Of a DNA stretch of 64,000 bases, positions 1 through 64,000 are shown piece by piece; the first letter of the stretch is position 1, and every line of letters begins with the position of its first letter. Source of the stretch: Mycobacteriales bacterium (GTDB lineage Bacteria; Actinomycetota; Actinomycetes; Mycobacteriales; SCTD01); contig JAUYQP010000049.1 in assembly GCA_030697205.1 (NCBI GenBank), positions 133,623 to 197,622 on the forward strand. The letters run 5' to 3'. The notes under the pieces are model-generated. The model searched no databases and had not been told where the DNA came from. It worked only from the letters and a program-made list of their open reading frames with translations. The position numbers and the translations under genes are program-made.

Positions 1-896
1 AGTCGCCCGGTCGCGGCCTCGACGACGCGAAGGCTGACGTGTCCGGGCGCCATGTCGTCGCAGGCGAAGCGGCCCAGGTCGTCGACGTCGACGTCGAGCG
101 AGGTGCCGTCGGAGAGTCGCAGGGTCACATCAGCCTCGACCGGGGGAGTGAGCTGCCCGAGCACGCAGCGTCGCAGCCCGTCGACGGACACCTCGAGGGC
201 GAGGACCAGCCCGTCGGCGCGGAAGGACAGCCGTCGCAGGGTCTGCACGCCCCGGACCCCCGCCAGCACGTCGTCGTGGCTGCTGCTCTCGGAGATCAGT
301 GGTGCGAGCTCGGCATCGAGGGTGCGCCAGGAGAAGGCTGCTCTGGCTGCAGCCAACAGCTCGGCGGGTGGCGCGTCGTGGTCGGCAACCGCGCGGCGCA
401 ACCGGTGGGCGATCTCAGCCGACCCCCCGAAGGCGTCACCCACGGCGACGGTGAGGCGCTCCAGTCCCTGCTCCAGCGCGGTCGGCACCGACTCGGCGGC
501 GACGTCGAGCGCGGCCGCGAGCTCGGCGGTCGACGGCTCGGCCTCGGTGGCCCACACCCGTAGCGCGAGCCGGAGCCGGGCAGGCAGCTCGGCGAGCGAC
601 TGCAGAGGCGGCTCGACCTGAAGGGCCGACCGACCGGAACCGTCGTGCCAACGGGCGGCGCGGGCCGACTCCTGACGAGCAGCACGCAGCAACCACTCAC
701 CGACGGTGCCGTCGATGTCGTCGACCTGCTCGACGAGACGAAGCCAGCAGGTCTGCGCGATCTGGCTGGACGTGGCGGGGTCGAAGCCGTGTCCCCGAGG
801 GACGGACCAGACAAGCCCGGCATAGCGGTGCACCAGCCCGTCCCAGCGGTCAGCATCTGTCCTCGACGCACGTGCGTGGTCGGGACCGAGGGGCAT
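1..896 (-). CDS. ECF-like sigma-70 factor fused to a C-terminal carboxypeptidase-regulatory-like domain (3' end cut by window)
   Basis: No long ORF was called for this frame, but translating the minus strand from ATG at 896 gives 298 residues without a stop before the window edge. Residues about 18-80 resemble sigma region 2 of ECF factors (RYAGLVWSV, QTCWLRLVEQ, GEWLLRAARQE). Residues about 104-148 are a weak region 4. From about residue 158 a second domain follows (AAFSWRTLDAEL, LAGVRG, GQLTPPVEAD, DDLGRFACDD). From memory of actinobacterial loci, a domain like this is usually a separate small protein beside a sigma factor and an S8 protease; here it is fused. The gene is divergent from the S8 protease with 57 bp between starts. 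A sigma role follows from family resemblance. The function of the fused part is unknown. Confidence 0.75.
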   Translation of the reverse strand, partial: MPLGPDHARASRTDADRWDGLVHRYAGLVWSVPRGHGFDPATSSQIAQTCWLRLVEQVDDIDGTVGEWLLRAARQESARAARWHDGSGRSALQVEPPLQSLAELPARLRLALRVWATEAEPSTAELAAALDVAAESVPTALEQGLERLTVAVGDAFGGSAEIAHRLRRAVADHDAPPAELLAAARAAFSWRTLDAELAPLISESSSHDDVLAGVRGVQTLRRLSFRADGLVLALEVSVDGLRRCVLGQLTPPVEADVTLRLSDGTSLDVDVDDLGRFACDDMAPGHVSLRVVEAATGR

Positions 897-953
897 GAGC
901 GCATGCTAGAACTGGCCGCACGGGATCCTGCTCGACTCGCCCAGGGAGGCGCC

Positions 954-2180
954 ATGCCGCGCGAGGGCAGGGCTGACACCGCGTGGCGGCAGCGCCTTTC
1001 CAAGGCGACCGAGGAGCTGCTCGCCGGCGGCCGCGTCGTCCGTTACGGCGAACCGGGACAGGAGCACTTCTGCCGCCCGGACGAGCTGCTCGTCGTGACG
1101 GCTGCGGTCCCCGATCTCGCAGCCGCGTTGAAGGATGTGGGAGCCCAGCCGTACGACGACGACGGGCGTTCCGTCGGAGTGACCCGCTTCGGTCTGCCCG
1201 GCGGCACCGACGTCCACGAGGCCGTGCTGTCGTTGCGCAGGCAAGGACCGGTGCGAGCCGTGGCGCCCAACGCGGTGCTCTTCGGGGCGCCGAAGATCCG
1301 CGGCTGCCCCGGCCGCCCGCCCGCGCCGGCCGCCGGGCTCGACCTCGCCGAAGGCAAGGACGGGGCTGGCGTCCTGATCGCGGTCGTCGACACCGGTCAG
1401 GCCGAGTCGTCGCTGGCGATCCCGTGGATGAGCCGTCACGTCGTGGTCGATCCCGCCGACCTCGACCTGCTCGACACCTCACCCGGTGACGGCCGGCTCG
1501 ACCTCGAAGCCGGGCACGGGACGTTCATCGCCGGCATCGTCGCGCAGGTGGCGCCCGGTGCGAAGGTGCTCGCGCTCAAGGCGCTCGACCCTTCCGGCAC
1601 GACCGACGACCTCACGGCCGCGCGTCGGGTCCGCAACGCGGTGGACGCGGGCGCCGATGTCATCAACCTGTCCTTCGGGGGCTACACGCACTCCGACGAG
1701 GGGCTGCTGGCCCTGACCGCGGTGCTCGAGGAGATCGAACGCAGCAAGGGGCCGGTCGTCGTGGCGGCGGCCGGCAACGACGCGCTCGACCGGCCCTTCC
1801 ACCCTGCGGCGCACCGCTCGGTCGTCGGCGTCGCTGCGATGGGCACGCGCAAGCGCAGGGCCGCTTTCAGCAACTTCGGGCCCTGGGTGGATGCCTGTGC
1901 CGAGGGCGACCGGTTGCGGAGCACATACGTCATCGGGACGACGACCACCGACTCCGACGGCGACGGCAACGACGACGAGTTCGTCGAGCCCAACGCGCTG
2001 TGGAGCGGCACCTCGTTCGCGGCCCCGCAGGTGGCGGCAGCGGTCGCCCGTCGGATGTCCACCCACGGCGAGTCGTCTCGCGAGGCGGTCGAGGCCCTCG
2101 TGCGGGCCCCTGGCCTGATGCGTCGGCCGGGCATGGGTGTCCACGTCGTGACGCCTGTCCGCGGTCACCCCGCGCCATGA
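954..2180 (+). CDS. S8 subtilisin-like serine peptidase, apparently cytoplasmic
   Basis: 408 residues. The catalytic set is intact: Asp146 in AVVDTG, His188 in GHGTFIAG, oxyanion Asn275 in AAAGND and Ser354 in GTSFAAP. There is no signal peptide or membrane segment. About 140 N-terminal residues precede the protease domain and may act as an inhibitory or sensing module. Start chosen at ATG 954 because AGGGAGG lies four bases upstream; an in-frame ATG at 903 is also possible but would run close to the divergent sigma gene. The stop overlaps the start of the EAL gene as ATGA, so the two are likely co-translated. The position beside a sigma factor suggests regulated intracellular proteolysis. 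The substrate cannot be read from sequence. Confidence 0.9.
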   Translation: MPREGRADTAWRQRLSKATEELLAGGRVVRYGEPGQEHFCRPDELLVVTAAVPDLAAALKDVGAQPYDDDGRSVGVTRFGLPGGTDVHEAVLSLRRQGPVRAVAPNAVLFGAPKIRGCPGRPPAPAAGLDLAEGKDGAGVLIAVVDTGQAESSLAIPWMSRHVVVDPADLDLLDTSPGDGRLDLEAGHGTFIAGIVAQVAPGAKVLALKALDPSGTTDDLTAARRVRNAVDAGADVINLSFGGYTHSDEGLLALTAVLEEIERSKGPVVVAAAGNDALDRPFHPAAHRSVVGVAAMGTRKRRAAFSNFGPWVDACAEGDRLRSTYVIGTTTTDSDGDGNDDEFVEPNALWSGTSFAAPQVAAAVARRMSTHGESSREAVEALVRAPGLMRRPGMGVHVVTPVRGHPAP

Positions 2181-3934
2181 GCACGCCCACGACGACGGCT
2201 GAGCTGCTGCTGGTCGCGCACCGACGGGCGTCGGCCGCCCAGGACGTGCGCGGGGTGCTCGACATCATGGCGGAGGCCGGCCGCCTGGGCCTCGACGCCG
2301 CCTGTGTCGTGCTCGCCGTGTGGGAACCCCTGTCGCGCGATGTCCGGTGCTGTGTGAGCTCCGGTGCACCGGCAGGGACCGACGCCGGCTTGGCCCGGGC
2401 AGTGGCTGCGCTCTCGGTGAGCGCGGACGGCGAGGGGCGTCTCGTGCGCAGCGGCGACGACCCCCTGGCAGATCAGGTGCTGTCGAGTGTCGGCGGCTCC
2501 GCGCTGCTCGTGCTCCCGCTGCTGGACGGACGAGGGGACGAGCTCGGCACCCTCGTGGCAGCTGTCGAGGACGATGGCGGCCGGCGTACTCCTCGCGACC
2601 CGGACGTGGTCCAGATGCACGCCAGTGCGCTGGCTGAGGTCGTCCGCGCGCTGCGAGGCGAGCATCTCCAGCGTCGCGCGCTCTACGACGCCGCGACGGG
2701 CCTGCCCGGACCCGTGCTCTTCGAGGCGGCGATCGCCGATGCCCTCAGCGGCTCCGAGGGCGGCGAGGTCACCCTGCTGCTCGTCTCGGTCGACCAGCTG
2801 CAGTCGGTGGCCCGCAGCTTCGGTCGGGTCGTCGCGGACGAGCTGGCACGCAAGGTGACCGCACGTCTGCTCATCACCGCTGGAGCGGCTCGCTGGTCGG
2901 TCGGACGCCTGCCGCAGGGCTTCGGGCTTCTGGTGCAGGGCGCCCCCGGCTCGGCTGCTGATGCTGCTGCCAGGGTCGTGTCCGCGCTGGAGCAGCCCTG
3001 GGTCGTGGGTCGCCGCAGTGTTCGCAGCACGTGCCGGGTGGGCCTCGCGACCGCACCCGCCGGCGGTACGCCGGCGCTGCTGCTCCAGCACGCCGAGGCC
3101 GCCCTCGGCGAGGCTCTCCGGCGTCCGCGAGGTGGGTTGGTCGCCTACGGCGCTGGGCTCACTGCGAGAGCCCACGAGGAGCTGCTGCTGGAGACAGAGA
3201 TGCAGGCGGCCCTCGGCGCGGGCGAGTTCCATGTGCGCTACCAGCCGCAGGTGCAGGTCGGGACCGGGCGCGTCGTGGGGGCGGAGGCTCTGGTCCGGTG
3301 GCAGCGCGAGTCGGGCATGGTGACTCCCGCCCGCTTCATCCCGGCCGCTGAGGCGACGGGGGTCATCGTCGACATCGACCGCTGGGTGCTCCGGGAGGCG
3401 TTGCGGCAGTCGAGGGCCTGGCTCGACAGCGGCCTGGCTCCGCTGCGGATGGCGGTCAACATCTCGAGCCGCACCTTGGCAGCCCCGGGCTTCCGGTCCT
3501 GGGTGGTCGACGCGATGGCCGAGTCGAGGCTCGATCCTGATCAGGTCGAGGTCGAGGTCACCGAGAGCCTCGAGCTGCTCGAGGGAGAGGAGGCGGTGGT
3601 CGACCTGCGCGCGCTGCGCGAGCTCGGTGTGCACGTCGCCCTCGACGACTTCGGCACCGGCTACTCCAACGTGGGACGGCTCCGCAGCCTGCCTGTCGAC
3701 CGCGTGAAGATCGACCAGTCCTTCGTGCAGGGCATCGCGGAGGGTGGCGACGGAGAGGCGCTGTGCTCCGCGGTCATCGGGCTGGCGCGGACCCTCGACC
3801 TCGACGTCATCGCGGAGGGCGTCGAGACCCTCCAGCAGCTCGCCGTGCTGGAGCAGCGCGGCTGCACCGAGTTCCAGGGCTACCTCAAGAGCCCGCCCGT
3901 CCTGCCCGAAGCCTTCGCGCTGCTGGTGGGCTGA
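2177..3934 (+). CDS. Degenerate GGDEF / intact EAL cyclic-di-GMP phosphodiesterase
   Basis: 585 residues. Residues about 1-160 look like a GAF-type sensor. A GGDEF-like domain follows whose signature is lost (GRLPQGF where GGDEF is expected), so it should not make c-di-GMP. The C-terminal EAL domain keeps its motifs: EALVRW, AVNISS, EVTESLE, DDFGTGYSN, KIDQSF, AEGVET and FQGYLKSPP. This fits an active phosphodiesterase hydrolysing c-di-GMP to pGpG. Start ATG 2177 overlaps the S8 protease stop (ATGA); longer in-frame starts lie inside the protease gene. The tight coupling suggests the protease and c-di-GMP turnover answer the same signal, which is an inference. Confidence 0.92.
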   Translation: MSTPTTTAELLLVAHRRASAAQDVRGVLDIMAEAGRLGLDAACVVLAVWEPLSRDVRCCVSSGAPAGTDAGLARAVAALSVSADGEGRLVRSGDDPLADQVLSSVGGSALLVLPLLDGRGDELGTLVAAVEDDGGRRTPRDPDVVQMHASALAEVVRALRGEHLQRRALYDAATGLPGPVLFEAAIADALSGSEGGEVTLLLVSVDQLQSVARSFGRVVADELARKVTARLLITAGAARWSVGRLPQGFGLLVQGAPGSAADAAARVVSALEQPWVVGRRSVRSTCRVGLATAPAGGTPALLLQHAEAALGEALRRPRGGLVAYGAGLTARAHEELLLETEMQAALGAGEFHVRYQPQVQVGTGRVVGAEALVRWQRESGMVTPARFIPAAEATGVIVDIDRWVLREALRQSRAWLDSGLAPLRMAVNISSRTLAAPGFRSWVVDAMAESRLDPDQVEVEVTESLELLEGEEAVVDLRALRELGVHVALDDFGTGYSNVGRLRSLPVDRVKIDQSFVQGIAEGGDGEALCSAVIGLARTLDLDVIAEGVETLQQLAVLEQRGCTEFQGYLKSPPVLPEAFALLVG

Positions 3935-3970
3935 TCCGGCGCGCGACCGCAACGCGGGGTCTGGCGCGCG

Positions 3971-6109
3971 TCAGCTCGTGAGGACCACGAGCTGTTGGGT
4001 GGCGCGCGTCATCGCGACGTAGCGGTCGACGGCGCCCTCGATGCCGGTGCCGAAGGAGTCGGGGTCGACGAGCACGACGAGGTCGAACTCGAGGCCCTTC
4101 GTCAGCTCCGGCGCGAGCGACGCGACACGTGGCCGCGCTGGGAAGCTCGGGTCGCCGACGACGCAGGCGACCCCCTCGGCGTGCGCCTCCAGCCACTCCG
4201 ACAGCACCGCCTCGAGCCCCGTGCGTGAGCCGTGGCGCACCGGCACCCCGCTGCTGCGGATCGAGGTCGGGACGTTGGCATCCGGCAGCACCGCACGGAT
4301 GACGGGCTCCGCCTCGGCCATGACCTCCTCCGGCGTGCGGTAGTTGACCGTGAGCGAGGCGAGCGCGCTGCGGTCGAGGCCGACCCGGTCGAGCCGGTCG
4401 GACCACGACTCGGTGAAGCCGTGCCGGGCCTGCGCGCGGTCGCCGACGACGGTGAAGCTGCGTGACGGGCAGCGCAGCAGCAGCATCTGCCACTCCGCGT
4501 CGGTGAGCTCCTGCGCCTCGTCGACGACGACGTGCGCGAAGGGCCCGGCGAGCAGATCGACGTCGACCGCGACGATGCCGGTCTCGTCGACCGGCACGTC
4601 CTGCGTCAGCAGCATCGTCATCGCCCCCTCGCCGTCGTCGTCGGCCTCGATGAGGTTCTCGACGACCGTGGCCATCCGCTCGCTCTCGGCAGCGACCGTC
4701 GCGGCGTTGCGGCGCTTGCGACGGGCCGACTCGGGGTCGCCGAGTCGGTGGCGTGCGGCGTCGAGCAGGGGCAGGTCGACGACCGTCCAGGCCTGCGCGT
4801 CGCGTCGCTGCAGGAGCCGGACCTCGTCGTCGGTGAGCCACGGCGCGCACCTGCGCAGGTACGCCGGTACCGACCACAGGTCGCCGACCAGGTCGGCCGG
4901 GTCGAGCAGCGGCCACGCGCCGTTGAAGGTCGCCAGCAGCTCCTTGTCCTGCAGCAGCGCGCGGCGCAGCAGCACGGGGGAGACGTCCTCCTGCTCGTGC
5001 TTGTCCGTCACGATCGTCACGAGCTCCTCCCAGACCCGGTCGCGCGCCTCGTTGTGCGCGGTGCCCGGCTCCGGTGCCTCGAAGGCCTCGGCCCAGTCGC
5101 CCGCCGTCAGCTGCACGTCGGCCCACGGGGTGCTGACCGTGAGCTCCGTCGTCGGCGGCTCCTCGTAGAAGCGCGCCGCCGCCTCGATCGCCCCGACCAT
5201 GTCGGCGGTCGACTTCAGCGCCGCCACGGCCGGGTCGGCCTCCGCAGCAGCGGACCGGCCCTCGGGCAGCAGGTCGCGCAGGGTGCAGGTCTGCACGCCC
5301 TCCTCGCCGAGGCTCGGCAGCACGTCGGCGACGTAGGAGAGGTAGGGCTGGTGCGGACCGACCACCAGCACTCCGCCGCGGTGGTGACCGAGCCGGGGAT
5401 CGGAGTAGAGCAGGTACGCCGCGCGGTGCAGCGCGACGACCGTCTTGCCGGTGCCCGGTCCGCCGTCGACGACGAGCGCTCCGCGAGAGCTGGCCCGGAT
5501 GATGGCGTCCTGGTCGGCCTGGATGGTGCCGAGGACGTCGCGCATCCGCGGCGACCGGTTGCTGCCGAGGCTCGCGATGAAGGCCGACTGGTCGTCGAGT
5601 GCCGCGCGCCCCTCCAACCCGTCGCTGGTGAAGACCTCGTCCCAGTAGTCGCTGATGCGACCGCGGGTCCAGCGGTAGCGACGACGGCTCGCCAGTCCCA
5701 TCGGGTTGGCGTGCGTGGCACCGAAGAACGGCTCGGCCGCGGGGGAGCGCCAGTCCACGAGCAGCCGCCGGCCCGCGCTGTCGGTGAGCCCGAGCCGCCC
5801 GACGTAGAGCAGCTCCTCTCCGTCCGCGGCGACGACGTGGCCGAGGCAGAGGTCGACGCCGAAGCGGCGCAGTGCCCGCAGGCGCGCGGTCAGCCGGTGG
5901 ACCTCGGCGTCGCGGTCCATCGCGGCCTGGCCCGCCCCACCGGCGTGCCTGCGCTCGGTGTCGAGCCGGTCGGTCAGGTCGGCGATGGTGTGCGCGAGCG
6001 ACGCGGCGATCGCGGCGAAGTGCTGCTCGTCGCGGTCGATGAGCGCAGGGTCGGCCTTCGCCGCGAGTCGTGCGGGCAGGTCGAACGCGCTGGCAGTCGT
6101 GCGGTCCAC
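3971..6109 (-). CDS. helR: HelR-type RNA polymerase recycling motor ATPase (HelD/UvrD-like superfamily 1)
   Basis: 712 residues, a usual length for the family. The N-terminal part to about residue 110 is helical, as in the HelD arm that enters the RNA polymerase channels. Walker A GGPGTGKT is at residues 216-223, and a Walker B-like VVVDEAQELT lies in the last third with SF1 motifs (VVGDRAQ, VNYRTP, AMTRATQQLVVL). HelD and HelR proteins remove stalled RNA polymerase from DNA; actinobacterial HelR is known to protect against rifampicin. The GTG start at 6109 lies one base after the selO stop, so translation is probably coupled. The identification rests on family motifs and the actinobacterial context. 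Confidence 0.85.
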   Translation of the reverse strand: MDRTTASAFDLPARLAAKADPALIDRDEQHFAAIAASLAHTIADLTDRLDTERRHAGGAGQAAMDRDAEVHRLTARLRALRRFGVDLCLGHVVAADGEELLYVGRLGLTDSAGRRLLVDWRSPAAEPFFGATHANPMGLASRRRYRWTRGRISDYWDEVFTSDGLEGRAALDDQSAFIASLGSNRSPRMRDVLGTIQADQDAIIRASSRGALVVDGGPGTGKTVVALHRAAYLLYSDPRLGHHRGGVLVVGPHQPYLSYVADVLPSLGEEGVQTCTLRDLLPEGRSAAAEADPAVAALKSTADMVGAIEAAARFYEEPPTTELTVSTPWADVQLTAGDWAEAFEAPEPGTAHNEARDRVWEELVTIVTDKHEQEDVSPVLLRRALLQDKELLATFNGAWPLLDPADLVGDLWSVPAYLRRCAPWLTDDEVRLLQRRDAQAWTVVDLPLLDAARHRLGDPESARRKRRNAATVAAESERMATVVENLIEADDDGEGAMTMLLTQDVPVDETGIVAVDVDLLAGPFAHVVVDEAQELTDAEWQMLLLRCPSRSFTVVGDRAQARHGFTESWSDRLDRVGLDRSALASLTVNYRTPEEVMAEAEPVIRAVLPDANVPTSIRSSGVPVRHGSRTGLEAVLSEWLEAHAEGVACVVGDPSFPARPRVASLAPELTKGLEFDLVVLVDPDSFGTGIEGAVDRYVAMTRATQQLVVLTS

Positions 6110-6110
6110 G

Positions 6111-7550
6111 TCAGGTCCCGCAGAACGTCCGGTAGGCCCCGAAGGACTCGGGCGCAGGCTCGGCGTAGCGCTCCAGCCCGGCGCGCTCGTCGAAGGGGCG
6201 TGACACCGCCTCGAGCAGCCCGTCGAGCGGCGCGAGGTCGCCGTCGGTCGCGGCCGCGAGTGCCTCCTCGACGAGGTGGTTGCGCGGGACGTAGACCGGG
6301 TTGACGGCGTCGAGCCCGCTGAGGTCCGGGTCGAGCGCGCGCCACCGCGCCACCCAGGCGTCGACGCCGGCGAGGTCGAGGAACAGCTCGCGGGCCGGCT
6401 CGTGCGACAGAGACCGGAACAGCGACGTGTGGTCGACGCCGTCGGCCTGCATGAGCCCGAGCAGCTCGGTCGTCAGCGCCACGACCTGGTCGTCGGTGAC
6501 CGTGTCGCGCAGGCCGAGCTTGCGACGCATCCCCGCCGTCCACGCCGACGTGTAGAGACCCCGGAACGCGCCGAGCGACGCGACCGCGATCTCGACGGCG
6601 GCGGCCTCGTCGTCGGCGAGCAGCGGCAGCAGTGCCTCCGCGAGCCGCGCGAGGTTCCACTCCGCGACGAGCGGCTGGCTGCCGAAGGCGTAGCGGCCCT
6701 GGGTGTCGATCGAGCTGAAGACCGTTGCCGGGTCGTAGCCGTCGAGGAACGCGCACGGTCCGTAGTCGATGGTCTCGCCGGAGATCGTCGTGTTGTCGGT
6801 GTTCATGACCCCGTGCACGAAACCGACGAGGACCCACTGCGCCACCAGCGACGCCTGCGCTCCCAGCACAGCTTCGAACAGCGCGAGGTACGGCGATGCC
6901 GCCTCCGTGGCGTCCGGGTAGTGGCGAGCGATCGCGTGGTCGGCCAGCCGCCGCAGCAGCGCGACGTCGCCGGTCGCTGCGGCGTACTGGAAGGAGCCGA
7001 CCCGCAGGTGGCTGCTGGCGACGCGCGCCAGCACGGCTCCCGGGAGCAGGGTTTCGCGCTGCACACCTCGACCGGTCGCGACGACGGCGAGGGAGCGCGT
7101 CGTCGGGATGCCGAGGGCGTGCATCGCCTCGCTGACGACGTGCTCGCGCAGCATCGGCCCGACCGCAGCCAGGCCGTCACCGCCGCGCGCGAAGGGCGTG
7201 CGACCCGACCCCTTGAGGTGCAGGTCCCGCAGCGCGCCGTCGGGACCGGCCAGCTCGCCGAGCAGCAACGCGCGCCCGTCACCGAGCCGGGGCACGAAGC
7301 CGCCGAACTGGTGACCGGCGTAGGCCTGCGCGACCGGCTTCGCTCCGGGCGGGACGTTCTCGCCGACGAGCAGCCGGAGCCCGGCCGGGGTGCGCAGCAG
7401 CTCGAGGTCGAGACCCAGTTCGAGGGCCAGTGGCTCGTTGAGGACCAGCAGCCGGGGGTCGGGTGCCGGTGCCGCCTGCCACGGCACCGCTAGCTCGGGC
7501 AGGGCGTCCGCGAAGCGGCTGTGCAGCCGCACGGCTGCGAGGGTGGTCAC
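6111..7550 (-). CDS. selO: Protein adenylyltransferase SelO (YdiU/UPF0061 pseudokinase)
   Basis: 479 residues, full length. SelO has a protein-kinase fold with ATP bound in a flipped orientation and transfers AMP to Ser, Thr or Tyr side chains, with a role in redox stress in E. coli. Typical motifs are [42 protein letters not shown] and PVYVPRNH. The C-terminus ends in TFCGT, so cysteine (residue 477) occupies the conserved position held by selenocysteine in some eukaryotic homologues. It lies 19 bp after the SRPBCC gene and one base before helR, suggesting shared transcription. Confidence 0.95.
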
Positions 7551-7569
7551 CGCCTCAGCGTAGGCACCG

Positions 7570-8058
7570 TCAGGTCTCGTCGAGGATCGCGTCGATCTGG
7601 CCGGCGGCCGACGTGATGCCCTCCACCATGCCCATCTCGACCAGCTGTGTCATCTGCTCGGCGCTGGCGAAGTGCGACGTCACCGTCATGCGGGTGCCCT
7701 CGGAGGTCTCGTGGAGGACGACCTCGGTGCGCGTGGTGGGCATGTCGCGGTTGGGGTTGCCGCTGTCGTCGGAGAAGCCGTCCTCGAGCTCGATCCGCTT
7801 GGGCTCGTCGACGATGAGGAGCTCCCACCAGCCGCGCGACGTCGCGCCGTCGGGCCCGGTCATCACGTAGGACGCGCGGCCTCCCGTCACGAGCTCTAGC
7901 TGCACGAAGGTGGCCGGCCACGTCGGCGGGCCCCACCAGCGCTCGAGTTGGCGCGGGTCGGCCCATACCTGCCAGACGCGCGCGAGCGGGTGGGGAAACT
8001 CGCTGACGAGGGTGAGGCTCAGCGCCTCGCTGTCCTGAGTGGTGCTGATCACGGGCAT
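7570..8058 (-). CDS. SRPBCC (AHSA1-type) domain protein
   Basis: 162 residues with a START/Bet v1-like fold signature: [13 protein letters not shown] near the N-terminus, then RWWGP and a late RMTVTSHF strand. AHSA1-type SRPBCC proteins bind small hydrophobic ligands in a cavity; the bacterial ligand is normally unknown. The start ATG has TAGGAG upstream. It follows the ArsR regulator by 9 bp, a very common actinobacterial arrangement in which the repressor controls its SRPBCC partner. Soluble, with no signal peptide. Confidence 0.88.
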
Positions 8059-8067
8059 GGCGGTCTC

Positions 8068-8397
8068 CTAGGAGGACTCGTTGAGAAGGTCGTCGATGCG
8101 GCCGAGCCGGCCGCGCCAGATCTCCTCGTAGTGGTCGAGCAGCCGGCTAGCTGCTCGAAGGGCGTGCAGGTCGCCGGACACGAGGCGCTCCCGGCCGCGA
8201 GCCGTCTTCGTGACCAGGCCGGCCCGCTCGAGCACCGCGACGTGCTTCTGCACGGCGGCGAAGGACATGTCGTAGGCCTCAGCGAGCGCGGAGACCGACG
8301 CCTCCCGCTCCATGACGCGGGCGACGATGTCTCGACGGGTCCGGTCGGCCAGGGCCGCGAAGACCTGGTCGATGCGCTCGTCCGTATCTACAACCAT
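8068..8397 (-). CDS. ArsR-family winged-helix transcriptional regulator
   Basis: 109 residues. A winged helix-turn-helix occupies residues about 10-75 (FAALADRTRRDIV, SVSALAEAYDMSFAAVQKHVAVLERAGLV), with RGRERLVSG as the wing. No metal-binding CxC motif is present, so this is the non-metal ArsR type that accompanies SRPBCC genes. The start codon sits inside a perfect inverted repeat (8389-8406), which suggests autorepression. Genes downstream on the same strand are SRPBCC, selO and helR with gaps of 9, 19 and 1 bp, so the regulator may control all of them. Confidence 0.92.
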   Translation of the reverse strand: MVVDTDERIDQVFAALADRTRRDIVARVMEREASVSALAEAYDMSFAAVQKHVAVLERAGLVTKTARGRERLVSGDLHALRAASRLLDHYEEIWRGRLGRIDDLLNESS

Positions 8398-8406
8398 TGG
8401 GTTGTA
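8389..8406. promoter_or_regulatory. Palindromic operator over the arsR start codon
   Basis: A perfect dyad, TACAACC-ATTG-GGTTGTA, spans the arsR ATG (8397). Both arms are seven bases with a four-base centre. Its position over the translation start and probable transcription start fits autoregulation by the ArsR protein. This is inferred from symmetry and location only. Confidence 0.6.
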
Positions 8407-8408
8407 CG

Positions 8409-8726
8409 TTATCCGGGTCGGGACGCCTCGTCAACGACGAGCTCGACGGCCACGGTGTCGCCGGCCTCCAGCTCCTCTGCCCGCCGGACGGCCTTCTTCA
8501 CCGGCAGCAGGAACGGCCCTGCGGCCGACGGGAAGACCGACGTGGACCAGGTGCTCCCGCCGATCGTGACCCGGACCCGCACGGAGCCGAAGCCGCGCCG
8601 CGGACCGGCGTCACCGCGCAGGTCCTCGCTCAGCTCCGCGGGGACGGTGACGAAGTGCCAGGCGGCCTCGCCCGCGTGCTCCCAGAGCTCGGCATCGAAG
8701 CGGTAGCTGCCCACGCCACCATGCAA
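8409..8726 (-). CDS. DUF1905 domain protein
   Basis: 105 residues matching the small DUF1905 beta-barrel family: YRFDAELWEH at the start, WHFVTVPAELSEDL, a central GSVRVRVTIGG and a late FLLPVKKAVRRA segment. No enzymatic role is established for this family. It ends two bases beyond the arsR operator. Start taken at ATG 8726; a GTG four codons later would also work. Confidence 0.8.
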   Translation of the reverse strand: MHGGVGSYRFDAELWEHAGEAAWHFVTVPAELSEDLRGDAGPRRGFGSVRVRVTIGGSTWSTSVFPSAAGPFLLPVKKAVRRAEELEAGDTVAVELVVDEASRPG

Positions 8727-8759
8727 CCCGAGCGGTGTGACAGGGGAGGGGAGGTGCGG

Positions 8760-10925
8760 CTAGGAAGCCGGCTGTGCGGAGCGGCGACGACGGACGACGG
8801 CGGCCGAGCCGAGCAGCAGCACGGCCCCGAGGGGCAGCAGCACGGGCAGGCCGGTGGTCGGCAGCGAGCCGGTGTCGGGGACGGGCGCGGTCGGCGGCGT
8901 CACGACGGGCGGCGTGACCACGGTGGCGCCGGTGCGGTTGGTCCCGCGGAAGGCCAGGATGTTGTCGAGGACCTGGCCGCCGGTGATGGTCGGGGCGTAG
9001 GACGCGAGGCCGAAGGGGTGCGGGGTTTCGATGCCCTCGAGGGTCTCGATGGCCTGCGGCAGGATCGACCCGAAGATGGTGACCTTGCCGGCGCCCCGCT
9101 CGATGCTGCCCAGCGCGGTGTTGGGAGAGTCGGTCGCGCCCTGGTCGCCCACGGTCGCGACGGTCTCGCCGCCCGCGGCCTCCCACACCTCGCGCAGGAC
9201 GCCGTAGTTGGGCGCCTGGTTGCGCGACGGGTAGCCGAGCATGACCTCGTACCAGGTCTGGCTCGGCTTGCCGACCAGGCCCTTCTCGAGGGGGTGGTCG
9301 CCGAGCGGCGCGACGAAGTCGACGTGACCGGCGTCGGTCTTGTTGACGGTGACGCCGCCCGCCTCGCCGGCGCCGATGATGCCGAGCGCCTCGACGATCG
9401 ACACCGCGCGGTCGGTGAGAAGCAGCTGGCCGCCGCCCTTGGCGAAGGCGTCCAGCGCCGCGAGGTAGCGGGTGCGGTCGGCGGTGGAGCCGCGCGGCAG
9501 CTCCATGTCGGCGACGACGAGGGTGTCGTAGCGCGTCAGGTCGGTGCCCGAGGCGACGGCCTCGGCCGTCACCGGGGCGACCTCCGCGTCGAAGGCCTCC
9601 GCGAGCACGGGGAAGTAGTCCATGCGGCTCACGTCGTAGGGCGTCTGGGTCTCGCCCTCCTCGAGGTCCGCGCCGGTGCCGGGCACGCCGTCGTCGACGG
9701 CCGGGTCGGAGCTGGTGCGGTTGGGGTCCATGACGTAGGCGACCCGGCCGTAGTCGGCCGACGGCCGGACCTGGTCGGTGATGAGCGACTCGACGATCGT
9801 CGCCTCGATGTTGCCGCGGACCGCGGCGACGTGGGCCTGCTCGACGGCGCCGTTCCACACGTTGTTGGGCGCGAGGTTGGAGAGGAAGTTCTCGACGTCC
9901 ATGTGGACCGCGTCCTGGGTCTGGCTGAACCAGTCGCCCATGAAGCCGCTGTCGTCGTAGCCGACGATGTCGTAGGCCGCCGCTACGTTGGCCGCCCTGC
10001 GCGGGGTGGCCCCGTCGCTGGGCAGCGGCCCGAAGACGTCGTCGAGGATGACGCCGTGCTGCTCGAACTTGCGCTCCACGGTGCGGATCATGTTGAGCGA
10101 CAGCTGGTTGACCTGGTCCTGGCGCTGCGGGGTCCACTGCCCTGCCGGGATGATCAGGTCGCTGAAGGCGTCGTTGGGCGTGGTCAGCTCGCCGTGGATG
10201 TCGGTGCTCGTCTTGAGGTTGGGGAAGGACTTCACCAGCGTCGTCCAGGCGCGCGTCTCGGGCTCGGACTCGGCGAGGCCGCGGCCACCCGAGTGGTCGT
10301 ACCAGCCGACCGTGGCGAGGTCGCGGTTGAGGTCGGCGCCGTTGGCGTTGCCCCGCTGGAAGCCCGGGCCGGGGTCGCTCGTCGTCAGGTCACCGGCGGC
10401 CCACCCGTCGGAGTTGGTGAAGGCGATCCACGTCTCGGTGCGCCGCATGACCTCGCTGAAGGGGAAGCCGGTGTCGCCGGCGTAGAGCAGCGTCTCGGGG
10501 GTCGACCGGGCGAGGTCCTCGACGTAGCGCAGTCCGCCCTCGCGGCCCGCCGCCTCGAGGCCGTGCACCGACAGCGACACCGCGACCTGGGCCTTCCCTG
10601 CCCGAGGTGCCTCCTCGTCGGTGACGCGCACGACCCACAGCGGGCGCCCGCCGGCGCTGATGTGGGTGTCGTTGCCGTTGGCCTCGGCCATCGTCATGAC
10701 CTCGAGGTAGCGCGGCGCGAGCGCCTCGATGGCCTCGAGGCTGGCCCCGACGCTCTCCACCGGTCCGTCGAACTGGTGGAAGGTCGTCGACAGCTCAGGC
10801 TCGGCCACGACCCGGCCACCGCAGGCCGCGGTCGGGACCGTGGTGCAGGTCGGCGCGGCCAGTGCCGGCGCGGCCAGCGGCAGGGCGAGCAGGGCCAGGG
10901 GGGCGAGGACAGGGCGCAGGCGCAT
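8760..10925 (-). CDS. Secreted M14 zinc carboxypeptidase with LPxTG sorting signal
   Basis: 721 residues from ATG 10925 (GAGAGGG just upstream; a longer ORF to 11123 runs into the STAS gene). Order: signal peptide with an Ala/Leu core; an M14 domain with a HxxE zinc motif in SVHGLE and a third candidate His in STDIHGE; a middle region; a C-terminal amidotransferase-like fold (RYDTLVVADM, GGGQLLLTDRA); a Pro/Thr/Val linker; then LPTTG, a hydrophobic helix and RRRR. The last three elements are a sortase substrate, so the enzyme is probably attached to peptidoglycan. It would remove C-terminal residues from peptides outside the cell. No sortase is in the window. Confidence 0.88.
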   Translation of the reverse strand: MRLRPVLAPLALLALPLAAPALAAPTCTTVPTAACGGRVVAEPELSTTFHQFDGPVESVGASLEAIEALAPRYLEVMTMAEANGNDTHISAGGRPLWVVRVTDEEAPRAGKAQVAVSLSVHGLEAAGREGGLRYVEDLARSTPETLLYAGDTGFPFSEVMRRTETWIAFTNSDGWAAGDLTTSDPGPGFQRGNANGADLNRDLATVGWYDHSGGRGLAESEPETRAWTTLVKSFPNLKTSTDIHGELTTPNDAFSDLIIPAGQWTPQRQDQVNQLSLNMIRTVERKFEQHGVILDDVFGPLPSDGATPRRAANVAAAYDIVGYDDSGFMGDWFSQTQDAVHMDVENFLSNLAPNNVWNGAVEQAHVAAVRGNIEATIVESLITDQVRPSADYGRVAYVMDPNRTSSDPAVDDGVPGTGADLEEGETQTPYDVSRMDYFPVLAEAFDAEVAPVTAEAVASGTDLTRYDTLVVADMELPRGSTADRTRYLAALDAFAKGGGQLLLTDRAVSIVEALGIIGAGEAGGVTVNKTDAGHVDFVAPLGDHPLEKGLVGKPSQTWYEVMLGYPSRNQAPNYGVLREVWEAAGGETVATVGDQGATDSPNTALGSIERGAGKVTIFGSILPQAIETLEGIETPHPFGLASYAPTITGGQVLDNILAFRGTNRTGATVVTPPVVTPPTAPVPDTGSLPTTGLPVLLPLGAVLLLGSAAVVRRRRSAQPAS

Positions 10926-10968
10926 GCGCCCTCTCTTCTCCGCCGACGCCCGGACTCCTGCGCGCTGA

Positions 10969-11325
10969 TCAGTGCCGGAGCGACTCGTCATCGAGCGCAG
11001 GGCTGTCCTCGCGCACGTCGAGAAGGTCGAGCAGCCCTGTGATCTGGAGCACACGGGCCGGCATCGCGCCGACGTGGCACAGCACGAGGTGCCGGCCGTC
11101 GGCCGCGAGGTGCTTGTGCGCACCCACCACGACGCCCACCGCGGTGCTGTCGAGGAAGTCGACCTGGGCGAGGTCGAGCACGACGAGGTACGCCGAGAGC
11201 GTGGCGGCCTCGGAGAGCCGCGCCCGCAGGTCGTCCGAGGTGGCGAGGTCGAGGTCGCCGACCGGCTGCACCGTCACGACACGGCCGGAGGCGGTGGCGC
11301 AGACCGTCGTTGCGCGCGACCCCAT
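10969..11325 (-). CDS. STAS-domain anti-anti-sigma factor-like protein
   Basis: 118 residues from ATG 11325, preceded by GAGGAGG. The whole protein is one STAS domain like SpoIIAA/RsbV: VTVQPVGDLDLATSDDLRARL, then LVVLDLAQVDFLDSTAVGVVVG. The Ser in DFLDSTAVG is at the usual phosphorylation site for an anti-sigma kinase. Such proteins release sigma factors by binding the anti-sigma kinase when dephosphorylated. No RsbW-like kinase lies nearby, so its partner must be elsewhere. It is upstream of the LPxTG carboxypeptidase on the same strand with a 43-bp gap. Confidence 0.88.
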   Translation of the reverse strand: MGSRATTVCATASGRVVTVQPVGDLDLATSDDLRARLSEAATLSAYLVVLDLAQVDFLDSTAVGVVVGAHKHLAADGRHLVLCHVGAMPARVLQITGLLDLLDVREDSPALDDESLRH

Positions 11326-11474
11326 GGGCACCTCCTCGCCTTCAGTGCAAACCCTCGGGGACCGGGCGTCAACCGGCCATCCGGGTGCTTCCGGCAGGAG
11401 GTGCACAGATCGGTGGCGAAACGAGCAGGCGACCCGGGGACCCCGGGCCGTCCCGCCCGCCGCGGGAGACCCCC

Positions 11475-12827
11475 GTGCCCCGCACCCCTCGTCGTCGTAC
11501 CGCCGCTGCGCTCGTCGCCCTGGGGGTCGTCGCGGCCGCCACCGCCGCGCTGTCCGCGCCGCCCGGCGCGCTGCCACGACCTCGGCCAAGCTCGCCGACA
11601 CGCCCGTGACCCGGGCCTACGGCGTGCTCGACGGCAAGGGCAAGAAGCGCGGGACCGCGAAGTGGACCGTCACGACGGCGGGTGGCACCTGCTGCGAGGT
11701 GCTCGTCGCAGCGACCCGTACCGGCCGGCTCGTGGAGTTCGGCGGGCAGTTCCCCGCCTACTCCGACGACAAGAGCAAGAGCTGGACCGAGATCCGCACG
11801 CTGACTCCGGTGACCAGCCAGCTCGACGACGCGTCGCCGCGGGCGGTCGGTGGAGGCGAGGGCACCATCGTCATGGCACCCGGTGGCGACATCGTCGGGG
11901 TCGGGTGGGACCCCTACAGCGGCGACCGGCTCCAGTCCTTCCTCTACGAGGCGGACACCAAGCCCTGCTCCTAGGGCGAGATGCCGCTGCACGAGCCGTT
12001 CTACGACCGCCAGTGGATGGCCGTGGCGAAGGGTCCGTTCGCGATCGCCGGTCAGACCGTCCCATGGGTCTCGATGGTGCTCTCGAACTTCAACCGCCGC
12101 GTCGTGCTGATCAGCACCGACGGCATCACCTACCTGCGGCCGAGCAGGACCGACGTCGAGGCGATCGCCGGCGGCACCGCCAGTGCGCTACCGGTCGCAG
12201 CTGACCCGGACCTCGACTACATGCAGGAGCACGCCGAGACCCGCATCACCCCGCTGCCCGGGGGTGGCGCGATCTCGCTCAACGCCGTCGGGTCCACGGG
12301 CTGCGAGAAGCAGGCCCTCAACAGCGACGCGACCTGGTCGTGCTTCGGCGGCGACGGCTCGCTGGAGGTCGAGGGTGCGCTGCACAGCGACTCCCGCGGG
12401 TGGCTGCACGACGTGAAGGCGGCCGGTGACGCGGTCACCTACCGCATCTCGCGCGACGGCGGGCGCAGCTGGACGGCCACGACGATCGCCGTCCCGGGCG
12501 AGGCCAACATCGTCGATGGACGACAAGGCCCACGGCAAGCTCGGCGTGTCGGCGGTCGCGCCGCACGTCACGAAGGACGACGGCAACAACCAGGCCCTGG
12601 TGCTGCGCCTCGACACCCGCACGGGCAAGGCCGTCCACAAGGACGCGCTGCTCGTCGGCAAGGGCGACATGGCCTTCACCGCCGGCCTCGACGTCAGCGG
12701 CGTGGTCTCGGGCGCGAAGTCCAACCGCTTCGACGTCGCCACCGTCGCGATCCTGCCCGACGGCAAGATCGCCGTCGGCTTCGTCGACAAGACCTATGAC
12801 GATCCCGCGGTCGCCGTCCTGCAGTAG
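11475..12827 (+). pseudogene. Disrupted gene for a secreted protein (two frameshifts and one in-frame stop)
   Basis: A GTG start at 11475 gives an Ala-rich signal peptide in frame 0. Near 11560-11580 the coding sense shifts to frame 2, continuing as TSAKLADTPVTRAYG. This runs to an in-frame TAG at 11972 and resumes directly in the same frame (EMPLHEPFYDRQWMAV). Near 12515 the coding sense returns to frame 0 (MDDKAHGKLGVSAV) and ends at TAG 12825. The pieces together would make about 450 residues of a secreted, probably beta-propeller or sialidase-like protein (TYRISRDGGRSW resembles an Asp-box style repeat). Three lesions in 1.35 kb, with intact genes on both sides, favour real decay over isolated sequencing errors, but reads should be checked. 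Confidence 0.75.
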
Positions 12828-12943
12828 CCGGCCAGCCCGCCGGACACGATCGGGTGACGCCCGTCACTCGCGGCAGGAGAATTCGTTGTCCTGTCGAATT
12901 CACAACCATCCCCCGTCGTACGCCTCGTGCTTGGAGCGCTCCT

Positions 12944-14785
12944 GTGACCACTGCCCCGGTTCCTGTCGAGACCAGCGAGACCGGCGTCAGCCGTCGCGCG
13001 CTGCTGCGCACCGCCGGTGCGGTCGCTGCCGCCGGCGTCGTCGCCACGGCGCTCCCGTCGGGAGCGGCCACCTCGTCGAGCGTCGCCTCGCCTGTCGCGG
13101 GTGCCGGAGGCCGGGCGCTCATGCAGCTGGCACGCGTGTGGGCGACGACCGCCAAGCAGCGCAAGGCGATGGTCGGCTTCGACGACACCCACACGGTCTA
13201 CGAGGACGGCTCGGTGCAGTACCTGCTCTGGCCCGGTGACCTCGCCCGGCTCAAGGACCTCGGCCTGCGCTTCGTGATCGAGGTCCCCGACCTCGCGCTC
13301 GCCGACGCGCTCGAGGCCGCCAAGGCGAAGACCGCCGTGCGGTCGCTCGCCGTGCAGCCCGGCGAGACGAAGACCGGCGACTACCGCGTGCTCGCCGACT
13401 ACGAGCGCGACATGCGCGCGCTGGCCAAGAAGTACCCCACCAAGGCCAAGCTCATCGAGCTGCCGCACCGGACGATGGAGGGCCGCACCGTCTACGGCCT
13501 GGAGATCTGCACCAACGTCAGCAAGCGCGACGGTCGGCCGGTCTTTTACCAGGACGGCTGCCACCACGCCCGCGAGTGGCCGGCCTCCGAGGTCCCGATC
13601 ATGTGGGCCTACGACCTGCTGGAGAACTACGCCAAGGACAAGCGGATCAAGGCGATCGTCGACAACGTCCGCACGATCATCGTGCCGGTCGTCAACGTCG
13701 ACAGCTTCCACTTCACCCGGTCGGTCCCGGTCGAGACGCCCGGCGGGCTCGAGGGCATCGTCCTGGGCGGGCAGGGCGCGTACACCCGCAAGAACCGCAG
13801 GCCGATCGGCTCCACGCACATCAGCGAGGGCCTCGGCCTGGCCGAGACGGAGATCCCGAAGGAGCTGCAGGGCTACCTCGGCGTCGACCCGAACCGCAAC
13901 TACGCCTACCAGTGGGGCGACGACGAGGGCGGCTCGTCCCCGTCGATGACCGACCAGACCTACCGGGGCACCGACCCGTTCTCCGAGGCCGAGTCGCGCA
14001 ACGTCGCGCACGTGCTCAAGAGCCACCAGGTGACGGCGATGATCAGCCACCACACCTCCGGGGACCTGCTGCTGTGGGCGTGGGGCGACACCCGCGACGA
14101 CGCCCCCGACAACGACCTGCTCGAGGGCCTCGGTCGGGCGATGGCCGTCTACAACGGCTACCGCCCGCAGAAGTCGATCGACCTCTACGTCACGACCGGC
14201 ACCACGTCGGACTACGCCTACGGTGCGCTCGGCTCGATCGGCTACACCTTCGAGCACGCCGGGTCGTCGTTCCACCCGCCCTACCCGACGACCGTCCCCG
14301 CGATGTACGCCAAGAACCGCGAGGCCTTCATCCTGCTCGCGACCTACGGCTGCATCGCGCCGGAGAAGCGCCCGGACCTCAAGCTCGACGCCGACGCGGC
14401 GCAGGAGCTCAAGGACGAGAAGATCACATCCAAGCGGCTCTCCCACGCGATCCTCTCGGGCCGCGCCGTCAACCGCTCGGGCAAGCCGGTCGCGGCAAAG
14501 CTGTCGATCACCAAGACCTTCGACACCGACCTGTGGCTGCAGGGCGCGAAGAACCCGCTGGAGCAGAAGGTCTACCGCGAGTTCCTCGACACCTCGATGG
14601 AGACGGGCACGGACGGGAAGTTCGAGTGGCACGTCAACCCGTCGACCCGCCCGGCCAAGGTCGCCGCGAAGAAGACCGAGTCCTACGTGCTCGCGATCAC
14701 CGGGCCCAAGGGCTCCGGCATCAGCAAGCGGATCGTCGTCAAGCGCGGCCAGCGCATCAAGCTCGGTGACGTGGTCGTCGACTGA
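12944..14785 (+). CDS. Tat-exported M14 zinc carboxypeptidase
   Basis: 613 residues from GTG 12944, with GGAG eight bases upstream. A twin-arginine signal (SRRALLR then an Ala/Val core) is followed by a pro-region to about residue 145. The M14 catalytic domain has CHHAREW (HxxE zinc ligands), VDPNRNYAY, a third zinc His in ISHHTSG and the catalytic Glu in YTFEHAGS. A C-terminal beta domain of about 100 residues (GRAVNRSGKPVAAKL onwards) resembles a carboxypeptidase-regulatory fold. It probably trims peptides outside the cell. It is the second M14 enzyme in 6 kb; the two are only distantly alike. Confidence 0.93.
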   Translation: MTTAPVPVETSETGVSRRALLRTAGAVAAAGVVATALPSGAATSSSVASPVAGAGGRALMQLARVWATTAKQRKAMVGFDDTHTVYEDGSVQYLLWPGDLARLKDLGLRFVIEVPDLALADALEAAKAKTAVRSLAVQPGETKTGDYRVLADYERDMRALAKKYPTKAKLIELPHRTMEGRTVYGLEICTNVSKRDGRPVFYQDGCHHAREWPASEVPIMWAYDLLENYAKDKRIKAIVDNVRTIIVPVVNVDSFHFTRSVPVETPGGLEGIVLGGQGAYTRKNRRPIGSTHISEGLGLAETEIPKELQGYLGVDPNRNYAYQWGDDEGGSSPSMTDQTYRGTDPFSEAESRNVAHVLKSHQVTAMISHHTSGDLLLWAWGDTRDDAPDNDLLEGLGRAMAVYNGYRPQKSIDLYVTTGTTSDYAYGALGSIGYTFEHAGSSFHPPYPTTVPAMYAKNREAFILLATYGCIAPEKRPDLKLDADAAQELKDEKITSKRLSHAILSGRAVNRSGKPVAAKLSITKTFDTDLWLQGAKNPLEQKVYREFLDTSMETGTDGKFEWHVNPSTRPAKVAAKKTESYVLAITGPKGSGISKRIVVKRGQRIKLGDVVVD

Positions 14786-14800
14786 CCCACGCCGCACGCC

Positions 14801-14838
14801 CGAAGGGCCCGCCGCTCCCCGGAGCAGCGGGCCCTTCG
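14801..14838. terminator. Bidirectional-type hairpin terminator
   Basis: CGAAGGGCCCGC at 14801-14812 pairs with GCGGGCCCTTCG at 14827-14838, extended inward by five more pairs after one mismatch. It lies between the convergent carboxypeptidase (stop 14785) and ABC permease (stop 14850). There is no T-run, as is usual in high-GC actinobacteria. Confidence 0.75.
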
Positions 14839-14849
14839 GCGTACCTGCT

Positions 14850-15653
14850 CTACCGCGAGGCGGCGCGCTTGTAGAGCCGCGTCGACAGCGGCACGAAGAC
14901 CGCGAGGATCGCGAAGCCCCACAGGACCGTGTAGAGCACCGGGTGCTGGATCGGCCAGGCGTCGGAGACTCGGGCGACGCCGGCGGTGTTGCCGAACAAC
15001 TCCCGGGTCGCCTGCGTCACCGAGGACACGGGGTTCCACTCGGCGAACACCCTGAGCGCCGTGGGGAGGTTCTCCAAGGGAACGAAGGTGTTGGCGATGA
15101 AGGTTAGCGGGAAGATCACGATGAAGCTGGCGTTGTTGACGACCTCGGGGCTCGGGACGAGCAGCCCGACCCACGCCATGACCCACGAGAACGTGTAGGC
15201 GAAGAACAGCAGGAGCAGGAAGCCGGCGAGCGCCTCCAGGAACGACGTGCGGATCCGCCAGCCGACAGCCAATCCCGTGCCCGCCATCACGACGATGCTG
15301 ATGACGTTGATGAGCACGTCGCTCGCGGTGCGGCCCACCAGCACCGCCGACCGCGACATCGGCAGCGAGCGGAAGCGGTCGATGACGCCCTTCTGCATGT
15401 CCTCGGCGATGCCCGCGCCGGTGTAGGTCGCGCCGAAGATGACGGTCTGCGCGAAGATCCCGGCGATGAGGAACTCGCGGTAGTTGGTGCCCTCGAGCGT
15501 GATGGAGCTGCCGAAGACGTAGGCGAACAGCAGCACGAACATGATGGGCGAGATGAGTGTGAAGACCAGCAGCTCGGGGACGCGCATGATCTTGATGAGG
15601 TTGCGCTTGACGACGATCGCGCCGTCTCCGAGCGCGGCGGTCAGCTCGCTCAT
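14850..15653 (-). CDS. ABC-2 type transporter permease, DrrB-like
   Basis: 267 residues with about six membrane segments: RVPELLVFTLISPIMFVLLF first, then the FGATYTGAGIAEDMQKGVIDRF cytoplasmic loop typical of ABC-2/DrrB permeases, and ending RLYKRAASR. It is the membrane partner of the ATPase upstream, whose stop codon overlaps this start as ATGA. DrrAB-type pairs export drugs, antibiotics or lipids. The substrate cannot be inferred. Confidence 0.93.
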   Translation of the reverse strand: MSELTAALGDGAIVVKRNLIKIMRVPELLVFTLISPIMFVLLFAYVFGSSITLEGTNYREFLIAGIFAQTVIFGATYTGAGIAEDMQKGVIDRFRSLPMSRSAVLVGRTASDVLINVISIVVMAGTGLAVGWRIRTSFLEALAGFLLLLFFAYTFSWVMAWVGLLVPSPEVVNNASFIVIFPLTFIANTFVPLENLPTALRVFAEWNPVSSVTQATRELFGNTAGVARVSDAWPIQHPVLYTVLWGFAILAVFVPLSTRLYKRAASR

Positions 15654-16621
15654 GCTGCGTCCTCCGTCTTCCCGTCGACCGCGGCATGGCCGGTCAGGGT
15701 CAGGAAGACGTCGTCGAGGGTCGGTCGCCGCAGGCCGACGTCGCTGACCTCGATGCCCGCCCTGTGCAGCGCGGTGAGGGCGGTGCGCAGGTCGGCGGCC
15801 CCACCGCTGACGGGCGCGGTCATCGACCGGCCGTCGACCGAGACCTCGCTGACGGCGAGGCGCTGCAGCACGTCGCGGGCTGTCGCGGCGTCGGCCTCGT
15901 CCACGACGACGACCTCGATGCGCTCGCCGCCGACCTGGCGCTTGAGCTCGTCGGCGGTGCCGTGCGCGATCGCCCTGCCGTGGTCGATGACGACGATCTC
16001 GTCGGCGAGCCGGTCGGCCTCCTCGAGGTACTGCGTCGTGAGCAGCAGGGTCGTGCCGCCGGAGACGAGCTCGCGGATGACGTCCCACATGCCGGTGCGG
16101 CTGCGCGGGTCGAGGCCCGTCGTCGGCTCGTCGAGGAAGAGCACCTGCGGCTGGGCGACCAGGGCCCCGGCGAGGTCGAGCCGGCGGCGCATGCCGCCGG
16201 AGTAGCCCTTGACCGGTCGGTCGCCGGACTCCACCAGGTCGAAGCGCTCGAGGAGCTCGCGCGCACGGGCCTTGGACGTCGTACGCCCGAGCTTGTAGAG
16301 GCGGCCGATCATGTCGAGGTTCTCGAAGCCGGTGAGGTACTCGTCGACGGCGGCGTACTGCCCCGACAGGCCGATGCGCTGGCGCACGCCCTTGGGGTCC
16401 TTGCGGAGGTCGATGCCGGCCACCGTGGCGCTGCCCTCGTCGGGCTCGAGCAGCGTGGTGAGGATGCGGACGGCGGTGGTCTTGCCGGCGCCGTTGGGCC
16501 CGAGCAGTCCCAGCACGGTGCCCTCGGCCACGGTGAGGTCCAGCCCGTCCAGCGCGCGGACGTCGCCGCTGCGACTGGAGTACCTCTTGACGAGCCCCTC
16601 GGCCCTGATGACGTCGCTCAC
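15650..16621 (-). CDS. ABC transporter ATPase, DrrA-like (daunorubicin-resistance family)
   Basis: 323 residues from GTG 16621; a longer frame reaches 17005 but overlaps the lipoprotein gene. Motifs are Walker A GPNGAGKT, Q-loop GLSGQYAAVDEYLTG, signature YSGGMRRRLDLA, Walker B VLFLDEPTTGLDP and H-loop LLLTTQYLEEADRLAD. The C-terminal 80 residues end in RPTLDDVFLTLTG, the DrrA-type tail. It energises the permease, with which it overlaps by four bases. Antibiotic self-protection or lipid export are the usual roles. Confidence 0.94.
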   Translation of the reverse strand: MSDVIRAEGLVKRYSSRSGDVRALDGLDLTVAEGTVLGLLGPNGAGKTTAVRILTTLLEPDEGSATVAGIDLRKDPKGVRQRIGLSGQYAAVDEYLTGFENLDMIGRLYKLGRTTSKARARELLERFDLVESGDRPVKGYSGGMRRRLDLAGALVAQPQVLFLDEPTTGLDPRSRTGMWDVIRELVSGGTTLLLTTQYLEEADRLADEIVVIDHGRAIAHGTADELKRQVGGERIEVVVVDEADAATARDVLQRLAVSEVSVDGRSMTAPVSGGAADLRTALTALHRAGIEVSDVGLRRPTLDDVFLTLTGHAAVDGKTEDAA

Positions 16622-16730
16622 GCGCTCTCCTCGGTCGAGCCCTGACCGTACGACGCCCCGGTGACCGGCAGCTCGTCGCCGGGTGGCCGCCGGGTGTCTG
16701 ATCGTCGCGTGACGACACGCCGGGACGGCC

Positions 16731-16773
16731 CGCGAGACGATCACCATCACGCAACGGTGGTGATCATCTCGCG
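16731..16773. repeat. Hairpin element A (GATC-core palindrome, same stem as 36921-36963)
   Basis: Arms at 16731-16748 and 16756-16773 form an 18-bp stem with two mismatches and a seven-base loop. The right arm contains TGGTGATCATCTCGC exactly as in the element at 36949-36963. It overlaps the stop codon of the lipoprotein gene and may serve as its terminator, but sharing the sequence with a distant locus suggests a dispersed palindromic repeat. Confidence 0.7.
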
Positions 16774-17660
16774 ACGCGGTGGACGGGGGCCGACTCGCCT
16801 TCCGAGGACAGCAGCCAGCTGCGGCCGTCGGTGTCGTAGGAGATGCCCTCGCCCTGCTCGCTCGCCGGCAGCGCGACCCGCTCGGGGGTGCCGGCCAGTG
16901 CGGCCGCGAGGTCGTCCCCGGTGACGGCCCACTCGTAGGCGGCCGTGTAGGTGCGCAGCACGACCCGGTCGCCGCGGGGGCTGACCGCACCGCCCGTGAC
17001 CGCACCGACGCGGACCTCGCCGACCCGCCTCAGCGTGCCTGCCGCCATCGGCTGTGGCGCGGCGTAGACCCCCGCCCCGCCGAAGCGGACCTTCTCCACG
17101 ACGAGCAGCTGGCCGGTGCGGGGGTGGACGAGCAGCGCCTCGGCGTCGCGCGGTGAGTCCTCGAACCTCAACCTGTACGACGTCGGCGTCACCGTGCGCG
17201 AGCCGCTCCGGTCGGGTACGGGCACCCGGTGCACGAGCACCCCGCGGTCGCGCACTGCCCGGTTGTCGCCGATGTCGGCGACCCACAGCGTGCCGGGGGT
17301 CGTCGCTGCCAGGTCCTCCCAGTCGCGGGCGTCGGTGCCGGCGAGCGTCAGCACGGCGACGGTGCGGCACCGTCGGTCGAGGCCGAACAGCCGCGGCCCG
17401 TCACCGCTGTCGTCGTGGGTCCAGATCCGGTCGCCCAGCACGGCCAGGCCGCTCGACTCGGTGATGCGCGGGTCGACGAAGGAGCACAGCACGGACGCCG
17501 CCGCTGTTGCGGGGACCCGAGCCGTCGGGGACGCCGGCGCGGAGGCTGGTGCGGTGGACGGCGCGGTGGACGGCGCGGTCACGCGCGGTGACGCCCCCGG
17601 CGTACCCCCTGGTCCTGTGCACCCGACGACGAGGAGCGCGGCAAGCGCGCCCCTCGTCAG
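16764..17660 (-). CDS. Secreted lipoprotein, beta-propeller-like
   Basis: Up to about 298 residues. A plain ORF starts at GTG 17582, but the same frame continues upstream and encodes LTRGALAALLVVGC, a short lipoprotein signal with a lipobox, followed by a Gly/Pro/Thr linker. The first codon that includes it is CTG 17660, five bases after the maoC stop, with no ATG, GTG or TTG in between; the start is therefore uncertain. The mature part looks like a propeller (SSGLAVLGDRIWTHDDSGD, WEDLAATTPGTLWVADIGDN, GAVTGGAVSPRGDRVVLRTY). Function unknown. Its stop lies inside hairpin element A. Confidence 0.65.
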   Translation of the reverse strand: MTRGALAALLVVGCTGPGGTPGASPRVTAPSTAPSTAPASAPASPTARVPATAAASVLCSFVDPRITESSGLAVLGDRIWTHDDSGDGPRLFGLDRRCRTVAVLTLAGTDARDWEDLAATTPGTLWVADIGDNRAVRDRGVLVHRVPVPDRSGSRTVTPTSYRLRFEDSPRDAEALLVHPRTGQLLVVEKVRFGGAGVYAAPQPMAAGTLRRVGEVRVGAVTGGAVSPRGDRVVLRTYTAAYEWAVTGDDLAAALAGTPERVALPASEQGEGISYDTDGRSWLLSSEGESAPVHRVAR

Positions 17661-17664
17661 GTAC

Positions 17665-18144
17665 TCAGCCGTAGACGCGGCGGGTGACCCACTCGGCGAC
17701 GAGGGCCGGCTTGGCCTCGCCCTCGATCTCGACGGTGACGGTCTGCGTGACCTGCAGCGTGCTCGGGTCCTTCTGCTCGACCGCGGAGACGACCGACGAG
17801 GCGCGGACCTTCTGGCCGACCTTCACCGGGTTGACGAAGCGGACCTTGTCGAAGCCGTAGTTGACGCCCATGAGGATGCCGTCGAGACGGGCCGGATCCT
17901 GCGGGATCGAGCCGCACAGGTGGGTCAGCATCGACAGCGTGAGGAAGCCGTGCGCGATCGGCACGCCCCACGGCGACATCTGCGCGCAGGCCTCCGGGTC
18001 GACGTGGATGAACTGGCGGTCCTCGGTGACCTCGGCGAAGGCGTCGATGCGGGCCTGGTCGACCTCGAACCACTCGCCCGTGCCCTCCGACTGACCGATG
18101 GCCGCCTCGTACAGCGCGAACGCGCTCTCGCCCTTGCTCGACAC
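17665..18144 (-). CDS. MaoC-like (R)-specific enoyl-CoA hydratase
   Basis: 159 residues from GTG 18144 with GGAGG nine bases upstream; an upstream in-frame ATG at 18456 is rejected because it overlaps the divergent hydrolase gene. The hot-dog hydratase motif reads FAEVTEDRQFIHVDPE and is followed by GVPIAHGFLTLSM. This group hydrates trans-2-enoyl-CoA to (R)-3-hydroxyacyl-CoA, in fatty-acid or polyester metabolism. The expected Asp of the catalytic motif and His of IHVDP are present. Confidence 0.9.
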   Translation of the reverse strand: MSSKGESAFALYEAAIGQSEGTGEWFEVDQARIDAFAEVTEDRQFIHVDPEACAQMSPWGVPIAHGFLTLSMLTHLCGSIPQDPARLDGILMGVNYGFDKVRFVNPVKVGQKVRASSVVSAVEQKDPSTLQVTQTVTVEIEGEAKPALVAEWVTRRVYG

Positions 18145-18277
18145 CTGAGGAACCTCCGGAAGACGGGTGCTGCGGAGCGCCCAGCCTCTCAGACGGGTGT
18201 CACGGGCCGACACGCCCCTGCGTCCCGCGCACCGGGATTTGTCGATGAGGGGGCGGAGCGGGTGGAACGCTCCGGTC

Positions 18278-19303
18278 ATGGGACGCGCTGCCGTGATCAG
18301 CAAGGGGCTGGGTCGGGTGCTGCACGCGCCGCGGGTCGAGGCGGTGCCCGAGGGCCGGGTGGTCGAGCTGCCCGGTCGCGGCCGGACCTTCGTCGTCGAC
18401 GTCCCCGGCCCGCCCGGCGCCCCGGTGCTGGTCCTGCTGCACGCGCTCGGCTGCACCGGCTACCTGTCGTGGTACCCCGTGATCGCGGGCCTCGCCGAGG
18501 ACCACCGCGTCGTCGTGCTCGACCAGCGCTGGCACGGCCGCGGCATCCGCTCCGAGCGCTTCTCCCTCGAGGACTGCGCCGACGACGTCGTCGCGCTGCT
18601 CGACGCCCTCGGCGTCGACCGCTGCATCCCGGTCGGCTACTCCATGGGCGGCGCCGTCGCCCAGCTCGTCTGGCAGCGCCACCCGCAGCGGGTCGAGGGG
18701 CTGGTGCTGTGCGCCACCGCCCGCAACTTCCGCGGCACCGCGAAGGAGAAGCTGTTCTTCCCGGCCGTCGGCGCGGTGCTGCGGCCGCTCGCCCGCTACA
18801 GCCGCGAGCGCGTCACCCGCCTCGCTGACGCGCTGCCCGCCCTGCCGACGACGACCTCGCACGACCCGCAGTGGGGGCTCGCGCAGTTCCGCTCGACCAG
18901 CGCCTGGACGATGCCGCACGTCCTCGACGCGCTCGGCCGCTTCGACTCCTCGTCGTGGATCGCCGGCGTCGACGTCCCGACCGCGGTGGTCGCCATGGGC
19001 AAGGACCACACCATCCCCGTACGCCGCCAGCACCGCCTGGCCGCGAGCATCCCGGGAGCCGATGTCGTCGAGGTCGACGCCGGCCACGCCGGGCTCGTGC
19101 TGTCGGCCGGGCGCTTCGGTCCGGCCCTCGACGTGGCGCTCGCCTCGGTGCGGGCGCGGCTGGCACCCCCGGTCCTGGCACCCCCGGTCGAGGCACGCCC
19201 GCGTCGGGTCAGGCGCTCACGCGCCGAGCTGCCCGCGCTGCCGGAGCCCCGGCTGGCCGAGGTCGGCCCGCGCACCGTCCGACGCCCCCGAGCGACGGGC
19301 TGA
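18278..19303 (+). CDS. Alpha/beta hydrolase
   Basis: 341 residues from ATG 18278. Features of the fold are LLHALGCTGYLSW (oxyanion region), VVVLDQRWHGRG, the nucleophile elbow GYSMGG and the late GHAG histidine. A cap region lies around residues 160-230. The C-terminal 40 residues are Pro/Arg-rich and overlap the convergent DUF2786 gene by 87 bp. It is divergent from maoC. The substrate is not predictable; esterase or lipase activity is likely. Confidence 0.9.
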   Translation: MGRAAVISKGLGRVLHAPRVEAVPEGRVVELPGRGRTFVVDVPGPPGAPVLVLLHALGCTGYLSWYPVIAGLAEDHRVVVLDQRWHGRGIRSERFSLEDCADDVVALLDALGVDRCIPVGYSMGGAVAQLVWQRHPQRVEGLVLCATARNFRGTAKEKLFFPAVGAVLRPLARYSRERVTRLADALPALPTTTSHDPQWGLAQFRSTSAWTMPHVLDALGRFDSSSWIAGVDVPTAVVAMGKDHTIPVRRQHRLAASIPGADVVEVDAGHAGLVLSAGRFGPALDVALASVRARLAPPVLAPPVEARPRRVRRSRAELPALPEPRLAEVGPRTVRRPRATG

Positions 19304-20026
19304 CCCGCTGACCCGGGTGCGGCCGTCGAAGGCGCCGCGCCACGACCCGCGCGCCTGCGAGGCCTCCCGGTAGAAGTCCGAGACCCGCACCGCCTTCTCG
19401 CGCAGCACCAGCTCCGACGACGTGGACGGGCCGGACGTCGCGGTTGTCGCCGGGTCGGCGGCCCGGGCGGCCGCGCGGGCCTCGTCGAGGGCGGCGAGCG
19501 CGCGCACGCGGGCCTCGTCGAGGCGCCGGCCCACCTCGGCCACCCACCCGTCGTAGAACGACAGCCGCCACGACAGCGCCGCCAACCCCTCGTCGCGGTG
19601 CTCGCCGCGGGCGATCCGGCGGTCCGCGGCGGCGGTCATCTGCACGACCAGCGAGGCCCACAGACGCTCCACGACCTCGAGGTCGGAGCGGTGGCCGTAG
19701 CCGAGGACCCACGCGGAGTCGCGGGAGACGTCGGCCCGCACGTCGTTGGGGGTCGCGACCGCGAGGTAGAGCAGCACCCGGTGCCGGTTGCCGCGCTTGC
19801 CAGCGGCACCGACGACGAGCCGCTCCTGCACGACGGGCTCCTGGGTGCCGCGCGCGTGCCGCTCCTGCTGGCGCCGGCGCGCCAGCTCCAGGTCGACGGC
19901 GTGGGCCGTGGCGAGCTGCTGCGCGCGCTCCACGAAGGCCGCGGCCTCGTGCTCGTTGTCGGTGCCCTCGGCCTGGGCGAGCAGCTTGCCCACCCGGTCG
20001 ACGAGCTTGTCGTCTGCGTCGGTCAC
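19217..20026 (-). CDS. DUF2786 domain protein
   Basis: 269 residues from GTG 20026, which overlaps the stop of the metallohydrolase gene upstream (GTGA). The N-terminus has the DUF2786 signature (KLLAQAEGTDNEHEAAAFVERAQ split around residues 12-35, then LATAHAVDLEL). The middle is rich in Arg/Glu helices, and the C-terminal 35 residues are low in complexity. DUF2786 has no assigned function; in actinobacteria it forms a conserved pair with the TIGR04338 metallohydrolase, as here. Confidence 0.85.
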   Translation of the reverse strand: MTDADDKLVDRVGKLLAQAEGTDNEHEAAAFVERAQQLATAHAVDLELARRRQQERHARGTQEPVVQERLVVGAAGKRGNRHRVLLYLAVATPNDVRADVSRDSAWVLGYGHRSDLEVVERLWASLVVQMTAAADRRIARGEHRDEGLAALSWRLSFYDGWVAEVGRRLDEARVRALAALDEARAAARAADPATTATSGPSTSSELVLREKAVRVSDFYREASQARGSWRGAFDGRTRVSGSARRSGASDGARADLGQPGLRQRGQLGA

Positions 20027-20544
20027 AGGACCCCCACCTCCACGTCGTGCTCTCCGTAGCTCACCCGCAGCGCCAGCACCGCTGCCTCTCCCAGGGCCGC
20101 GCCGGTCAGCAGCAGCACCACCGCCGGGAAGGGCGCGCTGTGCTGGTGCGCGAGGCCGGTGGTCTCCGCGACGTGGTGGGCGAGCTCGTGCAGCAGCACG
20201 TGCTCGCGCAGCGCCCACGGCTCGCCGTGCGCCGGCACCGGCAGCGCGATCACCCCCGGTGGCTCCCAGTGGGCAGCGGTCACGCCGCGCCGGGTGCGCA
20301 GCCCGGGAGCCGGGAGCCGGCCGGCCACGGCCACGACAGCCGGCTGGGCGAGCACCGCGGCGGCGTAGTCCTGCGCCCCGGCGAGCGTGCCGAAGCGTCG
20401 CTCGCCCGGGAGGAGCACGCTGCTGCCGGCGATGGTCGCGAGCTCGGCGCCCTGCCGCGCGGCATCGAGGCGCTGCGCCCAGGCGTCCTCGGCCGCGTAG
20501 ACGCGGGAGCGCTGGGAGTCGCGGCGGGCGGCGGTCTCGGGCAC
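20023..20544 (-). CDS. TIGR04338-type putative metallohydrolase
   Basis: 173 residues from GTG 20544. A zinc metalloprotease motif HELAHH is at about residues 122-127 (VLLHELAHHVAETTG), in the usual position for TIGR04338 proteins, which are known only as partners of DUF2786 genes. No signal peptide; cytoplasmic. The four-base overlap with the next gene indicates translational coupling. Its chemical role is unknown; peptidase or hydrolase activity is a family guess. Confidence 0.85.
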   Translation of the reverse strand: MPETAARRDSQRSRVYAAEDAWAQRLDAARQGAELATIAGSSVLLPGERRFGTLAGAQDYAAAVLAQPAVVAVAGRLPAPGLRTRRGVTAAHWEPPGVIALPVPAHGEPWALREHVLLHELAHHVAETTGLAHQHSAPFPAVVLLLTGAALGEAAVLALRVSYGEHDVEVGVL

Positions 20545-20617
20545 GACGACGACGCTAGGCGACGCTGCCGGTCGCGGGGCTGGCCCGGGCGACCCTTGTG
20601 GAGGCAGACTCCGGGCT

Positions 20618-21763
20618 GTGGACAGACGGGACTTCCTGCGGGCCGGTGTGGTGGCCGCCGGCGCGACCGCGCTCGGTGGGTCGCTGTGGCGCGACGGCTT
20701 CGCGGCGGTCGCCGGCGACAGCCCCTACGGCCCGCTGCGCGCCGCCGACGGCAACGGCGTGCGCCTGCCCGAGCGCTTCCGTTCGCGGGTCGTGGCCCGC
20801 ACCGGCCAGCGGGTCGGCACCTACACCTGGCACGGCGCGCCCGACGGCGGTGCCTGCTTCAGCACCGGTGACGGCGGCTGGGTCTACGCCTCCAACTCCG
20901 AGCTGGTCTCCGGTGGTGGCGCCGGGGTCGTCCGCTTCGACAGCGAGGGGCGGATCCTGGGCGGCCGCCGGATCCTGTCGGGCACGAGCAGCAACTGCGC
21001 CGGGGGCGCGACCCCGTGGGGGACCTGGCTGTCGTGCGAGGAGACCGCCCGCGGCCGGGTCTGGGAGTGCGACCCGACCGGCAGCCGGGCCGCGGTCGTG
21101 CGGCCCGCGATGGGTCGCTTCGTCCACGAGGCCGCCGCCGTCGACACCGCCCGTCAGGTGGTCTACCTCACCGAGGACGCCACCGACGGCTGCTTCTACC
21201 GCTTCCGCCCCACCCGCTGGCCGGACCTCTCCGCCGGCGTCCTCGAGGTGATGGCCGGCTCCGGCACCGGCGTCGCGTGGTTGCGCGTCCCCGATCCCTC
21301 AGCGGCCTCGACGCCGACCCGGATGCAGGTCCCGGGGGCGCGGGTCTTCCGCGGCGGCGAGGGCTGCTGGTGGGCGCGGGGCGTCTGCTGGTTCACGACG
21401 AAGGGCGACGGCAGGGTCTGGAGGTACGACGTGACAGCCGGCCGCCTCGACGTCGCCTGGTCGGGCGGACAGCCCCTCACCGGCGTCGACAACGTCGTCG
21501 GGTCGAGGTCGGACGACCTGTTCGTCGCGGAGGACGGCGGCGACATGCAGGTCTGCGTGCTCACCCCGGAGGGCACTGTCGCACCGTTCCTGCAGGTCGT
21601 CGGCCACGACGGCTCGGAGATCACCGGGCCGGCGTTCAGTCCCGACGGGACCCGGCTCTACTTCTCCTCGCAGCGCGGCACGACGGGCCGCTCGACCGGG
21701 GGCGTCACCTTCGAGGTACGCGGGCCCTTCCGGAAGTCCACCCGCAAGGTCCCCTGGTACTGA
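20618..21763 (+). CDS. PhoX-like (DUF839) Tat-exported phosphatase-like protein
   Basis: 381 residues from GTG 20618. A twin-arginine signal begins DRRDFLRAGVVAAGATAL. The mature part follows the DUF839/PhoX layout: CAGGATPWGTWLSCEE, FVHEAAAVD, VVYLTEDATDGCFYRF, GCWWARGVCWFTTK and GPAFSPDGTRLYFSSQ. PhoX enzymes are secreted calcium- and iron-dependent phosphatases; the Cys and Glu ligand region (NCAGG, SCEE) is present. Substrate uncertain. Divergent from the metallohydrolase gene. Confidence 0.88.
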   Translation: MDRRDFLRAGVVAAGATALGGSLWRDGFAAVAGDSPYGPLRAADGNGVRLPERFRSRVVARTGQRVGTYTWHGAPDGGACFSTGDGGWVYASNSELVSGGGAGVVRFDSEGRILGGRRILSGTSSNCAGGATPWGTWLSCEETARGRVWECDPTGSRAAVVRPAMGRFVHEAAAVDTARQVVYLTEDATDGCFYRFRPTRWPDLSAGVLEVMAGSGTGVAWLRVPDPSAASTPTRMQVPGARVFRGGEGCWWARGVCWFTTKGDGRVWRYDVTAGRLDVAWSGGQPLTGVDNVVGSRSDDLFVAEDGGDMQVCVLTPEGTVAPFLQVVGHDGSEITGPAFSPDGTRLYFSSQRGTTGRSTGGVTFEVRGPFRKSTRKVPWY

Positions 21764-21821
21764 CCGCCCCGCCCCGTCCCGCCCGCCGCCCGCCCGCCGC
21801 CCGCCCGGCTCCCGCGGAGAA

Positions 21822-21863
21822 GTGGCGATCACGGTCGCGAGGGTGAGCGCGCGTGATCGCCAC
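21822..21863. repeat. Hairpin element C (GATC-core palindrome)
   Basis: GTGGCGATCACG at 21822-21833 is perfectly complementary to CGTGATCGCCAC at 21852-21863 with an 18-base loop. It lies between the convergent PhoX-like (stop 21763) and EamA (stop 21884) genes. It may end both transcripts. The stem shares the GTGATC core with the other intergenic hairpins here. Confidence 0.7.
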
Positions 21864-21883
21864 ATCCCACGAGGCGGTCGGGC

Positions 21884-22852
21884 TCAGACGGGCTCGAGGA
21901 CGGGGTGGCGCGGGACGGGGACGTCGGCGTCGTACGCCCGGAGGTCCTGGAGCTCCTGGAGGTCCTGGAGGTCCTCGACCGACTCGGCCGCGCCGCGCTC
22001 GACGAGCCACATCGCGACCATCACGAGGACGCCGCCGACCGCGACCCGCGGGCCGAGGTGCTCGCCACCGAAGGCGACCGCGAAGCCCGCGGCCCAGACC
22101 GGCTCCATCGTCATGACGACGGCCGCGCGGGTCGGTGCGAGGCGGGCCTGCGCCCAGGTCTGCACGATCATCGCGAGCGCGCCGGCGACGAGCGCCATGT
22201 GGAGCAGCACCATCCAGTCACCGGTGGTCGACGGGACGACGACGCCGCCGGGCAGGGCGCCAACCGTGCAGACGACAGCGGTCGTCGCGAGCTGCACGAT
22301 GGCGAGCCCGACGGTGTCGCCGGCCGAGCTCCAGCGGCCGAGGCCGACGATGTGAGCGGCGTAGGCCAGGGCCCCGAGCAGGGTGAGCGCCTCGCCGGTG
22401 CCGACCGCGAGCCCCTGCAGGGACAGCACACCCAGGCCGACGGTGGCGAGGCCGACGGCGCTCCAGGCGCTGGCGGGCAGCCGGGCGCCGAGCAGCAGGG
22501 CGCCGAGCAGGGGGGTGAAGACGACGTACATGCCCGTGACGAAGCCCGACACCGACGCGCTGGTCGTCTCGAGGCCGACGGTCTGCAGCAGCTGGCCGGC
22601 GCCGAAGACGAGGCCGAGCGCGACGCCCTGGCGACGGGCGCGCGGGGTCAGCCGGCGCACGGCGTGCGGCGCGATCGCGGCGAGCACGAGGGTCGCGATG
22701 GCGAAGCGGACCGCGAGGAAGTCGGCGGCGGGCACCCGCTCCAGCACGCCCTTGAGCATGAAGAAGGTCGAGCCCCAGGCTGCGGTCACGGCGAGCAGCC
22801 CGGCCAGGGCGAGGGTGGACGGGGTCACGGAGGTGCGGTCTGTCAGAGTCAC
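21884..22852 (-). CDS. EamA-family (DMT superfamily) transporter
   Basis: 322 residues from GTG 22852. Ten hydrophobic segments in two EamA repeats: WGSTFFMLKGVLERVPAADF starts the first and TTSASVSGFVTGMYVVFTPL is the repeat junction; MTMEPVWAAGFAV is near the end. EamA proteins export amino acids or other metabolites. The C-terminus holds a short tandem repeat (DLQDLQELQDL) from a 9-bp DNA repeat. Divergent from the Lrp-type regulator with 53 bp between starts, a common regulator/exporter pairing. Confidence 0.92.
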   Translation of the reverse strand: MTLTDRTSVTPSTLALAGLLAVTAAWGSTFFMLKGVLERVPAADFLAVRFAIATLVLAAIAPHAVRRLTPRARRQGVALGLVFGAGQLLQTVGLETTSASVSGFVTGMYVVFTPLLGALLLGARLPASAWSAVGLATVGLGVLSLQGLAVGTGEALTLLGALAYAAHIVGLGRWSSAGDTVGLAIVQLATTAVVCTVGALPGGVVVPSTTGDWMVLLHMALVAGALAMIVQTWAQARLAPTRAAVVMTMEPVWAAGFAVAFGGEHLGPRVAVGGVLVMVAMWLVERGAAESVEDLQDLQELQDLRAYDADVPVPRHPVLEPV

Positions 22853-22905
22853 GTCACCGAGTCTCGGGACGGCTCGGAGGGACTTCAAAGATCGGAGCCG
22901 CAAGG

Positions 22906-23352
22906 ATGAGCAAGCGCCGTCCGGACGCCACGGACGAGCGGATCCTCCGTCTGCTCGTGAGGAACGCCCGTCTGTCGTGGCGTGACGTGGGCGACGAGGT
23001 GGGGCTGTCGGCCAACGCCGTGGCGCAGCGGGTCAAGCGGCTCGAGACCGACGGGTGGGTCCTCGGGTACACCACCGTGCTCGACCCGGGCCTCGACGAC
23101 GAGGGCCTCACCGCGCTCGTCCACCTGCGGGCCGCCCCCGACGTCGACGCGGCCGCCTTCGAGTCGGCCATCGCCGCGATCCCGTCGGTCACCGAGGTCC
23201 TCGACCTCGCCGGCAACGTCGACTACCAGGTGCGGGTGCGCTACTCCACGCAGCGCGAGCTCGTCGACACCGTCAACGCGCTGCGGATGGTCGAGGGCGT
23301 CACCGGCATCGAGACCCGACCGGTGCTGCGCTCGGTCCTCGCGCGGGAGTAG
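22906..23352 (+). CDS. Lrp/AsnC-family transcriptional regulator
   Basis: 148 residues. An N-terminal helix-turn-helix (DERILRLLVRNARLSW, VGLSANAVAQRVKRLETDG) is followed by a RAM ligand-binding domain (VTEVLDLAGNVDYQVRVR, VNALRMVEGVTGIETR). The start has AAGG upstream. Lrp/AsnC proteins bind amino acids; the divergent EamA transporter is the likely target. The 53-bp shared promoter is relatively AT-rich for this genome (TTCAAAGATC). Confidence 0.93.
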   Translation: MSKRRPDATDERILRLLVRNARLSWRDVGDEVGLSANAVAQRVKRLETDGWVLGYTTVLDPGLDDEGLTALVHLRAAPDVDAAAFESAIAAIPSVTEVLDLAGNVDYQVRVRYSTQRELVDTVNALRMVEGVTGIETRPVLRSVLARE

Positions 23353-23402
23353 TCACCGCTCCGTCACCTGCTCGGGCGCGCTGCCGTGCGACGCTTCACC
23401 AC

Positions 23403-23639
23403 GTGTACGACGACATCCCTGCGGCACCGCGCGACGCCGAGCTCGACCCCCACTGGTCGGAGCTGCAGCAGTCGCCCTCCGGCGTACCCCTGGCCTATCT
23501 CCCCCCGACGATGGGCGGGCCGCAGTCGCGCTGGCGACGGGTGTCGGCAGTGGTGCTGCTCGTCATGCTCGTCACCGTGACGGCCGGCGGGGTGTGCCTG
23601 ACCTACGGCCCGGCGGAGCTGTTCGAGCTGCTCCAGTAG
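23403..23639 (+). CDS. Small single-pass membrane protein
   Basis: 78 residues from GTG 23403. A soluble N-terminal half rich in Asp/Pro/Ser (DDIPAAPRDAELDPHW) is followed by one membrane helix (VSAVVLLVMLVTVTAGGVCL) and a short tail. No family recognised. It lies between the Lrp and EthD genes on the same strand. The start is not backed by a strong ribosome site, so confidence is moderate. Confidence 0.55.
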   Translation: MYDDIPAAPRDAELDPHWSELQQSPSGVPLAYLPPTMGGPQSRWRRVSAVVLLVMLVTVTAGGVCLTYGPAELFELLQ

Positions 23640-23649
23640 CGTCCGCGAG

Positions 23650-24303
23650 GTGGAGAAGCTCGACTACCTGGTCTGGCGGTCCGGCGACCTCGATGCGCAG
23701 GTCGCGGCGCTGCTCGACGGCTCGCTGCTGCTGCCCGTCGTACGCCGCCTGACGGTCTCGACGGCGGACACGTCCGGCGAGGTACCGCGACCGCTGCTGC
23801 TGATGGGCCGGGGCGACGAGCTCGCGGCCCTGGTCGAGGTGTGGCTCGACTCCGTCGACGAGCGGGCAGCGGTCGAGGCACTGCTCGGCGAGGCGGACGG
23901 CTACCTCGTCACCGAGTCCGTGCCGCAGGCCGAGCCGGTCGCCGCACCGGTGGGGGTGCGCAGCCCGGGCCTCACCCACCTGACGTGGTTCCCGAAGCCC
24001 GCGCGGCTCACCGACGAGGAGTTCTTCCACGGCTGGCACGACGTGCACACGCCGTCGTCGTTCGCGCTGCACCCGCGCCGCGACGGCTACGTCCGCGACG
24101 CCGTCGCCCGGGCCCTGACGCCTGGTGCGCCGCCGGTGCGGGCGATCGTGTCGGAGCACTTTCCCGAGGTCGAGGACTACACCGACCCGGCCCGGCTGTT
24201 CGGCTCGCGCGAGGCGTTGCAGGTGACGATGGACGAGCTGCCGCTCTACGGCGACCAGGCCGACATGAGCAGCCGCCCGCTGTGGCGGCACGTCCTGCGC
24301 TAG
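23650..24303 (+). CDS. EthD-like dimeric alpha/beta barrel protein
   Basis: 217 residues from GTG 23650. The second half has the EthD-type pattern (LTWFPKPARLTDEEFFHGWH, DVHTP, RRDGYVRDAV, SEHFPEVEDYTDPARLF); the first half seems a second, weaker copy. EthD-like proteins belong to the dimeric alpha-beta barrel superfamily and act in degradation or polyketide pathways. The exact reaction is unknown. The stop TAG at 24301 begins a tandem repeat that holds TAG in every frame. Confidence 0.75.
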   Translation: MEKLDYLVWRSGDLDAQVAALLDGSLLLPVVRRLTVSTADTSGEVPRPLLLMGRGDELAALVEVWLDSVDERAAVEALLGEADGYLVTESVPQAEPVAAPVGVRSPGLTHLTWFPKPARLTDEEFFHGWHDVHTPSSFALHPRRDGYVRDAVARALTPGAPPVRAIVSEHFPEVEDYTDPARLFGSREALQVTMDELPLYGDQADMSSRPLWRHVLR

Positions 24304-24333
24304 ACCGGCGCTAGACCGGCGCTAGACCGGCGC
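24301..24333. repeat. 3 x 11-bp tandem repeat forming a six-frame stop
   Basis: TAGACCGGCGC is repeated three times, each copy preceded by C so that CTAG recurs every 11 bases. Because 11 is not a multiple of three and CTAG is its own complement, TAG stops appear in all three frames on both strands. The first copy ends the EthD gene and the third ends the convergent lipoprotein gene. Confidence 0.9.
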
Positions 24334-24981
24334 AGTGATCTCCGGCGCGGTGCCGAAGCTGCCGTAGGTCGTGACCTGACGCAGCACCCCCTGCGTGGCG
24401 CCAGCCTGCAGCGGCAGCTCGACGGCGAGGCGCAGCACCCGGCCCTGCGGGTCGAGCGCCAGCGTCACGGGGACGTCGCTGCCGCCCTGGGCGTCGAGCA
24501 GCCCGGTCGTGCGGACCTCCTCGGCGGTGAGGGTGACCTCGACCATGCGGCCGGTGCGCCCGTCGAAGACGACATCGCCCTTGTCGACCGGGTCGTCGGC
24601 GGCCGCGAGCACCCTCTGCAGGACGACGGCGGGGACGGCGGCCTTCGCTGTGCCCGTCTCGGGTGCCCAGCGCCCGTTGGGCAGCGTGCGGCTGTAGCCC
24701 TTGTCCGCGATGCGCACCACGTCGGCCTTCGTGCCGCCGATCGTCACGGTGTAGGCGACCCGGTCCGGCACGGCCGCGCGTCCGTCGATCACGGTGCGCT
24801 GCAGCGCAGTCTTCCCCGGCAGCTCGGTGACGGACCGGAAGGCGAAGCTCGACAGCGCCGCCGCCTGCGCCCGCGCGTCGGCCAGCCGGTCCTGCGCGGT
24901 GGCTTCGGGCGTCGCGCTCCCGCCGCTCGCGCAGCCGGCGACGAGCGCCAGGGGGAGCAGGGCGGCGGCGGTGCGGAGCAC
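24322..24981 (-). CDS. LppX/LprG-like secreted lipoprotein
   Basis: 219 residues from GTG 24981. The signal peptide ends in the lipobox LVAGC. The mature domain fits the LppX_LprAFG fold: ALSSFAFRSVTELPG, YTVTIGGTKADVVRIADKGYS, PVDKGDVVFDGRTGRMVEV, PVTLALDPQGRVLRLAVELP. Such proteins bind or carry lipids across the actinobacterial cell envelope, or act as general conserved lipoproteins. The stop lies in the six-frame stop repeat. Confidence 0.8.
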   Translation of the reverse strand: MLRTAAALLPLALVAGCASGGSATPEATAQDRLADARAQAAALSSFAFRSVTELPGKTALQRTVIDGRAAVPDRVAYTVTIGGTKADVVRIADKGYSRTLPNGRWAPETGTAKAAVPAVVLQRVLAAADDPVDKGDVVFDGRTGRMVEVTLTAEEVRTTGLLDAQGGSDVPVTLALDPQGRVLRLAVELPLQAGATQGVLRQVTTYGSFGTAPEITAPV

Positions 24982-25184
24982 AGGAGGTCCTTCCAGGGCA
25001 GGGCGAGTACGACGAGAGGGTCGGCACCCGCGAGCCCCGCCTGAAGGCGCCGCGTCGGCTCGGCCCAACAGGGTGGTTGGCCGGTCTCACCCGTTCGGCC
25101 CACCAGATCGGGGTCTCCGCCGCCGACATCACAGGGGAACCGGTCGGCCCCCGACCTGATCCCCTCAACCCAGGAGCAGCCCGC

Positions 25185-25973
25185 ATGCGTCGTCCCGCGC
25201 TCTCCCGCCTCGCTGTCGGCGGCGTCGCCGCCGTCGCGCTCTCGCTGTCCGCGGCCGCGCCCGGCCTCGCCGACGACGCGACGCCGACCCCGTCCGCGAG
25301 CGAGACCACCGTCGCCGCGGAGACGCTGCCGCCGGCCGACCCCACTGCCCCGGTGGAGGCCTCCACCACCGTCGCTGAGGAGGTCGTCGTGGACCCGAGC
25401 GCGTCGGTGACCCCAACCGAGTCCGCGACGACCGCCACCGCGAGCGAGCTGCCCGCCGCGGAGTCGGTGGACACCGCGACCCCCAGCGCGACCCCGACCA
25501 TCGGTGGCAACGGCGCCTACAGCTACCCGTTCGTGCTGACCACCGGTGAGGCGGGCGCGACGACGGTCGCCATCGAGGTCGCCGGCACCGGCGTCTCCGT
25601 CGGCTACACCCTCGACGAGCAGGGCAAGGTCACCGACGCGGTCGTCGCCGCCGGCGCGGCCACGCTGGTGAAGTCCACCCCGCACACGATCTTCCTGGTC
25701 CTCGAGACCGGCGAGACCGTCAAGGTGAAGGTCCACGGCGACTCGGTGCGGGTGAAGGTCAAGCCGGTCAAGGGCGGCCCGCTGCGCCCGGGCATCTCCA
25801 CCCCCGAGGAGGTCGCCGCCGACGAGGCCGCCGAGACCGCCGAGACCGCCGAGGTCGAGGAGACCGAGGCGCCGGAGGCCGAGGACGCCGACGAGGCCAA
25901 GCCCGCCAAGGAGAAGAAGGCCAAGAAGGAGAACCCCGGCAAGGGCAAGGGCAAGGGCAAGAACAAGGACTAG
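25185..25973 (+). CDS. Secreted low-complexity protein with Lys-rich tail
   Basis: 262 residues from ATG 25185, with AGGAG eight bases upstream. A signal peptide (LSRLAVGGVAAVALSLSAAA) is followed by about 95 residues of Thr/Ala/Pro/Glu, a compact beta-rich centre (YSYPFVLTTGEAGATTVAIE, TVKVKVHGDSVRVKVKPV), an acidic Glu/Ala stretch and a GKGKGKGKNKD end. No family recognised. The alternating acidic and basic tail suggests binding to wall polymers, an inference. The 200-bp leader has a small GGTCGG/CCGACC hairpin; no known riboswitch was recognised. Confidence 0.75.
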   Translation: MRRPALSRLAVGGVAAVALSLSAAAPGLADDATPTPSASETTVAAETLPPADPTAPVEASTTVAEEVVVDPSASVTPTESATTATASELPAAESVDTATPSATPTIGGNGAYSYPFVLTTGEAGATTVAIEVAGTGVSVGYTLDEQGKVTDAVVAAGAATLVKSTPHTIFLVLETGETVKVKVHGDSVRVKVKPVKGGPLRPGISTPEEVAADEAAETAETAEVEETEAPEAEDADEAKPAKEKKAKKENPGKGKGKGKNKD

Positions 25974-26003
25974 TACGCCGCGCGGCCACACCCGCGCACC
26001 GCA

Positions 26004-26045
26004 CGACGACGGCCCGCTCCTGCAGGGGGGAGCGGGCCGTCGTCG
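26004..26045 (+). terminator. Strong hairpin terminator
   Basis: A perfect 17-bp stem (26004-26020 with 26029-26045) and an eight-base loop lie 30 bp after the secreted-protein stop. The stem begins CGACGACGGCCCGCTCC. No T-run follows. Confidence 0.85.
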
Positions 26046-26099
26046 CGTCCGCCCGCCCGGAGCACCTACCCGCCCGCGCGCCCGCGCCTCACTGGCGGT

Positions 26100-26155
26100 G
26101 ATCTTCGCCCTCGTTCGGCTCGTTGAGCGTGCGGAATCGCAAGGAGGCGAAGATC
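26100..26155 (+). repeat. 56-bp hairpin repeat, copy 1 (element D)
   Basis: Ends are GATCTTCGCC and GGCGAAGATC, perfectly complementary. It matches the copy at 30234-30289 at 48 of 56 positions, in the same orientation, with a conserved core (TTGAGCGTG, GGAATCGCAA). It lies just beyond the 3' end of the 26200-30096 operon. Confidence 0.88.
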
Positions 26156-26199
26156 AGCGCGGTGAGGGGGGGCGGAGGTCAGGGGGGCGGAGCGCTGGG

Positions 26200-26625
26200 T
26201 CAGCGGTGGGCGGTGTGGAAGGTCCAGGACTGCTCCTCCACGCGGCGCGCGAAGCGCCAGGAGCCGTCCACCCGACGGAGCTCGTCGACGTACCAGAGCC
26301 CGACGAAGTAGGTGTCGGCGTCGTCGCAGACCATCGGGTTGAGGCAGATGGTGCGGGTGCGCAGCAGGTCAGGCCCGTCGCTGACGTCGAAGGTCGTCGT
26401 CCCGGACAGGTGCTGGGACCCCTTGAACATCGGCAGCACCTTGGCGAAGTAGGCCTGCTGCTCGGGCAGCGTGCCCGCGATGCCGCCGGTCGAGGTGTAG
26501 TCGAGGAACGCGTCGTCGGTGAACAGCGCGGTGAGCCCGTCCCAGTCGCGGCTGTCGATGCACCAGGAGTAGCGGGCCAGCAGGTCGTAGACCTCGAGCC
26601 GGTCGCTCATCTCCTGCAGGTCCAT
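26200..26625 (-). CDS. SnoaL-like nuclear-transport-factor-2 fold protein
   Basis: 141 residues from ATG 26625, which shares its A with the SRPBCC stop (TGATG). SnoaL_4-type features: EVYDLLARYSWCIDSRDWDG, FTDDAFLDYTSTGG, FKGSQHLSGTTTF, WRFARRVEEQSW. Members include small hydratases, isomerases and hydroxylase partners acting on steroids, polyketides and aromatics. Last gene of a five-gene coupled operon. Confidence 0.88.
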   Translation of the reverse strand: MDLQEMSDRLEVYDLLARYSWCIDSRDWDGLTALFTDDAFLDYTSTGGIAGTLPEQQAYFAKVLPMFKGSQHLSGTTTFDVSDGPDLLRTRTICLNPMVCDDADTYFVGLWYVDELRRVDGSWRFARRVEEQSWTFHTAHR

Positions 26626-27104
26626 CACGACTGGTCGGCCCAGAGCTTCTCGGCACGGTCCTTGAGCGCCAGCGCGGTCGCGTCGAAGCCGGCCTTCACC
26701 CACTCCGCCTGCATCTCGTAGACGACCGCGGCGATGTCGCCGGTGAAGGCGTCGGTGGTCGCGTAGGACGACCGCTCGGCGCCGAGCGAGGTGACGACCT
26801 GGTCGCGGACCGCGAGCATCCCGGGGATCGAGTCCCCGGTGTCGTACTGCAGCAGACCCGGCACCTCGTCGGTCGGCGGCCGCGTGACCCGCAGGTGCTC
26901 GAGCGTCGTGAAGGTCTTGTCCGCGTCAGCCGGGTCGGGCAGGTGCAGTAGCACCTCGTCGCCGACCTCGCCGCCGGTGTCGACCCGGACGGTGAAGGGG
27001 TTCCAGGAGGCGTACGACGCGAAGTCCGTGACGACCGCCCAGACGACGTGGGCCGGCGCGTCGATCTCGACGAGCAGGGACCGGATGGTGGTGTCGGCGG
27101 TCAT
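26625..27104 (-). CDS. SRPBCC-family protein
   Basis: 159 residues from ATG 27104; the SDR stop overlaps as ATGA. The START/Bet v1 pattern is EIDAPAHVVWAVVTDFASYA, then WNPFTVRVDTGGEVG and a long C-terminal helix (YEMQAEWVKAGFDATALALK). It probably binds a hydrophobic intermediate of the operon's pathway. No catalytic residues can be assigned. Confidence 0.85.
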   Translation of the reverse strand: MTADTTIRSLLVEIDAPAHVVWAVVTDFASYASWNPFTVRVDTGGEVGDEVLLHLPDPADADKTFTTLEHLRVTRPPTDEVPGLLQYDTGDSIPGMLAVRDQVVTSLGAERSSYATTDAFTGDIAAVVYEMQAEWVKAGFDATALALKDRAEKLWADQS

Positions 27105-27874
27105 GCCGGCATGTACTCCCCGCCGTTGACGTCGAGGATCGCGCCGGTGACCTCGGAGGTGTAGGACGACAGCAGCATGAGGATCGCCCCGGCGCAGGCC
27201 TCGTCGGTGGGGATCCGACCGAGTGGGTTGCGACCGGCGATGTCGTCGTAGACCTCCTGCTCGGTGATGCCCTTCTGCTGGGAGGTCATCTCGAGGTAGA
27301 AGCGCACGCCCGGGCCGTCGAGCCAGCCCATGATGGCCTGGTTGACGCGGATGCCGGAGCCGCCGAGCTCGAGCGCGAGGAACTGCGTCGCGCACGTCAT
27401 CGCGGCCTTCGCGACGGCGTAGCCGCCCTCGCCCTGCATCGGCTTGCGGGTCGTCATCGTGCCGACGTTGACGATCGAGCCGCCGCCTGCCGCCTTCATG
27501 TGCGGCACCGCGAGGCGGGCCATCTGCAGCGCACCGAACAGGATGACGTCCATCGAGCGGCGCAGGCCCTTGTCGGGGGTCTCGAGCAGGTCGTGGAAAC
27601 CGGGGTGCGCGTAGGCGCTGTTGACCAGGCCGGTGACCTTGCCGAAGCGCTCGACGGCGGTGTCGATGACGCGCGCGCAGTCCTCCTCCTTGCGCACGTC
27701 GCACTGCACGGCCACCGCGGCGCCGTCGGTCTCCTTCTCGATGACCGAGGTCACGGTGTCGGAGCGCGCGGCCATGACGACCTTCGCGCCCTCCGCGACG
27801 GCGCGCTGGGCGAGCTTGGCGCCGAGCCCGGCACCGACGCCGGTGATGACGACGACCTCGTCGGTCAGGATCAC
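27101..27874 (-). CDS. Short-chain dehydrogenase/reductase (SDR)
   Basis: 257 residues from GTG 27874, which overlaps the sulfotransferase stop (GTGA). Cofactor motif TGVGAGLGAKL (TGxxxGxG), NSAYAHPG where NNAG is usual, and active-site positions GTMTT (Thr in place of the usual Ser context) and YAVAKAA (YxxxK). The C-terminus is typical (SSYTSEVTGAILDVNGGEY). It should oxidise or reduce a hydroxyl or keto group with NAD(P)(H). The substrate is probably shared with the neighbouring sulfotransferase and DUF1214 proteins. Confidence 0.9.
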   Translation of the reverse strand: MILTDEVVVITGVGAGLGAKLAQRAVAEGAKVVMAARSDTVTSVIEKETDGAAVAVQCDVRKEEDCARVIDTAVERFGKVTGLVNSAYAHPGFHDLLETPDKGLRRSMDVILFGALQMARLAVPHMKAAGGGSIVNVGTMTTRKPMQGEGGYAVAKAAMTCATQFLALELGGSGIRVNQAIMGWLDGPGVRFYLEMTSQQKGITEQEVYDDIAGRNPLGRIPTDEACAGAILMLLSSYTSEVTGAILDVNGGEYMPA

Positions 27875-29010
27875 AGGTAGGCCCTCTCGTAGAAGTCGAA
27901 GTCTGTCGCGAGCTGCTCCTCCGAGAGCCCGAACTCCTCTGCGGTGTAGCTGTGTGCGCCGTGCTTCTCCTCGCGGTTGACCCGGAGGTAGTCCTCGAAG
28001 GCCGCGGTGTCGGACTCCGTCACCGTCAGCCCGAGCTCGCCGAGCACGCGGGTCGCGGTCTCGAGCGGCTGCGCGACGGAGTCGCGGAAGGGCACGTCGA
28101 CGAAGCGCTCCGGCCGGCGCGCGCGCACCTCGTCGAAGCCCTGCAGGCACTCGCGGAACCGCTCGCTCCAGTAGCGCCCGATCTGCACGGGGTCGCCGTT
28201 GTCGCTGTACTGCGCGGTCATCGCCGACACCATCGAGGCGTACGACGGGACGGCGGCCGTGGGCGAGCGGTGCGTCATGACGATCTTGCACTCGGGGAAG
28301 GCGTCGAGGACGGTGTCGGCCGCGGTGAGGTGGTGCGGCGACTTCAGCACCCACTGGCGCCCGGCCCGGGAGGCGTCCTGGTGCTCGAGCACCTGCAGCC
28401 ACTGGCGCAGCTCGTCGTACGCCTTGCTCTGGTCGAAGGAGCGCAGCCACACGCCGTAGGACGGCACCCAGTAGAAGCTGTCCCAGCTCATCGCGGTGAA
28501 GGACCGGTCGAGCAGCAGGACGTCCTCCTCCGGCCCGTCCCAGACGACGGTGTGGATGTCGCCGAAGTCGGGGGAGAGCTCGAGGAACATCTCCATCATC
28601 TTCTTGGCCTTGCCCTTGCGGACCTCGGCGTCGGGTGACTCGCTGGGGAAGGGCAGCGGGTAGGAGCACTCCCACGACAGCGTGCTGGTCAGCTGCGGCG
28701 AGGCCGCGAGGAGCCGGTGCAGCAGCGTGCTCCCGGTGCGGGGGAGCCCGCAGATCTCGGCGGCGACGACGGGCTGGATCGAGAGCGCCTCGGGGTGGGC
28801 GTCCTGGTAGTCGCGGAGCCGGAGCCGGTCGACGAGCAGCGCGGTGAGCCGCCGCTCGGTCATCGAGTGGCCCATCTCCGACAGCTGCGCCTCGTCGTTG
28901 AGGGCGTCGACGAGGACCCCCAGCGGCTCGAGGAACCAGGTGTCCCCGAAGTCCGCCCGGCCGGCCTTGGCGCGGGCCGCGGCGAGCAGGTCGTCGACCT
29001 TCAGGGTCAT
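27871..29010 (-). CDS. PAPS-dependent sulfotransferase family protein
   Basis: 379 residues. The 5'-phosphosulfate binding loop is GLPRTGSTLLHRLLAASPQ near residue 87. The 3'-phosphate site is VMTHRSPTAAVPSYASMVS. It begins directly after the DUF1214 stop (TAG then ATG). Family members move a sulfuryl group from PAPS to hydroxyls, releasing PAP. cysQ, which degrades PAP, lies 1.4 kb away. Many actinobacterial proteins of this family have unknown acceptors. Confidence 0.88.
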   Translation of the reverse strand: MTLKVDDLLAAARAKAGRADFGDTWFLEPLGVLVDALNDEAQLSEMGHSMTERRLTALLVDRLRLRDYQDAHPEALSIQPVVAAEICGLPRTGSTLLHRLLAASPQLTSTLSWECSYPLPFPSESPDAEVRKGKAKKMMEMFLELSPDFGDIHTVVWDGPEEDVLLLDRSFTAMSWDSFYWVPSYGVWLRSFDQSKAYDELRQWLQVLEHQDASRAGRQWVLKSPHHLTAADTVLDAFPECKIVMTHRSPTAAVPSYASMVSAMTAQYSDNGDPVQIGRYWSERFRECLQGFDEVRARRPERFVDVPFRDSVAQPLETATRVLGELGLTVTESDTAAFEDYLRVNREEKHGAHSYTAEEFGLSEEQLATDFDFYERAYL

Positions 29011-30096
29011 CTAGAGCTCCACGACGCGGCAGGACGGCAGGGGGTGGTGGTCGGTGCCGACCCAGCGCAGCAGCGCGGTGCCGGTGGTGTGGCCGGCGGT
29101 GTCGATCCAGTTGCCCCAGCCCGGGTCCTCGCCCGCGACGACGAGGACGAGCCGGCCGTCGTCGTCGAGCCGCGCGGTGTGCTTGTTGACGGTGATGCGG
29201 CGCTCCCAATCGAGCGACTCCATCCACCAGTTGGAGAGCTGGAAGTTCCAGTAGGGCGCGTCCGGCACATCGGTCTCGATCACCCAGGCCTGGCCGGGCT
29301 CGAGGGTCCAGTAGCCGTGCAGGTAGAAGATCTCGGGGTCGCCGCCGGCCTTCTGGAACATCTCCTGGCCCCAGTCGGGCAGCTCGTTGGGGCGCGTCAT
29401 GAACAACTCGGTCCAGGCCGCGAAGGTCGCCGCGGTCCCGTGCACTCCGAGCGCCGCGCGCTGCAGCGAGCGCACCAGGTGCTTCGGGTCGAGCGGCTCG
29501 GGCTGGGCATGGCCGCCGACCCGCTCGATGCGGTAGGCCCCGGCGACCTCCGACGTGCGGTCGAGGTAGCTCTCGCGCAGCACGATCATCGTGGAGTCGT
29601 CGGCCAGCGGCAGCCAGTTGACCGCCCCTTCGGGCTTGTCGGTCGCGACGTGGATCGTGAGCGTCCCGTCGGCCTCGACCACGAGGTCGTCGTTGCGCAG
29701 CTCGCCGGTGGACGCCATCGTGCCGTCCTTGGCGTAGCGGTTGGCCTTGCTGCCGAAGGTCGTCTGCGCGATCGACCCGCGGGTGCCGGTGATGACGTAG
29801 GACTCGCGCCCTGTGACCGGCGCCGAGTGGTAGACGTTGTCCGGGTTGTCCGCGCCGATCTTGACGAGGTCGAGGCCCTGCATCCGAGGGCGGGTCGGGT
29901 CGGAGTTCTCGATGGTCGAGTAGAGCGCGTTGCGGGTCAGTCGCGCGAGGTAGCGGAACCCCTCGGCGCGGTCGAGCGGCGTCGCGGGGGCGGTCTCGCG
30001 CAGGACCACCTCGCCGGCCTTCTCGAGGGCCTGGCAGAAGTCGTGCCACGCCTGCCCGGTGAGGACCGCCTGTGCCGCCTGGTTCTCCGCGTCCAT
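29011..30096 (-). CDS. DUF1214 domain protein
   Basis: 361 residues from ATG 30096 with GGGAGG just upstream; an earlier in-frame start at 30114 is weaker. The C-terminal half has the DUF1214 pattern (EPGQAWVIETDVPDAPYWN, NWWMESLDWERRITVNKH, DPGWGNWIDTAGHTTGTAL). These proteins occur with steroid, aromatic and lipid genes in actinobacteria; no reaction is proven. First gene of the five-gene operon, with a palindrome 30 bp upstream. Confidence 0.85.
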   Translation of the reverse strand: MDAENQAAQAVLTGQAWHDFCQALEKAGEVVLRETAPATPLDRAEGFRYLARLTRNALYSTIENSDPTRPRMQGLDLVKIGADNPDNVYHSAPVTGRESYVITGTRGSIAQTTFGSKANRYAKDGTMASTGELRNDDLVVEADGTLTIHVATDKPEGAVNWLPLADDSTMIVLRESYLDRTSEVAGAYRIERVGGHAQPEPLDPKHLVRSLQRAALGVHGTAATFAAWTELFMTRPNELPDWGQEMFQKAGGDPEIFYLHGYWTLEPGQAWVIETDVPDAPYWNFQLSNWWMESLDWERRITVNKHTARLDDDGRLVLVVAGEDPGWGNWIDTAGHTTGTALLRWVGTDHHPLPSCRVVEL

Positions 30097-30125
30097 GCCC
30101 ACCTCCCGCCCCACGCCGCCGTGAG

Positions 30126-30139
30126 TGGAACGTGTTCTA
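30126..30139. promoter_or_regulatory. KstR-type TetR operator candidate
   Basis: TGGAACGTGTTCTA fits the published KstR motif TnnAACnnGTTnnA at every fixed position and has a GAAC-GT-GTTC dyad. It lies 30 bp before the first gene of the sulfotransferase operon. KstR represses steroid catabolism in mycobacteria and rhodococci. Other TetR proteins use similar dyads, so the assignment is tentative. Confidence 0.55.
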
Positions 30140-30233
30140 CCACCAGAGCGGGTACGACGGGAAGGCTCCCGTCCCGCTCCGTGGCACCTGACCCGCTCCC
30201 CGCCCGCCCTCCCGGCGCACCCCTACCCCCGAC

Positions 30234-30289
30234 GATCTTCGCCCTCTTGCGGGCGGTTGAGCGTGGGGAATCGCAACGGGGCGAAGATC
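30234..30289 (+). repeat. 56-bp hairpin repeat, copy 2 (element E)
   Basis: Same ends and core as the copy at 26100-26155 (48 of 56 identical). Here an extra inner pairing TTGCG/CGCAA lengthens the hairpin. It sits upstream of the sulfotransferase operon and 100 bp beyond the cysQ stop. Confidence 0.88.
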
Positions 30290-30388
30290 AGCGCGACAGG
30301 GAGGGGTGTGGCGGGGCGGGCGCGGCGGGGCGGGGCGGGCGCGGCGGGGCGGGGTGGGCGGGCGGCGGGGTCGCTGTGGGGTGGTGGG

Positions 30389-31174
30389 TCAGAGCAGGGG
30401 GGTGCGGCCCCAGGCGACGAAGGGGCCGTTACGCAGACCGGACTCGACCTTGCCGTAGCGGAACGGGTCGCCGGCCGGGGTGAGGACCTGCCCGCCGGCG
30501 GCCGACAGGACGGCGTGGCCGGCGGCGATGTCCCACTCCATGGTCGGGCCGAAGCGCGGGTAGACGTCGGCCTCCCCGGCGGCCACCAGGCAGAGCTTGA
30601 GCGAGGAGCCGGCGCTGCGCCGGTCGGCCAGCGGGAGCCGGTCGAGGAAGGCGGCGGTGTCGGCGTCGAGGTGGCTCTTGCTGGCGACGGCGACGAGGCC
30701 GTCGGCGGGGTAGGCCCGCGTCCGGATCGCGGTCGCCTCGCCCAGGGCCGCGCCGGGCTCGCACGGGGCCTGCTTGGCCGTCGTACCCCCGAAGAACGCG
30801 CGGGAGCGGGCGGGGGCGTAGACCGCGCCGGCCACGGGGGAGCCGTCGCGGACGAGGGCGACGTTGACGGTGAAGTCGCCGTTGCGGGAGGTGAACTCGC
30901 GGGTGCCGTCGAGCGGGTCGACGAGCAGGAACTCGCTGGGCACCTCGGGCAGGCCGCCGGCGGCAACGGCCTCCTCGGCGACGACGGTGACCCCGGGGAG
31001 GAGCTCGGCGAGGCCGGCGAGCAGGACGGCCTCGGCGCGCTCGTCGGCCTCGGTGACCGGCGAGGTGTCGCCCTTGGCGCGGACCTCGAAGTCGGTGGCG
31101 TAGACCGCCATGACGACCTCCCCGGCGCGCGAGCACAGGTCGGCGAAGCGGGCGGCGAGCGCGTCGGGCGTCAT
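30389..31174 (-). CDS. cysQ: 3'(2'),5'-bisphosphate nucleotidase CysQ
   Basis: 261 residues from ATG 31174. Inositol-monophosphatase superfamily metal motifs: VTEADERAE, AEEAV, DPLDGTREF and the late MEWDIAAGHAVL. The DGTREF form is typical of CysQ. It hydrolyses PAP to AMP, preventing PAP from inhibiting sulfotransferases and PAPS reductase; actinobacterial CysQ can also dephosphorylate inositol phosphates. The nearby sulfotransferase gives a metabolic reason for the location. Divergent from the polytopic membrane protein. Confidence 0.9.
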   Translation of the reverse strand: MTPDALAARFADLCSRAGEVVMAVYATDFEVRAKGDTSPVTEADERAEAVLLAGLAELLPGVTVVAEEAVAAGGLPEVPSEFLLVDPLDGTREFTSRNGDFTVNVALVRDGSPVAGAVYAPARSRAFFGGTTAKQAPCEPGAALGEATAIRTRAYPADGLVAVASKSHLDADTAAFLDRLPLADRRSAGSSLKLCLVAAGEADVYPRFGPTMEWDIAAGHAVLSAAGGQVLTPAGDPFRYGKVESGLRNGPFVAWGRTPLL

Positions 31175-31224
31175 GCGCGGGAACCCTAGACGTGACGTGC
31201 GTGACACTTGCCATGTGACATCTC

Positions 31225-33048
31225 ATGGTGTCTCATACGTCCATGACGAACTCCGTGCTCGCGGTCGTGACCGCTGCCGAGGAGGGCGGCGGTGCCGCCC
31301 TCGGTGAGGTCGCCGTCGCGTCCGCCCTCGGTGGCGGGCTCACCGCCGCACTGCTGGCGGTCGCCTGGGCGCACCGCACCCGGCGTACGACGCTGCTGAC
31401 CCGCGCCGGCACGGCGCTCGGCCGCTCGACCGGCGTGCCCGGCTGGGTGGCCCTGCCGACGCTGTTCTGCACGACCAGCCTGCTCACGGCGCTGTTCGGG
31501 ATGTACTGGGACATCAGCCTGCACATCGGCCAGGGGCGTGACGAGGGCCCGCTGGCCAACCCGGCGCACTACTTCATCCTGTTCGGGCTGTTCGGCGTCT
31601 TCGCCGCCGGCGTGCTCGCGATCGTCATGCCGCTCGACGAGAAACCCGGGTCGGCGAGCGTCCGGATCACCCGCGACTGGCACGCGCCCGTCGGTGGGCT
31701 TCTCCTCGCGGGCGCCGGGCTCTACGCGCTGATGGGCTTCCCGCTCGACGACGTCTGGCACCGCATCTTCGGGCAGGACGTCACGCTGTGGGGCCCGACC
31801 CACCTCATGCTCATCGGCGGGGCGGGCCTGTCGCTCATCGGCCTGCTGGTGCTCGAGCAGGAGGCCCGCCACCGGGGTGGCTCGCCCGCGGGGCGCCAGC
31901 TGCTCATCGCCAAGCTGCGCCGGGCCTCCGCCGCCGGCGGCATGCTCATCGGGCTGTCGGTCTTCCAGGGCGAGTTCGACTTCGGCGTCCCGCAGTTCCG
32001 CCTCGTCGAGCAGCCGGCGCTCATCGCGGGCGCCGCCGCCATCACCCTCGTCGCGACCCGGATGTGGTCCGGTCGCGGTGCCGCTCTGGGCGCGGTCGGC
32101 TTCTTTCTCGCCATCCGCGGTGTCGTCGGCCTCATCGTGGGCGTGGGCCTCGACGAGCCGATGCCGAGCCTGCCGCTCTACCTCGGCTCGGCGCTCGTCG
32201 TCGAGGTCGTCGCGGTCCTGCTCGCCCGGCGCCCGCTGCTGCTCGGCGCCGTCGCGGGCGTGCTGGTGGGCACGGTCGGCACCGCCACGGAGTACGCCTG
32301 GTCGCAGGTCGCCATGACGCTGCCCTGGGGCTCCGACATGCTCGTCGAGGGCGTGCTGGGCAGCGCGGTCGTCGGCCTCGCCGGTGGTGTCATCGGCGCG
32401 CTGCTGGCGCTCGGCCTGCGCGGCGAGCTGCCGTCGCCGCGGACCGCACGGCCGTTGTTCGCCGCGTCGCTGGTGGCGATCGCCGTCGTGGTCGGCAACG
32501 GACTGATCGCCACCGTGCCGTCGGGGATGACCGCCGACCTCGCACTCGGCCCGGTCACCGACGGCAGGGCGGTCGTGACGGCCCGCTTCTCCGAGGCGGT
32601 CGACGACCCGTCGTGGCTGCAGGTCACGGCCTGGCAGGGGGCCGTCCCCGACGGTCTGAAGGTCGTGCCGCTGGTCGAGCAGGCCGACGGGAGCTGGGCG
32701 TCGGAGGAGCCGGTGCCGGTCGCCGGCCAGTGGAAGACGCTGCTGCGCCTGCACGACGGCCGGACCCTCGCGGCCCTGCCGGTCTACATGGCGGCCGACC
32801 CCGGGATCAGCGCCGAGGAGGTGCCCGCCGTCGATGCGACGCGGACCTTCATCGCCGAGAACGTCCTGCTGCAGCGCGAGCGCAAGCTCGACGTCCCCGG
32901 CTGGGTCTGGGCTGCGTCCTCGTCGATCGTCCTGGTGTGCACCTTGGTGCTGGTGCTCGCGCTCGCCTGGGGCGTCTCTCGGGTCAGCCGGGCCCGCGCT
33001 GCCGTGGCGTCGGACCGCGTCGCCGACAGCGAGCTGGTCGCCCGGTGA
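31225..33048 (+). CDS. Polytopic membrane protein of unknown function
   Basis: 607 residues. About eleven hydrophobic helices lie in the first 430 residues (GWVALPTLFCTTSLLTALFG, HYFILFGLFGVFAAGVLAIV, DVTLWGPTHLMLIGGAG). A soluble outside domain of about 120 residues follows (TADLALGPVTDGRAVVTARF) and one final helix (SSSIVLVCTLVLVLALAWGV). His/Asp/Trp-rich loops (MYWDISLHIGQGRD, FPLDDVWHRIFGQD) might bind metal. No family recognised. Start ATG 31225, with ATG 31243 as an alternative. It overlaps a 41-codon gene. Confidence 0.8.
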   Translation: MVSHTSMTNSVLAVVTAAEEGGGAALGEVAVASALGGGLTAALLAVAWAHRTRRTTLLTRAGTALGRSTGVPGWVALPTLFCTTSLLTALFGMYWDISLHIGQGRDEGPLANPAHYFILFGLFGVFAAGVLAIVMPLDEKPGSASVRITRDWHAPVGGLLLAGAGLYALMGFPLDDVWHRIFGQDVTLWGPTHLMLIGGAGLSLIGLLVLEQEARHRGGSPAGRQLLIAKLRRASAAGGMLIGLSVFQGEFDFGVPQFRLVEQPALIAGAAAITLVATRMWSGRGAALGAVGFFLAIRGVVGLIVGVGLDEPMPSLPLYLGSALVVEVVAVLLARRPLLLGAVAGVLVGTVGTATEYAWSQVAMTLPWGSDMLVEGVLGSAVVGLAGGVIGALLALGLRGELPSPRTARPLFAASLVAIAVVVGNGLIATVPSGMTADLALGPVTDGRAVVTARFSEAVDDPSWLQVTAWQGAVPDGLKVVPLVEQADGSWASEEPVPVAGQWKTLLRLHDGRTLAALPVYMAADPGISAEEVPAVDATRTFIAENVLLQRERKLDVPGWVWAASSSIVLVCTLVLVLALAWGVSRVSRARAAVASDRVADSELVAR

Positions 33049-33170
33049 TCCTCGCCCACCACCCCCTCGTCACCGCCCTCCCGCTGGTCATCCCGGCGGT
33101 CGTCATGGCGCTGCTGCTCGTCGGCATCGTGGTGCGCGACCGGCGCACTCACCCCTCCGACGAGGGGTGA
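33045..33170 (+). CDS. 41-residue single-pass membrane protein
   Basis: Starts at GTG 33045, overlapping the stop of the polytopic protein (GTGA). It encodes mostly one helix (LPLVIPAVVMALLLVGIVV) then RDRRTHPSDEG. The overlap and hydrophobic make-up support a real small gene, perhaps an accessory subunit. Confidence 0.55.
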   Translation: MILAHHPLVTALPLVIPAVVMALLLVGIVVRDRRTHPSDEG

Positions 33171-33208
33171 GGCTGCCGCTGCTCTCCCGCACCCGCGAGG
33201 ATGGGGCG

Positions 33209-33931
33209 GTGGAGCTCACCGTCGACCAGCTGGCCGCCGAGGTGGGCATGACGGTCCGCAACGTGCGCGCCTACTCCGCGCGCGGCCTGCTGCCGCCACC
33301 ACGTCTCGTCGGCCGCACCGGCTTCTACGGCCCCGACCACGTCGCCCGGCTCAAGCTGGTGCGCGAGATGCTCGCCGAGGGCTACACCCTGGCCGCCGTC
33401 GAGCGCTCCCTCGCCGGTGCCGCGCACGCCGCGTCCCCGACCGTCCTCGCGCTGCACAAGTCGCTGCTGACGCCCTTCCTGCCCGAGCAGCCGGAGGAGA
33501 CGACGGTCGCAGCACTGGCCGCACGGGTCGGGGTCGAGACCGGCCCGGGCCTGCTCGCCGAGCTCGCCGACATGGGTGTGGTCGAGCTGCTCGACGACGA
33601 GCGGGTGCGGGTCCTCGACCCGGCGCTGGTCGCGGCCGGCCTGCAGGTGATGAGGCTCGGCATCGACCCGGCCGCCGTCGTCCACGCGCAGCGCAAGGTC
33701 ATCGAGCTGGTCGAGGAGGCCGCGCACATCTACGTCGAGATGTTCCAGTCGACGTTGTGGGCCGACTTCGTCTCCCGCGGGGTGCCCGCCGAGGAGTGGG
33801 ACCGCGTCACCGAGGCGGTCGAGCGCCTGCAGCCGCTCGCGGCCCAGGCGCTGCTGGCGTCCTTCCGGACCGCGATGGCCGACGCCGCGGCGCGGGCCTA
33901 CGAGGCCGAGGCAGCCGCGCTCCCGGACTGA
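33209..33931 (+). CDS. MerR-family transcriptional regulator
   Basis: 240 residues from GTG 33209 with GAGG eight bases upstream; GTG 33167, overlapping the 41-residue gene, is an alternative. MerR helix-turn-helix and wing: LTVDQLAAEVGMTVRNVRAY, ARGLLPPPRLVGRTGFYGPD, HVARLKLVREMLAEGYTL. The C-terminal 150 residues form a long helical effector region, with no Cys pattern for metals. The target may be the membrane-protein gene upstream, which is co-directional. Confidence 0.88.
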   Translation: MELTVDQLAAEVGMTVRNVRAYSARGLLPPPRLVGRTGFYGPDHVARLKLVREMLAEGYTLAAVERSLAGAAHAASPTVLALHKSLLTPFLPEQPEETTVAALAARVGVETGPGLLAELADMGVVELLDDERVRVLDPALVAAGLQVMRLGIDPAAVVHAQRKVIELVEEAAHIYVEMFQSTLWADFVSRGVPAEEWDRVTEAVERLQPLAAQALLASFRTAMADAAARAYEAEAAALPD

Positions 33932-33935
33932 CCGG

Positions 33936-34778
33936 TCAGGTCCGGCCGAGCCAGCGCGCGCTCACGTCGAGCCACAGCACCGACCCGGCCCAGCGGCCGA
34001 GTGGCCGGTAGTCGTCGACGTCGACCAGTCCGGCCAGCCAGCCGTCGGTGACGAGCGGGCGGGGTCGGCCGAGCAGCGGCAGCAGCTGCGCCGTGGCGAA
34101 CGGCCCGAACCCGGGCAGCGTCGCGACCTCCCGCACCACCTCGTCGTCGGGTCGCGCGAGGTCGCGCCACGACTCGTCGACGCGCTCGGCGAGCGCCAGC
34201 AGGTGCGGCGCGCGGTAGCCCCAGCCGCGGCGGCGCAGCTCGGGCTGGCCCAGGGCCAGGACCTCCTCGGGGGCGGGGAAGGCGCCCGCGCCGACGAGCG
34301 CGCCGACCATCGCGCGTGTCGCGGCGTACGACGTGTTGGTCGACGCGAGGACGCCGACGGCGTCCTGCCACACGGTCGGCGAGCGCAGCAGGCGGCCCGC
34401 GCCCGACGCGCGGACCCACCGCCAGCGCGGGTCGGTGTCGGTGGTCTCCCACAGCGCGCTGAGGTCGGTGTCGAGGTCGAGCACGACCCGCAGGTCGCGG
34501 ACGGTCGCCGGGCTGAGCGGGGCGTCGGCCTCGACCTCGAGAGAGGGGTGTACGACGACGCGCGTGGGCCGGCCGCGCGGTCCGCGCAGGCGCAGGTGGA
34601 GGCTCCGGCCGTCGAAGCCCGTGGGGGACAGCCCGACCGCGCCGTGCGAGAGCGCGACGCGGCGCAGCTCGTAGGGCCGGGGTGCCTCGAGTCGCAGCCC
34701 GTCGACGGGTCGCCACTCGTCGGGGACGTCGCCGATCGGTCCACCGCGGGACAGCAGCTCCGCGGCCTGCGCGCCCAC
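33936..34778 (-). CDS. HhH-GPD (AlkA/OGG1-like) DNA glycosylase-like protein
   Basis: 280 residues. Residues about 150-265 form the helix-hairpin-helix glycosylase core: TNTSYAATRAMVGALVGAG, RRGWGYRAPHLLALAERV and LPGFGPFATAQLLPLLGRPR, then VTDGW with the candidate catalytic Asp. Bifunctional enzymes have Lys in the GYRAKY-type segment; here it is GYRAPH, which fits a monofunctional AlkA-like base-excision enzyme or an inactive relative. It lies one base after the pirin stop. Confidence 0.78.
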   Translation of the reverse strand: MGAQAAELLSRGGPIGDVPDEWRPVDGLRLEAPRPYELRRVALSHGAVGLSPTGFDGRSLHLRLRGPRGRPTRVVVHPSLEVEADAPLSPATVRDLRVVLDLDTDLSALWETTDTDPRWRWVRASGAGRLLRSPTVWQDAVGVLASTNTSYAATRAMVGALVGAGAFPAPEEVLALGQPELRRRGWGYRAPHLLALAERVDESWRDLARPDDEVVREVATLPGFGPFATAQLLPLLGRPRPLVTDGWLAGLVDVDDYRPLGRWAGSVLWLDVSARWLGRT

Positions 34779-34779
34779 C

Positions 34780-35709
34780 TCAGCTGCGCGGCAGCAGCCG
34801 CGTCGGCCCGAGCGCCGGGGCGGGCAGCGGCGGTCCGTCGTAGCCGACGACGGTGCCGAAGCGGTCGCCGTCCTGCCAGTCGGCGCGGGCCTGCACGACC
34901 TCTTCGTAGGTCCGCGCGACGAAGTTCCACCACATCAGCAGCGGCGCGTCGAGCGGCTCGCCGCCGAGCACCAGGAGGTGCCCGTCGACGTCGACGGAGT
35001 CGCGGCCACGGCCCAGGAGGAGCAGGGAGCCGACCTCGACCTCGGTGCCCTCGACGGTGGCGGTGCCGGTGAGAGCCAGGGCGGCGTGCTCGTGGGTCGC
35101 GTCGAGGGGGAGCCGACCTGTGCCGCGCACGTCGAGGCAGGTCAGCGGCGTGTGGGTGGTGCCGGGGCTGGTGACCCCGTCGTGGCTGCCGAGGACGACG
35201 GTGACGGTGAGGCCGTCGTGGCTGACGACCGGCAGGTCGCGGTGGTGCGCGTAGGACGCCTCGCCGTCACGCACCTCGTCGGGCAGGGCGACCCACAGCT
35301 GCACGCCGTGCAGGGTCGCCGGGCGATCAGGGGGTGACTCCTCGGAGTGGCTGATGCCGTGCCCGGCGGTCATCAGCGACAGCTCGCCGGGGCCGACGCG
35401 GGCGTGGCTGCCCAGGCTGTCGCGGTGCACGATCTCGCCCTCGAGCAGCCAGCTCACGGTCTGCAGCCCGATGTGCGGGTGCGGCGGCACCTGCATCCCC
35501 GGGCGGCCGGTGACGTCGTCGGGGCCGTAGTGGTCCACGAAGCACCACGCGCCGACGGTGCGGCGCAGGCGGGTGGGCAGCAGTCGTCGTACGACGGTGT
35601 CGTCGCCGAGGCGCACGTCGCGGCCGCGCAGGAGCTCGAGGACCGGTCCGTCGGTGGGCCTCACGTCGCCCGCCGCCGGGTCTGCGGGATCGGGCTCGAG
35701 GTCGCTCAC
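34780..35709 (-). CDS. Pirin-family cupin protein
   Basis: 309 residues from GTG 35709, which overlaps the ybaK stop (GTGA). The pirin metal site is seen in PPHPHIGLQTVSW (two His), HRDSLGSH and the Glu region, with the pirin phrase MTAGHGISHSEES. Pirins are bicupins binding iron; some degrade quercetin and others act as redox-linked regulators. The second cupin ends in WWNFVARTYEEVVQARADWQ, typical of the family. Confidence 0.93.
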   Translation of the reverse strand: MSDLEPDPADPAAGDVRPTDGPVLELLRGRDVRLGDDTVVRRLLPTRLRRTVGAWCFVDHYGPDDVTGRPGMQVPPHPHIGLQTVSWLLEGEIVHRDSLGSHARVGPGELSLMTAGHGISHSEESPPDRPATLHGVQLWVALPDEVRDGEASYAHHRDLPVVSHDGLTVTVVLGSHDGVTSPGTTHTPLTCLDVRGTGRLPLDATHEHAALALTGTATVEGTEVEVGSLLLLGRGRDSVDVDGHLLVLGGEPLDAPLLMWWNFVARTYEEVVQARADWQDGDRFGTVVGYDGPPLPAPALGPTRLLPRS

Positions 35710-36191
35710 GGCTGCGGCTCGGGCTCGGGGGTCGGTTCGGGGTCGGTGACGTCGGCGACGGTGGCCGCGAAGCTCGCCAGGACCGCGTCGGCGTCGACCG
35801 CCACGGCGACCCCGTGGGCGCCTGCGCCGAGGGTGATCTCGCGGCCGACGACCCGTTCGTCGGCGACCACCTCGAGGGCGAGGCCGAGCGGTGTGATGGT
35901 GCCGCGCTCGTAGCCGGTGACGTCGCGGGCCGTCGACGCGTCGGGCATCGACAGCCGCGTCACGCCGAGCAGCGCCCGCAGCTTGGGCCAGGAGATGACG
36001 CGGTCACCGGGCACCAGGACGAGCAGGTGGTCGCCCTGCCCCCGGCGTAGGAGCATGGTCTTGACCACGTCGACGGGCTCGACCCCACGGGCTGCTGCGG
36101 CCTCCGCGAGCGAGCGGACGGGCCCGTGCCGCAGGACCCGGTGGGCAAGGCCGCGGCCCCCGAGGTCCTCGAGGGCCCGGTGCTCGCTCAG
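35706..36191 (-). CDS. YbaK/ProX-type aminoacyl-tRNA deacylase
   Basis: About 161 residues. YbaK domain features: VVKTMLLRRGQGDHLLVLVP (catalytic Lys region), LRALLGVTRLSMPD, VTGYERGTITPLGL and ERVVGREITLGAGAHGVAV. It hydrolyses mischarged aminoacyl-tRNA. The only start before the domain is CTG 36191, overlapping the dehydratase stop, with no ATG or GTG nearby; the start is therefore unusual and tentative. It ends in a Glu/Pro repeat tail. Confidence 0.82.
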   Translation of the reverse strand: MSEHRALEDLGGRGLAHRVLRHGPVRSLAEAAAARGVEPVDVVKTMLLRRGQGDHLLVLVPGDRVISWPKLRALLGVTRLSMPDASTARDVTGYERGTITPLGLALEVVADERVVGREITLGAGAHGVAVAVDADAVLASFAATVADVTDPEPTPEPEPQP

Positions 36192-36478
36192 TGCAGCTCC
36201 GCGTGGAGGGCGTCGATGCGGGCCGCGAGGGCGACGTCCATCTCGGTGACGCCACCGCGGCTGTGGGTCCACAGCACGAAGCGGGTCCCCTCGGCGGTGT
36301 CCTCGACGACGGGGTGGTGGTCGATCTCGGCCGCGACCAGGTCGATCTGCGTGCGCAGCACCTCGTCGTCGTGGGGCTTGAGGTGGATCGTGCGGCTGAT
36401 GTGTCCGGTGTCGCCGTGCCAGTCCGGGAGCAGGGAGAGCGCGGCTGCCAGGCCCTCGCCGTCGAGGAGATCGCGCAC
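36188..36478 (-). CDS. 4a-hydroxytetrahydrobiopterin (pterin-4a-carbinolamine) dehydratase
   Basis: 96 residues from GTG 36478, with GGAAGG about eight bases upstream. The PCD motif is visible: GHISRTIHLKPHDDEVL, then AAEIDHHPVVEDTAEGTRF and THSRGGVTEMDVALA. It dehydrates the pterin carbinolamine formed by aromatic amino-acid hydroxylases. The two adjacent His and the later THSRGG are the catalytic set. Its stop overlaps the ybaK start. Confidence 0.87.
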   Translation of the reverse strand: MRDLLDGEGLAAALSLLPDWHGDTGHISRTIHLKPHDDEVLRTQIDLVAAEIDHHPVVEDTAEGTRFVLWTHSRGGVTEMDVALAARIDALHAELH

Positions 36479-36553
36479 GTGTGCCGCCTTCCCGTCGCCC
36501 CGTCGGGCCCAGCGTGCCCCAGGACGGCGGTCCCGGCAATTAGCGTCACCCGG

Positions 36554-36985
36554 GTGAGGGTCTCGGTCGTGGGTGGCGCGCTGTTGCGCGACGGGCGGGT
36601 CCTGGCCTCGCGGCGGACCGCTCCGCCGAGGCTGGCCGGGATGTGGGAGTTCCCCGGCGGCAAGGTCGAGGCGGGCGAGACCGACGAGGCGGCGCTGGCC
36701 CGGGAGCTGCGCGAGGAGCTCGGGCTGACCGTGGTCGTGGGGGAGCGGATCGGCCCGGACCTGCTCATCGGGGACACCGCGGTGCTGCGCGTCTACCTCT
36801 GCGAGGCGCCGAGCGGTGAGCCCGCGCTCGTCGACCACGACGCGCACCGGTGGCTGTCGGCGAGCGAGCTCGACGACGTCGCGTGGATCCCGGTGGACGC
36901 CCCGGTGGTGGCTGCGCTGCGCGAGATGATCACCACGGAAGGGCGCGATGGTGATCATCTCGCTACAACCCGGGGCGCTTCTTGA
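36554..36985 (+). CDS. MutT-type NUDIX hydrolase (8-oxo-dGTP diphosphatase-like)
   Basis: 143 residues from GTG 36554. The Nudix box is intact: GGKVEAGETDEAALARELRE followed by ELGL, with the MutT-like WEFPGGK. It probably removes oxidised nucleotides. The last residues are encoded by hairpin element B, and the gene overlaps the convergent sdhB stop by 23 bp. Confidence 0.9.
   Translation: MRVSVVGGALLRDGRVLASRRTAPPRLAGMWEFPGGKVEAGETDEAALARELREELGLTVVVGERIGPDLLIGDTAVLRVYLCEAPSGEPALVDHDAHRWLSASELDDVAWIPVDAPVVAALREMITTEGRDGDHLATTRGAS
36921..36963. repeat. Hairpin element B (GATC-core palindrome, same stem as 16731-16773)
   Basis: GCGAGATGATCACCA at 36921-36935 pairs perfectly with TGGTGATCATCTCGC at 36949-36963, with a 13-base loop. 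It lies in the mutT 3' end and touches the sdhB stop, so it may end both convergent transcripts. The 15-base arm is shared with the element at 16731-16773. Confidence 0.78.
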
Positions 36986-37739
36986 TGACGCGGCCGAGGA
37001 AGGTGAGCGGGTCGTACTTGCGGTCCACGACGCGCTCCTTGAGCGGGATGAGCGCGTTGTCGGTGATGTGGATGCCCTCGGGGCAGACCTCGCTGCAGCA
37101 CTTGGTGATGTTGCACATGCCGAGCCCGAAGTGGTCCTGGGCGAGCTTGCGTCGGTCGACGGTGTCCAGCGGGTGCATGTCGAGCTCGGCGATCCGCATG
37201 AGGAAGCGCGGGCCCGCGAAGGCCGGCTTGTTCTCCTCGTGGTCGCGCACGACGTGGCAGGTGTCCTGGCACAGGAAGCACTCGATGCACTTGCGGAACT
37301 CCTGCGAGCGCTCCACGTCGATCTGCTGCATCCGGTGGCTGCCGTCGGCCTGCCGCGCCCGCGGGGAGAAGGCCGGGACCTGGGCGGCCTTCTCGTAGTT
37401 GAACGACACGTCGGTCACCAGGTCGCGGATCACGGGGAACGCCCGCATCGGTGTGACGGTGAGGACCTCGGCCGGGTCGAAGGTCGACATCCGGGTGAGG
37501 CACAGCAGCCGCGGCCGACCGTTGATCTCGGCGCTGCACGAGCCGCACTTGCCGGCCTTGCAGTTCCACCGCACCGCGAGGTCAGGGGCCTGGGTGGCCT
37601 GCAGTCGGTGGATGATGTCGAGGACGACCTCGCCCTCGTTGACCTGCACGGTGAACTCGCGGAAGCCACCCCCAGAGGCGTCGCCGCGCCAGACCCGCAG
37701 CCGAGCGTCGTAGCTGGTCTTGGAAGCTGCGGTGGTCAT
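36963..37739 (-). CDS. sdhB: Succinate dehydrogenase/fumarate reductase iron-sulfur subunit
   Basis: 258 residues. The N-terminal [2Fe-2S] ferredoxin domain has CKAGKCGSC and a later Cys in RPRLLC. The C-terminal domain has CIECFLCQDTC and CNITKCCSEVCPEG for the [4Fe-4S] and [3Fe-4S] clusters. It carries electrons from SdhA to the membrane subunit. Start ATG 37739 overlaps the sdhA stop (ATGA). The subunit sizes and order match Sdh1 of mycobacteria. Confidence 0.95.
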   Translation of the reverse strand: MTTAASKTSYDARLRVWRGDASGGGFREFTVQVNEGEVVLDIIHRLQATQAPDLAVRWNCKAGKCGSCSAEINGRPRLLCLTRMSTFDPAEVLTVTPMRAFPVIRDLVTDVSFNYEKAAQVPAFSPRARQADGSHRMQQIDVERSQEFRKCIECFLCQDTCHVVRDHEENKPAFAGPRFLMRIAELDMHPLDTVDRRKLAQDHFGLGMCNITKCCSEVCPEGIHITDNALIPLKERVVDRKYDPLTFLGRVIKKRPGL

Positions 37740-39586
37740 GCGGTCCCTCCAGCGGCGGCGATCTGCGTGGGGTCGGTGAAGTAGGCGGACAGCTCGGGGG
37801 GCATCTCGGGCAGCGGCTGGTGGTGCACCGCGACCGCGCCGACCTCGCCCACCGCGGCGTCGAGGGAGCAGATGAGGTTGACCTGCCCCCACTCCTTCGA
37901 CGTGCCCGGGAAGTCGTCGCGGGTGTGGCCGCCGCGCGACTCCTCGCGCTCCAGGGCCGCCTTCGCGATGCACTCCGAGACGCGCAGCATGCTCGTCAGG
38001 TCGAGGGCGAGGTGCCAGCCGGGGTTGTAGGCCCGGCCGCCCTCGGCCGCGACCGTCGCCGCGCGTGCCTTCAGGGCGTCGATGCGAGACAGCGCCTGCT
38101 CGACCTCCCCGGCGGTGCGGATGATGCCGACCAGCTCGTTCATGGCCTCCTGCAGCTCGGCGTGCACGGCGTAGGGCGACTCGCCGCCGCTTCGCGCGAA
38201 GGGAGCCAGCGCGTGCGTGGCCGCCGCGGACACCTCGTCCTCGGTGGGCTCGGGCGGTCGCCCGCGGGTGGCGTGCGCCGCCGCGGCTGCACCGGCGCGG
38301 GCACCGAAGACCAGCAGGTCCGACAGCGAGTTGCCACCGAGGCGGTTGGAGCCGTGCATGCCGCCCGCGACCTCGCCAGCGGCGTAGAGGCCGGGCACCA
38401 GCGCGGCCTCGGTGTCGGGGTCGACCTCGACACCGCCCATGACGTAGTGGCAGGTCGGCCCGACCTCCATCGCCTCCGCGGTGATGTCGACCTCCGCCAG
38501 CTCCTTGAACTGGTGGTACATCGAGGGCAGCCGCTTGCGGATGAACTCAGGAGTACGACGCGACGCGATGTCGAGGAAGACGCCCCCGTGGGGCGAGCCG
38601 CGGCCGGCCTTCACCTCGGAGTTGATGGCCCGGGCGACCTCGTCGCGCGGGAGCAGCTCCGGTGGGCGGCGGTTGTTCTTCTTGTCGGTGTACCAGCGGT
38701 CGGCCTCGGCCTCGCTGTCGGCGGTCTCCTTGGCGAAGAACTCCGGGATGTAGTCGAACATGAAGCGCCGGCCCTCGGAGTTCTTGAGCACCCCGCCGTC
38801 GCCGCGCACCGACTCGGTCACGAGGATGCCGCGCACCGACGGCGGCCAGACCATGCCGGTCGGGTGGAACTGCACGAACTCCATGTTGACCAGCGTCGCG
38901 CCGGCCTCCAGGGCCAGCGAGTGGCCGTCGCCGGTGTACTCCCACGAGTTGGACGTCACCTTGTAGGACTTGCCGATCCCGCCGGTCGCCAGCACCACCG
39001 AGGGCGCGGAGAGGCAGAAGAAGCCGCCGCTGACCCGGTGGTAGCCGAAGACGCCGCTGATGCGGTCGCCGTCCTTGAACAGCCGGGTGACCGTCGCCTC
39101 CATCAGCACGTCGATGCCGAGGGCGACCACGCGCTGCTGCAGGGTGCGGATCAGCTCCAGGCCGGTGCGGTCGCCGACGTGGGCGAGCCGGGCGTAGCGG
39201 TGGCCGCCGAAGTCGCGCTGGCTGATCAGGCCGTCGGGGGTGCGGTCGAACAGCGCGCCCCAGTCCTCGAGCTCGCGGACCCGGTCGGGTGCCTCCTGCG
39301 CGTGCAGCTGCGCCATCCGCCAGTGGTTGAGCATCTTGCCGCCGCGCATGGTGTCGCGGAAGTGCACCTGCCAGTTGTCCTCGGGGTAGACGTTGCCCAT
39401 CGCCGAGGCGATGCCGCCCTCGGCCATGACGGTGTGCGCCTTGCCGAGCAGCGACTTGCACACGATCGCCACCCGGGCGCCCGCGTCGTGCGCCGCGATC
39501 GCGGCGCGCAGACCGGCACCTCCGGCACCGACGACGACCACGTCGTACGTGCCCCTCTGGACCGCCCTGTCCGTGGTCGCGCTCAT
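37736..39586 (-). CDS. sdhA: Succinate dehydrogenase/fumarate reductase flavoprotein subunit
   Basis: 616 residues from ATG 39586. FAD-binding VVVGAGGAGLRAAIAA, the HTVMAEGGIASAMGN segment around the flavin-linked His, EFVQFHPTG and the active-site R-rich region ILVTESVRGDGG are present. YVMGGVEVD and GSNRLGGNSL close the FAD domain. It oxidises succinate to fumarate. Overlaps both neighbours by four bases, so the three sdh genes are one translationally coupled unit. Confidence 0.96.
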   Translation of the reverse strand: MSATTDRAVQRGTYDVVVVGAGGAGLRAAIAAHDAGARVAIVCKSLLGKAHTVMAEGGIASAMGNVYPEDNWQVHFRDTMRGGKMLNHWRMAQLHAQEAPDRVRELEDWGALFDRTPDGLISQRDFGGHRYARLAHVGDRTGLELIRTLQQRVVALGIDVLMEATVTRLFKDGDRISGVFGYHRVSGGFFCLSAPSVVLATGGIGKSYKVTSNSWEYTGDGHSLALEAGATLVNMEFVQFHPTGMVWPPSVRGILVTESVRGDGGVLKNSEGRRFMFDYIPEFFAKETADSEAEADRWYTDKKNNRRPPELLPRDEVARAINSEVKAGRGSPHGGVFLDIASRRTPEFIRKRLPSMYHQFKELAEVDITAEAMEVGPTCHYVMGGVEVDPDTEAALVPGLYAAGEVAGGMHGSNRLGGNSLSDLLVFGARAGAAAAAHATRGRPPEPTEDEVSAAATHALAPFARSGGESPYAVHAELQEAMNELVGIIRTAGEVEQALSRIDALKARAATVAAEGGRAYNPGWHLALDLTSMLRVSECIAKAALEREESRGGHTRDDFPGTSKEWGQVNLICSLDAAVGEVGAVAVHHQPLPEMPPELSAYFTDPTQIAAAGGTA

Positions 39587-40389
39587 CCGAAGAACCTCGG
39601 GTCGTCGAAGAGGCCGGTGGCCACGCTGCGGACGTAGAAGTCGGTGAACGCGACCCAGACCAGCGACACCCACGCGAGCTGCATGTGCTTGCCGTTGAGC
39701 TTGGACACGAACGTCCAGAAGGCGTAGCGCCACGGGTGCGCACTGAAGTGGTTGAGCCGGCCGCCGACGATGTGGCGGCAGCTGTGGCACGACAGGGAGT
39801 AGCCCCACAGCAGGGTCGCGTTGACGAGCAGGACCAGCGTCCCGAGGCCCATCCCGACGCCGCCGTCCTCACCGCGGAACGCCGCGAGGGCGTCGTAGGT
39901 GAGGATCAGGTTGAAGACCAGACCGGCCAGGAAGAAGTAGCGGTGGACGTTCTGGAACAGCAGCGGGAAGCGGGTCTCGCCGCTGTAGCTCTTGTGCGGC
40001 TCGGCGACCGCGCAGGCCGGCGGTGACAGCCAGAACGAGCGGTAGTAGGCCTTGCGGTAGTAGTAGCAGGTCAGTCGGAAGCCCAGCGGCACGATGAGGA
40101 TGTAGAGCGCCGGGCTGATCCACGACGGACCGGTGAACAGCTCCGGGAAGGTGCTGCCCTCGCAGGCCGTGGTGAGGCACGGCGAGTAGAACGGCGAGAT
40201 GAGGTGCGGCTCGGCGTAGTAGTTGGCGTTCTCGAACGCGCGCACCGTCGAGTAGAAGATGAAGCTCACGAGCACGCCGACCGTGATCAGTGGCTGCAGC
40301 CACCAGCGGTCCTTGCGCAGGTGGCGCTCGGCGATGGCCGCGCGGCCAGGAGCGAACGGGCCCGGGGTCGGGCCGGCAGTCGTCGTCAC
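39583..40389 (-). CDS. sdhC: Succinate dehydrogenase membrane cytochrome b subunit
   Basis: 268 residues from GTG 40389. Five or six membrane helices (LQPLITVGVLVSFIFYSTVR first) with His residues in VHRYFFLAGLV, CHSCRHIVGG and HPWRYAFW able to bind haem. This single larger anchor fits the mycobacterial Sdh1-type complex. It anchors SdhAB and passes electrons to menaquinone. It lies 56 bp after a small coiled-coil gene. Confidence 0.9.
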   Translation of the reverse strand: MTTTAGPTPGPFAPGRAAIAERHLRKDRWWLQPLITVGVLVSFIFYSTVRAFENANYYAEPHLISPFYSPCLTTACEGSTFPELFTGPSWISPALYILIVPLGFRLTCYYYRKAYYRSFWLSPPACAVAEPHKSYSGETRFPLLFQNVHRYFFLAGLVFNLILTYDALAAFRGEDGGVGMGLGTLVLLVNATLLWGYSLSCHSCRHIVGGRLNHFSAHPWRYAFWTFVSKLNGKHMQLAWVSLVWVAFTDFYVRSVATGLFDDPRFFG

Positions 40390-40445
40390 CGGTGCGTTGT
40401 CCTCCAGTCCAGGCAGTGCAGGGGGGTACGGCGGGGGCGTGGCGG

Positions 40446-40724
40446 TCAGGGCGCGCGCCGGTCGGAGGCGCCCAGCCCCTCGTCCTCGGCGTCCATCCAG
40501 AAGTCGTGGGCGTAGTCGGTGTCGGGGATGACCTCGAGCTGCGGTGCGGCCGCGACCTGCTCGGGCCCGCAGAGCAGGTCCAGGTCGGTGCCGAGCCGCG
40601 CGACGTCGCCCTCGAGGCGGCGCGCGTCGAGGCTGTCGCCGTAGTGCCGGCGCAGGAAGGTCGTCGCCTGCTCCAGCTGCTGCACGGCGCGCCGAGCCGC
40701 CGCCACCTCGTCCTGCAGTGCCAC
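40446..40724 (-). CDS. Small hypothetical protein upstream of sdhC
   Basis: 92 residues from GTG 40724 with GGAGG six bases upstream. The first 45 residues form an amphipathic helix or coiled coil (ALQDEVAAARRAVQQLEQAT); the second half is acidic (DTDYAHDFWMDAEDEGLG). No family recognised. It is co-directional with sdhCAB and may be its first gene. Cytoplasmic. Confidence 0.65.
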   Translation of the reverse strand: MALQDEVAAARRAVQQLEQATTFLRRHYGDSLDARRLEGDVARLGTDLDLLCGPEQVAAAPQLEVIPDTDYAHDFWMDAEDEGLGASDRRAP

Positions 40725-40931
40725 GTCGCACCTCCGCTGGTGTGTGCAGAGCCAGGGCCGACGGTCGTCCCGCCTGCCGCGTTGCGCACTCCACCACGCC
40801 GGACCGGTCGGAGGGAAGCACCTGCGCGGTGCGACCTGATCCGGAGCCGTCGGTCGTGAGGGTCGGCGACGCGCGGGCCCGGCGACGTGGCAGGGTGCGG
40901 GGGCACACCCCCGAAGCGCGAGGAGAGCCCT

Positions 40932-41138
40932 GTGAGCGACCACGTCTACCGCGTCACCGAGGTCGTCGGGACCTCCCCCGACTCGGTGCAGCAGGCGATC
41001 CGCAACGGCATCGAGCGGGTCTCCCGCACGGTCCGCAACGTCGAGTGGTTCGAGGCGACCGAGATCCGCGGCCAGGTCGTCGACGGCGAGATCGCCCACT
41101 TCCAGGTGGCGCTGAAGGTCGGCTTCCGCCTCGAGTAG
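40932..41138 (+). CDS. Dodecin (flavin-binding)
   Basis: 68 residues from GTG 40932 with AGGAG seven bases upstream. The dodecin pattern is clear: YRVTEVVGTSPDSVQQAIRN, NVEWFEATEIRGQV and FQVALKVGFRLE. The Trp of VEWFE stacks on flavin. Dodecins form hollow dodecamers that store or buffer FMN and other cofactors. The 200 bp upstream hold the divergent start of the sdh-side gene and nothing else recognised. Confidence 0.95.
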   Translation: MSDHVYRVTEVVGTSPDSVQQAIRNGIERVSRTVRNVEWFEATEIRGQVVDGEIAHFQVALKVGFRLE

Positions 41139-41159
41139 CGCCTTGTGCACGCCTCGGGC

Positions 41160-42152
<993 letters not shown>

Positions 42153-42218
42153 GCCCCCTAGACTGGCAGGGCCGATGACGTTCCTCGGCGCCTTCCCCTG
42201 AAGACCCGGAGTACTGCC

Positions 42219-44087
42219 ATGCCCACCCGTGACGAGATCCGCAACGTCGCGATCATCGCCCACGTCGACCACGGCAAGACGACGCTCGTCGACGCGATGC
42301 TGCTGCAGTCCGGCGCCTACACCGAGCACCAGCAGGAGGAGGGCGCGGTCCAGGACCGCGTCATGGACTCGATGGACCTCGAGCGCGAGAAGGGCATCAC
42401 GATCCTTGCGAAGAACACCGCGGTCCGTCGCAAGGACCTGCTGATCAACATCATCGACACCCCGGGCCACGCCGACTTCGGTGGTGAGGTCGAGCGTGGG
42501 CTGTCGATGGTCGACGGCGTGGCGCTGCTGGTGGACGCCTCCGAGGGCCCGCTGCCGCAGACCCGCTTCGTGCTGCGCAAGGCGCTGCAGCAGAACAAGC
42601 CGGTCATCCTCATCATCAACAAGGTGGACCGCTCCGACGCCCGCATCGCGGAGGTCGTCGACGAGACCTACGAGCTCTTCCTCGACCTCGACGCCACCGA
42701 GGAGCAGATCGACTTCCCGATCGTCTACTGCCAGGCCAAGACCGGCCAGGCGTCGCTGAACCGGCCCGCCGACGGCACCAGCCCCGACAACGCCGACCTC
42801 CAGCCGCTGTTCGACGTCATCAAGAGCACCATCCCGGCACCGGTCTACGACGAGGCGATGCCGCTGCAGGCGCACGTCACCAACCTGGACTCCTCGCCGT
42901 ACCTCGGTCGCCTTGCCCTGCTCCGCATCCACAACGGCTGGCTCAAGAAGGGCCAGACGGTCGCGTGGTGCAAGCAGGACGGGACGATCTCCAACGTCAA
43001 GCTCACTGAGCTGCTCGGGACCGAGGCGCTCACCCGCGTGCCGATCGACGAGGCCGGCCCTGGCGACATCGTCGCGATCGCGGGCATCCCGGAGATCACC
43101 ATCGGTGAGACCCTGGCCGACCCCGAGAACCCCAAGCCGCTGCCTCTCATCACCATCGACGAGCCCAACATCTCGATGACGATCGGCATCAACACCTCCC
43201 CGCTGGCCGGCAAGAGCGGCAAGAAGCTCACCGCCCGCCAGGTCAAGGACCGGCTGGAGAAGGAGCTCGTCGGCAACGTCTCGATCCGCGTCGTCCCGAC
43301 CGAGCGCCCCGACACCTGGGAGGTCCAGGGTCGTGGTGAGCTGCAGCTGGCGATCCTCGTCGAGGTCATGCGGCGCGAGCTGTTCGAGCTGACCGTCGGC
43401 AAGCCCCAGGTCGTGACGCGGATGGTCGACGGCAAGATCCACGAGCCGATGGAGCGCCTCACCATCGACACGCCCAGCGACTACCAGGGCGTGCTGATCC
43501 AGCTCATGGCGCTGCGCAAGGGCCGCCTCGAGCAGATGGTCGACCACGGCACCGGCTGGACCCGGATGGAGTACATCGTCCCGGCTCGCGGCTTGATCGG
43601 CTTCCGCACCGAGTTCCTCACCGAGACCCGCGGCACCGGTCTGCTGCACCACATCCACGAGCGCTACGAGCCGTGGCACGGCGACATCCGCACCCGCCCG
43701 TCCGGCTCGCTGGTCGCCGACCGCAGTGGCCCGACCACCGGCTTCGCGCTGGCCAACCTGCAGGAGCGCGGCACGATGTTCGTGCCGCCCGGCACCGAGG
43801 TCTACGAGGGCATGGTCGTGGGTGAGAACTCCCGCAGCGACGACATGGACGTCAACGCCACCAAGGAGAAGAAGCTCACCAACATGCGCCAGTCGTCCTC
43901 GGACGTGCTGGTGCCCCTCATCCCGCACAAGGAGCTCTCGCTCGAGCAGGCGCTGGAGTTCTGCCGCGAGGACGAGTGCGTCGAGGTGACGCCCGCCAAG
44001 GTCCGCATCCGCAAGGTGCAGCTCAATGCCAACGACCGCCAGAAGAACCGCGGCCAGCGGGCGAAGGCGGCCCTGAGCTCGGAGTGA
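42219..44087 (+). CDS. typA: Ribosome-associated GTPase TypA/BipA
   Basis: 622 residues, full length. G1 AHVDHGKTTLVDAML, G2 KGITI, G3 DTPGHADFGGEVER and G4 NKVDR are present, then domain II, EF-G-like domains III and V, and the BipA-specific C-terminal domain ending KVQLNANDRQKNR. It binds the 70S ribosome and supports assembly and stress adaptation. Start ATG 42219. Confidence 0.97.
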   Translation: MPTRDEIRNVAIIAHVDHGKTTLVDAMLLQSGAYTEHQQEEGAVQDRVMDSMDLEREKGITILAKNTAVRRKDLLINIIDTPGHADFGGEVERGLSMVDGVALLVDASEGPLPQTRFVLRKALQQNKPVILIINKVDRSDARIAEVVDETYELFLDLDATEEQIDFPIVYCQAKTGQASLNRPADGTSPDNADLQPLFDVIKSTIPAPVYDEAMPLQAHVTNLDSSPYLGRLALLRIHNGWLKKGQTVAWCKQDGTISNVKLTELLGTEALTRVPIDEAGPGDIVAIAGIPEITIGETLADPENPKPLPLITIDEPNISMTIGINTSPLAGKSGKKLTARQVKDRLEKELVGNVSIRVVPTERPDTWEVQGRGELQLAILVEVMRRELFELTVGKPQVVTRMVDGKIHEPMERLTIDTPSDYQGVLIQLMALRKGRLEQMVDHGTGWTRMEYIVPARGLIGFRTEFLTETRGTGLLHHIHERYEPWHGDIRTRPSGSLVADRSGPTTGFALANLQERGTMFVPPGTEVYEGMVVGENSRSDDMDVNATKEKKLTNMRQSSSDVLVPLIPHKELSLEQALEFCREDECVEVTPAKVRIRKVQLNANDRQKNRGQRAKAALSSE

Positions 44088-44095
44088 CGGGACCC

Positions 44096-44656
44096 GTGGT
44101 GACGGACCTGGCGGCAGGCCGCCTGCTCGTCGCGACCCCGCTGCTCGGCGACCCTCACTTCGCACGCACCGTCGTCCTGCTGCTCCAGCACGACGACGAG
44201 GACGGCGCGCTCGGGCTGGTGCTCGACCGCGAGACCCGCACGCCCGTCGGCGAGGTGCTGCTCGGTTGGGGGCGCCTGGCCGTGGGCTCCGGTCACGTGC
44301 ACGAGGGCGGGCCCGTCCAGCCGGAGGCCGCGATCTGCCTCGGGCGCCTCGTGCCGGGTGGCTCGACGGGGTCCTTCTCCGAGCTCGAGGGCAGCCCCGG
44401 TCTCGGCACGGTCGACCTCGACGGCGACCCCGACGCGCTGCCGCTCGAGGCGGTGCGGGTCTATGCCGGCTATGCCGGGTGGTCCGCGGGGCAGCTCGAG
44501 TCGGAGGTCGACGACGGCGCGTGGTGGGTGCTCGACAGCCTGCCCGGCGACGCGTTGACGCCGCGGCCGGACCGGCTCCGCGAGCAGGTGCTGCGCCGGC
44601 AGGGGCCGCCGCTCGCCTTCGCCGCAGTGCTGCCCGACGACCCGACCCTCAACTAG
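44096..44656 (+). CDS. YqgE/AlgH family protein
   Basis: 186 residues from GTG 44096; GTG 44084 (overlapping the typA stop) and GTG 44099 are alternatives. UPF0301 features: LLVATPLLGDPHFARTVVLL, LGLVLDRET, HEGGPVQPEA, YAGYAGWSAGQLESEV and WWVLDS. Despite the AlgH name its biochemical role is unknown. It follows typA closely and overlaps the convergent DUF3445 gene by eight bases. Confidence 0.92.
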   Translation: MVTDLAAGRLLVATPLLGDPHFARTVVLLLQHDDEDGALGLVLDRETRTPVGEVLLGWGRLAVGSGHVHEGGPVQPEAAICLGRLVPGGSTGSFSELEGSPGLGTVDLDGDPDALPLEAVRVYAGYAGWSAGQLESEVDDGAWWVLDSLPGDALTPRPDRLREQVLRRQGPPLAFAAVLPDDPTLN

Positions 44657-45584
44657 CCAGCCAGTCGACGAGGTCGTCACGGACGACCTCGATCCCCTTG
44701 TAGCGCAGGGCTTCCGGCGACATGGACGCGACCGAGTCGCGCAGCGTGCCGCGCTGCTCGGGAGGCAGTGAGGTCAGGGGCACGAGGTAGGGCGAGATGA
44801 CGAACAGCGCCCGCTCGAGGGTTGGCAGCGGCAGCGTCGTCTGCCGCTCTACCCGCAGCCACCACTGAGCCGGCGGGGGACAGCTCGCCGGCTCGGCATC
44901 GCTGGCGGTCGGGTCGCGGTCGAGCCGCCCCGACGGGTCGAGCCCCCAGACGTGCTGCACGAACGGCCCCTTGGTGAGCAGTGCCTCGCTCAGCGCCGGC
45001 GAGGCGGACTGCAGTCGCTCGCCGTCGGCGACCGGCGCATGGAGCTCGGCAAGGGACGCGCCGCCCCGTTCCCGCACCGGCCAGCCGCTCGGGAAGGCCA
45101 CGGCCAGCAGCTCCGCCGCGAGCAGCCCGGGACCGCGGCGGTGCAGGACGACGAGGTCGTCGGAGCAGGCCAGCAGCCAACCCTCCACGAGCAGGTCCAG
45201 ACCGGTGAGCGTCAGCAGTCGCTCGGTCGCGGCAGGCACCGCGGAGGGCCCGGTCCGGTGGGCAGCCCCGCCGTCGAGGTCGACCTCCAGCCCCAGCAGC
45301 GGCAGGGGTACGACGCTGCCGCGCGCCGGCCAGGGCAGCAGGCCCCAGGCGGCGCGGACCGCCGCGGTCAGCCCGTCGCCGACCGGTCGGTCGTGCACCA
45401 CCACGCCCGAGCGGTCGGTGGCGAGCCGCTCCAGCCGGCGGACGACCGCGGCCGGCCAGCGGTCGTCGAGCGCGACGTGCGGCCCGTCGCCCAGGGGGCG
45501 CGGCGCGGGCACGACCCGGTGCGGGGCGGTGACGGGGAAGGGCGGCCGCGCCGTCGGCAGGGACGCCGGGGCGGGTGGCGTCAC
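44649..45584 (-). CDS. DUF3445 (haem-dependent oxidative N-demethylase-like) protein
   Basis: 311 residues from GTG 45584, overlapping the HPt gene stop (GTGA). Family pattern: [17 protein letters not shown], then [20 protein letters not shown] and LVPLTSLP. Related fungal and bacterial proteins are haem enzymes that remove methyl groups from amines. The reaction here is a family inference. The coupling to a phosphotransfer protein is odd. Confidence 0.78.
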
Positions 45585-45937
45585 GGCCCGGCGAGGAGCT
45601 CCGCGAACGCGGCGTCCGCGCGGTCGAGCTCGGCGATGATCTGGGCGGCTGCCGCCGCGACGTCGACCTGCCGGCCCGTCCGCACGGCGTCCTCGACCTG
45701 GCTGCACAGCTCGGCGACGGGATGGGCGCCGAGCGAGCCGGCCGCACTGCGCACGATGTGGGCGGTGCGGGCCAGGTCGTCTGCGGAGCCCGTGGCAGCA
45801 GCGTCGGCGAGCTGCTCGCGCCGCTTGGCAGCCTCGGTGGTCCAGGTCCCGATGAGCGTCGCGCGGAACTGCGGCCCGCGGTCGCCCATCCGGGCGGCGA
45901 GCCCGTCGAGCACGGTGCGGTCCACGGCGGGGGTCAC
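45581..45937 (-). CDS. Histidine phosphotransfer (HPt) domain protein
   Basis: 118 residues from GTG 45937, a four-helix HPt. The phosphorylation motif is [15 protein letters not shown] (His about residue 60; the usual Lys after it is Arg), followed by [12 protein letters not shown]. It would pass phosphate between response-regulator domains. No histidine kinase adjoins it, but a CheA-REC hybrid and a REC-GAF protein lie 6-9 kb away. Confidence 0.82.
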
Positions 45938-45979
45938 GCGGGCGAGCCTGCCAGACCGGCCGCGCCTAGGCTCAGAGGC

Positions 45980-46993
45980 ATGACCGATGCCGTGCTGCCC
46001 CCGCCCCCCGAGCCGGGCGAGCGCCTCGAGCCCGACCTCGATGAGGCCGTGCTGGCTGCCGCCGAGACCGCTGTCGAGGAGGCGGCCGTCGGCGGTGACA
46101 TGGACGCGCTGGACCACCCGCGTCGGCTGCTGCTCGTCCACGCCCACCCCGACGACGAGACGATCGGCACCGGTGCCGTCATGGCGAAGTACGCCGCCGA
46201 GGGCGCGCTCGTCACCCTCGTCACCTGCACGCTGGGAGAGGAGGGCGAGGTGCTCGTCCCCGACCTCGCGCACCTCGCCAGCGACCAGCACGACGCGCTC
46301 GGGCAGCACCGCGTCGAGGAGCTCCACAACGCCTGCGAGGCGCTGGGCGTGCGCGACCACCGCTTCCTCGGGGGACCGGGCCGCTGGCGCGACAGCGGGA
46401 TGATGGGCACCCCGCAGAACGACCGCGAGGGCTGCTTCTGGCGGGCCGACCTCGCCGAGGCGACCCGCGAGCTGGTCGCGGTGCTGCGCGAGGTGCGCCC
46501 GCAGGTGGTGGTCACCTACGACGCGAAGGGCGGCTACGGCCACCCCGACCACATCCAGGCCCACCGCGTGACCGTGGCGGCGCTCGACGCGGCCGCCGAC
46601 CCGTCGTACCTCCCGGATGCGGGTGAGCCCTGGGTCGTGTCGAAGCTCTACTGGACGGCCTTCCCGAAGAGCGTCCTGCAGGCCGGGATCGACCACCTCA
46701 AGGAGGCGGGCGAGACCAACTTCTTCGGTGTGGACAGCGCCGACGACCTGCCCTTCGGCAACCCTGACGACGAGGTGACGACCGAGGTGGATGCGAGCGC
46801 CCACCTCGACCGCAAGGTCGCCGCGATGCGCGCCCACGCCACCCAGATCGAGGTCGACGGGCCGTTCTTCGCGCTGTCGAACAACGTCGGGCAGAAGGCC
46901 TTCGGTGTCGAGCACTTCGTGCTGGCCCGCGGGCGCAGGGGCCTGGGCAGCGGGCCCTTCGACCGCGAGGACGACCTGTTCGCGGGGACCTGA
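45980..46993 (+). CDS. mshB: N-acetyl-GlcN-inositol deacetylase MshB (mycothiol biosynthesis)
   Basis: 337 residues. LmbE/PIG-L zinc site AHPDDE near residue 55, then [33 protein letters not shown] and GHPDHIQAH with the remaining ligands. It removes acetate from GlcNAc-Ins during mycothiol synthesis. The 45 residues before the domain are acidic and may mean the true start is ATG 46100. Mycothiol genes indicate an actinobacterium. Confidence 0.92.
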
Positions 46994-47034
46994 CCTGCCC
47001 CGCACGTCACCGAGTGTGCGCCATCGGCGGCGAC

Positions 47035-47098
47035 ACGCCGTGACTTGATGGGCCGATCGAGTGAATTCACGGCGTAGGGCTGGTGACGGAGGGTCACC
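47035..47098. promoter_or_regulatory. Two dyads upstream of the FtsH-like gene
   Basis: ACGCCGTGA (47035-47043) pairs with TCACGGCGT (47067-47075), with an inner CTTGAT/ATCGAG pairing. GGTGAC (47082-47087) mirrors GTCACC (47093-47098) with a five-base centre. They lie 48-110 bp before the start at 47146 and after the mshB stop; the first may be a terminator and the second an operator. Confidence 0.45.
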
Positions 47099-47145
47099 GG
47101 GGCACAGGATTCCAACACGCCCCGACCCAGCCCCGAGGAGCCACC

Positions 47146-49155
47146 GTGCCCGACCTGACAGACGGCCTCAACCGCCTCACCGAGCTGTCGGACGCAGGTG
47201 GTCACGAGGTCCTCGCGGCCTCGTCGGCCGACGTCGGCGCCAGCCGCGAGGGCAAGCGCCGCACCCGGTGGGTCAAGCTCGCGGTGACCGTCTGGACGGT
47301 GGTCGGGCTGCTCTGGCTGCGGGCGGTGACCCTCGAGGGCGGCAGCTTCGTCCCGGTCCCGAGCATCGACCCCTTCCTGCTCGTGATCATCATCTTCTTC
47401 GGTCTGCTCATCGCCCTGACCGTGGGCCAGCAGGTCCTGTCGGGCCGCTCGCCGCACACCGTCTACCGCCCCGAGCAGATCGACGTCCGGATGGCCGACG
47501 TGGTCGGCATCGACCCGGTCAAGGACGACGTCATCCGCTCGCTCAACCTCTTCCTCGCCCACAAGACCTTCCAGTCCGAGATGGGCGGCACCGCGCGCCG
47601 CGGCCTGCTCTTCGAGGGGGCGCCCGGCACCGGCAAGACCCACCTGGCCCGCGCGATGGCGGCCGAGGCAGGGGTGCCGTTCCTGTTCGTGAGCGCGACC
47701 AGCTTCCAGTCCATGTGGTACGGCGCGACCGCCAAGAAGATCCGCTCCTACTTCAAGGCGCTGCGCAAGGCGGCCCGCAAAGAGGGCGGCGCGATCGGCT
47801 TCATCGAGGAGATCGACGCGATCGCGATGTCGCGCGGCGGCGTCAGCGCGATGACCCCCCTCGGACAGGTGTCGGGCTGCTACGGCACGGCCTGCCTGCC
47901 CATGGAGTACGCCGGGGCCGCTCCGGTCCTGCACGGCTCCGCCAGCGCGCCGACCGGCTCGGTCCGCACGCCCTTCATGAGCGAGGGCACCGGCGGGGTC
48001 GTCAACGAGATGCTCGTGCAGATGCAGTCCTTCGACGCGATCACCGGGTGGCAGCGCATCGGTGGCTGGTTCGTCGACCGCATCAACCTGCTGCTGCCGC
48101 CGGAGCGCCAGCTCTCGCGCCCGCAGACCATCCCCACCAACGTGCTGCTCATCGCCGCGACGAACCGCGCCGCGAGCCTCGACCCGGCACTGCTGCGCCC
48201 GGGCCGCTTCGACCGCAAGATCACCTTCGAGCTGCCGGCCAAGCTCGGGCGCCGCGCCCTCATCGACCACTTCCTCACCAGGAAGGCGCACGGCGAGGAG
48301 CTCGCCACCGACGAGCGCCGCGACGCGCTGGCCGGCGTCACCCAGGGCTACTCGCCGGTGATGATCGAGCACCTGCTCGACGAGGCGCTCGTCAGCGCCG
48401 TCCGCCGCGGTGACACGGCGATGTCCTGGGCCGACGTCGAGGCCGCTCGGCTCTCGGAGGAGGTCGGCCTCGGCCAGCCGGTCGGCTACACCGACTACGA
48501 GCGGCACCTCATCGCCACCCACGAGGCCGGCCACGCGACGCTGGCCTGGCTCACCGCGCCGCACCGCCGCCTCGAGATCCTCACCATCATCAAGCGCAAG
48601 GGCGCGCTGGGCATGCTCGCCCACGGCGACCGCGAGGACGTCTACACCCGCTCCCGGGCCGAGCTGCGCGCCCTCGTCGTCATCGCCTTCGGCGGCCAGT
48701 GCGCCGAGGAGGTCTTCTTCGGCGACGTCTCGACCGGCCCCGGCGGCGACCTGCTCTACGCCACCAACGTCGCCGCCGAGATGGTCGGCGCGCACGGCAT
48801 GGACGGCAGCCTGATCTCCTTCGCCGCGGTGCAGAACAGCGCGTTCTCCGACACCAACATCGTCGGCCGGGTGCTCGCCGACACCCAGGGGCGTGCCGCG
48901 GTCGAGCGGCTCCTCGGTGAGCTCAAGGTCGAGGCCAAGGCCCTGCTCGAGGCCAACACCCACCTCGTGGAGGCGTTGCGCGACGCGCTGCTCGAGCGCG
49001 AGGAGCTGATCGGCACGCAGATCACCGACGTGCTGGAGGCGGCCACCGCCATCGCCACCGCCAGGGGCCCGCGGGTCATCGACCTGCGGACTGCGACCGA
49101 GCTGGCCGCGACGCCGGTCCCCACTCGTCGTGCCGTGCGGCCCCGCAAGGCCTGA
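47146..49155 (+). CDS. FtsH-like membrane AAA+ metalloprotease, divergent
   Basis: 669 residues from GTG 47146 with GAGGAG five bases upstream. Two N-terminal membrane helices (VKLAVTVWTVVGLLWLRAV, LLVIIIFFGLLIALTVGQQV) precede an AAA+ domain: Walker A EGAPGTGKTHLARAMA, Walker B region IGFIEEIDAI where FtsH has IDEIDA, and the second homology region NRAASLDPALLRPGRFDR. Between them about 70 residues are inserted relative to FtsH. The protease domain has HEAGH and GGDLLYATNVAAEMV. It should degrade membrane or unfolded proteins; the altered Walker B may slow ATP turnover. Confidence 0.88.
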   Translation: MPDLTDGLNRLTELSDAGGHEVLAASSADVGASREGKRRTRWVKLAVTVWTVVGLLWLRAVTLEGGSFVPVPSIDPFLLVIIIFFGLLIALTVGQQVLSGRSPHTVYRPEQIDVRMADVVGIDPVKDDVIRSLNLFLAHKTFQSEMGGTARRGLLFEGAPGTGKTHLARAMAAEAGVPFLFVSATSFQSMWYGATAKKIRSYFKALRKAARKEGGAIGFIEEIDAIAMSRGGVSAMTPLGQVSGCYGTACLPMEYAGAAPVLHGSASAPTGSVRTPFMSEGTGGVVNEMLVQMQSFDAITGWQRIGGWFVDRINLLLPPERQLSRPQTIPTNVLLIAATNRAASLDPALLRPGRFDRKITFELPAKLGRRALIDHFLTRKAHGEELATDERRDALAGVTQGYSPVMIEHLLDEALVSAVRRGDTAMSWADVEAARLSEEVGLGQPVGYTDYERHLIATHEAGHATLAWLTAPHRRLEILTIIKRKGALGMLAHGDREDVYTRSRAELRALVVIAFGGQCAEEVFFGDVSTGPGGDLLYATNVAAEMVGAHGMDGSLISFAAVQNSAFSDTNIVGRVLADTQGRAAVERLLGELKVEAKALLEANTHLVEALRDALLEREELIGTQITDVLEAATAIATARGPRVIDLRTATELAATPVPTRRAVRPRKA

Positions 49156-49173
49156 CCTGGCAGGCTCGGGGGC

Positions 49174-49656
49174 GTGACCGCCCCCGAGCCAGCACCACCC
49201 GTGGAGCGTCCGCCGGGCCGGGTGCTCACGGGTGCGTCGTACGCCGTGGTCCTCGTGCTCGCCGTCCAGAACGCCGTCCTGTCGTCGTTCCTGCTGCCGC
49301 TGCGCGTCGCAGGCACCCTGGTGCCCGTGTCGCTCCTGCTGGCCGGCGCTGGGACGGCGGTGCTCGGGGTGGTGGGTGCCCGCGTGGTGCGCGCCCGCTG
49401 GGGTGCGGTCGTCCCCGGTCTGCTCTGGGTCACCCTGGCGCTGCTCGCCGGCAGCAAGCGGTCCGAGGGGGACCTCGTCATCGCGGGCGGCGAAGGCAGC
49501 GGTCTCGCGACGCTGGGCCTGGTCTTCCTGGCCGTGGGCGCCGTGGGCTCGGCGGCGGGATACGCGCTCAGCGCGACCCGCCCCGTGGTGACGTCGGCCA
49601 CGCCGGTGCAGCCGCGGCAGGCGAGCACTTCACCCGAGGGCCCTGCCCGCCGATGA
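49174..49656 (+). CDS. DUF6113-like four-helix membrane protein
   Basis: 160 residues from GTG 49174. Four membrane helices with short loops (SYAVVLVLAVQNAVLSSFLL, GTAVLGVVGARVV, LLWVTLALLAGSKRSEGDLV). A similar small membrane protein follows mshB in many actinobacteria and is classed as DUF6113; here the FtsH-like gene intervenes. Function unknown. Confidence 0.7.
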   Translation: MTAPEPAPPVERPPGRVLTGASYAVVLVLAVQNAVLSSFLLPLRVAGTLVPVSLLLAGAGTAVLGVVGARVVRARWGAVVPGLLWVTLALLAGSKRSEGDLVIAGGEGSGLATLGLVFLAVGAVGSAAGYALSATRPVVTSATPVQPRQASTSPEGPARR

Positions 49657-49663
49657 CGACGAC

Positions 49664-50164
49664 ATGGACAGTGCCCCTGCCGCAGTCGACGGCGAGCTGA
49701 GCCGGCCGGACCAGGCCGTCGAGGTCGTGGTGGTGCGGCTCGGCGGCTGCCGCTACGCGCTCCCCATGACCGCGGTCGCCGAGGTGGGACGCCCGCCCGG
49801 CCTCACCCGCGTGCCGGGCCTGCCCAGTTGGGTCGCCGGCGTCGCGAACTGGCGCGGCCGGGTGCTGGGGGTGCTCGACCTGCGGCCCCTGCTCACCACT
49901 GACGCGTCGTCGCTGGACCGGCGGGCTCGACTCGTCGTCCTCACGCGGGGCAGCGTCACCGTCGGACTGCTCACCGAGGGCGTCGAGGGGACCTTGTGGG
50001 TCGATCCCGAGGCGCTGGAGCCGGCGCTCGCTCACTTGTCGGAGGCGGCCGGCTCGTTGCTCGCCGGCCAGGCCACCGACGCCGAGGGCCCGTGCGGCGT
50101 GGTGGACCTCGACGCGCTGTTCGCCCTCGCCGACGCTCTGCCGCGCGCACGACGCGCGGGCTGA
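49664..50164 (+). CDS. cheW: CheW-like chemotaxis coupling protein
   Basis: 166 residues, a single CheW domain: [40 protein letters not shown] and VLDLRPLL. It links receptors to CheA. First gene of the chemosensory operon. A 12-residue N-terminal tail precedes the domain; the exact start is uncertain. Confidence 0.9.
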
Positions 50165-50234
50165 TCCCTCCCCGCACCTTCAGCCGACGGCCGGACCCGC
50201 CGACGCACCAGCAGGACCAGTAGGAGGAAGACCC

Positions 50235-51788
50235 GTGGACTTCTCGATCCGGCTCGCCAAGGCGGCAGCCGTCATGACGTGGCTGCACATGCTCGTCACG
50301 CTCGCGGCGGTGCTGACGTCGTCGCAGCTCGGCGCGCCCAACGGCATCGTCATCCAGTACACGGCGATCTACCTGTGGCTCATCTTCGGAGTCGCGGTCA
50401 CCGTCTTCCTGACGGTCATGCCGTCGCTGGCGATGAAGTCCCACTTCGTGCTGACGAACATCACCGCTTTCCGGGTGCTGCTGCTCGTCTCCGACACCAT
50501 CTGGGCCACCGCGACGGTGGCGCTGACCGGTGGCATCGACGGTCCCTACTGGGTCTGCTACCTCGGCGTCGTGCTCTTCGCGGCGGTCTCGATGCCCGGC
50601 TGGCAGGCGGCGCTGTTCGGCTTCGCCGCCTCCGGCGGCCTCGTCGCCGCCTCTGCGATCGCGCACACCCTCGACCGGCAGTCGGCCGGTTCGCTCATCC
50701 TCGTCGGCGCGACCTTCCCGATCATCGCGTGGTTCAACTCCTCCCTGTCGGCCGCGGTGTGGAGCCTGCGGGCGAAGGCCAGCGATGAGCGCAAGGTCCT
50801 CGAGGCCAAGGTCGCGGAGCTCTCCGCGTCGCTCGAGCGGGCCGCCTCGGGTGACCTGTCTGCCACCGTCGACGTCGTCGACCACCGCCAGTTGGCCGGT
50901 CTCGGCGACGCCTTCAACAACACGCTCGGCAACCTGCGCAACCTCGTCACCCAGATCCGCTCGGGCGGCGAGCAGATCGGCGCCTCCGCCGGCGAGCTGC
51001 TGGCGACCGCCGAGGAGCACGCCGCCTCCGCGACGCAGCAGTCCTCCGCTGTCTCGGAGACGACCTCGACGATCGAGGAGCTCGCCGCGACGGCCGCGCA
51101 GATCGCGGAGACCTCCGAGGCCGTGGCCCGCTACGCCGCCGAGACGCTGCGCTACGCCGAGCAGGGACGGGCGGCGGTCTCCGCCTCCGTCGAGTCGATG
51201 GACACCATCGCCGAACGCGTCGACGGCATCGCCTCCCGCGCGCTGTCGCTCGGGGAGAAGTCCCACGAGATCGGCCGGATCCTCGACGTCATCGACGACC
51301 TCGCCGACCAGACCAACCTGCTGGCCCTCAACGCCGCCATCGAGGCGGCCCGGGCCGGCGAGCACGGCCGCGGCTTCGCGGTCGTCGCCTCCGAGGTGCG
51401 CAAGCTCGCTGAGCGCTCTCAGGAGTCGGCCGGCCAGATCCAGGCCATCGTCGGGGAGATCCAGGCCGAGACCAACTCCACCATCATCGCGTCGGAGGAG
51501 GGGGCCAAGGAGGTCCGCGCCGGCACCCAGCTCGCCCGCGGCGTCGTCGACGCCCTCGAGCGCATCAGCGGCATGGTCGACGAGACCACCACCGCCGCGA
51601 AGGAGATCTCGATCGCCACCCAGCAGCAGCGCAGCGCTTCCGACCAGGTCGTCGCCGCGATGACGCAGGTGTCCGACGTGTCCCGGCAGTACGCCGTGGG
51701 GTCGCGCCAGGCCGCCGCCGCGGCCGCCCAGCTCAACGTCCTGGCTGCCGAGCTGCGGTCCTCGATCGCGCAGTTCCACACCGGCTGA
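50235..51788 (+). CDS. Methyl-accepting chemotaxis protein with polytopic N-terminus
   Basis: 517 residues from GTG 50235, with AGGAGG eight bases upstream. Residues 1-175 hold about six membrane helices rather than a periplasmic sensor, similar in layout to MASE-type modules. A HAMP-like segment follows ([18 protein letters not shown]), then the long coiled-coil signalling domain with the hairpin tip [38 protein letters not shown]. The sensed signal would be in the membrane or intracellular. Confidence 0.93.
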
Positions 51789-51808
51789 CCCGACCGACCC
51801 GCGAGCCC

Positions 51809-51844
51809 CGACGCCCGCCGCGCCCACGAGGCCGGCGGGCGTCG
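51809..51844 (+). terminator. Hairpin between mcp and cheA
   Basis: CGACGCCCGCCG pairs perfectly with CGGCGGGCGTCG across a 12-base loop, 20 bp after the mcp stop. It may cut back transcription into cheA or end the cheW-mcp transcript. Confidence 0.7.
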
Positions 51845-51902
51845 TCGTACCTCGGGGGCGTTGTCGCTACAGGCGGGGGTGCTTCGCGCCGAACTCCAGA
51901 GC

Positions 51903-54185
51903 ATGCCGGCCTGGGGAGACGATCCCGAGCTGCTCGCGACCTTCCGCGCGGAGGTCGAGGAGCGGCTCGCTTCGCTGCAGTCGGGGCTGCTCGTGCTCGA
52001 GGGCGCCGGCAACCCCCGGCAAGCCGTCGCCGGGCTGTTCCGCGACGCCCACACGGTCAAGGGCTCGGCCCGGATGCTCGGCCTCGAGGGCGTGCTGCAC
52101 GTCGCGCACAACATGGAGGACCTGCTCGGCCTCGTGCGCGACGGACGGCTGACCGCCCGCCGCGACCTCGTCGACCTGCTGCTCGCGGCCTGCGACGGGA
52201 TCGCGCAGGCGCTCCCCGGTGACGACGCCGTCGACGACTCCGCCCTCCAACCGCTCGTCGACGCCCTGCGGGCCGCCGTCGAGGGCCAGGACCCGGTGAC
52301 CGTGCCGCGCCTCACCGGTGCCCAGCCGGGCCCGGCGCAGGCCTCTCCCGCGCCCGCTGCTCCCGTCACGGTCGCTCCTGTCGAGGTCGCGCCATCCGCC
52401 CCCGTCGTGCCCCCCCAGCCGCAGCCCGAGCCGGCCGTCCGCTCCACCGCATCGGACTCGGTGCGGGTCGGCGCCTCGAAGGTCTACGACCTGCTCGACG
52501 CTGTCGGCGAGGCCGACCTGGGCGCGCGGCGGGTCGAGCAGACCACGGGCCAGCTGCTTGCGCTCGCGGCCGAGCAGGCCCGCTGGATCGCGACCCTGCG
52601 CCAGGCCACGTCCCGGCACGCCGGTGGGCTGCCGCCCGAGGTCGAGCTGGCGCTGCACCGACTCACCGGCACCGGCGAGGAGGTCACGGCGACCGCGCGC
52701 GGCCTGCGCGAGCTCGTCGAGGGCCACCGCGGCGGCATGGCGCTGGTCCGTGACGGCGCGATGGGCCTGGCGATGGTGCCGGTCCGTCGCGTGCTCGCTG
52801 CGCTGCCGCGCATCGTCCGCGATGTCGCCGTCACCACCGGCAAAGACGTCCGCCTCGAGACCCACGGCGAGGACGTCGAGCTCGACAAGCAGGTGCTCGA
52901 CGGCGTCGCCGACGCTCTCAAGCACCTCGTCATCAACGCGGTCGACCACGGCTGCGAGAGCCCCGAGGTGCGTCGCGCCCTGGGCAAGCCCGAGCAGGCC
53001 GTCGTCACCGTCAGCGCCCGATCCGTGGGCGGCACCGTCGTCATCGAGGTGTCCGACGACGGCGCGGGTGTCGACGAGCAGGCCGTGCGCGACAAGGCCG
53101 TCGCCGTCGGACTGCTCCCCGCCGACTCGCCGTTGGCCGGCTCGCAGCTGCTCTCCCTGCTGTTCACCCCCGCCTTCTCCACGGCCTCCGCGGTCACGGA
53201 GACCAGCGGCCGCGGCGTCGGTCTCGACGTCGTCCGCGATGCGGTCGAGGAGCTCGGTGGCAGCGTCGAGGTGCGCAGCGAGCGCGGCAGCGGCACCGCC
53301 TTCGTGCTGACGCTCCCGGTCACCCTCGGTGTCCTGCGCTGCCTCGTCGCGCGGGTCGGTGACGAGCGCTACGCCGTCCCGGTCCCGGGTGTCGTCGAGT
53401 CGCTGTCGCTGCGCGACGCGGAGGTCCACGTCCTCGCGGGCGCCACCGTCGTCGTCCGCCACGGCGTGTCCGTCCCGCTGCTCGACCTCGGCTCCGCCCT
53501 CGGTCTCCCGCGCGGTGGCGAGGCCCCCCGGGCCGCTCTCGTCGTGCGCCACGCCGGTGGGGCCGGGGGTCAGATCGCCTGGGCCGTCGACCGGCTCGAG
53601 GGCGAGTCGGAGCTGGTGGTGAAGGACCTCGGCTCCTACCTCGGTCGGGTCCCCTTCGTCGCGGGCGCCACCATCGACGGCGACGGCAGCGTGGTCTGCC
53701 TGCTGGACCTGCGCGAGCTCGCCGACCGCGCCGTCGGGACCACGGCCGCCCTGAGCGCGTCACCGGCCGCCCCGAAGGCCGTCCCCGCCACCAAGGCGCA
53801 CGTCGCCGGCCAGCGGCGCCCACGCGTCCTCGTCGTCGAGGACTCCGTGGGTGTCCGCGAGCTCGAGCGGGTCATCCTCGAGGGTGCCGGCTACCAGGTC
53901 GAGACCGCCGTCGACGGCCTCGACGGCGCCTCGCGGCTGCGCGACGACCCCGCCGACCTGGTGCTGTCCGACGTGGAGATGCCGGGCATGGACGGCTTCG
54001 CCCTCACCCGCACGATCCGGCGCACCAAGGGCTGGGAGAACGTCCCGGTCATCATCATGACCAGCCGTGGAGAGGACCACGCACGGCAGGCCGGGCTCGA
54101 GGCCGGCTGCTCTGCGTACCTTCTCAAGAACGAGTTCGACCAGGAGCAGCTGGTCTCGACGGTGCGAAGGCTGGTGGGCAGGTAG
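51903..54185 (+). CDS. cheA: Hybrid chemotaxis histidine kinase CheA with C-terminal receiver
   Basis: About 760 residues; the frame is open from TTG 51861 and GTG 51879, and ATG 51903 is preferred because the P1 domain begins right after it. Domains: P1 HPt (RDAHTVKGSARMLGL), a Pro/Val linker, P3 dimer helices, P4 kinase (LVINAVDHGCESPEVRRALG, DDGAGVDEQAV, TSGRGVGLDVVRDAVEELGG), P5 CheW-like and a receiver with LSDVEMPGMDG. It phosphorylates itself on P1 and passes phosphate to receivers. No P2 domain is obvious. The stop overlaps the next gene. Confidence 0.93.
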   Translation: MPAWGDDPELLATFRAEVEERLASLQSGLLVLEGAGNPRQAVAGLFRDAHTVKGSARMLGLEGVLHVAHNMEDLLGLVRDGRLTARRDLVDLLLAACDGIAQALPGDDAVDDSALQPLVDALRAAVEGQDPVTVPRLTGAQPGPAQASPAPAAPVTVAPVEVAPSAPVVPPQPQPEPAVRSTASDSVRVGASKVYDLLDAVGEADLGARRVEQTTGQLLALAAEQARWIATLRQATSRHAGGLPPEVELALHRLTGTGEEVTATARGLRELVEGHRGGMALVRDGAMGLAMVPVRRVLAALPRIVRDVAVTTGKDVRLETHGEDVELDKQVLDGVADALKHLVINAVDHGCESPEVRRALGKPEQAVVTVSARSVGGTVVIEVSDDGAGVDEQAVRDKAVAVGLLPADSPLAGSQLLSLLFTPAFSTASAVTETSGRGVGLDVVRDAVEELGGSVEVRSERGSGTAFVLTLPVTLGVLRCLVARVGDERYAVPVPGVVESLSLRDAEVHVLAGATVVVRHGVSVPLLDLGSALGLPRGGEAPRAALVVRHAGGAGGQIAWAVDRLEGESELVVKDLGSYLGRVPFVAGATIDGDGSVVCLLDLRELADRAVGTTAALSASPAAPKAVPATKAHVAGQRRPRVLVVEDSVGVRELERVILEGAGYQVETAVDGLDGASRLRDDPADLVLSDVEMPGMDGFALTRTIRRTKGWENVPVIIMTSRGEDHARQAGLEAGCSAYLLKNEFDQEQLVSTVRRLVGR

Positions 54186-55174
54186 TGGCTCGGATCGTGA
54201 TCGCGGACGACAGCCCCACTCTGCGCCGGATCGTCAGCAGCGTGCTGACGAAGGAGGGCCACGAGGTCATCCAGGCCGAGGACGGCATCGGTGCGGTGCA
54301 GGCGGTCTTCGCCCACCAACCCGACGCGGTCGTGCTCGACGTGCAGATGCCGCGGGTGTCCGGCTTCATCGCCGCACGGTTGCTCAAGGACGACTGGATG
54401 ACCGCGGACACGCCGGTGGTCATGCTCACCTCCCTCGACGCAGCCTCCGACCGCTACTGGGCGGGGCAGGCAGGCGTCGACCGCTACCTCACCAAGGACT
54501 TCGAGGCGCCCGAGCTCGCCGGCACCATCGACGAGGTGCTCATGGCGGCGACGGCGTCGCGCGGTGGGCGCCCGGCACTCAAGGCCGACCCGCTCGAGCT
54601 CAGCGAGGAGGACGTGCTCTCGCGGGTCTGCGACCTGCTCGACCGCAAGCTCTTCGAGTCCTCCGTCGCGCAGTCCGTCACCGCCATCGCCGCGACCGCG
54701 TCCGGCCTCGAGGCCTCGGTCGCCTCGCTGCTCGGCGTCCTGCAGCGCTTCGTCGGCTACGACCTCGCCGCGGTGCTGCTCGGTGCGGAGCGCCAGGCCT
54801 ACGTCGCGGTCGGTGGACCGACGGCCCAGCAGCACTACGAGGAGTTCATGAGCGCCTCCGCCGAGAGCGTCTCGTCGTACGGCGGTGAAGAGCTGTCCGT
54901 CGCCGCCCTCTCGACCCGGGTCGCCCAGGCCGGCGGCGCCCTCGTCGACGACCCGGACGACCTGCCGGGCGGTGCCGAGGGGGCCCGCATGGCGACGTTC
55001 GTGTCGATGCCGCTGCGCGGTCACGGTGGTGCCGTCGTCGGTGTCCTCGCGCTCTCGAGCGCCGTGAAGAACGCCTTCGGTGAGACCGCGTTGTCGACGC
55101 TCAAGCTCATCGAGGGCCCGGCCGCGATCGTCATCGACAACGCCCGTCTCGCGGGAGCGCGCGCCGGGGCCTGA
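54185..55174 (+). CDS. Response regulator with REC and GAF-like domains
   Basis: 329 residues from GTG 54185, sharing its G with the cheA stop (TAGTG). The receiver has IADDSPTLRR, LDVQMPRVSG, MLTSLD and YLTKDF. From about residue 160 a GAF-like domain follows (LLGVLQRFVGYDLAAVLLG, MATFVSMPLRGHGGAVVGV). There is no DNA-binding or enzyme output, so it probably acts by protein contact or as a phosphate sink. Confidence 0.88.
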   Translation: MARIVIADDSPTLRRIVSSVLTKEGHEVIQAEDGIGAVQAVFAHQPDAVVLDVQMPRVSGFIAARLLKDDWMTADTPVVMLTSLDAASDRYWAGQAGVDRYLTKDFEAPELAGTIDEVLMAATASRGGRPALKADPLELSEEDVLSRVCDLLDRKLFESSVAQSVTAIAATASGLEASVASLLGVLQRFVGYDLAAVLLGAERQAYVAVGGPTAQQHYEEFMSASAESVSSYGGEELSVAALSTRVAQAGGALVDDPDDLPGGAEGARMATFVSMPLRGHGGAVVGVLALSSAVKNAFGETALSTLKLIEGPAAIVIDNARLAGARAGA

Positions 55175-55217
55175 GCGCCCCTCGCGAACGTCCGACGCGC
55201 CGCCTACTGTGGAGCGG

Positions 55218-56960
55218 GTGCCGAACCGCCTGCTCCTGATCGCTGCCGGTGCCCTCGGCGGCACCGTTGTCCTCGGCGGGACCGCGCTCGCCCTCACCGG
55301 CAGCGATGTCCCGCGCGGCGTGGTCGTCGCTGGCGTCGACGTCGGTGGCGTGTCCGCCGCCGAGGCGCGCGGTCGGCTCGGCGCCGTGCTGCCCCGCACC
55401 ACCGCGCCGGTCAGGGTCGTCGTGGACGGCGAGGAGCGCACGATCGACCCGGTCGCGGCTGGGCTCTCGGTCGACCTCGACGCGACCGTCGACGCCCTCA
55501 CCGACACCAGTCCGCTCGACGGGCTGCGTGGCCTGTTCGGGGCCCGCCGCGAGGTCGAGCTGCGCACCGACGCCGACGACGCCACGCTCGCGGCCGCGGT
55601 CGCGGCGCTGAAGAAGGCCGTCGACCGACCGGCCCGCGAGGGCGCGGTCCGCTTCCAGGGCGCGACGCCGGTCGCGGTCCTGCCGCTCACCGGCCGGGTC
55701 CTCGACGCCGAGGCGACCGCGTCGGAGCTGCGCGACGAGTGGGTCACCGGCGAGCCGGTCGAGGCCGCGGTCGAGGTCACGCCGGTGAAGAGCACGGCCG
55801 AGGGGGTGCAGGCCGCGCTGACCAGCTTCGCGCGGCCCGCCGTCGCCGCACCCGTCACGGTCGACGTCGAGGGCAAGCCGCTCGTGGTGCGACCGGCCGA
55901 CATCGCGAAGGCCTTCTCGCTCGAGGCCGACAGCGAGGGCAACATCGCGCCCACTCTCAAGGGCGACGTGCTGCTGAAGGCGCTCGACGACCGGCTCGCC
56001 GCCGTGGAGCAGGAGCCGCTCGACGCCACCTTCGACGTCTCGAGCGGGACCCCCGTCGTGGTGCCCGGCAAGGACGGCAAGACCGTCGGCGCGGACGCGC
56101 TCGAGGCTGCCCTCAGCACGGTGCTGCGGTCGGCCGCCCCCCGGCGTACCTCCCTGGCCCTGGTCGTGACCCCGCCCCGGGTCACGACGGCGCTCGCGAA
56201 GACCCTCGGGGTGAAGGAGAAGGTCGGCGAGTTCACGACCTTCCACCCCTGCTGCCGGCCGAGGGTCACCAACATCCACCGCATCGCCGACATCGTCGAC
56301 GGCCACGTCGTGCTGCCGGGCGAGACCTACTCCCTCAACGGTGACGTGGGGGAGCGCGACCGCGCGCGCGGCTTCGTCGAGGCGCCGCAGATCCTCGAGG
56401 GGCAGTTCGTCGACCGGGTCGGCGGCGGGGTCTCGCAGTTCGCGACGACGCTCTACAACGCGACCTTCTTCGCCGGCATGCAGGACGTCGAGCACAAGCC
56501 CCACAGCTACTTCATCTCGCGCTACCCCGCCGGTCGCGAGGCCACCGTGTCGTTCCCCGCGCCGGACCTGAGGTGGAAGAACGACAGCCCGCACGGCGCG
56601 GTGATCATCACGCGCTACACCGAGCGCTCCATCACCGTCGAGCTGTGGGGGACCAAGAGGTACGACGAGATCGTGTCCGTCTCGTCGCCGCGCACCCGGA
56701 TGCGCACCTTCGGCACGCAGTACGTCCAGCGGGCCGACTGCACCGCCGCCTCCGGCGCCAACGGCTTCGACATCACGATCACGCGGATCTTCAAGAAGGG
56801 CGGCGTGGAGGTCAAGCGCGACAGCGCCAAGCACCGCTACCTGCCCGAGCCGCGCTTCATCTGCGGCCCGCCCCCGCGCCGCGCCGCGCCCGCTCCGTCT
56901 GGATCCCCGTCCCCGTCCGCGTCCCCGAAGCCCGCACCGTCCGCGTCCCCCACCGCCTGA
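55218..56960 (+). CDS. VanW family protein with peptidoglycan-binding-like repeats
   Basis: 580 residues from GTG 55218 (GTG 55209 also possible). An N-terminal signal anchor (LLLIAAGALGGTVVLGGTAL) precedes two PG-binding-4-like domains (VVAGVDVGGVSAAEARGRL is the first) and the VanW domain (FHPCCRPRVTNIHRIADIV, GEFTT, GGGVSQFATTLYNATFFAG). The end is a Pro/Ser tail. VanW proteins occur in vancomycin clusters and generally in Gram-positives; a role in wall assembly is likely but unproven. Confidence 0.9.
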   Translation: MPNRLLLIAAGALGGTVVLGGTALALTGSDVPRGVVVAGVDVGGVSAAEARGRLGAVLPRTTAPVRVVVDGEERTIDPVAAGLSVDLDATVDALTDTSPLDGLRGLFGARREVELRTDADDATLAAAVAALKKAVDRPAREGAVRFQGATPVAVLPLTGRVLDAEATASELRDEWVTGEPVEAAVEVTPVKSTAEGVQAALTSFARPAVAAPVTVDVEGKPLVVRPADIAKAFSLEADSEGNIAPTLKGDVLLKALDDRLAAVEQEPLDATFDVSSGTPVVVPGKDGKTVGADALEAALSTVLRSAAPRRTSLALVVTPPRVTTALAKTLGVKEKVGEFTTFHPCCRPRVTNIHRIADIVDGHVVLPGETYSLNGDVGERDRARGFVEAPQILEGQFVDRVGGGVSQFATTLYNATFFAGMQDVEHKPHSYFISRYPAGREATVSFPAPDLRWKNDSPHGAVIITRYTERSITVELWGTKRYDEIVSVSSPRTRMRTFGTQYVQRADCTAASGANGFDITITRIFKKGGVEVKRDSAKHRYLPEPRFICGPPPRRAAPAPSGSPSPSASPKPAPSASPTA

Positions 56961-57013
56961 CCCTGCGCCCGCTTCGCCCGCCCCCGCCGCCCGCGCCCGC
57001 CCCGCCCGCCCGC

Positions 57014-57132
57014 TGTCTCGGGTCAGGGTGGTCGCTCTGGTGACCCCGATCCACCGAGACGCCACGGCACGCGCCCGCTCAGTGCTGTCTCGGGTCAGGG
57101 TGGTCGCTCTGGTGACCCCGATCCACCGAGAC
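57014..57132 (+). repeat. Left inverted repeat: two 47-bp hairpins (57014-57060 and 57086-57132)
   Basis: The two 47-bp copies are identical and start 72 bp apart. Each has outer arms GTCTCGG/CCGAGAC and inner arms GGTCA/TGACC. The whole 119-bp segment is the inverted counterpart of 58173-58291, at about 105 of 119 positions. Confidence 0.93.
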
Positions 57133-57205
57133 GATGCCCGGTGACTGTCCACAGATCTCGCACGACGGGCCCGCAAGGCGGTCGAGGCGGCCACTGTGTC
57201 GAGTC

Positions 57206-58153
57206 ATGACGACGGCACCTGAGCCAGTCCAGCCCACGTGGCGCGATCTGCTCGTCCAGCAAGACGGCGTGATCAGCCGTGCCCAGGCTCTGCGCAGTGG
57301 CATGACCGCCGCCGGGTGGAAGTGGCAGTTCACGAGCAAGCGGTGGCAGCACGTCCTGCCCGGTGTGGCCGTGGCGCACCGCGGAGTGCCCAGTGATCGC
57401 GAGCGTGCGTGGGCGGCGGTGCTGGCCGCTGACGAGCACGCCGCCCTGACGGGTGACGCCGCCCTGATCGAGCTCGGCATGACGCTGCCCCGTCCCGCCG
57501 TGATCCACGTGGCGACGCCGGGTCGCATCAAGACGCCGCCGAAGTCAGGCGCCGATCACCTCGACCCGCCGCTCGTCGTCGTCCCCCACCGCGTCGTCCG
57601 GCTCGTCGACCTGAAGCACCCCGTGAAGTCACCCCCGCTCCTGCGCGCACCTGCGGCCGTCCTGCACTCGGCAGCGTGGGCAGTCAGCGACCGAGCCGCG
57701 GAGTGGCGGGTCGCCGCGGCCGTCCAGCAGCGACTCGTCACGGTTGCCTCCGTACGCTCCGCGGCCCAGGTGCTCCATCACGTGCCGCGCCGCGCGTTGA
57801 CGCTGGAGGTCCTGGAGGACGTGGACCTGGGCGCGACAGCGCGCAGTGAGCTCGACTTCCTGGGGCTGCTCCGTGAGCTCGGCCTGCCGCTGCCCGATCG
57901 GCTTCAGCGCCCCGTGCGCACGAGCACGGGAAAGCGCTACCTGGACGCCTGGTGGGAGCGGTGGCGGCTCGCCGTCGAGATCGACGGTGCGCAGCACATG
58001 GACGTGCGCGGATGGGACGCCGACACCCTGCGGGCCAACTCCATCCTGGTCGAGCACCTCTCCGACCGGGCGTTGCTGATGCGGTTCACGACAGGAAACC
58101 TGCGCCACGACCGCTCGCTGGTCGGACAGCAGCTGACCTCCGTCATGCGCTGA
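57206..58153 (+). CDS. AbiEi-like winged helix plus Vsr/DUF559-type nuclease-like protein
   Basis: 315 residues from ATG 57206. The N-terminal 55 residues resemble the AbiEi antitoxin helix-turn-helix (LVQQDGVISRAQALRSGMTA, WQHVLPGVAVAHRG). The middle is variable. The C-terminal 100 residues fit the Vsr-like DUF559 fold of the PD-(D/E)xK class: RSELDFLGLLRELGLP, RYLDAWWERWRLAVEIDG, AQH. The acidic residues expected for metal-dependent cleavage are present. No toxin partner adjoins it. The gene lies alone between inverted hairpin pairs, which suggests the protein may act on those repeats. Confidence 0.8.
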   Translation: MTTAPEPVQPTWRDLLVQQDGVISRAQALRSGMTAAGWKWQFTSKRWQHVLPGVAVAHRGVPSDRERAWAAVLAADEHAALTGDAALIELGMTLPRPAVIHVATPGRIKTPPKSGADHLDPPLVVVPHRVVRLVDLKHPVKSPPLLRAPAAVLHSAAWAVSDRAAEWRVAAAVQQRLVTVASVRSAAQVLHHVPRRALTLEVLEDVDLGATARSELDFLGLLRELGLPLPDRLQRPVRTSTGKRYLDAWWERWRLAVEIDGAQHMDVRGWDADTLRANSILVEHLSDRALLMRFTTGNLRHDRSLVGQQLTSVMR

Positions 58154-58172
58154 GGCTGCGGAGGTCAGTCGC

Positions 58173-58291
58173 GTCTCGGTCGATCGGGGTCACCAGAGCG
58201 ACCACTCTCGCCCGAGACAGCGCTGGGCGGGTGGGCGCGGTGGCGTCTCGGTCGATCGGGGTCACCAGAGCGACCACTCTCGCCCGAGACA
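58173..58291 (-). repeat. Right inverted repeat: two 47-bp hairpins (58173-58219 and 58245-58291)
   Basis: The two copies are identical to each other and 72 bp apart, as on the left, but differ from the left copies at four of 47 positions when inverted. The 25-bp spacers of the two sides also match at 19 of 25 positions when inverted. Confidence 0.93.
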
Positions 58292-58341
58292 CCGGCTGCG
58301 CGGGCGGGGGGCGGGCGGGGGCGCAGGCGGTGGGGGCCGGG

Positions 58342-59745
58342 CTAGGTGAGGGACCAGTCCTGGCCGGCGGGGGTGTCAGTGACCGCGACGCCGAGGGCTG
58401 CGAGCTCGTCGCGCAGCCGGTCGGAACCGGCCCAGTCCTTGGCGGCGCGCGCGGCCGCGCGCGCGTCGAGCAGCTCCTGCGCGCCCGCGGGCAGCACGGC
58501 CTGCTCCACCGGCTGGCCGACGAGGCGGGTGAGGTCGAGGCCGAGCAGCCCGTCGGCCCACGCGAACAGCTCGAACAGCGAGCCGGCCGGCAGGTCCGAC
58601 TTCGCCGCCCGGCGCAGCGCGACGACGGCCCGCGGCGTGTCGAGGTCGTCGTCGAAGGCGTCGAGCACCTCGAGGCGAACCTCGGCGCACATCGGCTTCG
58701 ACGGCTCCTCGGCCCACGCGGCGACCTGCCGCCGCCACGCCGTCAGCTGCCGGTCAGCCGCCTCGAGGCCCTCCCAGGACAGGTTGGCCTGCTGGCGGTA
58801 GCGGGTCTGCAGGAAGGCCAGTCGCAGCGCGAGCGGGTCGAGCCCGCGCTCGGCGAGGTCCGAGACGAGCACGACGTTGCCGGTCGACTTCGCCATCTTG
58901 CGGCCCTCGAAGAGCAGGTGCTCGCCGTGGACCCAGCGGGTGACGACCTCGTGGCCGACCGCGGCGTCGGACTGGGCGCGCTCGTCCTCGTGGTGCGGGA
59001 AGCGCAGGTCGATGCCGCCGAGGTGCAGGTCGATGCGGTCACCGATGAGGTCCAGCGACATCGCCGAGCACTCGATGTGCCAGCCGGGGAAGCCGTGTCC
59101 CCACGGCGACGGCCAGGTCATCTCGCGGGCCTCGCCGGCGCGCTTCCACAGCGCCCAGTCGGCGTGGAAGCGCTTGCCCGTCGCGGTCGACTCGCCCGTC
59201 GCCCCATGACCGGCCCGCAGGTCGTCGAGGCGGTTCCCGGAGATCGCACCGTACGACGGGAAGGAGCGCGCGTCGTAGTAGACGGTGCCGTCGTCCCCGA
59301 CGTACGCGTGGCCCTTGTCCACGAGCCGGGCGATCAGGTCGATCATGAGGCCGATGCACTCCGACGCCCGCGGGTAGGCGTCCGCGGGGCGCACCCCCAG
59401 GGCGGCGAGGTCGCGGTGGAACGCCTCCTCGTAGAAGCGCGCGACCGCGAAGGGGTCCTTGCCCTCGGCCTTCGCCTGCGCGAGCAGCTTGTCCTCGCCG
59501 TCGGCGTCGACGGCGGTGTCGTCCTGCAGGTGGCCGACGTCGGTGATGTTCTGCGCGAGGCGGACCCGCAGCCCGTGGGCCTGGGCGACGCGGCGGACGA
59601 GGTCGCCGAGCAGGAAGGTCCGCAGGTTGCCGACGTGGGCGTAGCGGTAGACCGTCGGCCCGCAGGCGTAGACGGTCAGCAGCCCCGGCGTCGCGGGGAC
59701 GATCTCCTCGACCGCACGGGTCCTGGTGTCGGTGAGCCTCAGCAC
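58342..59745 (-). CDS. cysS: Cysteinyl-tRNA synthetase
   Basis: 467 residues from GTG 59745. Zinc and HIGH region VYACGPTVYRYAHVGNLRTF, then QNITDVGHLQDD, GWHIECSAM, GGIDLRFPHHEDERAQSDA and the KMSKS loop as KMAKSTGN. A C-terminal helical anticodon domain ends in LRDELAALGVAVTDTPAG. It charges tRNA-Cys. The ITDVGHL and anticodon domain argue against the MshC ligase. KMAKS and some loop differences suggest it may be a second cysS paralogue. Confidence 0.88.
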   Translation of the reverse strand: MLRLTDTRTRAVEEIVPATPGLLTVYACGPTVYRYAHVGNLRTFLLGDLVRRVAQAHGLRVRLAQNITDVGHLQDDTAVDADGEDKLLAQAKAEGKDPFAVARFYEEAFHRDLAALGVRPADAYPRASECIGLMIDLIARLVDKGHAYVGDDGTVYYDARSFPSYGAISGNRLDDLRAGHGATGESTATGKRFHADWALWKRAGEAREMTWPSPWGHGFPGWHIECSAMSLDLIGDRIDLHLGGIDLRFPHHEDERAQSDAAVGHEVVTRWVHGEHLLFEGRKMAKSTGNVVLVSDLAERGLDPLALRLAFLQTRYRQQANLSWEGLEAADRQLTAWRRQVAAWAEEPSKPMCAEVRLEVLDAFDDDLDTPRAVVALRRAAKSDLPAGSLFELFAWADGLLGLDLTRLVGQPVEQAVLPAGAQELLDARAAARAAKDWAGSDRLRDELAALGVAVTDTPAGQDWSLT

Positions 59746-59845
59746 GCTCCCGAGAGTAGGCGGGTGAACCCACCTGCCCTGCTCTGCGTATGCAACACCG
59801 AGCAAGGTGCACGCCTCACCCACACCTGAAACAGGGGGTACGCCG

Positions 59846-62710
59846 GTGTCGTCCGGTGCCACACGTCGTCCGTTGTCCGTCCTGCTCGCCCTCGCGCTCG
59901 CCGGAGGAGGTGCGGTCGTCCTGGCCGCGCCGGCCGCCGCCGTGCCCACGGGCGGCTTCCTCGTGTACGGCCTGACGGCCACCGACCAGATCACCAGCTT
60001 CCGCACGGCCGCGCCCGCGACGCGCACCGCGCCCGTCGCGATCACCGGCCTCACCGCCGGCGACGACGTCGTGGGCATCGACATCCGCCCGGCCACCGGC
60101 CAGCTCTACGGCATCGTCAAGGGCTCCGCCGCCGACCGGGTCATCACGATCGACCCGGCCACGGGTGCGGCAACCGTCATCGGCGCCCCGATCTCCCCGC
60201 GGCTGTCCGGCACGAGCTTCGGCGTGGACTTCAACCCCGTCCCGGACCGCATCCGCGTCATCAGCGACGCCGACCAGAACCTCCGGCTCAACCCGGTCAC
60301 GGGCGGCGCCTCGGCGGTCACGGCGCCGAGCACGACGGGCGACGGCACCCTGGCCTACGCGACCGGGGACGCCGGCACCGGCACCGACCCGGTCGCCACC
60401 GCGGCCGGGTACACCGACAGCGTCGCGGGCACCACCATGACGACGCTCTACGACATCGAGACCGCCCGCGACGTCCTCGTCACGCAGGCGCCGCCGAACA
60501 ACGGCACCCTCAACACCGTCGGCACCGGTCTCGGCATCGGTGACGTCGTCGCCGCTGCCGGCTTCGACATCGCGGCCCCTGGCAACGAGGCCTTCGCGGC
60601 CCTGACCGTGGCCGGCACGACCAACCTCTACTCCGTCAACCTGACCACCGGTGCGGCGACCGTCGTCGCCGGCGGCCTCGGGACCGTCGACGACATCACC
60701 GTCGCGGTGCCGCGTGTCACCATCGCGGCGACCGGCCTCACCGAGGGCGGCAGCGCGACCGTCACGGTGACCCGCTCCGGCGACACCTCGACCGCGGCCA
60801 CCGTGACCTACACGACCGGCAGCGGCTCGGCGACGTCCGACACCGACTTCGCCGCGACCTCCGGCACCCTGTCCTTCGCGGCCGGTGAGGGCGCCAAGAC
60901 CTTCAGCGTCCCGCTCACGCAGGACAACCTGGTCGAGGGCGCGGAGACCTTCACCGTCACCCTCGGCACCTCGACCGCCGACCACGTCCTGTCCCCGGCC
61001 GTGAGCACCTTCACGATCACCGACGACGAGACCGGTCGGGCCTACGGCCTCACCACCGCCAACGAGATCACGACCTTCTCGGTCCAGGCTCCCGGCACGG
61101 CCACCCTGACCCGGGCGATCACCGGCCTCGCCGCCGGTGACGACGTCGTCGGCATCGACGTCCGCCCTGCGACCGGTGAGCTGTTCGGCATCGTCAAGGG
61201 CACGGCCTCGGACCGCATCGTCACCATCGACCCGGCCACGGGCACGGCGACGGTCGTCGGTGCTCCGATCAGCCCGCGACTGTCGGGCACGGCCTTCGGC
61301 GTGGACTTCAACCCGGTCCCCGACCGGATCCGCGTCGTCAGCGACGCCGACCAGAACCTTCGGCTCAACCCGGTGACGGGTGGCGCGTCCACCGTGACCG
61401 CGCCGAGCACGACCGGCGACGTCGACCTGCAGTACGCCGCGGGCGACGCCAACGCCGGTCAGAACCCGGGCGTCGTCGGTACCGGCTACACCAACAGCGT
61501 CGCGGGTGCCACGACCACCACGCTCTACGACCTCGACGCCACCGGTGACCGCCTCGTCACGCAGAACCCGCCCAACAACGGCACGCTCAACACCGTGGGT
61601 CCGCTCGGCGTCGACATCCAGAACGGCTCGGACCTCGACATCTCGCCCGCGGGCGGCACGGCCTTCGCCGCGCTGACCGTCGGCGGGGTCCCCGCGCTCT
61701 ACCGCGTCAACCTCACCAGCGGTGCGGCGACCTCACTCGGCGCGCTCTCGCCCGCCACCACCGAGGACCTCGCGCTCGCCTCGCCCGGCCGCCTCGCGGT
61801 CTCTGCGGAGACCGCGACCGTCGCGGAGTCGGTGGGCACTGCCACCGTCACGGTGACGCGCAGCACGCCCAACGGCACCGTCACCGTGGACTACGCCACC
61901 GGCGGCGGCACCGCGACCGCGGGCAGCGACTACACCGCGACCAGCGGCACGCTGACCTTCGCCGACGGCGAGGCCAGCAAGACGATCTCGGTGCCCGTCA
62001 CCAACGACACGGCCGACGAGCCGGCCGAGACCTTCGTCGTCACGCTGACCAACCCGACCGGTGGCGCGTCGCTCGGTGCGACCACGGCCCAGACCGTGAC
62101 GATCACCGACGACGACGGGGCGATCACCTCGCTGACCCTCGCGACGGCCGGCCCGCGGGCGGCCCGCGGCGCCCCCGCCCGCATCTCCGGGACGCTGTCC
62201 GGACCGTCCGGTGGCCTCGGCGGCAAGACCGTCGAGCTCGTCGCGCGCCAGCAGTACACGACGCGCACCGCGGTCGTCCGCACCTACACGACGGCGGCCG
62301 ACGGCAGCTTCGGCGGCGAGGTCGTCCCGACCGTCAACACCGTGCTGTTCGCCCGCTACGCCGGCAGCACCACCGACGACCTCGCGGGCTCGCAGTCGCC
62401 GCAGGTCCTCCAGGTGGTCCGCACCAGCATCAACGCCAAGGCGGCGCTCAACGAGCTCGACGGCCCGATCGCCACGGCCCGTATCTCCGGTGACACCGCG
62501 CCCGCCAAGCCGGGCTCGATCGTGCGTCTCCAGCGGGTCGTCAACGGCCAATTGCGCTCGTTCGACGCGGCCGCCCGGGTCGACAGCGCAGGCAAGTGGA
62601 CGCTCACCCGTCGCCTGTCGCGCGGCACCTACGTGCTGCGCGTGACCATCGGCGCGACGCACAGCAACGCGGCCGGCACCTCCAACGAGGTCGTCGTCCG
62701 GGTCAGCTGA
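59846..62710 (+). CDS. Large secreted protein with duplicated DUF4394 and Calx-beta domains
   Basis: 954 residues from GTG 59846 with AGGGGG eight bases upstream. A signal peptide is followed by DUF4394 (GDDVVGIDIRPATGQLYG, FGVDFNPVPDRIRVISDADQ), a Calx-beta domain (GSATVTVTRSGDTSTAATVT), a second DUF4394, a second Calx-beta (SVGTATVTVTRSTPNGTVTV) and about 190 residues of Ig-like sequence. The duplicated unit is 359 residues and 1077 bp. It is probably a surface or matrix protein that may bind calcium through Calx-beta. Its ligand is unknown. Confidence 0.9.
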   Translation: MSSGATRRPLSVLLALALAGGGAVVLAAPAAAVPTGGFLVYGLTATDQITSFRTAAPATRTAPVAITGLTAGDDVVGIDIRPATGQLYGIVKGSAADRVITIDPATGAATVIGAPISPRLSGTSFGVDFNPVPDRIRVISDADQNLRLNPVTGGASAVTAPSTTGDGTLAYATGDAGTGTDPVATAAGYTDSVAGTTMTTLYDIETARDVLVTQAPPNNGTLNTVGTGLGIGDVVAAAGFDIAAPGNEAFAALTVAGTTNLYSVNLTTGAATVVAGGLGTVDDITVAVPRVTIAATGLTEGGSATVTVTRSGDTSTAATVTYTTGSGSATSDTDFAATSGTLSFAAGEGAKTFSVPLTQDNLVEGAETFTVTLGTSTADHVLSPAVSTFTITDDETGRAYGLTTANEITTFSVQAPGTATLTRAITGLAAGDDVVGIDVRPATGELFGIVKGTASDRIVTIDPATGTATVVGAPISPRLSGTAFGVDFNPVPDRIRVVSDADQNLRLNPVTGGASTVTAPSTTGDVDLQYAAGDANAGQNPGVVGTGYTNSVAGATTTTLYDLDATGDRLVTQNPPNNGTLNTVGPLGVDIQNGSDLDISPAGGTAFAALTVGGVPALYRVNLTSGAATSLGALSPATTEDLALASPGRLAVSAETATVAESVGTATVTVTRSTPNGTVTVDYATGGGTATAGSDYTATSGTLTFADGEASKTISVPVTNDTADEPAETFVVTLTNPTGGASLGATTAQTVTITDDDGAITSLTLATAGPRAARGAPARISGTLSGPSGGLGGKTVELVARQQYTTRTAVVRTYTTAADGSFGGEVVPTVNTVLFARYAGSTTDDLAGSQSPQVLQVVRTSINAKAALNELDGPIATARISGDTAPAKPGSIVRLQRVVNGQLRSFDAAARVDSAGKWTLTRRLSRGTYVLRVTIGATHSNAAGTSNEVVVRVS

Positions 62711-62721
62711 CCCAGCCCGTC

Positions 62722-62761
62722 CCACCGGCCCGGTCCCTCGCTGGAGGAGCCGGGCCGGTGG
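62722..62761 (+). terminator. Hairpin terminator after the DUF4394 gene
   Basis: CCACCGGCCCGG pairs perfectly with CCGGGCCGGTGG across a 16-base loop, 12 bp after the stop. No T-run. Confidence 0.8.
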
Positions 62762-62806
62762 CCTGTCACGGGCCCGCAGAGGGCGTACGCCGGAAGTGGG
62801 CGGGCG

Positions 62807-62872
62807 CCTCGGTAGAGCCGGGCCTGGGCCTCTGTCGAGCCGGGTGCGGGTTTCAGTTGAGCCGGGCGCGCG
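62807..62872. repeat. Degenerate 3 x 22-bp tandem repeat at the 3' end of the SirB1-like gene
   Basis: Three 22-bp units share GAGCCGGG at the same offset. The last unit encodes the C-terminus and stop (62853) of the leftward gene; the other two lie beyond it. Confidence 0.6.
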
Positions 62873-63635
62873 CCTGACGGGCGCGGCTGCGGCAGCGGTC
62901 GGCCGCCTCGGTGTCGACGGCCTCGACCAGGTCGGCGTGCTCCTCGAGCGCTGCCGCCCCGCCCAGGTGGTCACCGAGCCGGACGAGCAGCTCGCCCCGC
63001 TCGCGCCGCAGGTCGGCGTCGTGCCGCGGCAGCAGCAGGGTCAGCTCGACCGCCCAGAGCCGGGTGCGGGCGGCCTCCAGGGACGGCCCCTGCCGCTCGG
63101 TCAGCACCCGCACGTTGGTGAGGACGCGAGTCACGAGGTCCAGCGGGTCGATCGGTCGCAGCCCCGGCGCGGTGACCGTGGCGCCGCCCGCGAAGGCGTC
63201 CACGACGACGTGGTCGTCGTCGGGGTCACCGAGGCCGACGACGACGTGGCCGGGCAGCGCCGTGCACCACGCGGGCACGTCGAGGCGGGCGCAGACCTCC
63301 ACCCACACCACCGACAGCAGCAGCGGCAGGCCACGGCGTCGGCGCAGCACCTCGGGCAACAGCGACGAGCGCAGGTCGGCGTAGTCCTCGGGTGAGCCGG
63401 CGAAGCCGAGCCGGTCGCCGAGCACCGCCTGCAGGCCCCGGGCGGCGACCTCCGGGCGGGCGAGCGGCGGGACGGCCTGTCGGCAGTGGGCGGCGAGCTC
63501 GTCGAGGGTCGCAAGGTGCTCGTCGACGTCGAGGTCGGCGTCGACCTCAGCCGCGACGAGCAGGCAGGCCAGCCCGAGGTCGACGCGGTCGGCGCGGACC
63601 ACCTCGGCGAAGCGGCGCCGGCTCGCGCCGCTCAC
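62853..63635 (-). CDS. SirB1/transglutaminase-like protein with TPR-like tail
   Basis: 260 residues. The SirB1_N (transglutaminase-like) pattern is LRSSLLPEVLRRRRGLPLLL, SVVWVEVCARLDVPAWCTAL, PGHVVVGLGD and HVVVDAF. The C-terminal 80 residues are helical and TPR-like. In enterobacteria SirB1/YchA is uncharacterised; the Cys, His and Asp of a transglutaminase triad (AWCTALPGH, VVVDAF) are present. The gene ends in a tandem repeat. Confidence 0.8.
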   Translation of the reverse strand: MSGASRRRFAEVVRADRVDLGLACLLVAAEVDADLDVDEHLATLDELAAHCRQAVPPLARPEVAARGLQAVLGDRLGFAGSPEDYADLRSSLLPEVLRRRRGLPLLLSVVWVEVCARLDVPAWCTALPGHVVVGLGDPDDDHVVVDAFAGGATVTAPGLRPIDPLDLVTRVLTNVRVLTERQGPSLEAARTRLWAVELTLLLPRHDADLRRERGELLVRLGDHLGGAAALEEHADLVEAVDTEAADRCRSRARQARARLN

Positions 63636-63680
63636 CGCCGCCCCGCCGGAACGCGCCCGGGTGCCGACCTGGGTGCGGTC

Positions 63681-63974
63681 TCAGGTGAGGACGATGCCGT
63701 CCGACGTCCCCTGGTCGTTGGGCTGCCAGTCGTCGGGTGCCTCGTCGTCGAACCAGTGCTCGCCGTCGAGGACGTAGCGGAACGGCAGCCGCTCACCGGG
63801 CGGCACCGTGACGGTCGCCCGCCGGTCGCCGTGGCGCAGTGACTTCTTCAGCGGTGTCGCGCCGGGTGTCCAGTCGTTGAAGGGGCCCGCGACCGACACC
63901 GCGCCGGGCGGGGCGTCGACGGGGAGCGAGAAGGTCACCTGCACCTGGCCCGAGCGGGAGCGTCGTGTGATCAC
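63681..63974 (-). CDS. CBM48 / isoamylase early-set domain protein
   Basis: 97 residues from GTG 63974. A single glycogen-binding module: QVTFSLPVDAPPGAVSVAG, PFNDWTPGATPLKKSL, PFRYVLDGEHWFDDEAPDDW. The FNDW motif and the aromatic residues are those that contact alpha-glucans. There is no enzymatic domain. It may attach a partner to glycogen; its neighbours do not show which. Confidence 0.88.
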   Translation of the reverse strand: MITRRSRSGQVQVTFSLPVDAPPGAVSVAGPFNDWTPGATPLKKSLRHGDRRATVTVPPGERLPFRYVLDGEHWFDDEAPDDWQPNDQGTSDGIVLT

Positions 63975-64000
63975 GCCCCGAGCGTGCGCTGTCGACGTGT

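Follow-up and report, generated by a model that had tools for sequence, protein, structure and literature searches.

An AbiEi-HTH/DUF559-type nuclease gene bracketed by a REP-like palindrome family: a probable nuclease-based analogue of REP/RAYT systems

Results

Anatomy of the locus

The DNA analyzed here (the window) is a 64,000-nucleotide stretch of a Mycobacteriales genome. It contains a predicted nuclease gene that lies between a VanW-family gene and cysS and is bracketed by two hairpin doublets (Table 1). As originally predicted, the hairpins of each doublet are identical and spaced 72 bp apart, the right doublet is inverted relative to the left, and no other gene lies between them; the hairpin length was corrected from 47 to 46 bp. 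The match between the left 119-bp side and the inverted right side, spacers included, had been put at about 105 positions and is exactly 105/119 on recount. Inverted similarity between the two sides reaches 150 nt at 85%. This extent, and the recurrence of the hairpin elsewhere in the genome, exclude a chance arrangement.

Table 1. Features at the nuclease locus, in window positions.
Feature	Position	Strand	Basis
VanW-family gene, left neighbour and synteny marker (true start perhaps downstream)	55080..56960	+	Domain models
Hairpin copy L1, A orientation, 46 bp	57015..57060	+	Window sequence and dispersed copies
Hairpin copy L2, exactly as L1	57087..57132	+	Window sequence
TCCACAG box, between left hairpins and start codon	57148..57154	+	Upstream comparison of homologues
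AbiEi-HTH + DUF559/Vsr-like (EDxHD) nuclease gene, 315 aa	57206..58153	+	Domain models, alignment, predicted structure
Predicted catalytic residues E215, D247, E258, D260, H264, D273	57848..58024	+	Alignment of 27 sequences
Hairpin copy R1, inverted	58173..58218	-	Window sequence
Hairpin copy R2, exactly as R1	58245..58290	-	Window sequence
Cysteinyl-tRNA synthetase gene cysS, right neighbour and synteny marker (true start perhaps downstream)	58342..60096	-	Domain models

The core of the window repeat is GTCTCGG...CCGAGAC, and single copies of the window hairpins fold modestly better than shuffled sequences (z from -1.6 to -2.6). Across 28 different copies that were read, the 7-bp outer stem is near-invariant and the inner stem occurs as two alternative types that differ by compensatory changes. 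The hairpin itself is therefore conserved.

The nuclease gene has an alternative in-frame ATG upstream, at position 57134. The TCCACAG box is present upstream of 35/48 homologues outside genus g21, at 0/29 loci within g21 and in 2.3% of random windows. This box is strand-specific and resembles the core of a DnaA box.

The encoded protein

The gene product had been described as an AbiEi-like HTH joined to a Vsr/DUF559-type nuclease domain with its acidic residues kept, and this description is borne out by AbiEi models, the predicted fold and intact E, D and H residues. The N-terminal half matches the PADLOC AbiEi model (E 1.7e-8). For the C-terminal nuclease domain, relatives match DUF559 and REase_MTES_1575, while the window protein scores 12.3 bits against the Pfam DUF559 model, which is below the cut-off. 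DUF559 is a widespread domain of unknown function. The AlphaFold model of the window protein has a pLDDT of 91.6, and its Foldseek matches include the AbiEi antitoxin 6y8q, the I-Bth0305I catalytic domain and AbaSI/PvuRts1I (the last at modest E-values). The I-Bth0305I homing-endonuclease domain and AbaSI/PvuRts1I are the nearest structural matches of the nuclease domain, in which a PD-(D/E)XK/EDxHD fold with acidic residues and a histidine is predicted. E215, E258, D260, H264 and D273 are invariant in the aligned sequences, and D247 is present in at least 90% of them. The median dN/dS in the well-sampled clade B of the gene is 0.17, so the gene is maintained under purifying selection. A tblastn search of plasmids with the window protein gave no match.

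Dispersal of the hairpins

The window hairpin recurs across its own 4.0-Mb genome in doublets of the same ~72-bp period, in groups of three or four and also alone, a form of occurrence that the original prediction had singled out for checking. The copies are found at intergenic sites and gene ends. In a codon-usage test no true copy proved to be intragenic, as compared to 62% of random positions. Because it is dispersed, extragenic and conserved in structure, the window repeat can be described as a REP-like family of extragenic palindromes. It has the features by which REPs are recognized, namely a short palindrome, extragenic position, many copies and frequent doublets, with copies numbering in the tens rather than the hundreds. 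A loose stem pattern, CTCGG..CCGAG, was discarded as too unspecific (1367 sites genome-wide).

Dispersal is not confined to the window genome. Hairpins taken from 14 loci are dispersed in most of their source genomes, with up to 56 matches (palindromes count twice) and few in some, and they were absent from the four genomes lacking the gene that were searched. When all orthologue hairpins were pooled as a query, each was dispersed mainly in its own genome. The complete genome G040 holds 15 dispersed copies with unrelated flanks, and the unit is therefore the ~50-bp hairpin itself. The search for empty sites in G040 covered a genus represented by this single genome, and a comparison of clade-B orthologous flanks revealed a partial hairpin deletion in L299 and nothing more; neither yielded a clean empty site. 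G040 also contains another family of dispersed palindromes, GGTGCCTCGACCCC...GGGGTCGAGG (for example at 3432523, 853434 and 441538).

Many hairpins were also found in genomes without a detected gene to match (G077, G104, G112, G113 and G005). There is a published precedent in REPs that persist after deletion of their RAYT (PMC3733652). G005 contains at least 19 near-identical hairpins (L195-L213) with a conserved left tag, CCGACACGAGAC, for which no cognate gene was detected; the only homologue detected in this genome has a different hairpin. In Intrasporangium chromatireducens, at least nine hairpins are arranged in tandem with a 63-bp period (G061:C64:1796-2348), an arrangement that points to local amplification.

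Flanking hairpins in orthologues and relatives

In most gene-bearing genomes of the same family, orthologues with 45-53% amino acid identity occupy the interval from vanW, or the gene next to it, to cysS. A strict pattern search found no window hairpin in the orthologues at this locus. Read directly, however, their flanks carry other hairpins on both sides, which differ in sequence from genome to genome and are alike on the left and right within a genome. Homologues lacking hairpins had been named as an observation that would count against the original prediction. The absence held for the window hairpin only, as each orthologue has its own genome-specific hairpins on both flanks, and the objection was dropped. 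In G007 and G010 the gene occupies another neighbourhood and flanking hairpins are still present. Decayed gene copies were seen at the vanW/cysS locus in L060 and L067, where the flanking hairpins look degraded too.

Two-sided flanking was also assessed at loci found by a profile search of genome contigs (7-sequence alignment) in named relatives including Intrasporangium, Terrabacter, Phycicoccus, Pedococcus, Luteipulveratus, Dermacoccus and Nostocoides. The null was the left/right flank similarity of 136 ORFs that neighbour the gene at these loci. Flank likeness exceeded 95% of the null at 23/35 testable loci of these relatives and exceeded the null maximum at 17/35. About one third of the tested relatives fail this test; L135, L144, L146, L147 and L148 are partial matches, and others, upon inspection, have a hairpin at one flank or at both.

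Pairing of hairpin type with gene clade

The search for paralogues that had been suggested at the outset found them in the window genome itself, where two copies (L031/L032) carry different hairpins. The same is true of paralogues within G040 and within G037. A third homologue of the window genome, L033, has no convincing flanking pair.

The suggested check of co-variation between hairpin and gene was performed in one genus of 61 species. Hairpin A is present in 8/10 species with the clade-A gene and in 6/51 without it (p=3.7e-5, kinship ignored), although some clade-A matches are the gene's own flanking copies only. Hairpin B is present in 26/26 species with the clade-B gene and in 17/35 without it (p=3.5e-6; p=2e-8 for copy counts, which saturate; kinship again ignored, as species were counted without correction for phylogeny). 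No cross-association was seen in the 61 species between gene A and hairpin B (p=0.67) or between gene B and hairpin A (p=0.99). Hairpin type thus follows gene clade as a double dissociation. Nearly every clade-B gene has clade-B hairpins at its flanks, and these hairpins contain 44 compensatory double changes, a number reached in 0/500 shuffles.

Short DUF559 genes in other phyla

The comparison was extended to short DUF559 proteins that lack the AbiEi domain, from replicons of Alphaproteobacteria, Neisseria and Deinococcus (L231-L242, L348-L351). Hairpins of the CCCTCYCC..GGRGAGGG type were read by eye beside 12/12 short DUF559 genes. In four stretches of 40-43 kb (168 kb), 11/14 such hairpins are found inside or next to the one DUF559 gene; the binomial p of ~4e-17 is optimistic because the hairpin pattern was written after these loci had been viewed, but the clustering is still plain. 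In Sphingomonas parapaucimobilis, all four hairpins found in 43 kb are located at the DUF559 gene. The flanks of E. coli ycjD contain no such hairpin pair and have a terminator-like hairpin only.

Discussion

The protein joins an AbiEi-type domain to an intact EDxHD nuclease, and its gene regularly lies between copies of its own palindrome. Together with the binding of inverted repeats by AbiEi antitoxins (PMC7319586), this suggests that the protein recognizes and cleaves that palindrome. We consider it probable that the REP-like element and its dedicated gene form a nuclease-based analogue of REP/RAYT, in which the protein recognizes its cognate palindrome and maintains or spreads it. From the observed anatomy, dispersal, two-sided flanking, clade specificity, active-site residues and purifying selection, we infer binding, cleavage and a causal role in spread or maintenance. 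The AbiEi-like N-terminal domain would recognize the cognate palindrome, either as an inverted repeat or as an extruded hairpin, and the DUF559/EDxHD endonuclease domain would nick or cut the DNA at this site or next to it. As the break is repaired or replicated, the ~46-bp hairpin may be copied, duplicated in tandem or relocated into extragenic sites. Under this scheme the gene would persist as a single copy between its own hairpins and be inherited for the most part vertically, and the hairpin and the specificity of the protein would diverge together.

The main alternative, which appears unlikely, is that the nuclease is a domesticated host enzyme that processes cruciforms or hairpins, or acts in Vsr-like mismatch repair, and controls repeats that spread otherwise. 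It is based on the Vsr-like fold and on the precedent of VsrA, a Caulobacter DUF559 protein proposed to be a Vsr-like mismatch-repair endonuclease (PMC12907096). Strong purifying selection and single-copy, mostly syntenic inheritance also agree with a host function. However, a general repair enzyme needs neither genome-specific hairpins on two flanks nor clade-specific pairing, and no other mobilizer of the repeats was found, with no Y1_Tnp in the window genome or in 23 others of the family.

A regulatory role is improbable. The palindromes would in that case be operators of AbiEi-type autoregulation or insulating terminators, and the dispersed copies a regulon or terminator set. Their occurrence on both sides of the gene, including downstream of it, between convergent genes and in tandem arrays (as in G061) does not fit such a role, and neither do the completely different hairpin sequences of the orthologues. 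The conserved upstream element, moreover, is the separate TCCACAG box. These observations stand against the position of the hairpins at intergenic sites and gene ends and the finding that AbiEi antitoxins bind 23-bp inverted repeats in their own promoter (PMC7319586).

It is very improbable that the whole unit is an autonomous mobile element with the doublets as terminal inverted repeats, the nuclease as transposase and solo hairpins as remnants. The extended inverted doublets and the relocated yet flanked genes of G007 and G010 would be expected of such an element, but several like copies of a full unit were not seen in any one genome, paralogues are divergent with different hairpins, and most same-family loci are syntenic with no target duplications shown. 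Finally, mere coincidence, with a functionally unconnected gene that happens to lie in an intergenic region rich in REPs, might draw some plausibility from the preference of REP-like repeats for gene ends and from the convergent neighbours, but it is hardly credible given the neighbour-gene null, the control genomes, the double dissociation and the clustering in other phyla.

To our knowledge, REP-like palindromes are widespread in bacteria and the GTAG class alone has a proposed enzyme. It is possible, and proposed only tentatively, that DUF559-type nucleases overall, in Actinobacteria, Alphaproteobacteria, Neisseria and Deinococcus, are dedicated mobilizers of a large class of palindromic repeats without a known enzyme, acting via nuclease-and-repair copying and not by HUH transposition. 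The link between DUF559 and repeats offers a function for the gene family and a candidate engine for orphan repeats. The matched pairs of protein and hairpin allow direct study of sequence- and structure-specific recognition, and, if cleavage is true, the many natural pairs are a ready set for studying the co-evolution of nuclease and target.

Comparison with known systems

Each half of the protein resembles a known system. The N-terminal half fits the AbiEi models and structure 6y8q of the AbiE type IV toxin-antitoxin systems, but the C-terminal half is a nuclease, and no AbiEii (DUF1814) toxin gene lies beside the gene, which adjoins vanW and cysS both in the window and at syntenic loci. The C-terminal fold and active-site layout are those of Vsr/DUF559 and EDxHD homing endonucleases such as I-Bth0305I. 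Known members of that group are not described as repeat-associated, however, and the gene studied here has no intron or self-splicing host. No literature linking DUF559 to palindromic repeats, REPs or inverted repeats was found among open-access papers.

Among repeats, the CGTC REPs are reported to lack a dedicated transposase and their families are mostly alphaproteobacterial (Di Nocera 2013 survey, PMC3733652). The hairpins described here are likewise repeat families without a dedicated transposase, but those at alphaproteobacterial DUF559 genes were read as CCCTCYCC-type palindromes.

The closest parallel in architecture is REP/RAYT (TnpA-REP, REPtron). RAYT transposases are flanked by their own REP hairpins. 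The present gene likewise has its cognate palindromes on either side, with further copies dispersed through the genome. In both systems a single-copy gene is flanked by its own short, extragenic, lineage-specific palindromes, and a genome can harbour several such pairs of gene and repeat. The enzymes differ, an AbiEi-HTH + DUF559/EDxHD nuclease here as compared to a Y1 HUH transposase in RAYT, and so do the hairpins, which here are ~45-55 bp and had no GTAG tag at the hairpin foot in the copies read. The predicted absence of a transposase is upheld in that no Y1_Tnp/RAYT transposase (PF01797) was found in the window genome or in 23 same-family genomes, and a RAYT acting in trans was rejected on this basis. 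The view of the locus as a REP/RAYT-like unit in which a nuclease replaces the transposase is supported by the dispersed hairpins, the genome-specific two-sided flanks and the clade pairing. The system is thus REP/RAYT-like in its working but not a member, because the defining Y1 transposase is absent. This partnership of nuclease and repeat looks previously undescribed: the architecture is known from RAYTs, while the enzyme, domains and repeats are unrelated. If architecture is weighed over enzyme, the system could be classed with the REP/RAYT kind.
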